Origin: Candidatus Bathyarchaeota archaeon
Lineage (GTDB): Archaea; Thermoproteota; Bathyarchaeia; Bathyarchaeales; Bathycorpusculaceae
Direction of reading: 5' to 3'
DNA: 33,637 bases
NCBI GenBank assembly: GCA_029907545.1
Contig: JARYLR010000016.1
Span: 1-33,637, forward strand
Below the pieces are notes generated by a model. The model ran no database searches and had not been told where the DNA came from. It was given only the letters and a program-made list of their open reading frames with translations. A program made the translations under genes and the position numbers. Below, piece by piece: positions 1 through 33,637 of the stretch; position 1 is the first letter of the stretch; every line of letters starts with the position of its first letter.

Positions 1-89
1 GCTTCTTCAATCAGCTTTTCCGGCTCTTTTTCGTAGTGTTCGCCGAATTTTGTTCTTCCTACTGCCACTATGGCGGGGCGGATAGGCAT
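1..89 (-). CDS. Thiolase (acetyl-CoA acyltransferase family), N-terminal fragment
   Basis: Reading the minus strand from the ATG at 89 gives 29 residues beginning MPIRPAIVAVGRTKFGEHYE, the typical N-terminus of archaeal thiolases (the VGxGRTKFGEH signature). The gene runs off the left edge. An AAAGGTG ribosome binding site lies just upstream. Archaeal thiolases of this type act in acetoacetyl-CoA formation for the mevalonate pathway or in acyl-CoA breakdown, usually beside a DUF35 protein and HMG-CoA synthase, which would lie outside the window. The call rests on a short signature only. Confidence 0.72.
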   Translation of the reverse strand, partial: MPIRPAIVAVGRTKFGEHYEKEPEKLIEE

Positions 90-225
90 ACTTTACACCT
101 TTCTCGTCAGTAAGCAGATATGCCTTTAACCATGACTATTAAGCGTTTGCCAAAATCGCCCTATGTTGAGCTGATAAGGCTTTTATCTTGCTTCAAGGAA
201 TAAGCTAGGCTGCAAGGGATCGCGG

Positions 226-687
226 ATGCAGCTACCTCTAGTCCTTCAATTGATGCTTATCAGAAGCATAGAGGCAGTCGCCAGCAAGCCATGGTGGGAA
301 CTTGTTCCAGAGGAATCTAAACTCATTTTCTCGCTTACAATCTTCTTTATTAACCTCATAGTCTTAACTCTAGTTCTCTATATTGCGGGATTAGTTGTTG
401 TAGGCAAAAAGAGAGCACTTATGACCGACGCGTTCCTCATCGCGCTGGTGGGCACGGTTCTGTCAACAGCTTTCTTCACGTTTATACCTTATGGCCTGAT
501 TGCCCTAGTTCTCGCTATACTAGCTTGGCTGCTTTTAATCAAGAATCTCTACGAAACCGGATGGCTCAGCGCCATAGCCGTAGGCATCATGGCCATGATA
601 GTTTTCCTCGCAGCCGCCATCCTTATCGCACTGATCTTTGGCATCTTGGAGAAGGCGATTGAGCATTTGATGTCATGGTGGCTCTGA
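226..687 (+). CDS. Small multi-pass membrane protein
   Basis: This 153-residue protein is almost entirely hydrophobic, with about four membrane segments (roughly residues 33-58, 68-88, 90-107 and 115-142) and a short polar stretch near residue 60 (GKKRA). No family is recognised. It overlaps the next ORF by 13 nt and so probably shares a transcript with two more small membrane ORFs. A possible TATA-like stretch (CTTTTATC, about 180-187) lies upstream. The ribosome binding site is weak, and the ATG at 253 is an alternative start. Confidence 0.6.
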   Translation: MQLPLVLQLMLIRSIEAVASKPWWELVPEESKLIFSLTIFFINLIVLTLVLYIAGLVVVGKKRALMTDAFLIALVGTVLSTAFFTFIPYGLIALVLAILAWLLLIKNLYETGWLSAIAVGIMAMIVFLAAAILIALIFGILEKAIEHLMSWWL

Positions 688-1067
688 TTCTCACTCGAGG
701 CGTTGTGTTGCCAAGCGAAAAGAAACATACGGTGCTGTTAGGTTTAGCTTTTCTTGCGTTCCTCGTTCTCTCATCTCTTGAGAACACCGTGTTCTTTCAT
801 GTTTTGAGTGATGTTCTTCGGAGCCCGTTTCTAGCGGTTCTCATGCTCTTCATCCATAATGTGCTTGTTGTCTCGCTTATCATATTGGGTATGACGTTTT
901 ACGTCAACCTAGTTTTGCACTTCTTCAGAGAAGGCAGATACGAGCGCATAGTAATCGAGCATCTGCGAGTCTTTGCTGCCGTCTTCACCGTAGTGATCCT
1001 TTTGCTAAGCATTCTTAGGGGAAGCAATTTGATTTATGGTGAAGTTTCAGTTGAAGCCTTGCGGTGA
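675..1067 (+). CDS. Membrane protein, possibly N-terminal part of a SpoIIM/DUF95-like protein
   Basis: 130 residues with three strong hydrophobic segments (about residues 20-36, 50-75 and 98-115). It starts inside the preceding ORF and overlaps the following one in a GTGA arrangement at 1064-1067. Read together with that ORF it would give a protein of about 191 residues, close to the usual length of SpoIIM-like membrane proteins, so the two may be halves of one gene separated by a missing base. Family assignment is tentative and comes only from the hydrophobic pattern and the FIHN segment. Confidence 0.5.
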   Translation: MVALILTRGVVLPSEKKHTVLLGLAFLAFLVLSSLENTVFFHVLSDVLRSPFLAVLMLFIHNVLVVSLIILGMTFYVNLVLHFFREGRYERIVIEHLRVFAAVFTVVILLLSILRGSNLIYGEVSVEALR

Positions 1068-1249
1068 TTTTGCTTGTCAGCGCACCTATAGGCATCGTTG
1101 AAGGCTACGGCATTTACTTGACGATAAGAAAAACGCTGAGCCGAACTATGTCTATGAAAGACTTAGGCTACATCTACGGCATATTCCTTATCGCGGCAAC
1201 AATGGAAGTGGCCTTCATCAACGTTCTTCTGGCAGTAACGACAAAATGA
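1064..1249 (+). CDS. Small membrane ORF, possibly C-terminal part of the preceding gene
   Basis: 61 residues from a GTG that overlaps the previous stop by 4 nt (GTGA). It contains SAPIGIVEGYGIYLTI, resembling the P-x-G-I-x-E motif in the C-terminal half of SpoIIM/DUF95 proteins, and a final hydrophobic segment. Either it is a translationally coupled small gene or the continuation of the 675-1067 ORF after a one-base loss in the GG of CGGTG. The overlap alone cannot decide. Confidence 0.45.
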   Translation: MILLVSAPIGIVEGYGIYLTIRKTLSRTMSMKDLGYIYGIFLIAATMEVAFINVLLAVTTK

Positions 1250-1296
1250 CGCTGGCAACTTAAGAGCAGCCAACAGAACCACGGAAGTAATGCAGA

Positions 1297-2439
1297 CTAG
1301 TCTATGGTCTCCTTGATTTCTATCCCATGCTTTCTTAGACCGTCAAGCAACATGCTGAAAAGATCATTGTTCATTCCAAGCTTCTCCGGCGGAACTACGC
1401 CTTTCTCAAACTCAACCTTTTTCAGCATCAGCTGGGCCACTAGGGACGCAGGATACGCCGTAGTCCTAGCCATCGCAGTCACCTCACTTCCCTTGTCATA
1501 GAAGTCAAGCAGGTCATACGTGTAGTGTACAGGCTTATTCTTTTTAAAGCCTGAAACTACGACTCTCAAAGCAACAATGTCTCTGACTTCGGGCTGAGCG
1601 AGCTTGTTTGAGAAGAGCTTAACCGTCACCATTCTCGGTGATATACTTACTCCTTGAACGTTAATCGGCTTGTCCTCGAAAAAACCGAGAGATCTCAGAA
1701 CCCCGACCTTGTCAGCGTGTCCTGGGTAACGAAGGGTTTTCTCCCACATTTCTTCAACACCTTTCACTGTATGCAACAGTGTCCTCAGCCCATCAGTGTA
1801 GAATGCTTCCAGCTTGCCTACCTCTGGAAAGTCAACCTCCTCCAAGCCGGTTAAGGCTTCCACATCAGCTAGCCTGCCGCCGACGATTATTCTAGCTTTT
1901 CGTATGTACTCATCAATCAAACTCTCAGGAGACCAAGTAATGACATAGCCCAACGGCGGCACAGGGGTTTCAGGAAGCCCGCCGACCATGACGCGGACAG
2001 ACTGAACCTTGTCAAGAGCCGAAACCGCATGCCCAACAAGCACATTGCTTATACCCGGCGCCAGCCCACAGTCGGGCACAATCGTGATCCCCGATTCTAC
2101 AGCCATGTCATGCAACGACAAGGGGTTCTCGCCCATAAAGGAAACATCTACTAAATCTTTTTTCGCCTCAATACAAGCTTCAGCCAGCCGGTAACCAAGA
2201 TTTCCAGGCAAAAAGCCTAAGACCACGTTGAACTCTTTCAGTCTGTTGATCAGATCAGCGTGGTTTCGCGCATCAATCTGACTCCATGAAACATTGGCTT
2301 TGCCAATTTTCTCTGCGACGGCTTTGGCGCGGATCGGATCTTTGTCTGCGACAACAATATCCAGAGAACTCGCGCTTGCAGCTAGGTCAGAGGCTGCAAC
2401 TGAGCCTATGTTCCCGCAACCAACAACTAGGGCTCTCAT
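1297..2439 (-). CDS. Saccharopine dehydrogenase-like NAD(P)-dependent oxidoreductase
   Basis: Starting at the ATG at 2439 the protein (380 aa) opens directly with a Rossmann fold: MRALVVGCGNIGSVAASDLA has the GxGxxG motif, followed by VADKD at the end of the second strand. The middle has GLAPGISNVLVGHA, typical of the saccharopine dehydrogenase family in which the catalytic domain follows the nucleotide-binding domain. Family members act on lysine or related amino acids; the substrate here cannot be told. The frame is open a further 67 codons upstream, but that extension is not Rossmann-like and is rich in Cys/Trp/Arg, so the 2439 start is preferred. AGG lies a few bases before this ATG. Confidence 0.85.
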   Translation of the reverse strand: MRALVVGCGNIGSVAASDLAASASSLDIVVADKDPIRAKAVAEKIGKANVSWSQIDARNHADLINRLKEFNVVLGFLPGNLGYRLAEACIEAKKDLVDVSFMGENPLSLHDMAVESGITIVPDCGLAPGISNVLVGHAVSALDKVQSVRVMVGGLPETPVPPLGYVITWSPESLIDEYIRKARIIVGGRLADVEALTGLEEVDFPEVGKLEAFYTDGLRTLLHTVKGVEEMWEKTLRYPGHADKVGVLRSLGFFEDKPINVQGVSISPRMVTVKLFSNKLAQPEVRDIVALRVVVSGFKKNKPVHYTYDLLDFYDKGSEVTAMARTTAYPASLVAQLMLKKVEFEKGVVPPEKLGMNNDLFSMLLDGLRKHGIEIKETID

Positions 2440-2554
2440 AAAACCTATTCTGACAGCATCTTCATTAAAGCTTTCGCAACACGCACCCCAAGAAAAACGA
2501 CTCATGACTGACGCATATGACTCAACACAGCACCTATTCCAAAGACATCTGAGG

Positions 2555-2566
2555 CCTATATATAGG
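2555..2566 (-). promoter_or_regulatory. TATA box, perfect palindrome CCTATATATAGG
   Basis: CCTATATATAGG is a 12-bp palindrome about 115-125 nt before the oxidoreductase start at 2439. As an archaeal TATA box on the minus strand it would set transcription near 2534, leaving a leader of about 95 nt. Being symmetric it could also fire on the plus strand, but no plus-strand gene follows. Confidence 0.5.
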
Positions 2567-2672
2567 GGGTATTCTTTTTTTCGCAGCTTAAAACCCGCAT
2601 TGCCCATGAAGATCTTTCCATCAGCCCTCAGATGGTGCAAGTCCCATTTTCAAAGTTCAGGTGCGGACAGTA

Positions 2673-2999
2673 TCAACCATAGGAAGAGTGCAGTCTGTCA
2701 AACATGACGCTTTTCTCTTTTTCCGAGGTGACGTGGAGAGAAGGCAAGCTGCCCACTATTGGACGTTTTTGCAGGTGTTTGTAGCCGCATTCGCATTCGA
2801 ATCCAACTGTTTTGCCTCCTCTCCTCATTTCTCTCCATCTTTTGCCGTTGCAGTGGGCAAGCTGTACATGGATTTTCCATAGGAGTCTTGCTTCCTGCGG
2901 TGTTATGGGCGCATAGTGTTTTGCTGATGTTGCATACCATGTCACGTAGGCAACTAGGCATGACCATACGGCGATCAAGAGCATTTCTAGTGGGGTCAT
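2673..2999 (-). CDS. Small membrane-anchored Cys-containing protein
   Basis: 108 residues. The first 25 form one membrane segment; the rest is basic and carries a conserved-looking block with HC, then CECGYKH and RPIVGSLPSLHV, which suggests a small metal-binding or zinc-ribbon-like fold. A GGTGA ribosome binding site six bases before the ATG at 2999 supports the start. It lies between pyrI and the oxidoreductase on the same strand, with 125 nt to pyrI, so it may be separately transcribed. No family is recognised. Confidence 0.6.
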   Translation of the reverse strand: MTPLEMLLIAVWSCLVAYVTWYATSAKHYAPITPQEARLLWKIHVQLAHCNGKRWREMRRGGKTVGFECECGYKHLQKRPIVGSLPSLHVTSEKEKSVMFDRLHSSYG

Positions 3000-3124
3000 T
3001 TTTTCACCATGTGTTTTTGTGTTCTACAGATGTACGATATGTACTTTCTTAGACACATCTAGGATAGAATCCCTTATCTTACGATATAAGGATTATCTAG
3101 AATTCCGAACAAACCGCGCAGACA

Positions 3125-3589
3125 CTAAAACTGCTCAAGCACATCCTTCTTCTCGATAATACACCCACAATAATGACACTTCAAAACCAAAGGCTCCTCA
3201 GACTCAAGATAAAACTTCGCCCTCACAGGCTCATCACTATTACTAATGCAAGCAGGATTCACACACTTAATAATGTTGTCAATAACCGAAGGCAACTTAA
3301 CCTCCTGCTTCTTCACAACTTTGTAATCACGAATAATGTTAATCGTCGCATGAGGAGCCAACAATGCAATCTTATGCACCTCCTGCGGATTCAACTCTCG
3401 ACCCTCAATCTTCACAATATCCTTAGTCTTCAACCTCTTACTGGGCACATGAATAGCCACAGTTATCGGCCTCTTCTCGTGTCCCGTAATCCCCAGAATC
3501 TTCACCACATCCAACGCATGTCCACCAGTAATATGGTCAATTACCGTGCCATCTTTAATCTTAGAAACACGTAATTCTCTTTCACTCAC
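3125..3589 (-). CDS. pyrI: Aspartate carbamoyltransferase regulatory subunit
   Basis: 154 residues. The N-terminal allosteric domain has the pattern V-x-K-I-x-x-G-T-V-I-D-H-I followed by A-L-D-V-V-K-I-L-G. The C-terminal zinc domain has Cys109-x4-Cys114 and Cys138-x2-Cys141, the four zinc ligands that bind the catalytic subunit. It regulates the first committed pyrimidine step by binding nucleotides. The start is a GTG at 3589: it gives the family length and the standard SERELRVSKI opening, whereas the 24 codons upstream are hydrophobic and unlike PyrI. A TATA-like TTTTTTATC near 3630-3639 on the minus strand fits. It is divergent from pyrB, with about 180 nt between, rather than in the common pyrBI operon. 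Confidence 0.95.
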   Translation of the reverse strand: MSERELRVSKIKDGTVIDHITGGHALDVVKILGITGHEKRPITVAIHVPSKRLKTKDIVKIEGRELNPQEVHKIALLAPHATINIIRDYKVVKKQEVKLPSVIDNIIKCVNPACISNSDEPVRAKFYLESEEPLVLKCHYCGCIIEKKDVLEQF

Positions 3590-3645
3590 ACAAGACACTT
3601 CCAACCAAAATCGCTTATACACCAAACACAGATAAAAAACTTTAA

Positions 3646-4692
<1,047 letters not shown>

Positions 4693-4709
4693 CTGATCCT
4701 ACGTTATTC

Positions 4710-6920
4710 CTATTCAAGTGCAAACCGGTCAAACAAAGTCAACGCACTCGTTGCGCCGCACAAAGGACACTTATGCAACTGTCCAAAAGAGCTTCTCCCG
4801 CAACTAGAGCAAAAGGTCAATTTGCGATTATACGTGAAAAACCTAATACCATATTCGCTCATGAGCTGCTTGCTTAGAAGGATAAGCGAATCTGGCTTAA
4901 TCTCTGCTTCTCCAAGCTCAACAACCGTAAGATTGGCGCCTTCATGCAGCCAGCTTGATCTCCGCGCGTTAGATAAAGGTTTAGGCTCAAGCTTACCTTC
5001 GCGATAGGTAAGTCGAGCAAACGTGGGATAGAACGGCTTATCTCTTGTTCCAGAAAAACGAATCTTGCCTACACCATATCTTTCAATATCCGCTTGCACC
5101 AGCCTTCTGGAAGCCTCAAAATCGGGCAGAACGACAGGCGACAAGCGTCTAACCCGTTTTCCACTTTTCTGCAAAAAAGCCGTAACCTCATCCACAACTT
5201 CCTTTTCAAACGCCGCAGACTTTTCTTCTTCAAATTTGCTGTCGGAAAACGCCTCTGCAGCATTTTCGAACCCTGCAAAACTAACCAGCAAAGAGCTCGC
5301 ATCCAGCCTAAAGTATTCATCCCCATTAGCACGCTGCAACAGGAATGGCAGCAAACCTTTCCCAAAATTTCGAAGAGCACGATACTTAATTTCAAGAGCA
5401 CGCGAAGCCATATTCAGCCTCTCCTTGAGGACAGAAAAAAACTTCGCCTTGTCTTTTTCCGCCTCATAGACTATTCGAGGCAGATTAACCGTCACATGAC
5501 CTAAACAGCCTACGCGCAAAGTATCAGTCTCCCAATCCCCGTTTAAATCATCATTATACCAGCATCCAGAAGGAGAGAACACACGGCAAGCATTATCTTT
5601 CTCAGAAACATCAGCAAAAAATACGTTGCCATATCCAAGGGCTAACGAGTGTGCTTCAAGAAACAGTTGTCTTGCCTTCTCATCGACGAATATGTCCGAT
5701 CGCACCTTCACAGTTAACTTAACTTTCCGAAGAGGAGTAAGAACGCTTTGCTCCTTCACAACCTTGAACAAAACTGACGCTAGCAACTGAGCTTCTGCAA
5801 GAAAATCTCTGTATTGGTAGCGAGCTTTTTCAGCGAAACCAACAGCAGGTTTTGAAGCTAAAAACTCTGGAACAACAAGCTCAAGCCCAAAAGACACATC
5901 AGCGTGCTGACATACACTAAAAAGGAAAAAACGCAACGATTCCTCAATTTTAGCTGAATCCGGAGCCCTTATAAACGGAGACAAAAATACGTTAAAGTAC
6001 TCTAAGGTTTGGGTGCTGTTCACTTCTCTAACCGAATGCAAGATAACATTCAAAACAATTGCCAAAGCTTCCTCAAAGTTTCGCGGAGGTAAAGGAGAAA
6101 AGCCGAAAGAAGCTGTTTTCTCAAGATGCAAACCGTTCTGCAAGAAGAATCTAATATCATGAACTACTTCAGTTGGCTTCGTGATCCAGCTGTCAAGTCT
6201 GTCTAGGTGAAGTGAACCTGACAGATGCGCATCCGCGATGTCTCTTGGAAGCACGTTCAGAAGAATATACTCTCTTAGAACAGTGTCTCCTGCAGCATCA
6301 CGGATGGATTCGGCTCCTTCAAAAGTTTTGCTCTTGCCTTCAATAAGAGCGAAAACATCGTGAACTGGTAGCCCTAAACGTGTAAGTCGGTGGCGATAGT
6401 CCTCTAGGCCTTTGTCTATCAAAATCGTATTAACAATCTCTCGAATAAGCGGTGCTGTAACATACTTCGTCCTCGACTTAAGAATCTGCTTCTCTGCTTC
6501 TTTAGCTACTTTCTGAGCCAAATCAGCAGGCATACGTGTCTCCCTGATAAGCGAATCAGCAATCCTGTTAACGTCAAACTCCTCTAAAGTTGAACGCGAT
6601 GTGCGGATCAACATACCTCGTGGCTTGTAAGCTCTCTTCTCTATTCTGTCCGCCACATCAACAACCATTTTACCCAGGTCAGTTAAACAATATTTCTTCG
6701 AATCCGCATCCACCTCCACCAAGTCCGCCTTAAGCAGAAACCTCAAATGATAGGCAAACCTCCCAGCATCCTTGCTAGGACTCATCCTAAGCAGACTCAT
6801 CAACTCACTATATGACAGCGCGCTCTTGTCAAAAAGTAAACTAAGTATCTGCAGCCTAGTGGGAGACGAAACCGCCTTCAGTATCCTAACACCACGTAAC
6901 TTATGCGAGACAGACACCAT
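4710..6920 (-). CDS. Winged helix / ATP-cone / NrdD-like protein lacking the glycyl-radical site
   Basis: 736 residues in three parts. Residues 1-90 are an ArsR-like winged helix (SSPTRLQILSLL, then KDAGRFAYHLRFLLKADLVE). Residues about 103-190 are an ATP-cone, the nucleotide-sensing domain of ribonucleotide reductases and NrdR. Residues about 205-736 follow class III (anaerobic) reductase NrdD, including VGCLGHVTVNLPR, which supplies the thiyl-radical cysteine (Cys472), and a C-terminal zinc site C704-x2-C, C718-x2-C721. The protein ends ...LFDRFALE where active NrdD has R-[IV]-x-G-Y with the radical glycine, and it has Glu251 where family members commonly have a Cys before HD. No NrdG activase is in the window. 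It is best read as a nucleotide-binding regulator built from a retired reductase. The start has a good GAGGGG site. It shares its upstream region with the divergent tRNA-Pro. Confidence 0.8.
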   Translation of the reverse strand: MVSVSHKLRGVRILKAVSSPTRLQILSLLFDKSALSYSELMSLLRMSPSKDAGRFAYHLRFLLKADLVEVDADSKKYCLTDLGKMVVDVADRIEKRAYKPRGMLIRTSRSTLEEFDVNRIADSLIRETRMPADLAQKVAKEAEKQILKSRTKYVTAPLIREIVNTILIDKGLEDYRHRLTRLGLPVHDVFALIEGKSKTFEGAESIRDAAGDTVLREYILLNVLPRDIADAHLSGSLHLDRLDSWITKPTEVVHDIRFFLQNGLHLEKTASFGFSPLPPRNFEEALAIVLNVILHSVREVNSTQTLEYFNVFLSPFIRAPDSAKIEESLRFFLFSVCQHADVSFGLELVVPEFLASKPAVGFAEKARYQYRDFLAEAQLLASVLFKVVKEQSVLTPLRKVKLTVKVRSDIFVDEKARQLFLEAHSLALGYGNVFFADVSEKDNACRVFSPSGCWYNDDLNGDWETDTLRVGCLGHVTVNLPRIVYEAEKDKAKFFSVLKERLNMASRALEIKYRALRNFGKGLLPFLLQRANGDEYFRLDASSLLVSFAGFENAAEAFSDSKFEEEKSAAFEKEVVDEVTAFLQKSGKRVRRLSPVVLPDFEASRRLVQADIERYGVGKIRFSGTRDKPFYPTFARLTYREGKLEPKPLSNARRSSWLHEGANLTVVELGEAEIKPDSLILLSKQLMSEYGIRFFTYNRKLTFCSSCGRSSFGQLHKCPLCGATSALTLFDRFALE

Positions 6921-6982
6921 GCAACCCCTCTAAGACTAGAATTACTGCGCAACATAAGAGTTTAAAGGTTAAGGAAACACTC

Positions 6983-6990
6983 TATAAACA
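6983..6990 (+). promoter_or_regulatory. TATA box of tRNA-Pro
   Basis: TATAAACA lies about 20-24 nt before the mature 5' end of the tRNA gene, the expected spacing for an archaeal promoter. A separate TTTAAAC-type stretch on the minus strand (about 6960-6967) could serve the divergent NrdD-like gene. Confidence 0.5.
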
Positions 6991-7006
6991 AAACCTCGGC
7001 AAAGCA

Positions 7007-7081
7007 GGGGCTGTCGGCTAGCTTGGTCTAGGCTATGAGCCTCGGGCGCTCGTGACCCCGGTTCAAATCCGGGCAGCCCCA
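7007..7081 (+). tRNA. tRNA-Pro(CGG)
   Basis: A full cloverleaf can be drawn. The acceptor stem is GGGGCTG with CAGCCCC and discriminator A7081. The D-arm is GGCT/GGCT with GG in the loop. The anticodon stem is TGAGC/GCTCG with loop CTCGGGC, giving anticodon CGG. A four-base variable loop follows, then T-arm CCCGG-TTCAAAT-CCGGG. CCA is not encoded. No intron. The last 12 bases (7070-7081) recur at 9961-9972, so this gene appears to be an integration site. Confidence 0.95.
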
Positions 7082-7193
7082 TTATTAGACCCAAACCCAT
7101 TCGGGTTCAAAACCGAAGAGTCCAAATTTAGTCCAAACGAGGAGACTGGTGGTATCAATTGTTCTTTTGAGAAGACGTCTGCTTTTTGAAACA

Positions 7194-7234
7194 CTTGCGA
7201 GTGCAATCGCAAGCTATTTATAAGTAGGTTGCGA
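7194..7234 (+). promoter_or_regulatory. Promoter with operator-like TTGCGA half-sites
   Basis: A perfect inverted repeat CTTGCGA-(6 nt)-TCGCAAG occupies 7194-7213. A TATA element CTATTTATAAG follows at about 7214-7224, and a third TTGCGA lies at 7229-7234. So three copies of the same hexamer flank the TATA box and would block TBP/TFB or polymerase if bound. It controls the ATPase gene starting at 7260. Confidence 0.5.
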
Positions 7235-7259
7235 CTTAATGTTTAAGAAGGTGATATGA

Positions 7260-8765
7260 ATGACTGTATCGAATCTTGCTGATCAGAACTCTTGGTGGAG
7301 AGATGAAAATCTAATCGAAAGTGACCAGCTTGTTGATGCATGGAGAAAATCCTCTTTTAAGTGGATGCCGAGGATTGTTGAAACTTTTCAATGGGATGTT
7401 AACGTTATTTACAGCTTGAGGGGTCCTAGACAGGTTGGTAAGACCACTCTTGTTAGACTTAAGATTAGAGAATTGCTTAGAAGTGATATTGACGGCCGCA
7501 GAATATTTTATTGGTCCTGCGATCAAGTAGAGAGTCCTCAAAAACTAACCTCGATAATTAGCGAATATTTAGATTGGGCTAGAAGATTTTCTGAGGACAG
7601 GCTTTTCTTGTTTCTGGACGAGATCTCGGCGGTGAAGGATTGGCAACGGAGCATTAAGTATCTTTATGACATTGGAAAGCTGAAAAATTGCTTGGTTGTG
7701 CTTACTGGCTCTCACAGTATTGACTTAGTGAAAGCAACAGAAAGCCTTGCTGGAAGAAGAGGAGAGGTCGACAAGCTTGGCGACAACCTTCCAGACAAGG
7801 TGTTCCTCGGCGCCAAGTTTTGTGAATACGTGGAAACTCGCAATCTCCAAATATACAAAATTCTCCGCAACTTGAAACTATTGTCTAAGCACAACAGACT
7901 GCAAATGTTGAATGATCTAGCAGAGGGAAGGTTGCCAAAGCCTATTCACGTTCTCACTCCATACATAAAGGATTTGCAAGGTCTTCTAGAAGACTATCTT
8001 ATCACAGGCGGCATTCCTAGGGCTGTGAATAGCTACGTTTCTCATGGAACTATTCCGGACATAATCTACAGCGATTACGTAAACCTCATCATCCGGGACA
8101 TCACAAGATGGGGTGGCAATGAAATATATCTACGTCAGATAATACAGCGAACAATCGAAACACTCTCTTCGCGGGTAAGCTGGAACAATCTTAAAGACGA
8201 GACTGAAATCGCCACTCATGACACTGTTCGCTGGTATGTTGACATAGTCAAGAACAGCTTCGTAGTCTCTTATGTTCACCATCTTGACAAAGATAAGGGC
8301 GTGCCCTACTACAAAAAAGCGAAGAAAATTTACTTCTGCGATCCATTCATGTTTCACGCGTTGAGATGGTGGGCTTTTGGCGGTAAGCATCCCTTTGACG
8401 ATTCGACTGCATTTCTTAAGGATTCCGAGAACAAGAGCAGACTCGTGGAATCTGTTGTCTGTGATCACATGATTCGACTGCTTTTCAATCTTGAGCCTAG
8501 TTTACAATTTGACTATATGACGAAACTATTCTATTGGGAGAGCGGTAAAAAGAGAGAAGTAGACTTTGTGGCAAAACTAGGAAGTGCTTTCCTGCCTATC
8601 GAACTTAAATATCAATCCACGATCAATAGGAGCGACGTTTATGGAATAATAGATTTTATGAAAGGTGGAAGATCACATAAAGGTATCGTGATTACGAAAG
8701 ATGCTATTGCTGAAGGACGGAATTACGTAGGGATACCTGTTTCGCTATTCCTACTCATTGCATAA
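7260..8765 (+). CDS. AAA ATPase with DUF4143-type C-terminal domain
   Basis: 501 residues. Walker A is GPRQVGKT (54-61), Walker B is LFLFLDE (about 115-121), and a sensor-like VLTGSHS follows. The C-terminal region has KREVDFVAK...LPIELKYQS, the D-x(n)-E-x-K pattern of the degenerate PD-(D/E)XK fold typical of AAA_14/DUF4143 proteins. Such ATPases are common in archaea, often on mobile or rapidly gained loci, and their function is largely unknown. AAGGTGAT eight bases before the ATG supports the start. The gene lies just inside the left boundary of the candidate element, and its promoter carries operator-like repeats. Confidence 0.85.
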   Translation: MTVSNLADQNSWWRDENLIESDQLVDAWRKSSFKWMPRIVETFQWDVNVIYSLRGPRQVGKTTLVRLKIRELLRSDIDGRRIFYWSCDQVESPQKLTSIISEYLDWARRFSEDRLFLFLDEISAVKDWQRSIKYLYDIGKLKNCLVVLTGSHSIDLVKATESLAGRRGEVDKLGDNLPDKVFLGAKFCEYVETRNLQIYKILRNLKLLSKHNRLQMLNDLAEGRLPKPIHVLTPYIKDLQGLLEDYLITGGIPRAVNSYVSHGTIPDIIYSDYVNLIIRDITRWGGNEIYLRQIIQRTIETLSSRVSWNNLKDETEIATHDTVRWYVDIVKNSFVVSYVHHLDKDKGVPYYKKAKKIYFCDPFMFHALRWWAFGGKHPFDDSTAFLKDSENKSRLVESVVCDHMIRLLFNLEPSLQFDYMTKLFYWESGKKREVDFVAKLGSAFLPIELKYQSTINRSDVYGIIDFMKGGRSHKGIVITKDAIAEGRNYVGIPVSLFLLIA

Positions 8766-8872
8766 GATAGGCTTCTCCCCACACCCCAAGATTGCATGAC
8801 AGATTGTAAGAGACAGTAAATTCCAGCTCTCTTTGGAAGAAACTAGATCAAAATGTATCTATCCTATTTTTG

Positions 8873-9310
8873 TCATGTTTCTCCTCTGAATTTTTGGATC
8901 TTCTTTAAGCATTCTTTGGCTTCATTCAGCAGTTTGCTTGCCTCTTCTTTCTTTTTGGATTCTATGTATCTTATTCCCTTTTGACCAGGGTGGACAATCT
9001 TATTTCTTTCTTCTATAGTCTTTTTTATCATTGAATATTCTTTATTAGTTATAATGTTAAGGATCCTAAGCATCATTGCAACGTCTGAAGCACCGAGTCT
9101 TTTGAGTGATTCTCTTGCCTTTTTAGTCAAGTCAACTTTTCGTCTTAGACAGTGAAATGTAATTGCCCAGTATCCATAGTGTTCAAAGTAAGTAACTATG
9201 TTAGCAAAAGCTGAGAACCAATCTTCTTTCTTTATTGCAGAGTCTACCTTCTTTAGTCTCTCTTGGAATAATTTAGTACTGAAGGATGTTGCTGGTTTCT
9301 TTCCCCTCAC
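8873..9310 (-). CDS. HEPN-domain-like protein
   Basis: About 145 residues, helical, with ERNKIVHPG near residues 101-109. R102-x4-H107 matches the HEPN ribonuclease motif (R-x4-6-H). Many HEPN proteins are toxins or RNA nucleases in defence loci; activity here is inference. The GTG at 9310 overlaps the upstream stop in a GTGA arrangement and has AAGGG seven bases before it, so it is preferred to the GTG at 9325. It is co-transcribed with the upstream wHTH gene inside the candidate element. No MNT-type nucleotidyltransferase antitoxin is present. Confidence 0.6.
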   Translation of the reverse strand: MRGKKPATSFSTKLFQERLKKVDSAIKKEDWFSAFANIVTYFEHYGYWAITFHCLRRKVDLTKKARESLKRLGASDVAMMLRILNIITNKEYSMIKKTIEERNKIVHPGQKGIRYIESKKKEEASKLLNEAKECLKKIQKFRGET

Positions 9311-9627
9311 TGTGAACCCTTCCACCAGTATAAGAATTTTCTTCCCTGTTTTGTGGAATCAACTAAGCCTTCCTCTATCATCTTCTCTAAAGCAAGTCTT
9401 ACTCTTGTATATTGACTAGGTGCTCCTTCTGGCCAATCTTTAAATGGAGAGTCAAGTTCCTCAGCACTATATCCATAAATCTCCACCAGCAAGCCGCCTA
9501 TCGTATATCCATAACCTGGGTTTATCTTGAGATGGGCTTTCACTTTGTCATACACTGATTCCTTCTGGATATCCTTTAAAGGGACCTTTATTGTGATCTT
9601 ACCTTTCTTTCTCTTTTTGTTGCTCAT
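9307..9627 (-). CDS. Small basic winged-helix-like protein
   Basis: 106 residues. A basic N-terminus (KKRKKGK) is followed by a region that looks like a winged helix: YTRVRLALEKMIEEGLV then a wing-like GRKFLYWW. It has a very strong ribosome binding site (GGAGGT, nine bases before the ATG) and a TATA-like TTTAAATATTTAC at about 9662-9674 on the minus strand. It overlaps the HEPN gene, so it is a plausible regulator or antitoxin of that protein. No named family is recognised. Confidence 0.6.
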   Translation of the reverse strand: MSNKKRKKGKITIKVPLKDIQKESVYDKVKAHLKINPGYGYTIGGLLVEIYGYSAEELDSPFKDWPEGAPSQYTRVRLALEKMIEEGLVDSTKQGRKFLYWWKGSQ

Positions 9628-10092
9628 ACTTCATCAACCTCCTTTGTTGCATATACATTGGTAAATATTTAAACTCTTTCATTTAACTATTTCGGCGAAA
9701 CAATAATAACAATAATAACAATATTATCTCTTCTCACCTGCCGAGTTATTTTAATGTTGATTAATCAAAAGTGCCTGTAAGATAATGCTTCTAACATTTT
9801 CCTATACAACAAATAGAAAGATATTTGTTCAAATCTAAGAAAGGTGCACAAAAATTATGTAGGATATTAAACCCGTGAAATCTATGTCATGGAAATGATC
9901 TAAAAAGGGCGCCTGTGCTTATCTCGAATATACGGACTTGAACCCGTTTGGGTATGGGGACGGGCAGCCCCACTAAAGAACTCAGATCTTTTTGGACAAA
10001 ATACCTAAAACTCTGCATTCAAGCGATAAATCATGGTGTTGCGCTTTTGAGTGCTTCTATTTTTCTTGCATGGAATTTCACGTTAAGCTAGT
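9628..10092. other. Gene-free stretch holding the right end of the element
   Basis: No convincing ORF. It holds the minus-strand promoter of the wHTH gene (about 9662-9674), a short AT-rich tandem tract built on CAATAATAA (about 9700-9727), the right inverted-repeat arm (9933-9953) and the right direct repeat (9961-9972). The right arm read on the minus strand contains GGGTTCAAGTCC, resembling a tRNA T-arm. Confidence 0.5.
9961..9972 (+). repeat. Right direct repeat, copy of tRNA-Pro 3' end
   Basis: CGGGCAGCCCCA is identical to the last 12 bases of tRNA-Pro including the discriminator base. The flanking sequence differs on both sides. It marks the likely right attachment site. Confidence 0.6.
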
Positions 10093-10377
10093 TTAGTAGC
10101 GCTTTCTGGGTTTGGTGCTTTTATGCCCCAGCTTCCTCAGTGCCTCTTTCAGCGTTTCTTCGCTTGGACAAACGCCTATGATTCTAACGTCTTTATCAAT
10201 AACTACTGCTGGGCTTGTTTCTATGTTATACTCGCCAAGTTTCGGGTTGACGCCCTTATAGATCTCAACTTCAATCTTTTCTCTGTATTCTTCTCTTATC
10301 TTGTCAATTAGCTTCAGCAGTAGCCTTCCACCAGAGCATGGTGGTTCTGAAGTGAAAACTTCAATTTTTATTGCCAT
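10093..10377 (-). CDS. Small thioredoxin-fold protein with a single active-site Cys
   Basis: About 94 residues from the ATG at 10377, one base after the stop of the upstream gene. It has the TIGR00412/MTH895-like pattern: KIEVFTSEPPC near the start, then SPAVVIDKDVRIIGVCPSEETL near the end, where the cis-Pro loop and GxxPS follow. The active site reads C-S-G-G, so the second Cys of CxxC is missing, unlike its two neighbours. It may be a monothiol form or a metal-binding protein. It is the last gene of the arsR operon. The longer ORF start at 10434 overlaps the upstream gene and gives an Arg-rich extension, so it is rejected. Confidence 0.75.
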   Translation of the reverse strand: MAIKIEVFTSEPPCSGGRLLLKLIDKIREEYREKIEVEIYKGVNPKLGEYNIETSPAVVIDKDVRIIGVCPSEETLKEALRKLGHKSTKPRKRY

Positions 10378-10378
10378 G

Positions 10379-10648
10379 TTAAACACCCATCTCCTTAAGC
10401 GACGCCTCAATCGTCTGCATGCTTGGACAGACACCCATAATTTTTATTCTTCCTTCATTGAAAACCAAGGCAGGCACCACAGTCAGATGATACTTGCTGA
10501 ACTCTTCGCATGGTCCAATGTGTTTTATAACCTCCACTCTTTCGCCATACTTCTCCTTGAGCAGATCTGCAATTTCCAAAAGTTTCGAGCAGCCCGCACA
10601 AGGCGGCTCGGCTGTGAAGGCTTCAATCTTTACAACCAATTTTATCAC
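10379..10648 (-). CDS. Small thioredoxin-fold disulfide protein (MTH895-like)
   Basis: 89 residues from a GTG. VKIEAFTAEPPCAGC carries a C-A-G-C redox site; TVVPALVFNEGRIKIMGVCPS carries the cis-Pro loop. Such mini-thioredoxins commonly sit with ArsR regulators and YraQ/ArsP-type permeases. It lies four bases after the arsR stop, so it is in the same operon, and a further thioredoxin-like gene follows one base later. Confidence 0.8.
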   Translation of the reverse strand: MIKLVVKIEAFTAEPPCAGCSKLLEIADLLKEKYGERVEVIKHIGPCEEFSKYHLTVVPALVFNEGRIKIMGVCPSMQTIEASLKEMGV

Positions 10649-10652
10649 TTTT

Positions 10653-10976
10653 CTAAGCTATTTGTTCAATAATGCGCTTTGATAAAATGTCCATCAGATT
10701 AACAGTGACTGAGTCAATTGTTTTGAATATCACTGGATCAGTGACCGAGTACAGTCTACGGTTTCCGTCCTTTCTGTGCTTTACCATTCCACAGCCCTTT
10801 AGGATTTTCAAGTGCCTAGAAACCAAAGGCTGTATTATTCCAACATGTGGTGTAATTTCGCATACGCATTTTTCTCCATCACGTAAGAACTCCAGTATCT
10901 CAAGTCTAACAGGGTCTGAGAGAGCGTTGAAAACCTTCGCTTTGAATTTATTTTTGTTTTTCATTTTTGAATACAT
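10653..10976 (-). CDS. ArsR-family metal/metalloid-responsive repressor
   Basis: 107 residues with the ArsR winged helix: ALSDPVRLEILEFLRDGEKCVCEI, then QPLVSRHLKILKGCGMVKHRKDGNRRLYSV. The CVC in the first part of the fold is the metalloid-binding motif of ArsR/SmtB sensors (ELCVCDL in classical members). It probably represses both its own operon and the divergent one through the palindrome at 10998-11013. The ATG at 10976 has no clear ribosome binding site and may be near-leaderless; a second Met is four codons in. Confidence 0.88.
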   Translation of the reverse strand: MYSKMKNKNKFKAKVFNALSDPVRLEILEFLRDGEKCVCEITPHVGIIQPLVSRHLKILKGCGMVKHRKDGNRRLYSVTDPVIFKTIDSVTVNLMDILSKRIIEQIA

Positions 10977-10997
10977 GATTTACGAATAAGCTGATAG

Positions 10998-11013
10998 CAA
11001 TATTTAAATATTG
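10998..11013. promoter_or_regulatory. 16-bp palindrome, probable ArsR operator over the divergent promoter
   Basis: CAATATTTAAATATTG is a perfect 16-bp palindrome 22 bp from the arsR start and 39 bp from the thioredoxin-like gene on the other strand. Its centre TTTAAA can act as a TATA box on either strand, so a repressor dimer here would shut both operons. Its position suits ArsR; binding is inference. Confidence 0.6.
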
Positions 11014-11051
11014 TTATATTACTCTCATAATTCCTTACAAGGGCGACAAAT

Positions 11052-11333
11052 ATGAACGAAGTAAAAGTGGAAGTGTTAGGGCTTGAACCGCCTTGTATGC
11101 GGTGTCAAGCAGCGAGAAAAGTAGCTGAAAAAGTGGCAGAGAAGCTCAAACAGACAGAGATAATTGTCAAAGTCGAGAAGGCTAACATAATGTCAAAGGA
11201 CGTTGTTGGTAAGTATGGTGTTCTGGTTTCTCCGGCCATAGCTGTTAATGGCGTGGTGAAATTTATGGGCAGAGTGCCCAGCGAGGCGGAAGTTGAAAAA
11301 ACCATAAGAGAAGCTGTCAAGAAGGAAGCATAA
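11052..11333 (+). CDS. Small thioredoxin-fold disulfide protein (MTH895-like)
   Basis: 93 residues. LGLEPPCMRCQAARKVAEK carries a C-M-R-C redox site. The end has VSPAIAVNGVVKFMGRVPSEAEV, which matches the MTH895 type closely (cis-Pro loop, then G-R-V-x-S). It is followed three bases later by the permease gene and so is co-transcribed with it; such proteins are thought to hand electrons or metal/metalloid to the transporter. Confidence 0.85.
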   Translation: MNEVKVEVLGLEPPCMRCQAARKVAEKVAEKLKQTEIIVKVEKANIMSKDVVGKYGVLVSPAIAVNGVVKFMGRVPSEAEVEKTIREAVKKEA

Positions 11334-11336
11334 TCG

Positions 11337-12374
11337 TTGAGTACTGGACTTGTCAAGAAACTCAGGACTGCAGTATTGCTAGGGTTTGTATTCACAGTCA
11401 TAGGTTTGCTCATTTACAGCAGAATAATGGCTTATTCATTGGCTCCAACAATGAAGCCAGCCGATTTCAGGGGTCTTGCCATCTGGGAAATCCCAATCGC
11501 ATACCTTATCGACTACTTCAGCCATGGTTGGATATGCCTTCTCTTCGCTTTTGTCGCCGCAGGACTAGTATACGAGTTCGTGCCAAAAGAAGCAATTACA
11601 AAATACATGAGCAGCGGCAGAGTGGCAGGGTATGGGCTTGCCCTTGGAATGGCTCCTTTCTTAACTGTCTGCTCGTGCACCATGGTTCCATTATTTGGAG
11701 GCGTGCTCTTCGCAGGTGCGGGCATAGGCCCAGCGATAACCTTTTTGCTCATGGCTCCAGCAGCCAACATACTGAGCATTCTATTGACTGGAGAGTTGAT
11801 ATCCTGGGAATTAGCCGGAGTGCGCATTATAGTATCGATTGTTGTTGCTTTGACCGCAGGCATAGTGATTTCTAAGACACCATGGGGTAGAGCCATAGAG
11901 AAAGAGCATCAACAAACTGTTCCAACTGGTCAAGCATCTATAGAAATTGTAAAACCACCTTTAGACGAGAGATTGTGGGCATCGCTTAAATTCGCAGCGT
12001 ATCTAGCAAAGCAAATTCTACCATTCTTCCTCTTAGGCTTAGTTGCAGTTAGCTACGTGCAAGCATACTTGCCAGAGGACATCGTTGGAACGTATCTAAC
12101 AGGAGTCACTGGTGTGTTGATTGCTTCAGTTATCGGCGGACCATTATACACGCCCACACTGGTCGAAATAGTTCTCGGCAAGGGAATGTTCGAGTTGGGC
12201 ATGTCAAAAGGCGCACTGCTCAGTTGGCTTATGGGACAACCGTATGATGTTGCCAACGCGCTGGCCGTCTCGAGGATAGCCAAATGGAAAGTAGTCCTAA
12301 CATACATGCTCATTGCTTGGGCAGGCAGCGTGGTATTTGGACTCCTATACGGTATGTTGAGTGGGTCTTTGTAA
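11337..12374 (+). CDS. YraQ/DUF318-type permease (ArsP-like efflux)
   Basis: 345 residues with about eight membrane segments in two homologous halves. FLTVCSCTMVPLFGGVLFAG holds the C-S-C-x-x-x-P motif of the family, and FLLMAPAANILSI and IASVIGGPLYTPTLVEIVLG are the matching conserved blocks. Family members export organoarsenicals, or Cu/Zn in some bacteria; the substrate here is unknown, but the ArsR neighbour points to metalloid or metal. The start is TTG at 11337, three bases after the upstream stop, with a distant AAGGA. Confidence 0.85.
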   Translation: MSTGLVKKLRTAVLLGFVFTVIGLLIYSRIMAYSLAPTMKPADFRGLAIWEIPIAYLIDYFSHGWICLLFAFVAAGLVYEFVPKEAITKYMSSGRVAGYGLALGMAPFLTVCSCTMVPLFGGVLFAGAGIGPAITFLLMAPAANILSILLTGELISWELAGVRIIVSIVVALTAGIVISKTPWGRAIEKEHQQTVPTGQASIEIVKPPLDERLWASLKFAAYLAKQILPFFLLGLVAVSYVQAYLPEDIVGTYLTGVTGVLIASVIGGPLYTPTLVEIVLGKGMFELGMSKGALLSWLMGQPYDVANALAVSRIAKWKVVLTYMLIAWAGSVVFGLLYGMLSGSL

Positions 12375-12454
12375 AAGCACGCTGAAGCTTGAGCGTAAAG
12401 TCGCACATCACGCAAACCGCTGTTAATCCGCGAGCTATGCCTTTTGTCCAGTGT

Positions 12455-13597
12455 TTATGGTCTTTTTTCAAGTCCAACGGGCAAGTCCAATGTCTCGGTG
12501 CCTCTTACAATGTTCAGAACGAGAATTTGTCCTGGAAGAGTCTTCTCCTCCATGTAGCTTGACAGTTCGTCTCCGTTTTTGATGCGAGTTCCGTTAAATC
12601 CAACGATTATGTCATTAACATGGATGTTCGCTTCAAAAGCCGGTCCCCCATACACTACTTCAACTACTAGCCAGCCGTAGGTAACGTTTACTCCTAGTAG
12701 TTGAGCCTCGCTGTAGCTCATGTCTATTCCTCCGACGCCCAGGTAAGAGTGTTGGTCATAGAATCCATTTTCCACTAGGTATTTTATTTCCTTGAGGATT
12801 GTGTTTGATGGAACAGCAAAGCCGACGCCTTGAGACTCTGCAATGATTGCTGTGGTTATGCCTACAACTTTTCCGTCATAGTTCAGTAGCGGACCGCCAG
12901 AATTTCCCGGGTTTATGGGTGCGCTTGTCTGGATGATGTTAGCGATGGCGTATCTTCCTGTGTAATTACTTTCTGTTATTGTTCTTCCGAGAGCGCTAAC
13001 TACTCCCGTGGTCATTGAGCCGACAAGCCCGTAGGGGTTTCCGATGGCTATTACTGGTTCGCCTACTCGCAGAGTTGAGGATCTCACGATTTCAAGGGGC
13101 TTGAATTCGCTTTCCGGCGCGTCTACCGTAAGGATGGCGAGATCGGCATAGCGGTCTGTTCCATTTATTTCAGCCGCGTATCCGTTGCCGTTGGAGAAGG
13201 TTACGCTTCTGCTTGTGGTTCCACTGACCACATGGTTGTTCGTTATTACGAGCATGGTTCCTGAATAGTTGTAGACGAAGCCTGAACCTTGCACTGTTCC
13301 TGTGCTTGTGGTTCCATGAACCAAGACAACGGAGTCTCGCACCCTATTGTATATCTCTGTCAATGCTGTTTCGTTAAAGTACACAGTGATGTTTTGATAG
13401 GATACATTTTGAAATCCCCAGAGAGTGGAGATCTGGGCTTGGAGGTTTGATATTTTGTCTTCCAGCTTGATAATTTCTCTGTAGGCTAGGAAGCCAACTA
13501 TGATTCCGCCGCAGACTATTCCCGCGATAAGTATCAATGCAAGAAGCATTGTTGAGGCTTCCCTTCTATGTTCTGCTAGCGCTTCCAAATGATTCAC
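12455..13597 (-). CDS. HtrA/Deg-like membrane-anchored serine protease
   Basis: 380 residues. One membrane anchor (about 18-38), then a short coiled-coil-like stretch, then a trypsin-like domain with His122 (TNNHVV), Asp152 (RYADLAIL) and Ser233 (NPGNSGGP), all intact. A single PDZ domain follows (about 285-375, beginning YLGVGGI). It should act outside the cytoplasmic membrane in protein quality control. The GTG at 13597 gives the full ORF; the ATG at 13549 directly before the anchor, with GGAAG upstream, is a credible alternative. Confidence 0.9.
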   Translation of the reverse strand: MNHLEALAEHRREASTMLLALILIAGIVCGGIIVGFLAYREIIKLEDKISNLQAQISTLWGFQNVSYQNITVYFNETALTEIYNRVRDSVVLVHGTTSTGTVQGSGFVYNYSGTMLVITNNHVVSGTTSRSVTFSNGNGYAAEINGTDRYADLAILTVDAPESEFKPLEIVRSSTLRVGEPVIAIGNPYGLVGSMTTGVVSALGRTITESNYTGRYAIANIIQTSAPINPGNSGGPLLNYDGKVVGITTAIIAESQGVGFAVPSNTILKEIKYLVENGFYDQHSYLGVGGIDMSYSEAQLLGVNVTYGWLVVEVVYGGPAFEANIHVNDIIVGFNGTRIKNGDELSSYMEEKTLPGQILVLNIVRGTETLDLPVGLEKRP

Positions 13598-13759
13598 CGT
13601 TTACAATGGAAGCCCAAATCCGAGATAATAAGAGTTGCGCCAAAGCCTGCCAGCTCCGAAGACGAAAGGTTTGTCTTGCAAAGAAGGTGGCATTGAGCCG
13701 CGTTGTTATGAATTTTAAAATATCCTGATCAACATTGGTAATAATGCGGGTGTACCACT

Positions 13760-14256
13760 TTGTCTATCTTTGAGAATTCAAAGAGCAGAGACAGAAGAAT
13801 TCTTCTAGCCCTATGTTTCTTAGGCACATTACTTTTCGTTGCGTTGCGGACAGATGTCGTAGCCGCGATTACTCCAGAGGTGCTGTCAATTGAATCATTG
13901 CAACTGGGCACACACACTGTCTTATACATCTATTGCCGACACACGATTTCTTCCACCGAACACTATGTCAACGCGGTTCAGCTTAACATCAGCGGAACCA
14001 CTGAAACTATCAACATAGTGGAAAGACACAATACTTTCATACTGGAATATGACAGGGGGAGGTTTCAGGGACGCCTGAAGTCTGGGCAAGAGCTAACTGC
14101 ACGGTTTCCGATTGGGGAGAATGGTATGGTCCTGTTGTGATTCCAGAGTTTCCAACCAACCTCTTCGCTATGCTCCTTACAGTTATTGCTGTCACAACTT
14201 TGCCTATCCTTACCAGTAGATATCTGAGAGACGAGAAACGGCGCAAAAGCAAGTGA
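13760..14256 (+). pseudogene. Secreted, C-terminally anchored surface protein, frameshifted
   Basis: The first frame (TTG at 13760) gives a signal-like hydrophobic segment (RILLALCFLGTLLFVAL) and a beta-rich ectodomain, then runs out at 14140. From the G5 run at 14055-14059 a different frame continues as GEVSGTPEVWARANC, then WYGPVVIPEFP, a membrane segment and a basic tail, ending at 14256. The IPEFP plus hydrophobic helix plus basic tail is a common archaeal surface anchor. One missing G explains the break. It may be real decay or a sequencing error. AATTTTAAAATATCC near 13710-13724 is a likely TATA region. Function is unknown. Confidence 0.65.
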
Positions 14257-14274
14257 AAAACGCAGCATCCGCAC

Positions 14275-15282
14275 TTAAGTTGTTTTTCTTCGATCTATTA
14301 TGTCAAGAGCCTCTGGTCCTGTTCCAATTAGCGTGACGGGGACATTGAGGTACTCCTCTATCTTGCTGACGAACTGTTTCGCTTCGTCGGGAAGCTCGCT
14401 GAATGTTCTTGCGCCTTGACATTTAGGAATCAAGCAGTCAAGTTTCGTAAGCGCGATCTGGGTAGCGCCATTAACCATGACAGCCCTTTTCGCCAGCTCG
14501 AAGCTGAAAGGCGCTGAACGGCGTTCACGACCTGTTCCGGCAGCAGTCTCGAACCATCCCTTTTTCTGTGCTTCTTCCTTAGATATCTCTCCCGGCAAGG
14601 GCCCACTGCCGACGCGTGTCATGAAGGATTTCAGGACCACTATGACTTCGTCAATTCTGGCTGGTCCGACGCCTGCTTCTGCACATATTGCGGCGGCGCT
14701 TGTGTCTCTGCTCGTTACGTAGGGGTATGTTCCGTGGTAGAGTGAGAGCTGCAAGCCTTGTGTTCCTTCTAGGAGCACGTTTTTGTTTGCGTCTATTGCG
14801 GTGTTTGCCTCCAACGAGGCGTCTGCTAGGTATGGTTTTAGTTCTGTAATGTCTTTGGCCAGCTTTGCGGTTCTGCGAGCGCGTTCTTCCTGTGCGGGGC
14901 CGACTCCTCTTCCTGTGGTGCCTATGGCTTCTCTAAGATGCGAGTTGGCTTTGTCCTGAGTGGCATGTTTCTCTTCGATTATTGAGGCTTGGCTGTCCAC
15001 ACCTATACGGCTCTTGACGTTTGTTTCCTCAACTTCTGCAAGGAACTGCTTGACTTCTACATTTGTTCCGGCGCCAAGAAGTAGGCGACATTTCTCATTT
15101 ACGAAACCTCCTGGAACCATGTGAAGAGCATAGCGTTTTCCCTTGTACCATATGGTGTGTGCCGCGTTTACTGATCCCGTTCTTACGCAGACGTGAATTG
15201 GGTCCTTCAAAGCTAGGTAGGAAACGATTTTTCCTTTTCCTTCGTCTCCCCAAAATCCTCCAGCCAGCACTGTGCAAGGCAT
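14275..15282 (-). CDS. purA: Adenylosuccinate synthetase, short archaeal form
   Basis: 335 residues. GGFWGDEGKGKIVSYLA is the phosphate-binding GDEGKGK loop, with SVNAAHTIWYKG and GTTGRGVGPAQEERARR further on, and VLLEGTQGLQL. It converts IMP plus aspartate and GTP to adenylosuccinate in AMP synthesis. Many archaea have this form, about 90 residues shorter than the bacterial enzyme. A TTAAATAA element near 15311-15320 on the minus strand gives a short leader. It is convergent with the broken surface-protein gene. Confidence 0.95.
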   Translation of the reverse strand: MPCTVLAGGFWGDEGKGKIVSYLALKDPIHVCVRTGSVNAAHTIWYKGKRYALHMVPGGFVNEKCRLLLGAGTNVEVKQFLAEVEETNVKSRIGVDSQASIIEEKHATQDKANSHLREAIGTTGRGVGPAQEERARRTAKLAKDITELKPYLADASLEANTAIDANKNVLLEGTQGLQLSLYHGTYPYVTSRDTSAAAICAEAGVGPARIDEVIVVLKSFMTRVGSGPLPGEISKEEAQKKGWFETAAGTGRERRSAPFSFELAKRAVMVNGATQIALTKLDCLIPKCQGARTFSELPDEAKQFVSKIEEYLNVPVTLIGTGPEALDIIDRRKTT

Positions 15283-15408
15283 GCTGAATCACTGGTCTGG
15301 TGATTTGCATGACTTTATTTAAGGCTGTTTGTCTACTTTATGTGAAAGAAATGGACGCTGGCTGTAGAGAGCTTCTTGCCAAGCTTGTGGAGACCATGCT
15401 TTCGGGTG

Positions 15409-15648
15409 TTATCCGCTTGTCAATAGCAAACTAAGGTTCAGCATCTCTGCCCACGCAATGTTCTTCAGCGGTATGTGAAGCTTCGTTCTGTTTCCATAAG
15501 CTACGCAGGTGATTAAAGCGTCCCGTGAAAGATCGCCCTTGTGGATTTCCGCGAGCTGAACGTTCACAATCACTGATCCATCCTTCAGGTGAAGGTTGAC
15601 ATTTTTTCCCAGAAAGGATCTTGCGGTATTCAAGCCAAATCCGTCCAT
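15409..15648 (-). CDS. Small Sm-like/SH3-like beta-barrel protein
   Basis: 79 residues of alternating beta pattern: NVNLHLKDGSVIVNVQLAEIHKGD, then TKLHIPLKNIAWAEML. This resembles an Sm-like or related small barrel, a fold used in RNA binding, but no specific family is recognised. It starts four bases after the stop of the small zinc protein gene with GGAGTGG before it, so the two form an operon. Confidence 0.6.
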   Translation of the reverse strand: MDGFGLNTARSFLGKNVNLHLKDGSVIVNVQLAEIHKGDLSRDALITCVAYGNRTKLHIPLKNIAWAEMLNLSLLLTSG

Positions 15649-15651
15649 AGG

Positions 15652-15789
15652 CTACCACTCCAAGTCTTGTTCAGCTATTTTTCCCCAGCATCGGCGGCAG
15701 ATAGGAAGTCTCTCGCCTTTGAGTTGGATGTAAACTTCTATGTCGCTTTCGCTGCATTTCTTGTGCCACGGGTTTCTACATCTTTCCAT
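15652..15789 (-). CDS. 45-residue zinc-finger-like mini protein
   Basis: Starting at the ATG at 15789, decided by a strong GGAGGG nine bases upstream. The protein begins MERCRNPWHKKCSESDIEVY and ends ICRRCWGKIAEQDLEW. C4, H9, C12 and the CRRC pair (C32, C35) can form a small zinc-binding fold. The frame is open 15 codons upstream but that stretch contains the ribosome binding site. It is co-transcribed with the Sm-like gene. Function is unknown. Confidence 0.68.
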   Translation of the reverse strand: MERCRNPWHKKCSESDIEVYIQLKGERLPICRRCWGKIAEQDLEW

Positions 15790-15938
15790 CGACTCAGACC
15801 CTCCTAATGATCGTTCTGATCTGTTTCGGCTCATTTGCTTTTAAAGCACTCCGAGAAACGAAGGTTTTGGCAGGTGGAGAGGTTGGTGAAAGTGAAAAGT
15901 CTGTTAGGAATTTAAGAAAGAACCGCGGAAGATTTTTT

Positions 15939-16484
15939 TCATATTTGAATGATCTTTGGGGTGATCTCCTTCTGGGTTATTGTAAGCAGAGCCACAGTAG
16001 GCTTACTGATAAAGGGCGGAATCGGATTCGTAGGGCTTCCTGGATTGATAAATAACGTTGTTTCTTCCCATCTTACGTGCGCGTTGTGAGTATGCCCATA
16101 CACAAGGACGTTGAAGTTGTTGTTTCTGGCAATTTCACACATCTTTCTTACTCCGAAAAGTGCTCCGGGGTCATGCATGACCCCGATTTTCCAGTTAAAA
16201 ATCTTAAGCGAGTTTAGCTTTGGGAGTTTTCCTCTGATTTCTGATCCATCCATGTTGCCGTAGACAGCCAAGACCGGAGCTAGCTGCTCTAGTTCGTCTA
16301 TTACGGAGAGGTCTACAAAGTCGCCTGCGTGCACTATGTAGTCAACTTTGTCAAATACTGTGAAAACCTCTTTCGGGATCTGTTTTGCTCTTGTGGGAAC
16401 ATGGGTGTCTGAAATTAGCCCGAGAGTTTTTGCCGGCGGCATTTCGCTTAGCTTTGGTGAAATCTGCAGGTCTAAGCTGTTCAT
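15939..16484 (-). CDS. YfcE/MJ0936-type metallophosphoesterase
   Basis: 181 residues with all calcineurin-like metal motifs: D26-x-H28 (ISDTH), GD (VHAGD), GNMD, then H in GVMHDPG, and GHTHNAH near the end. It is a Mn/Ni-dependent phosphodiesterase of the small archaeal type; the natural substrate is unknown. The start is uncertain: the Met at 16442 (MPPAKTLGLISDTH) sits right before the first motif and may be the true one. Confidence 0.9.
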   Translation of the reverse strand: MNSLDLQISPKLSEMPPAKTLGLISDTHVPTRAKQIPKEVFTVFDKVDYIVHAGDFVDLSVIDELEQLAPVLAVYGNMDGSEIRGKLPKLNSLKIFNWKIGVMHDPGALFGVRKMCEIARNNNFNVLVYGHTHNAHVRWEETTLFINPGSPTNPIPPFISKPTVALLTITQKEITPKIIQI

Positions 16485-16743
16485 GCGGGGTCCACATGTG
16501 TTTTACGTTTTTCTAGAATATGAACTTGCTTGAATAAACGTTTCAGACACATTGCAGGTCAGCTTCATGTCGGCTATGAATGAAGCGGTGTTTTCTTTCA
16601 AATCGCAGCAGGTTCCCTCTCGAGATTATCAGCACAGAAGACATTAACATCTTCACTAGGCAGATTGTATGTGACGATTGCACGAGGATAAAATCTTAAG
16701 AAGAATAGACACCAATAGTGCACTACGTTAAGGAGCCACTGAA

Positions 16744-18102
16744 ATGCCTGCCCAACTATTAAAAGAAATCGAAGCAGAGGTAACCAGCCTCCTAAGCAAC
16801 CTTCTAAAAATTAACACGACCAATCCGCCTGGAAACGAGACAGAAGCATCAAAATACTTGGCTAAGAATCTTGAAGAAGATGGTTTTGACTGTGAGCTTT
16901 TCGAGTCTGCACCGGGAAGAGGTAGCATAGTTACTCGTCTCAGAGGAACAGGCGAGAAACCAAATCTACTTCTGCTTTCACATTTGGATGTGGTTGCTGC
17001 TGACCCGGAAGAATGGAGCGTAGACCCTTTTAGTGGAGCCGTGAAAGACGGCTTTGTCTGGGGTCGCGGCGCGCTTGACATGAAGTCGATGACCGCTATG
17101 GAGGCCATGGTGCTGAAGCTTCTGAAAAGAAATGGGGTGAAATTGAAAGGCGACGTGATATTGGCGGCTACTGCAGATGAGGAAAAAGGCGGAGAAGCAG
17201 GCGCAGGCTGGTTGGTGTACAATCATCTCGATAAAGTCAAGGCAGACTTCTTGCTTAACGAGGGAGGAGGCTTAGCAATTCCAATTGAGGAAAAAAACAT
17301 TTTCACAGTGCAGACAGCAGAAAAAGGCATCCTATGGTTCAAGATCAAAGCCAAAGGCAAACCCGGGCACGGCTCGGTTCCAGGCATGGGGGATAATGCT
17401 ATAATGCGCATGAATAAGGTGATTGACAAGCTGGGAAACTATCGTTCGCAGATCAAAGTCATACCTACAGTCAGGCAGTTTCTAAGCGAGATTGCAAAAG
17501 AAAGCGCTCTCGCAAGACAAGCCATTTCCGCTTTACTTCAAACCCCGGAAATGAGCGACCAAATTCTGGACATGCTTGCGCAAAAAGACAAGGTTATGGC
17601 TGAAGAGATTCGGGCAAAGCTTAGGATGACTGTAGCACCAACGATCATCAGCGGCGGCGTTAAAGAAAACATCATTCCCTCAAAATGCGAAACTGTTTTC
17701 GACTGCAGAATCCTGCCTGGGCAGACGCCTCAAGATGCTTTGAATGAAATTAAGAGCCTGCTACGCGATCTAGATTTAGATATGTTGGAGTTTGAAATTA
17801 TCCAAGCTAATGATCCTTCTGAATCGCCGGCGAACACGTTGCTGTACGATCTTATAGCCAGCGTGGTAAAGGAGTTTGACCCTAGCTGTTCGGTGGCGCC
17901 GATTATGCTTACAGGGGGGACTGATTCGCGTTTCTTCAGGAAAATCGGCACCGTGAGCTATGGCTTTCAACCGCTGCTGGCAGACATGAACTACGGAGAA
18001 ATGTCGAAGTCTATTCACGGCATAGATGAACGGGTCTCAATTCAAAATCTGGTTTTTGGGACAAGCGTGCTGTACAACGTTGTCGAGAGATTTATGACAT
18101 AA
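16744..18102 (+). CDS. M20-family metallopeptidase (ArgE/DapE/carboxypeptidase type)
   Basis: 452 residues. Metal and catalytic residues are in place: H80-x-D82 (LSHLD), D112 (RGALDMKS), E146-E147 (TADEEKGG), and the later ligand in the LNEGGG segment. A lid/dimer domain follows, beginning near GHGSVPG. It hydrolyses an amide or peptide bond on a small substrate; the exact one cannot be told. AAGGAGCC eight bases before the ATG supports the start. It is monocistronic, just before the L14e promoter. Confidence 0.9.
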   Translation: MPAQLLKEIEAEVTSLLSNLLKINTTNPPGNETEASKYLAKNLEEDGFDCELFESAPGRGSIVTRLRGTGEKPNLLLLSHLDVVAADPEEWSVDPFSGAVKDGFVWGRGALDMKSMTAMEAMVLKLLKRNGVKLKGDVILAATADEEKGGEAGAGWLVYNHLDKVKADFLLNEGGGLAIPIEEKNIFTVQTAEKGILWFKIKAKGKPGHGSVPGMGDNAIMRMNKVIDKLGNYRSQIKVIPTVRQFLSEIAKESALARQAISALLQTPEMSDQILDMLAQKDKVMAEEIRAKLRMTVAPTIISGGVKENIIPSKCETVFDCRILPGQTPQDALNEIKSLLRDLDLDMLEFEIIQANDPSESPANTLLYDLIASVVKEFDPSCSVAPIMLTGGTDSRFFRKIGTVSYGFQPLLADMNYGEMSKSIHGIDERVSIQNLVFGTSVLYNVVERFMT

Positions 18103-18111
18103 GAGTGAAAT

Positions 18112-18120
18112 TATAAATAC
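18112..18120 (+). promoter_or_regulatory. TATA box of the L14e-cbf5 operon
   Basis: TTATAAATA lies about 50 nt before the L14e start, giving a transcription start near 18140 and a leader of about 25 nt with GGAGGT. Confidence 0.5.
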
Positions 18121-18166
18121 ACGTTTGACCCGTTCTCTTGCATAGCTCAGGTTGGAGGTTTTGAAG

Positions 18167-18457
18167 GTGCCGGCAATAGAGGTTGGAAGAGTCTGTGTGA
18201 AACTCTGTGGGCGTGAAGCAGGCAGAAGGTGCGTCATCGTTGACGTGGCTGACAAAAGCTTTGTTTCCGTAACTGGTCCAAAATCGGTTACAGGCGTAAA
18301 GAGGAGAAGAGTGAACGTTAACCATATTGAGCCTACACCGGAGACAATCGAGATTAAGCGGGGCGCGTCCGATGAGGAGGTTGCTGAAGCATTAAAGAAG
18401 GCAGGCTTGCTTGAAGCCTTTAAGGAAAACGTGAAACCCGCTTTATCCTCTGCCTAA
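18167..18457 (+). CDS. rpl14e: 50S ribosomal protein L14e
   Basis: 96 residues from a GTG at 18167, chosen because GGAGGT lies seven bases upstream; the longer frame from 18152 would include that site. VPAIEVGRVCVKLCGREAGRR then CVIVD is the characteristic KOW-like opening of L14e, and KSVTGVKRRRVNVNHIEPT is the conserved middle. It is a structural protein of the large subunit found in archaea and eukaryotes. It precedes cbf5, as in many archaea. Confidence 0.95.
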   Translation: MPAIEVGRVCVKLCGREAGRRCVIVDVADKSFVSVTGPKSVTGVKRRRVNVNHIEPTPETIEIKRGASDEEVAEALKKAGLLEAFKENVKPALSSA

Positions 18458-18496
18458 GCGCATATATCCTTAAGCGGTTCTCTTTATTCTATCGAG

Positions 18497-19550
18497 GTGC
18501 TGCACCGTTTGAACCGAAATGTAGCTCCATGGACGATTCACCGCGAGACTCTTGTGAAGGCTGAGGACAAAACAGACCCAAGCTACGGCTGTATTCCCGA
18601 AGAAAGACCGGCAGCTGACTACCTGAAGTTCGGCATAATCAATCTGGACAAGCCTGCGGGTCCTTCAAGCCACGAAGTGGCAGCATGGGTCAAACGCATC
18701 CTGAAGATTGAGCATATTGGTCACGGCGGGACTCTAGAGGCTTAGATGCCAGAGACATCCCAATGTGACCGGTGTGCTTCCCGTTACGTTAGAAGAGTCT
18801 AGGAAAATTGTCCAAGCCCTGCTTCTTGGCGGAAAAGAGTATGTTTGCGTGATGAAGCTTCACGGAGACGCGCCCAAACAAAGAATTGAAGAGGTTCTGA
18901 ATGAGTTTCAAGGTGAAATCTATCAGCGTCCTCCTCTGCGGGCGTCGGTTAAGCGGCAACTTAGAACGAGGCGAATCTACTATCTGGATTTCCTAGAAGT
19001 GGAAGGTCGAAATGTTTTGTTCAGGGTTGGATGTGAAGGCGGCACATATATTCGGAAGCTGTGCTTTGACGTAGGGGAAGTTCTCGGGTGTGGAGCGCAT
19101 ATGCAGGAGCTTCGAAGAACGAGAGCAGGTTCGCTTGTGGAAGATGAGGCGGTAACCTTGCATGATGTCGCCTACTGGTTTATGCAGTGGCAGCAGAAGG
19201 AGGATGTGGAGATTTTGAAGCGTTTTGTCCAGCCGATGGAGAAGGCTTTGACGCTTTTTCCTCAGATTGTCATACGGGACTCGGCGGTTGACGCCGTCTG
19301 CCACGGTGCTGACTTGACTGCTCCCGGCGTTTTGTCACTTAAAACCGGAATAAGCAGCGGCTCGATTACTGTGATTTCCTCGTTAAAGGGAGAAGCTGTA
19401 GCTCTTGCAAGGGCAAAGGCTTCTTCGGAGCAGATTTTCCAGATGGTTCACGGCGTCGTCGCCAAAGTGGAGAGAGTGCTTATGCCGCGTGGCACCTATC
19501 CAAAAGGCTGGAGAAGTGGCAAGACCGCAAATGAACACGAAAAAACATAG
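18497..19550 (+). CDS. cbf5: tRNA/rRNA pseudouridine synthase Cbf5 (TruB family), split by a BHB intron
   Basis: The catalytic subunit of H/ACA RNPs, which also modifies tRNA U55. As genomic DNA it appears broken: the first frame stops at 18745 and the second resumes by 18765. Removing 19 nt (18738-18756) joins exons as GGG ACT CTA GAT CCC AAT GTG ACC, restoring the essential GTLDP-N-VTG motif with catalytic Asp81. The spliced gene is 1035 nt (344 residues plus stop), the usual length. Exon 1 has GIINLDKPAGPSSHEV; exon 2 has KEYVCVMKLHGD, GTYIRKLC and a C-terminal PUA domain (about 255-335). Start is GTG 18497, or TTG 18509, which has GAGGTG nine bases before it. Confidence 0.92.
18738..18756 (+). 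other. 19-nt archaeal BHB intron in cbf5
   Basis: The RNA folds as a strict bulge-helix-bulge. Outer helix GGGA (18728-18731) pairs with TCCC (18758-18761), extended by GGTCAC/GTGACC across a 3x3 internal loop. Central 4-bp helix CTCT (18732-18735) pairs with AGAG (18751-18754). The 5' bulge is AGA (18736-18738), the 3' bulge is ACA (18755-18757), and the inner helix GGC/GCC closes a six-base loop. Cutting after the second base of each bulge removes 19 nt and restores the frame. The intron contains the in-frame TAG. Confidence 0.9.
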
Positions 19551-20148
19551 AGCAGAGCATTATTTCACTGCGCATCCTAAGTCAAAACTCAGATTTGGCT
19601 TGCTTCAAACAAGCTTTTGTGGAAGACAGTTCAAGTTCATTACGGCTTCCGGAGTCTTCTCAAAGGAACGCGTCGACGCCGGCACGAGGCTTCTCATCGA
19701 GTCGATGGTTCTTCCTGCCAATGGAAAGGTTTTAGACATCGGCTGCGGTTACGGCGCGGTTGGGATTGCTGCTGCCGTTTTCAACCCAGATCTGAATGTG
19801 GTTATGGTTGATTTAAATGACCGCGCTGTCAGGCTTGCGAGGCGTAACGCTGAGCTTAACCGTGTCTGGAACGCTGAGGTTAGACGCGGCTACCTTTACG
19901 AGCCTGTTGCAGACATGGTGTTTGACTGTGTTCTGTCTAATCCACCGGTTAGCGCTGGAATGGAGACTGTTGAGCGGCTGATCACTGACGCGCCACTGCA
20001 CATGACTAGTCAAACCACGTTCCAGATGGTTGTACGATCCAAGATTGGGGGAAAGCGATTGCTTTCCATTTTTGAAAAAGCCTTCGGAAACGTTGAAGTG
20101 CTAGCCCGAGAAAGCGGCTACCGCGTTCTAATTTCACGGAAGCAGTAA
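19531..20148 (+). CDS. RsmC/MJ0882-like class I methyltransferase
   Basis: 205 residues from the ATG at 19531, which overlaps the end of cbf5 by 20 nt and follows GGAGAAGTGG. HYFTAHPKSKLRFG is the family opening, VLDIGCGYGAVGIAAA is the SAM-binding loop, and LSNPPVSAG is the N-P-P-[VI] motif of amino-group methyltransferases. It resembles MJ0882, which is related to the 16S rRNA m2G methyltransferase RsmC. Translational coupling to cbf5 fits an RNA modification role. The longer ORF from 19405 lies within cbf5 and is rejected. Confidence 0.88.
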   Translation: MNTKKHRAEHYFTAHPKSKLRFGLLQTSFCGRQFKFITASGVFSKERVDAGTRLLIESMVLPANGKVLDIGCGYGAVGIAAAVFNPDLNVVMVDLNDRAVRLARRNAELNRVWNAEVRRGYLYEPVADMVFDCVLSNPPVSAGMETVERLITDAPLHMTSQTTFQMVVRSKIGGKRLLSIFEKAFGNVEVLARESGYRVLISRKQ

Positions 20149-20151
20149 GTC

Positions 20152-20379
20152 CTATTCTCCTGTAAGCTTGTCCACTAGCCTCTTGACAAGAGGAACTACA
20201 AGTATGCTCACGGGCAGACCGACGGCGAAGCCTACGGCAAAGCCTCGCGGAAACCTCTCCCAGAAAACAGCGGTAAACCCAGAATTGATCAACGTAATGG
20301 CCAGCGAAATTGCAAAAGACATCATCAACGACATAAAAAACGCCAACAAAAACAAAGAATACCTCTTAGACACCTTCAC
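20152..20379 (-). CDS. DUF2798-like two-helix membrane protein
   Basis: 75 residues with two membrane helices: a first one about 9-33 with FFMSLMMSFAISLAITLIN and a second about 48-68 ending VVPLVKRLVDKL. This matches the small DUF2798 family. Function is unknown. The start is GTG at 20379; GTG at 20373 is equally possible. It ends four bases from the methyltransferase stop, convergently. Confidence 0.65.
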   Translation of the reverse strand: MKVSKRYSLFLLAFFMSLMMSFAISLAITLINSGFTAVFWERFPRGFAVGFAVGLPVSILVVPLVKRLVDKLTGE

Positions 20380-20447
20380 AGCGAGCCACGCTCACCATTA
20401 AGCAGGCATATGAAAGCATTAAGCTTTTTCGGCAGTCTTAGAAAACC

Positions 20448-20454
20448 TATAATA
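20448..20454 (+). promoter_or_regulatory. TATA box of tRNA-Ser
   Basis: CCTATAATAAAC at 20446-20457 lies about 30 nt before the tRNA-Ser 5' end. Read on the minus strand (TTTATTATAGG) it could also serve the DUF2798-like gene, with a leader of about 50 nt. Confidence 0.45.
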
Positions 20455-20481
20455 AACAACGCTTGGATATGAACGCTGTAA

Positions 20482-20590
20482 GCCGGGGTCTCCTAGCTAG
20501 GTAGGGAGCAAGCCTGGAGACGCCTAGGCGCAGGCGCCTAACAGCTTGTGGCCTCTCGGGGCCGCGTGGGTTCAAATCCCACTCCCGGCG
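20482..20590 (+). tRNA. tRNA-Ser(GGA) with a 23-nt intron
   Basis: Acceptor GCCGGGG pairs with TCCCGGC, discriminator G20590 as in serine tRNAs. The D-arm is TCCT/GGGA with AGG in the loop. Anticodon stem CAAGC (20509-20513) pairs with GCTTG (20544-20548). The loop reads CTGGAG then, after the intron, A, giving anticodon GGA (20516-20518). A 17-base variable arm with a GGCC/GGCC-type stem marks a class II tRNA. The T-arm is GTGGG-TTCAAAT-CCCAC. The mature length is 86 nt. T-rich sequence follows and may terminate transcription. Confidence 0.93.
20520..20542 (+). other. BHB intron of tRNA-Ser, canonical 37/38 position
   Basis: The 23-nt insert after position 37 leaves a BHB-like fold: 5' bulge AGA (20518-20520), 3' bulge ACA (20541-20543), inner helix CGCC/GGCG. 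The central helix CTGG/CCTA has only two G-C pairs, so it is relaxed. Cutting after the second base of each bulge gives the predicted mature tRNA. Confidence 0.8.
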
Positions 20591-20910
20591 CTTTTCTTGC
20601 TCGTTTTCTGCTTTATTTATGCAGTTTTTCTCTCTTAACCGCTCGCTAACATTAAGATTTTCTAGTCAAGCTACCCTCGCAAAGCTCGAAATAAGCTTTA
20701 ATTTCTGATTCACGGAGTTAGGTCTAAAACTCGGTTTAAACTTTCGGAATTTTGCTTTGAGCAGACGATTCCAAAAGGCGTTGTACTTTCGGCATTGCCG
20801 AGTCCGTAACGTTCGAAACATTAGAATAATAAACAAGCAGGACAACAATCTTTTGAGAAACATAGGGGAAACCGACATTTAAGGAGAAAATTCGGCTCTT
20901 ATTTGAAGCC
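20591..20910. other. Gene-free stretch after tRNA-Ser
   Basis: T-rich for the first 50 bases, consistent with termination of the tRNA. A small hairpin TCGGC-ATT-GCCGA sits at 20789-20801. AAGGAG at 20881-20886 is probably the ribosome binding site of the disrupted methyltransferase gene. No other gene is seen. Confidence 0.4.
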
Positions 20911-21402
20911 GTGTTCGCAACTCTACTATTCATGATGCAGAGTGTAGTTTATGGTGGTTGGGCTATAAGCGTAATGTCTATTCCATTATTGTCTTATCTG
21001 ATTATGCTTGCGACTGGCCATCTGAATTTGGAGAGGGATATCAATCTGTTGTTTCTTGCGAAGGAGTTTATTGTAGGCAGAGTAATAGCTTTGATTGATT
21101 TTACATTGTTTTTGGTTGCGGGTGTGCAATTCGTTAGAGCCCGCGTTAGAGGTACAAGAGTTATTAAAACTGGCTTATACGCTGTTGTTAGACATCCCCA
21201 ATAATTAGGAATAATAATTACTACCATCGGGCTAACCGTAATGGTTTTAACGTTAGGAGGAAATCCACAGATCATACTCTCTTGGTTGATACAAGTTCTG
21301 GGATACGTCATTTTAGCCAGATATGAAGAATTGCATCTTGAGAAAAAACATGGAGAGGCTTTTCGTCAATATAAACGAAATATTCCCCCTTTATGTTCCT
21401 AA
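20911..21402 (+). pseudogene. Isoprenylcysteine/PEMT-like membrane methyltransferase, nonsense-disrupted
   Basis: The frame from GTG 20911 gives membrane segments and then TGLYAVVRHPQ, the start of the R-H-P-x-Y-x-G motif of the ICMT/PEMT family. Where the family has Tyr there is TAA (21202-21204). The same frame continues for 65 codons with the expected C-terminal part: LGIIITTIGL, a second membrane segment, then ILARYEELHLEKKHGEAFRQY, ending at 21402. So one substitution of a Tyr codon to a stop disrupts the gene. The rest is well preserved, so the lesion is recent or an error. The substrate is unknown. Confidence 0.8.
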
Positions 21403-21544
21403 TGAAGTGTCCATCTAAAATTCCAGAAACAATATTCACGATTTTAATAGCCGTAATTATTTCCTTTGTTTTCTTGATTTTTCCTTTTGATCTAATTCGC
21501 ATCCGTTGAGTTCTAAAAATCTATTCATTTAAATTATCAGAAAG

Positions 21545-21570
21545 TGCGGGGATGGGGTTTGAACCCGGAA
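21545..21570 (-). other. tRNA 3'-end fragment
   Basis: On the minus strand the sequence reads CCGGGTTCAAACCCC then ATCCCCGC A, which looks like a T-arm plus the 3' acceptor strand of a tRNA. No matching 5' acceptor GCGGGG exists upstream on the minus strand within 200 nt, and the T-stem has only three good pairs. It is either a decayed tRNA or an att-site scar. Confidence 0.45.
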
Positions 21571-21758
21571 ATCTCGCTGTGTCGCCATTTCCATAGCAGT
21601 AGCACTCGCGTTGAATTAAGATGCTTGTTGAGAGCCAGCTCGCGGTGCTTACGTCGAATTGTTAAAGTTAATGCGGGGCAGGAATAAAGCAAGCTTGTTT
21701 TCCAGAAGGCTTTTTTGGGAAAGGATGCAGATAATATTCGAGAGGTAAGCTAAGAAAC

Positions 21759-21872
21759 ATGAGTAGCGAACAGGACTCTTATAGAAAAGCCAAAGAAGGG
21801 GCTAGTCGCGACAAAGCGAAGGGGCATCAGACAAGAAGGACACGTGGAGGAAAAAAACAGAAGAGACGGTAG
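21759..21872 (+). CDS. Possible 37-residue basic protein
   Basis: ATG at 21759 opens MSSEQDSYRKAKEGASRDKA and ends RTRGGKKQKRR. The composition is strongly Lys/Arg-rich and hydrophilic, as in small nucleic-acid-binding proteins. GAGGT lies 13 bases upstream, rather far. There is no homology evidence, so this is a low-confidence call. Confidence 0.3.
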   Translation: MSSEQDSYRKAKEGASRDKAKGHQTRRTRGGKKQKRR

Positions 21873-22075
21873 CTCTGTCTGTCAAGCGTGCACTAGATGA
21901 GTTATCCAAAAGGCAAAAGGTGAAGCCAAATCAAAATCTGCGACGAGGCTACTAGTCATAACTCTGAACTTTCGCATCAGCTGTGGTCAGGTTTTTCATT
22001 ATAGATCCTGACATTTCAAGAATGCAGACTATGGTTAGACTTTATTCACAGATGTTTGCACCGCATATGCTGGCT

Positions 22076-22381
22076 TTACATTGTAAGGTAGCCCTTTTGT
22101 CTCAGTATGTCAGTTTGGTTTTTCCTGTACCGCCAGAATATGTCGCCTCTTTTGTCTGACTGGAAATCCCAAGGAGAAACTAGAACGATGTCTCCCATTC
22201 TTATCCAGACTCGTCTCTTCAACTTGCCACGAATTCTGCATAATCTTTCATTGCCATCTTGACACTTCACCAAGATTCTGTCAAAACCAAGCATTTTAAC
22301 AGCCATGCCCAGTACATCATCTGCACTTGGCAGCATCATGTTTTCTAAGTTCTCTTCGTTAATGACTTTTCTTTTGCCCAA
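22076..22381 (-). CDS. eif1A: Translation initiation factor aIF-1A
   Basis: 101 residues from a TTG at 22381, preceded at six bases by GGAGGT; longer frames include that site. MLPSADDVLGMAVKMLGFDR then VKCQDGNERLCRIRGKLKRR and VWIRMGDIVLVSPWDFQSDK form the S1-like OB fold of eIF1A, which binds the ribosomal A site during initiation. The C-terminus ends WRYRKNQTDILRQKGYLTM, as usual for archaeal forms. Confidence 0.95.
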   Translation of the reverse strand: MGKRKVINEENLENMMLPSADDVLGMAVKMLGFDRILVKCQDGNERLCRIRGKLKRRVWIRMGDIVLVSPWDFQSDKRGDIFWRYRKNQTDILRQKGYLTM

Positions 22382-22633
22382 TTTTCCACCTCCAGACCTC
22401 AGGAACACAATTATATGCACTGGTCAGAACAATCAGAGAAAAAGTGAAACAGCGTACGTGAACTCTTTCTCTAGAGAATCCTAACTGCTGGAAAGAGATA
22501 CGCTGCCAAGTATATTAGTCTAACTCAAGCAGATTGGTGAAACTTCATTGTTTCATACTAAACATAGAAACTGAAGCGAAATATGCGCTCTCTAACAAAA
22601 TCTGTCTTTTTTCGTTGTCGCTGAAAATTCCGT

Positions 22634-23032
22634 TCACTTCTTCTTCGGAGTTGTATTTCTGTGAGAAGTTGCTTCGTTGTCTATTTTTTGCAGAAGATCT
22701 ATTACTTTTTGACCTTTTCTTTCCAGTTCTATTTTCGAGACCGTGTTTTTCATCGGGCAAAGGTCATCAACAACTATTCCTTCTTGTTCGCTGTAGATTA
22801 CTGGAAAAATTCGGCATCCCAATGGTCTATGTTTATAAATTTTGCAGCGGCATTTTTGGATGTCGTAGAAAACGCAGAATTCTCGGTGATTTTTCAGTCT
22901 CGCAAAACTATACCTGTCATAACGCACAAATTTCTGTCTCTCATAGCCCACTCTTTCTAAACGTTCAATATCTGCATTAGAAAGCATCATTTCAGTTTTT
23001 TTACAACATGTTCCGCAATGTGAACAATGCAT
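22634..23032 (-). CDS. YkgJ-family Cys-cluster protein
   Basis: 132 residues. CSHCGTCC at residues 3-10, then CVFYDIQKCRCKIYKHRPLGCRIFPV in the middle and LCP later, form the CxxCGxCC...CxxY..RPxxCRxFP pattern of the YkgJ/UPF0153 zinc- or iron-binding family. The biochemical role of the family is not established. The Lys-rich C-terminus is probably disordered. Confidence 0.88.
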   Translation of the reverse strand: MHCSHCGTCCKKTEMMLSNADIERLERVGYERQKFVRYDRYSFARLKNHREFCVFYDIQKCRCKIYKHRPLGCRIFPVIYSEQEGIVVDDLCPMKNTVSKIELERKGQKVIDLLQKIDNEATSHRNTTPKKK

Positions 23033-23560
23033 GAACAGATTTTACTTCTAGCTTTCTTTTATTAGTTTTTTCTGGTGCGCGCCTTAGCATTGGTAACGTC
23101 GAGAACGGTTTGGGTGAGGTTTGAACATTTAACGTGTAACAGGCTCTTGTGTTAGATTTAGACGTATGTTTAGACTAACTCTGGCGCCTCAATCAGGCTC
23201 GGGGTGGCTGTCTAACTGCGGGTGTTTTTGCTGTTTTCAGTTTTTGCTTTCTTGTATGGACTCTTTTTCGAATGAACACAATTGTGCAGATCATCCATAC
23301 ATCAATGAACCCAGATTTCGATAGGTTACCACGTTTACGCCGTTAATGGCGACATTGAAAGTACTACTATGGCTTGGAGCAAGCAAGTTGCAGTGGCTAA
23401 CCAAGAATACCGTAACAGTATCGTTGATTAGCAAGGCTTATATGGTTGAAGAACTTTTTGCATGTCACGGCCTTCAGCCAAAATCTCACGTGTCACATGC
23501 AGGGCACTACGGTTCTGGTGTGGTAAGGCTGACTTCCTAAACAAAGGACGAAAACATAAC
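23033..23560. other. Long gene-poor stretch before the TRAM gene
   Basis: No convincing ORF or RNA gene. A TATA-like TTATATGG at about 23436-23443 would start transcription near 23463, next to an ATG at 23462 in frame with the TRAM gene. TTTAGAC occurs twice within 20 nt near 23156-23174. A short CGCC/GGCG hairpin lies near 23338-23351. Confidence 0.35.
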
Positions 23561-23845
23561 ATGCCACGAAGGCTGCCTGAAAAGACAAGAAACACTCCGA
23601 GAAAACCGAGACGATTTGGAAGCCGAAAAAGGTTTCAGTCTGGTAGACCGATTTTCCGAATGGCGCCTGTGAAGGAGAACCAAGAGATCGAAGTTGTCAT
23701 CGATGACATTGGAAGCAGAGGCGACGGAATAGCCAAGATTCAGGGATTCCTTATTTTCGTTCCAAGATCCAAGATAGGTGAACGGGTCAGGGTTAGAGTC
23801 CGCTCGGTTGGAGAAAAATTTGCTCTAGCCGAGAGAATAGCTTAG
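23561..23845 (+). CDS. TRAM-domain RNA-binding protein
   Basis: 94 residues from the ATG at 23561. A Lys/Arg/Pro-rich N-terminus (PRRLPEKTRNTPRKPRRFG) precedes a stand-alone TRAM domain: EIEVVIDDIGSRGDGIAKIQ, then FVPRSKIGERVRVRVRSVGE and FALAERI. Single-TRAM proteins are abundant in archaea and act as RNA chaperones, including cold-shock roles in some methanogens. The in-frame ATG at 23462 would add 33 residues and lies where a TATA box predicts the transcription start, so a leaderless longer form is possible; the added stretch does not look domain-like. Confidence 0.88.
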   Translation: MPRRLPEKTRNTPRKPRRFGSRKRFQSGRPIFRMAPVKENQEIEVVIDDIGSRGDGIAKIQGFLIFVPRSKIGERVRVRVRSVGEKFALAERIA

Positions 23846-24006
23846 CAGCTTCAGATATGCCTACGCCAAGCGTGTTCAGCCTCAAAGCAGAGTCCGGATA
23901 ATGCTTGCTTTCCTTTTTGTAAGGTAAAGTTTATAAGAGGCAATCTGTATTAGATAAATGTCAAATTAAAATCGAAAAAAATAGAATTAAGGAGCATAGA
24001 AACCGT

Positions 24007-24567
24007 ATGACTGAAGAAATCAAAGAAGAAATGAAACGCCTCAGAGAAGAAATAACCAACCTAAAAAACCAGCTCCACGCAGCCATCGGCGAAAAACAGG
24101 AAAAAAGACGTGGACTACATATAGACATCGAAGCCCCAGGCCACGAATACGTCGAAGACATGATGCAGGGAATAGCTGAAGGCATCCACGGAGAACTTGA
24201 AAAAACAATATGCATAGGACCAGGCGGTATGCGAATAATCCGCAGAGGAAGACCATGGAGAGAAGAAGAGGAGGAAACAGTGGATTTCCCAAAAATCGCG
24301 GAAGCAATGAGCGCCTTGGGACATGAGCACCGCTTAAAAATTCTGCATGGACTCATGAACGGCGGAAAATACATCCATGATCTGCAGCAAACGCTTCCAG
24401 AAATCACGACAAGCACTCTATCCAGCCATCTCAACGTTCTTGAAGAATCAGGGCTCGTGGTGCAGGAAAAAGTCAGAGGACGCTATCTCATCACCCTCCC
24501 AGGCAGAGCTGCATATAAGACGGCTAGAAAAATAGCGAAACTTCTGGAAAGGCGGAATGAAGAATGA
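24007..24567 (+). CDS. ArsR-like winged-helix regulator with N-terminal coiled coil
   Basis: 186 residues. Residues 1-35 form a charged coiled coil (EEIKEEMKRLREEITNLKNQ), a linker follows, and the last 95 residues are a winged helix: AMSALGHEHRLKILHGLMNGG, then TTSTLSSHLNVLEESGLVVQ and VRGRYLITLPGR. There are no clear metal-binding Cys, so the signal is unknown. GTTTATAAGAG near 23927-23937 is the TATA box and GGAG precedes the ATG. It overlaps the next gene by ATGA at 24564-24567, so the two are translationally coupled. Confidence 0.85.
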   Translation: MTEEIKEEMKRLREEITNLKNQLHAAIGEKQEKRRGLHIDIEAPGHEYVEDMMQGIAEGIHGELEKTICIGPGGMRIIRRGRPWREEEEETVDFPKIAEAMSALGHEHRLKILHGLMNGGKYIHDLQQTLPEITTSTLSSHLNVLEESGLVVQEKVRGRYLITLPGRAAYKTARKIAKLLERRNEE

Positions 24568-24872
24568 GCTGGCACCATATCCATTTAGACAAGACCGTTC
24601 TGAAGACAAAAGACGCGGTTTTTCTGTGGCGGACAGAAAGAGGAATTGTCGAGGTTGCCAAGGACACGCTTGCTATCTCAGTAAATTCCGGCGACAAAAG
24701 AAGAGGCTATGTCTTCCACGGACAAGGCAAATTTCTCCTAGACGCAATAGTTGAAACTGAAGAAGGAGCAGTTGGGAAGTCTGTTGAAAAAACATTGAAA
24801 GAGCCTTTTCTGATGCTTGGAAACACCGAGGAAATCGCGCAACACTTTGTCAACGCAGATGAAAAAGACTAA
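24564..24872 (+). CDS. Unrecognised protein, N-terminal part of a probable two-part gene
   Basis: 102 residues, ATGA-coupled to the regulator. It begins MSWHHIHLDKTVLKTKDAVF and is beta-rich, with VFHGQGKFLLDAIVETEEGA. It ends just after an A5 run (24862-24866). In the -1 frame the sequence continues directly, as KRLKNAGYGSLEEFVSKAEE, into the next ORF, so both probably form one protein of about 200 residues interrupted by a missing A. No family is recognised. Confidence 0.6.
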   Translation: MSWHHIHLDKTVLKTKDAVFLWRTERGIVEVAKDTLAISVNSGDKRRGYVFHGQGKFLLDAIVETEEGAVGKSVEKTLKEPFLMLGNTEEIAQHFVNADEKD

Positions 24873-24904
24873 AAAACGCTGGTTACGGTAGCCTTGAGGA
24901 GTTT

Positions 24905-25168
24905 GTGTCAAAAGCCGAAGAGCTTTATGAAAAATTCGCGGATGGAAGAAGAATGCACTTTGGCCACTGCTCAGCTCAAAGCCACGGATTTTTCTTCGCC
25001 TTTCCCAGCAAAGTTGGCAGACCAGACATTCTTGCAGTCAAAGATCCAAAAATACTCTACAAGACCGCAGGCATGGTATTCGTGTCGAATGGAAGAAAGG
25101 CCCTTCTGAAAAGCCCAGAGCATATGATCATGGCACGCCACGGCGGACTATGTGTCGTCGACCATTAG
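24905..25168 (+). CDS. Unrecognised protein, C-terminal part of a probable two-part gene
   Basis: 87 residues if begun at GTG 24905, but the frame is open from 24863 and the upstream codons (KNAGYGSLEEF) read like coding sequence. It contains MHFGHCSAQSHGFFFAFPSK and ends HMIMARHGGLCVVDH, with several His and Cys that might bind metal. The GAGGAG upstream is only three bases from the GTG, which is too close for a good start. See the preceding ORF for the frameshift view. Confidence 0.6.
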   Translation: MSKAEELYEKFADGRRMHFGHCSAQSHGFFFAFPSKVGRPDILAVKDPKILYKTAGMVFVSNGRKALLKSPEHMIMARHGGLCVVDH

Positions 25169-25191
25169 CTTGTTCCATACTCTCCCATCTC

Positions 25192-25198
25192 TTTTTTT
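25192..25198 (+). terminator. Oligo-T terminator
   Basis: T7 about 25 nt after the last stop of the regulator operon, in a pyrimidine-rich stretch, fits archaeal intrinsic termination. Confidence 0.4.
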
Positions 25199-25268
25199 CC
25201 CTCGTGATATGTCATTTCAGCAGAGAAATATTCTGCACTGAGGTCAGCTTACTTTAGGACAGAGCATG

Positions 25269-26549
25269 CTAAAACCGCAGAAGGACAAGCACCAAGCCCG
25301 TGACCAGTGGAGTAACAACGTTGTCGTTAAGCGGAAGAGGCAGACTTTCCGTTATCATGGCAACTGCTGCTCCAACAAGCGCCAGCGGAACACTAAGCCA
25401 AAAAGCCCCACCTAAAAAGGCAAAAATAAAACCAAGAATCGAGCCTTCCAGAGTTTTCCCCTTGTTAAAAGGCAGAATTCTCTTTCCAAAGATCTTGCCG
25501 AAAATTGAGGCCGCGCTGTCGCCCAACGCAAAAATCGCTATCGCACCGTAGCTCACGGAAGAAGGGAAGAGAAGCAGAGTCAGAAGGATGCCGAAGGCGA
25601 AAAATATGGGTGCCGTTGCAAATTCGAAGAGTTCAGGCTGTAAGGCGGCAGACTTGGTTACCGAAGATATTACTGGAAGGTTTCTCCTTTCCATCCTCGC
25701 CAACTCGGACATCACGAAAAGAAGGGTCACCGTGACAATCAGCAAGACTGTGAAGCGAATTCTGATGAAATAGGAAATTATGGGGACAAGAAAGCCGCAT
25801 GCATGGATGGCTTCTCTGCGGATTTCATTTCTTGAAAGAGACGACTTCCGCAGCTCCGGCTTGCCGTCCAACAGAGGCGTGATCTCCATCAAGTCTCCGT
25901 TGACTACTCGGTCAGCTTTAATGCGAACTACGAAGTCTGGATTGTAGCCAATCTTCAACATTTCGGGAAGAAGAATTGGCGCATTATTCCGGTCGTCAGC
26001 AACCATGACGCACTCGCTAGGAAGCGCACTTGCAAGTTCCAGAATTCTTCTTAAAACCGGCAGCTTGCCACCCTGCTCTAGGACATTGCCCCAGATCTTG
26101 CCTGTAAGCCGCCCATCCTCTTCCTCAAACTCGAAGCCAAACGCATAGTCACCGCCAAGCCTTTGAGCCAAGTCTTTAACCACCAGCGTGGGCAGACCTG
26201 AACTTATCAAGGCAACATGCCAACCTTGCTGTTTAAGTTTAGCAAAAAGGTTCTCAGCGCCAGGCATCAGGGGCATCTGTCTAAAAATCTTCAGAAGCGC
26301 TTCAGCTCGGAAGCCTTTGAAAAGCCTAAAGACGCGTTGAAGAGCCGGCTTCAGCGGAATCAAACCTACTTCGTAGAGAAAGCCGAAGAAAATGATCTTC
26401 ACGAAGTCTGCAAAGCGGAGATTTCGCCCTAACTCGAAGAAAAGGTAACGCTTCTTTGGCAGCAGCACTCCTTCAACATCGAAGACGATGAGTTTCCTTG
26501 CTTTCTGCACTTCTGTTTCCACTTTCCGACAGCATCTATCTTGCGGCAT
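25269..26549 (-). CDS. HAD phosphatase - polyprenol/dolichol-kinase-like fusion
   Basis: About 426 residues. The N-terminal half (about 20-235) is a SerB-like HAD domain: LIVFDVEGVLLP (motif I), VALISSGLP (motif II), a Lys in GGKLPVL, and MVADDRNNAPIL (motif IV). The second Asp of motif I is Glu (D-V-E-G). The C-terminal half (about 250-426) is multi-pass membrane with ALGDSAASIFGKIFGKR and NKGKTLEGSILGF, the motif of CTP-dependent dolichol/phytol kinases. It may phosphorylate or recycle isoprenoid alcohols for archaeal lipids or glycan carriers. The ORF also opens three bases earlier with TTG. Confidence 0.8.
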   Translation of the reverse strand: MPQDRCCRKVETEVQKARKLIVFDVEGVLLPKKRYLFFELGRNLRFADFVKIIFFGFLYEVGLIPLKPALQRVFRLFKGFRAEALLKIFRQMPLMPGAENLFAKLKQQGWHVALISSGLPTLVVKDLAQRLGGDYAFGFEFEEEDGRLTGKIWGNVLEQGGKLPVLRRILELASALPSECVMVADDRNNAPILLPEMLKIGYNPDFVVRIKADRVVNGDLMEITPLLDGKPELRKSSLSRNEIRREAIHACGFLVPIISYFIRIRFTVLLIVTVTLLFVMSELARMERRNLPVISSVTKSAALQPELFEFATAPIFFAFGILLTLLLFPSSVSYGAIAIFALGDSAASIFGKIFGKRILPFNKGKTLEGSILGFIFAFLGGAFWLSVPLALVGAAVAMITESLPLPLNDNVVTPLVTGLVLVLLRF

Positions 26550-26653
26550 CAACGTTTGAACTTTTCTAGCTATTCGCCTTAAATCGAAGTCTTTTCCATG
26601 TCTATGTTTACAATACTTTTATAGCGCTTTACACATCCTAAAACTTGACAACA

Positions 26654-27607
26654 ATGTTCGATAGCCAGAAATTCATAGAAAATGCGGTTAAAGAAATACG
26701 AGAACAAGTAGACGGCATCGCAGTCGTCGGCGTTTCAGGAGGAGTGGACTCCACAACCGCAGCCGTTCTAGTGAATAAAGCTATTGGTGACAGGCTTAGA
26801 TGTGTTCTCGTTGACACAGGCTACATGAGAAAAAACGAGATAGAGAACAACGCGCAAATGCTCAGAAAACTAGGGCTAAACGTCATCGTTGTAGACGCGA
26901 AAGCAAGATTTTGGGAAAAACTGAAGGGCGTCGAAGAGCCGGAGAAGAAGAGGAAGATTATCGGCGAACAATTCATACGCGTCTTTGAAGAAATAGCCCG
27001 AAAAGAAAAAGCCAAATACTTCATCCAAGGAACAATCGCGCCCGACTGGATTGAAAGCGGAGGAGGACTAAGAGACCGCATAAAATCCCACCACAACGTA
27101 GCCGGCCTACCCGAAAAAATCGAGTTCACAATAATCGAACCTCTCAGAGACCTATACAAAGACGAAGTAAGAATCGTTGGAAAAACGCTAGGGCTGCCTG
27201 AAGAGATTTACGGGCGACAACCGTTCCCTGGGCCGGGTTTAGCGGTACGCATTCTCGGAGAAGCTGATCCGGAGAAAGCGCGGATTGTGCGAGAAGCATG
27301 CGCAATTGTTGAGGAGGAGATTGAGAATGCTGTAAAAAAGGGAGAGATGAGCAGGCCTTGGCAGTACTTCGCTGTTTTGTTGCCCTGCAAGGCAGTCGGC
27401 GTACACGGAGACGTTAGGGCCTATGGGCACGTCGTTGTTGTCCGCGCTGTGGAAAGCATGGACGGCATGAGCGCAGCATACTCCAAGATCCCGCACTCCG
27501 TCTTGGAAAGAATATCCGTGAGGATCACGAACACCTTGAAGGATGATGTCAGCCGGGTTGTTTTTGACATAACCAACAAGCCGCCTGGGACGATTGAGTA
27601 TGAGTGA
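26654..27607 (+). CDS. guaAB: GMP synthase subunit B (ATP pyrophosphatase)
   Basis: 317 residues from the ATG at 26654, giving the standard archaeal opening MFDSQKFIENAV. GVSGGVDSTTAAVLV is the PP-loop that binds ATP, with GTIAPDWIES, FPGPGLAVRI and the C-terminal NKPPGTIEYE dimer/XMP segment. It adenylates XMP and accepts ammonia from the glutaminase subunit. CTTTTATAGC at about 26609-26618 is the TATA box. It overlaps the glutaminase gene by 8 nt. Confidence 0.96.
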   Translation: MFDSQKFIENAVKEIREQVDGIAVVGVSGGVDSTTAAVLVNKAIGDRLRCVLVDTGYMRKNEIENNAQMLRKLGLNVIVVDAKARFWEKLKGVEEPEKKRKIIGEQFIRVFEEIARKEKAKYFIQGTIAPDWIESGGGLRDRIKSHHNVAGLPEKIEFTIIEPLRDLYKDEVRIVGKTLGLPEEIYGRQPFPGPGLAVRILGEADPEKARIVREACAIVEEEIENAVKKGEMSRPWQYFAVLLPCKAVGVHGDVRAYGHVVVVRAVESMDGMSAAYSKIPHSVLERISVRITNTLKDDVSRVVFDITNKPPGTIEYE

Positions 27608-28184
27608 TGCTGTTAGGGTTTATGTTGTGGACAATGGTGGCCAGTGGACTCACCGAATCTGGCGGGTCTTGAGGGAAATTGGCTGTGAAACGAGGATTAT
27701 CCCGAATGTGACGCCTGTTGACCAGATTGACGCAGACGGCCTTGTCCTAAGCGGTGGAGCGCCCCGTGTGGCTTGGGAGTCGCCGAGGCTGGGCAACTGT
27801 ACTGATTACTTTGACCGTTTCAGTGGGCCTATTCTTGGAGAATGCCTCGGTATGCAGTTGATGGCTATTCATTTCGGAGGCAGTGCCGGTCCCGCTGAGA
27901 TTCCTGAGTTTGGTTTGGCAAGGATGCAGGTTCTGGAAGAGGATGACTTGTTTAGGGAGCTGCCGAGGGAGTTTCTCGTTTGGGAGTCACATAACGATGA
28001 GGTGAAGGATGCGCCTGGTTTTGACGTGCTTGCAGCTTCGGAGAACTGTAAGATTCAGGCGATTAAGCATCGTGAAAAACCTTTGTATGGGGTCCAGTTT
28101 CATCCGGAAGTGAATAATACTGAGTATGGATACGAGATTCTTAGGAATTTTGTTGAAGTTGTGGTTTGTAGGAAAAGGAGTTAA
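27600..28184 (+). CDS. guaAA: GMP synthase subunit A (glutamine amidotransferase)
   Basis: 194 residues from the ATG at 27600, overlapping the end of subunit B. YVVDNGGQWTHRIWRVLRE is the archaeal GuaAa opening. The nucleophile elbow is GECLGMQ, with the catalytic Cys kept but the usual GICLGHQ altered at two positions. The His-Glu pair is in QFHPEVNNTEYG. It supplies ammonia from glutamine. The gene order B then A in one operon makes co-translation likely. Confidence 0.95.
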   Translation: MSDAVRVYVVDNGGQWTHRIWRVLREIGCETRIIPNVTPVDQIDADGLVLSGGAPRVAWESPRLGNCTDYFDRFSGPILGECLGMQLMAIHFGGSAGPAEIPEFGLARMQVLEEDDLFRELPREFLVWESHNDEVKDAPGFDVLAASENCKIQAIKHREKPLYGVQFHPEVNNTEYGYEILRNFVEVVVCRKRS

Positions 28185-28203
28185 GCCTTCGGCTTGCCGT
28201 TGG

Positions 28204-28551
28204 CTATGAACGTATCAGTGTAAGCAGCATTTTGAAACTGGTTACCGCCTTTAGCGAGTGCGGTTCGCCTGCAGGCATGATGATGGCTTCTCCTTCTTTC
28301 AGTAGGTGTTTTCTGCCCGAGATTGTGATTTCAGCTTCTCCGTCAACGATTTGAACGAGGGCGTCGTATGGTGCGGTGTGTTCGCTTAGTCCCTGATGCT
28401 TGTCGAAGGCAAACATTGTCACTGTGCCTGCCTTTTTGTCTATGAGCGTTTTGCTTACGACTGAGGCTTCTTGATAGCTTATGGCTTCTTTCAGCGGTAC
28501 TGCTTGCGGAGCAGGCTTGCTTTTTTCTGTCTTTTCTTTCTTTTTGCTCAT
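28204..28551 (-). CDS. Small cupin-domain protein
   Basis: 115 residues. A Lys-rich N-terminus (SKKKEKTEKSK) precedes a single cupin barrel: FDKHQGLSEHTAPYDALVQIVDGEAE is motif 1 (H, H, E region), and GEAIIMPAGEPHSL is motif 2. It is metal-binding in most relatives; the function is not assigned. It is convergent with guaAA. Confidence 0.85.
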   Translation of the reverse strand: MSKKKEKTEKSKPAPQAVPLKEAISYQEASVVSKTLIDKKAGTVTMFAFDKHQGLSEHTAPYDALVQIVDGEAEITISGRKHLLKEGEAIIMPAGEPHSLKAVTSFKMLLTLIRS

Positions 28552-28684
28552 AAGGCATGTTTTGGAGGGTTGGCTATTTAGGCCTTTTCTCCGTCACGTT
28601 TATTGGCGCTAAAGTCTTCAGCTAAGTATTCAGAATTCACAACTGATTTATTTTTCAGAGTAGAACTGCAGAAAGGCGACAGAG

Positions 28685-29023
28685 ATGCATAAATCGAAGC
28701 TAGAAACCTACGAGGATATTCTCCAAGCTGTAGTAAGCAAGCCGTTGACGATTGATAAGATAGCCTTTGAGACTGCTATGGACTGCAGAGTTCTTAGAAG
28801 CCGCTTGGAATTTCTGCTAAAGAACGAGCTGATTGAGGAGAGAAACGTTAGAAACAAGCAGCTTTACGCGATCACTGAAAGAGGCACCATGGTTCTGAAG
28901 ACATTGAACTTTCAGAAATATCTTGACAAGGTGGTTGACAAGCTTTCTGTGATAGACGAAGCAATGCACATTATGCCTTCTATTTCGAAAGTTCAAAGGC
29001 AACGAAGAGAAGCCGAGCAGTAG
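28685..29023 (+). CDS. Winged-helix transcriptional regulator
   Basis: 112 residues. The helix-turn-helix is KPLTIDKIAFETAMDCRVLR followed by RLEFLLKNELIEERNVRNKQLYAITERG as recognition helix and wing, then an amphipathic helix that probably dimerises (KYLDKVVDKLSVIDEAMH). It resembles the small wHTH proteins abundant in Bathyarchaeia and Thaumarchaeota. GATTTATTTTTC near 28643-28654 is a likely TATA region. The target is unknown. Confidence 0.82.
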   Translation: MHKSKLETYEDILQAVVSKPLTIDKIAFETAMDCRVLRSRLEFLLKNELIEERNVRNKQLYAITERGTMVLKTLNFQKYLDKVVDKLSVIDEAMHIMPSISKVQRQRREAEQ

Positions 29024-29129
29024 CATACTGCTTCTGTTGATGTAGCGTTCTAGCGCTTAAACTGTGAATGAGACTATCGTCAGCAGCACGCGTTCTATAA
29101 TAGCCACGCAAGAAAGCTTAGAGGTTTCT

Positions 29130-29486
29130 CTATTTTGCTGGTGTGAACAGGCCTATAGTGTTGCCGTCAAGGTCAGCGAAAAGACCGAACCAGCCGACTG
29201 TCGGAATCTCGGTTTTCTCTTTCATCTTCTTGGCCCCGAGTTTTACTGCTTTTTCAAGCATTGCGTTGATGTCGTCTACTAAGACGTAGATGATGATTTT
29301 GCCTGGAACAATTTTGTCTTTTCTGTCTAGTCCTCCGCCGGTTAGCAGTCCTTCTCCGGTGAAGAATGTTGCGTATTCTGGTCCCCATCCGTAGTCTATT
29401 TTCCAGCCGAAGAGTTTGCTGTAGAAGTCTCCTGATTTTTTGGTGTCTGTTGTTGGAATTTCTATGTGACAAATCGTATGCGGCAT
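29130..29486 (-). CDS. VOC-family (glyoxalase-like) protein
   Basis: 118 residues with a beta-alpha-beta-beta-beta repeat: HTICHIEIPTTDTKKSGDFY then LFGWKIDY in the first half, and IIIYVLVDDINAMLEKAVKL with GWFGLFADLDGNTIGLF in the second. His at residue 7 is a metal ligand candidate, but the C-terminal Glu common in DPEGN is Asp (DLDGN). The substrate is unknown. Confidence 0.88.
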   Translation of the reverse strand: MPHTICHIEIPTTDTKKSGDFYSKLFGWKIDYGWGPEYATFFTGEGLLTGGGLDRKDKIVPGKIIIYVLVDDINAMLEKAVKLGAKKMKEKTEIPTVGWFGLFADLDGNTIGLFTPAK

Positions 29487-29610
29487 TCTTGTTCCTCAGC
29501 GCCTTTCTTTATTGTTCTTTGGTTATAAACTTGCGCATCAGTTATCGCTGGACCCCTGCTTTTTCAGTCAAAGCTTAATTAGCGTTCACTCTATCAAACA
29601 CTCGTGGAAC

Positions 29611-31248
29611 GTGATAGGCTTGAATGCGGATGAGACATTTAGTAAATTAAGTGACGAGATGCTCCAGAAGTTTCTTGAGAAAAACCCGGATTTTGCTACT
29701 TCACTTGGGCTGCATGATCCTTACGACTACTTGCTGCCGGATGGCTCAACTGAAAGACTCCTTGAAAATCTGCGTTTGGAAGAGGAATGGATAAACAGGC
29801 TCAAGCGCGCTGTAAAGCGGGAAGAGCTTAGTGCAGAGCACAGGCTGGACTGGGAGGTCATCGAGAAAGCCTATGAAAGCTCTATGTTCATGTTTCACGA
29901 GAGACGGGTACATGAGCTAAATCCGAACGCGCTTGAAGATATAGGCGGCTTGATATTCATCATGCTTACCCGAGACTATGCGCCGCTGGAAAAGAGAATA
30001 GACGCCATTGCCTCCCGCATAGAAAAGACGCCGAAGTATCTTAAAGAGTTCCACTCCAGATTCGCGAAATCAAAACCAGTAAAACTGTGGACTGAGATGG
30101 CGATCGAGACAGCGCAAAGCATAGGCGGGCTGTTCTACTTTATTCTCACGGTTGCCAAGGGCAAGGTCTCAGACAAAGTCTACACGAGGCTGGCGAAGGC
30201 AGTTGAGAATCTTCAGCCTGCTTTGAAAGTGCATATTGATTGGCTTAACAGCTTAATGTCAAGGACAACGGAAGAGTGGGCACTAGGCAGAGCTAAGTTC
30301 GAGAGGCTTATTGAACTGCGGGGCTTGGGCATGACGTCGGATGAGATTTTGAAGCTTGGCGAGAAATATCTGAAAGAGCTGAAAGCAGAGAAGGCAGAAC
30401 TAATAAAGCAGTTTGGAGCTGGAATGTCTGAGAAGGAAGTTTTGGAGAAGATTGAGCGAAAGTCTCCGAAAACTTTTGAAGAGGCTTTGGGGTTCACGAA
30501 GAAAACCATGGAAGAGGCTCGCCGCTTTGTCCAAGAAAAGAACATTGCCACCGTCTATCCGGAGGACAAGCTTCTTGTCGAGGAAACCCCTGCTTTCATT
30601 GCTCCCGTCATTCCGTTTGCCGCCTTAATTATGCCTGCCAAATTTGACAAGCCCCAGATTGGAGTTTACATTGTAACTAGACCTAAAGACCCCGCAAACC
30701 TAGGTAAGCACCTTAATTTTCCTTCCATCCGGAACACGGCGGTTCACGAGGCGTTTCCAGGACATTTCTTGCAGGGAGCGGTTTCCAACCGAGGAAGCTT
30801 CGTGCGTCTGCTGGCTGAAGGCACCGAGACGGTGGAGGGGTGGGCTCACTACTGCGAGGAGATGATGAGGGATAAGGGCTTCGTGACGGATATGGAAACG
30901 CGGATTGTGCAGGTTAACGACATGATTTGGCGGGCAGTAAGGATAATTGTGGATGTCAAGCTTTCTCGGGGCGAGATGAGCTTTAATGAGGCGGTTGATA
31001 TGCTTGTCCGCGAAACTGGCATGTCAAAAGAAGCGGCGACGGCGGAGGTTAAACGTTACACGCAGACGCCTGGCTATCCGCTTTCCTATCTGCTTGGCAA
31101 ACATCTCATCTTGAAGTTGAAGGAGGAGTTGAAGAAAGAACTGGGAAGCGCTTTTGACGAGAAGGCTTTTCATGACACCATTACTGCGAATGGCTATCTT
31201 CCGATGGCGCTGCTGCGCAGGGTTTTCAGCGAAAAAGCTTCTAGATAG
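29611..31248 (+). CDS. DUF885-family putative metallopeptidase
   Basis: 545 residues. AVHEAFPGHFLQ (about residue 378) is the H-E-x-x-x-G-H zinc motif of DUF885, and EGTETVEGWAHYCEEMM supplies the downstream Glu/His. The protein is mostly helical, as in M32-like peptidases. There is no signal peptide, so it is cytoplasmic. The ORF is open from 29512, but a TATA box (GTTATAAAC, about 29522-29530) puts transcription near 29550, so the GTG at 29611 (or TTG at 29620) is the better start. Confidence 0.88.
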   Translation: MIGLNADETFSKLSDEMLQKFLEKNPDFATSLGLHDPYDYLLPDGSTERLLENLRLEEEWINRLKRAVKREELSAEHRLDWEVIEKAYESSMFMFHERRVHELNPNALEDIGGLIFIMLTRDYAPLEKRIDAIASRIEKTPKYLKEFHSRFAKSKPVKLWTEMAIETAQSIGGLFYFILTVAKGKVSDKVYTRLAKAVENLQPALKVHIDWLNSLMSRTTEEWALGRAKFERLIELRGLGMTSDEILKLGEKYLKELKAEKAELIKQFGAGMSEKEVLEKIERKSPKTFEEALGFTKKTMEEARRFVQEKNIATVYPEDKLLVEETPAFIAPVIPFAALIMPAKFDKPQIGVYIVTRPKDPANLGKHLNFPSIRNTAVHEAFPGHFLQGAVSNRGSFVRLLAEGTETVEGWAHYCEEMMRDKGFVTDMETRIVQVNDMIWRAVRIIVDVKLSRGEMSFNEAVDMLVRETGMSKEAATAEVKRYTQTPGYPLSYLLGKHLILKLKEELKKELGSAFDEKAFHDTITANGYLPMALLRRVFSEKASR

Positions 31249-31315
31249 CCTCTAAGCCTTTATGTTAGGTTGAAAGAAAAGGGTAGAAAAGGGGAAAATA
31301 GCTCTGTTGCCTTTT

Positions 31316-31735
31316 TTATATCTCTTCAAGCAGTGTTGTAAAAGTATCGTGGTGCTCTTCTTCGTCTTGAAGAATCTTCATGAAAAGTAGCTCTGTTGCC
31401 TCGTCTTTCTCTTTTCTTGCTTGCGCGATTACTGTTTTGTACAGCTTTATCGCGTTTTCCTCGTCTTTAACGTCTTGTTGGATCATTTCTTTCAGAGTGT
31501 CGCCCACGACGATTTCGGTTGGCTTCGTGGTTGGCTTCTCGCCTAAGTAGAACAGTCTCTCGGCTATGGCTTCAGCGTGCCCCATCTCCTGTATCGCTAT
31601 CTTTTTCAGTTCTTCCTGCACTGCGAAGCCTTTAACCCCGATCCACTGGACATGCTGCCACATGTACTGTATTGAGACCTGGATTTCTCTGGCGATTCCC
31701 TTGTTAAGCAAATCTAGAAGAGTCTTGGATGCCAA
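31316..31735 (-). CDS. Ferritin-like / bacterioferritin-type protein
   Basis: 139 residues forming a four-helix bundle. Di-iron ligands are E17 (AREIQVSIQY), E50 and H53 (IQEMGHAE), Glu in DVKDEENAI (about 92-93), and E/H in LQDEEEHHDTF. All are kept, so iron oxidation/storage or peroxide protection is expected. The start is TTG at 31735 with AGGTGA six bases upstream. It is divergent from the mutase gene. Confidence 0.9.
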   Translation of the reverse strand: MASKTLLDLLNKGIAREIQVSIQYMWQHVQWIGVKGFAVQEELKKIAIQEMGHAEAIAERLFYLGEKPTTKPTEIVVGDTLKEMIQQDVKDEENAIKLYKTVIAQARKEKDEATELLFMKILQDEEEHHDTFTTLLEEI

Positions 31736-31857
31736 AATTCTTCACCTACCTTGTTAAAGGATGGATTCTTGTTCTTGTTATATTAAACTTGTGATCGCCA
31801 CAAAAAGAAGAGAACGAAGCCCTCTGTAAGAAACGAGGCAAGCCTACCCAAAGTAGT

Positions 31858-31869
31858 GACTATATATAA
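31858..31869 (+). promoter_or_regulatory. TATA box of methylmalonyl-CoA mutase
   Basis: CTATATATAAGG gives a predicted transcription start near 31890 and a 60-nt leader that lacks a clear ribosome binding site next to the ATG. Confidence 0.5.
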
Positions 31870-31950
31870 GGGGGCTAAAAACCAAACCGCGCAAAAACAC
31901 CGACAATTCTTTTAACCCGCCCAAACAGACTAAAACAGCAGTGACCCCTA

Positions 31951-33615
31951 ATGACTGAAAACGAAATCCTCCGGCAAAAAGAAAACTGGCAGAAAGAAAC
32001 TGTGACAAAAAGCTTCGACAAGCTCCCTGAAAAAGGCGAATTCCAAACAACCTCCACAATCAAAGTAGATAGACTCTACACCCCTGCAGATGTAAATGTC
32101 AACTACCTCAAAGACCTCGGCTTCCCAGGTGAATATCCCTTCACACGCGGTGTCTACCCAACCATGTACCGTGCACGACTCTGGACAATGCGCCAGTACG
32201 CAGGCTTCGGAACAGCCGAACAGACAAACAAGCGCTTCAAATACCTCCTAGAGCAGGGACAAACAGGCTTAAGCGTAGCATTTGACTTTCCAACACAGGT
32301 TGGCTTTGACTGCGATCATCCCATGGCTTCAGGCGAAGTCGGCAAAGTCGGCGTCAGCGCCAGCACCCTACGGGACATGGAGACACTTTTCAACGGCATC
32401 GCGCTTAGCAAGGTAACTACATCAATGACCATTAATGCTCCTGCAAACGTCCTACTTGCCATGTACATCGCTGTAGCCCAGAAACAAGGAGTCGAACCAG
32501 CCAAGCTCGGTGGAACCGTTCAAAACGACATTCTCAAAGAGTATGTCGCGAGAGGCATGTACATTTACCCGCCTAAACCCAGCATGCGCCTAGTAACAGA
32601 CATATTCGAGCACTGCGCGCAGAACATGCCTAGCTGGAATACAATAAGCATAAGCGGCTACCACATCCGCGAAGCAGGCGCAACCGCCGTCCAAGAAGTC
32701 GCCTTCACACTTGCAAACGCAATCGCCTACGTGCAAGCAGCAGTAGACAGAGGACTGGACCTAGACAGGTTTGCGGGCAGACTTTCCTTCTTCTTTGCTG
32801 CACACAACAATTTTCTAGAAGAAATCGCGAAATTCCGCGCAGCACGCAGGCTTTGGGCACGCATCATGCGGGAACGATTCAAAGCAAAAAACCCGAACTC
32901 GTGCATGCTGCGCTTTCACACGCAGACCTCAGGCGTATCGCTCACCGCACAACAGCCATACAACAACATCATCCGAGTAGCATTACAGGCGCTGTCAGCC
33001 GTTCTAGGCGGAACACAGTCTCTACACACCAACTCCTTCGACGAAGCCTACGCGTTGCCAAGCGAGCAAGCCGTAACCGTGGCACTGAGAACACAACAGT
33101 TAATCGCCTACGAAAGCCACGTAACCGACACCGTAGACCCGCTAGCAGGCTCGTATTATGTTGAGTACTTGACAAACGAGATTGAAGAAAAAGTCATAAA
33201 ATACGTAGAGCATATTGACAGCATGGGTGGCGCGGTTGCAGCAATCGAGAAAGGCTTTATTCAGCGGGAAATCACGGACAGCGCCTACCGCTTCCAAAAA
33301 GAAGCCGAAGCAAAAAAACAGGTAATCGTAGGCGTAAACGAGTTCCTAAGCGAAGAACACGCTCCAATAAAGCTTCTGCAAATCGACCCAGCCATCGAAA
33401 AGAAACTCGTGCAGCAGCTCAACCAGATTAAACAGCAAAGAAACAAAGACAAGGTCAAAGATGCCCTAAGCAGTCTGCGTAAGGCTGCTGGAAAAGAGAA
33501 CGTGAACCTGATGCCCTACGTGCTGGACGCGGTTAAGGAATACGCGACTCTAGGCGAAATCTGTGAAACAATGCGAGAAGTTTTCGGCGAGTACAAGCCG
33601 CTGTCACTGTTCTAG
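31951..33615 (+). CDS. mcmA1: Methylmalonyl-CoA mutase large (catalytic) subunit
   Basis: 554 residues, the length of a stand-alone catalytic subunit without the B12 domain. [31 protein letters not shown] is the acyl-CoA binding region; [19 protein letters not shown] and [20 protein letters not shown] follow, then [20 protein letters not shown] and [16 protein letters not shown]. It converts methylmalonyl-CoA and succinyl-CoA with adenosylcobalamin; the small subunit must be encoded elsewhere, perhaps beyond the right edge. It fits with the thiolase at the left edge in acyl-CoA metabolism, although they are far apart. Confidence 0.95.
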
Positions 33616-33637
33616 GCGATTATGAAAAGAGTGTCGC

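Follow-up and report, generated by a model that had tools for sequence, protein, structure and literature searches.

Bulge-helix-bulge introns at a single nucleotide of the catalytic codon of cbf5 in Bathyarchaeia, other Thermoproteota and Asgard archaea

The window analysed here is a 33,637-nt stretch of DNA from a Candidatus Bathyarchaeota archaeon, contig C7 of a 1.46-Mb genome that is 97% complete. On its plus strand, the gene cbf5 is divided between two reading frames (Table 1). The first ORF, of 82 aa, matches the N-terminal part of the Cbf5 models, and the frame of the second exon (261 aa) passes the cut-off of the Cbf5 equivalog model (242) by itself. The 19 nt at 18738-18756 include an in-frame TAG at which, as the original prediction had it, the unspliced frame stops after 82 aa, ahead of the catalytic Asp. 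Splicing at G18737 | A18757 gives a 344-aa Cbf5 in which GTLDPNVTG is restored; this protein scores 443.5 bits with the equivalog model (cut-off 242), and its GTLDP motif lines up with the archaeal Cbf5 of known structure. Both exons are conserved up to the end of the protein. A search of the genome, at its 97% completeness, found this single locus and no second, uninterrupted cbf5. Approximately 900 bp downstream of the gene, at 20482-20590 (+), there is a 109-nt Rfam tRNA match that ARAGORN missed and that apparently has an intron of its own.

Table 1. Elements of the cbf5 locus and of its putative intron, in window coordinates.
Feature	Position	Strand	Remarks
cbf5 exon 1	18497..18737	+	start is the first possible GTG, taken provisionally; last base is the G of the catalytic Asp codon
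15-bp extension of exonic outer helix, 5' strand	18711..18725	+	fold; codon choice of relatives favours pairing
BHB 5' strand, exonic	18728..18735	+	outer helix GGGA 18728-18731, central helix CTCT 18732-18735; fold, covariation
5' bulge AGA	18736..18738	+	fold; predicted cut between 18737 and 18738
BHB intron, 19 nt, AGGCTTAGATGCCAGAGAC	18738..18756	+	sequence, fold, frame restoration, conservation in relatives
Inner hairpin GGC-TTAGAT-GCC, in intron	18739..18750	+	GGC 18739-18741 / GCC 18748-18750; fold
Central helix 3' strand AGAG, intronic	18751..18754	+	fold, covariation
3' bulge ACA	18755..18757	+	fold; predicted cut between 18756 and 18757
cbf5 exon 2	18757..19550	+	opens with AT of the Asp codon, runs through the stop codon
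Outer helix 3' strand TCCC, exonic	18758..18761	+	fold
15-bp extension of exonic outer helix, 3' strand	18764..18778	+	fold; codon choice of relatives favours pairing

Plus-strand positions 18728-18761, given segment by segment in Table 1, form a canonical bulge-helix-bulge (BHB). When 18711-18778 is folded as RNA, this BHB is both the MFE and the centroid structure, with an outer helix lengthened by 15 bp, and none of 200 shuffles was as stable (MFE -36.1 kcal/mol, z -6.27). The fold thus returns exactly the structure that had been proposed, and every detail of the proposed anatomy holds by sequence and fold: the helices, the bulges, the excision of 19 nt, the removal of the TAG and the restoration of the Asp. 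The BHB shape by itself is not decisive for calling an intron. In window-like sequence, perfect 4-3-4-3 BHBs have a chance rate of about 0.3 per strand, and three were found counting both strands. The other perfectly paired BHB-shaped motifs in the window lie at 6900-6958 (+) and 11428-11459 (-), with inserts of 44 nt and 17 nt. Since a motif defined by shape only is not rare, the case rests on frame restoration and comparison: what decides it is that splicing would restore GTLDPNVTG exactly and that relatives conserve the intron.

An intron in the cbf5 pre-mRNA is known from certain thermophilic Crenarchaeota. It lies at exactly the same position, measures 16-44 nt (several are of 19 nt), has cDNA support for its splicing and was inferred in the ancestor of Desulfurococcales and Sulfolobales (Yokobori 2009, PMC2738675); reports cited for it also include Watanabe 2002 and Yoshinari 2006. 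A paper of 2020 gives cbf5, in crenarchaeota, as the one additional archaeal BHB intron (PMC7714728). The window intron shares the defining traits of the published ones, namely the position in the Asp codon and a BHB with predicted cuts between the second and third bases of the bulges, and its 19 nt fall inside the published size range. It differs in its host, a Bathyarchaeota rather than a member of Desulfurococcales or Sulfolobales, and in its canonical BHB, those published for Crenarchaeota being mostly unconventional (PMC2738675). Compared with the BHB introns of archaeal tRNA and rRNA, the predicted motif, endonuclease and ligase are alike, but those introns split stable RNAs, whereas the one in cbf5 splits an mRNA and must keep the reading frame. 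The BHB element of Haloferax volcanii HVO_1309 (PMC7714728) is likewise an mRNA target of the splicing endonuclease; it differs in gene and lineage, and it lies in a 5' UTR and leaves the coding sequence uninterrupted.

The same-genus genome (L035) carries an identical 19-nt intron except for one base. Among 129 distinct cbf5 genes of Bathyarchaeia, 91 have an intron between the G and the A[TC] of the same Asp codon, and the remainder are cleanly intronless. The intron is found at the same nucleotide in 18 of the 22 Bathyarchaeia families, with variable lengths and covarying helices, and some intron-bearing families, e.g., f1 and f4, include intronless members. The search of related genomes thus bore out the original prediction and rules out an assembly error. 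One member of f1 (L049, G022:C11:291996-294865) combines a 22-nt BHB intron with an in-frame insert of about 520 aa, located 3' of the intron after GTYIRKLC and containing intein-splicing and LAGLIDADG domains; this core gene is interrupted both at the RNA level and at the protein level. Outside Bathyarchaeia, 30 of the 45 other Thermoproteota families sampled with a readable cbf5 have members with an intron at the same nucleotide, some with sizes fitting the published Desulfurococcales and Sulfolobales introns and some of only 13-14 nt. Introns of 13 nt, below the published minimum of 16, occur in seven genes of families f27, f28, f34, f44 and f45 (L162, L179, L187, L192, L234, L238, L241), where the hairpin loop sits directly atop the central helix. 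Within a mixed set of named archaea, obtained through an alignment led by a consensus protein, the intron is present in a Methanomethylicota archaeon (L291), in Bathyarchaeota B24 (L318) and in a Desulfurococcales archaeon (L324). The named loci of the Methanoperedens and Thermococcus groups, Hadesarchaea and methanogens have cbf5 without the intron, and a screen on frame length revealed no broken cbf5 frames in the phylum of Methanoperedens (143 genomes with the gene) or in that of Thermococcus (84). Overall, intron lengths span 13-67 nt across about 190 distinct genes.

The range extends to the Asgard archaea. We found cbf5 in 189 of the 197 genomes searched in the Asgard phylum, and at least 12 of them have a credible intron (G505, G507-G510, G584-G586, G659, G668-G670); in one of these (G585) the intron-bearing gene lies on a contig longer than 1 Mb. 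The introns of the named Asgard loci measure 31-41 nt and come from Jordarchaeia (L246, L247, L249), Sigynarchaeota (L248), Freyarchaeota (L252) and Asgard LC30 (L276); the Jordarchaeia type has the central helix CACT/AGTG. Two further loci assigned to Asgard genomes were set aside. The first (L384, G683:C57) is likely on a contaminant contig, given that the tree places it within Bathyarchaeia and that another cbf5 exists in its genome, and the second (L385, G661:C131) has a very long branch and looks like contamination or misbinning.

The window intron and the crenarchaeal intron occupy the same nucleotide and have the same structure, but the single-gene tree of Cbf5 is too weak to settle their descent. 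In a tree of 162 Cbf5 rows, 24 changes of the intron label are required, against 52 after shuffling, and the well-supported branches force only 8. The deep branches are weak, and no Thermoproteota family encloses the Asgard genes that have the intron. In AU tests, the monophyly of Asgard was not rejected (p-AU 0.26), and the grouping of the intron-bearing Asgards with Thermoproteota was disfavoured (p-AU 0.064). We regard the intron as probably homologous to the cbf5 introns of Crenarchaeota, most Bathyarchaeia, many other Thermoproteota and some Asgard archaea, and the likeliest history would be a single early gain, after which the intron was cleanly lost many times. There is about an even chance that this single gain preceded the split of Asgard and Thermoproteota and that the intron has stayed at the same nucleotide of the catalytic codon ever since. 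The intron could also be real and owe its wide range to horizontal transfer of cbf5 or to repeated insertion at a favoured site, a serious possibility even if we rate it short of an even chance. The distribution is indeed patchy, as the 24 changes against 52 indicate, only about 12 of the 189 Asgard genomes have the intron, in four separate groups, and the p-AU of 0.064 does not reject outright the grouping of these Asgards with Thermoproteota. Weighing against transfer or re-insertion are a nucleotide position that is identical everywhere and the placement of the Asgard genes outside all Thermoproteota families, Asgard monophyly being compatible with the test above. The intronless members inside f1 and f4 are what clean losses would give. 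A single origin is favoured without being proven because the deep Cbf5 phylogeny is weak.

The structure appears to be under selection, and the exons show it as well. Of the 193 distinct intron-bearing genes, 180 have every pair of the central helix formed, a count inflated by related sequences; random re-dealing of the 3' strands gives a mean of 124 and a maximum of 134. The second pair of this helix is C-G (135), U-A (46) or A-U (8), and the 5' bulge is AGA in 160 of the 193 genes. In Bathyarchaeia, the intron-bearing genes differ from the intronless ones in the codons used for Gly (GGG in 69/91 vs 8/38), Asp (GAT in 82/91 vs 7/38), Leu (ending in A in 80/91 vs 10/38) and Val (GTG in 64/91 vs 9/38). 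The favoured codons supply BHB pairs or bulge bases, and synonymous choice shifts with the intron. Fisher tests on this bias ignore relatedness; phylogenetically independent pairs provide six contrasts, too few for significance alone, with GAT in the expected direction in about five of the six. An in-frame stop is present in all 41 introns whose length is a multiple of three (33% expected by shuffling) and in 87 of the 152 others (57%). Therefore, in the set studied, retention never gives a full-length Cbf5 with an insertion in the active site. A retained intron always breaks the protein before the active site, which suggests selection against full-length, inactive Cbf5.

The original prediction had also raised the type of the splicing endonuclease. 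The genome has two PF01974 splicing endonuclease genes, one keeping and the other lacking the catalytic His, whose products presumably assemble as an (alpha-beta)2 enzyme, and one gene for the RtcB ligase (586 bits). Two separate subunit genes are also present in six intron-bearing Asgard genomes, and a single endonuclease gene was found in each of the genomes tested from Thermococcus, Hadesarchaea and methanogens. We rejected the presence of two genes as a predictor of the intron: irrespective of whether they carry it, 63 of the 69 genomes tested from Thermoproteota and Asgard possess a pair. Hence, the enzyme permits the intron and does not predict it, in agreement with the published proposal that a relaxed hetero-oligomeric endonuclease let the cbf5 intron arise.

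These results indicate that 18738-18756 is almost certainly a functional pre-mRNA intron of the known archaeal cbf5 BHB type. The transcript would fold into the canonical BHB across the Gly-Thr-Leu-Asp-Pro codons, the two-subunit endonuclease would cut each 3-nt bulge between its second and third bases and free the 19 nt, and RtcB would then join the exons to restore the catalytic Asp codon and the 344-aa Cbf5, an H/ACA pseudouridine synthase. Transcripts that retain the intron would be translated only up to the 82nd residue, short of the catalytic Asp. Sequence, predicted structure and enzyme genes were established directly, and for this organism we infer that cleavage and ligation take place and when they do so with respect to translation.

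Ribosomes might instead bypass the 19 nt, or frameshift over them, on an unspliced RNA. This could in principle restore the protein, and 19 nt is a short distance, but the introns of relatives reach from 13 to 67 nt, the substrate of the endonuclease is conserved with covarying helices, and published cDNA shows that the corresponding crenarchaeal intron is spliced; we therefore consider bypass very improbable. Even less credible, to the point of being negligible, is a pseudogene or a sequencing or assembly error. The stop and the frameshift do break the reading frame of cbf5, but conservation refutes this explanation: the nearly identical intron recurs in the same genus, dozens of independent assemblies have introns of differing lengths at the same nucleotide, and neither exon has decayed before the end of the protein. 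The gene only looks pseudogenised, as the original prediction had argued, and conservation and covariation in about 190 distinct genes, together with the processing enzymes encoded in the genome, support a real BHB intron. A self-splicing intron of group I or II was rejected, as there is no ribozyme core, 19 nt is far too short and the only Rfam matches in the window are two tRNAs.

The literature searched, which included few subscription papers, has no earlier report of cbf5 introns in Bathyarchaeota, Asgard, Thaumarchaeota or Korarchaeota. It gives Desulfurococcales and Sulfolobales only, so that the taxonomic range (Bathyarchaeia, other Thermoproteota, Asgard) appears to be new. The original prediction had singled out the lineage, the shortness and the position in the catalytic codon as worth reporting; the lineage stands, within a range wider than supposed, while the other two were already described, as the published introns have the same place and 16-44 nt (PMC2738675). 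The relatives identified here go beyond the published crenarchaeal set in taking in Asgard archaea and in having introns as short as 13 nt. These minimal introns, the stop in every one of the 41 introns whose length is 3n, and the bias of exon codons towards the BHB are further new regularities.

The taxonomic range weighs more than the single case of the window. Finding the intron across Bathyarchaeia, in many other Thermoproteota and in several groups of Asgard puts its likely origin much deeper. A single ancient gain, if true, would push its age back beyond the Desulfurococcales/Sulfolobales ancestor proposed in the literature, and the archaeal branch from which eukaryotes arose would have possessed an mRNA intron spliced by the endonuclease. 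The cbf5 intron may then rank with the oldest traceable introns of protein genes. In practice, gene callers may split or pseudogenise cbf5, a core gene, in many archaeal genomes, and the approximately 190 natural variants of 13-67 nt can be used to test the requirements of the endonuclease in mRNA.
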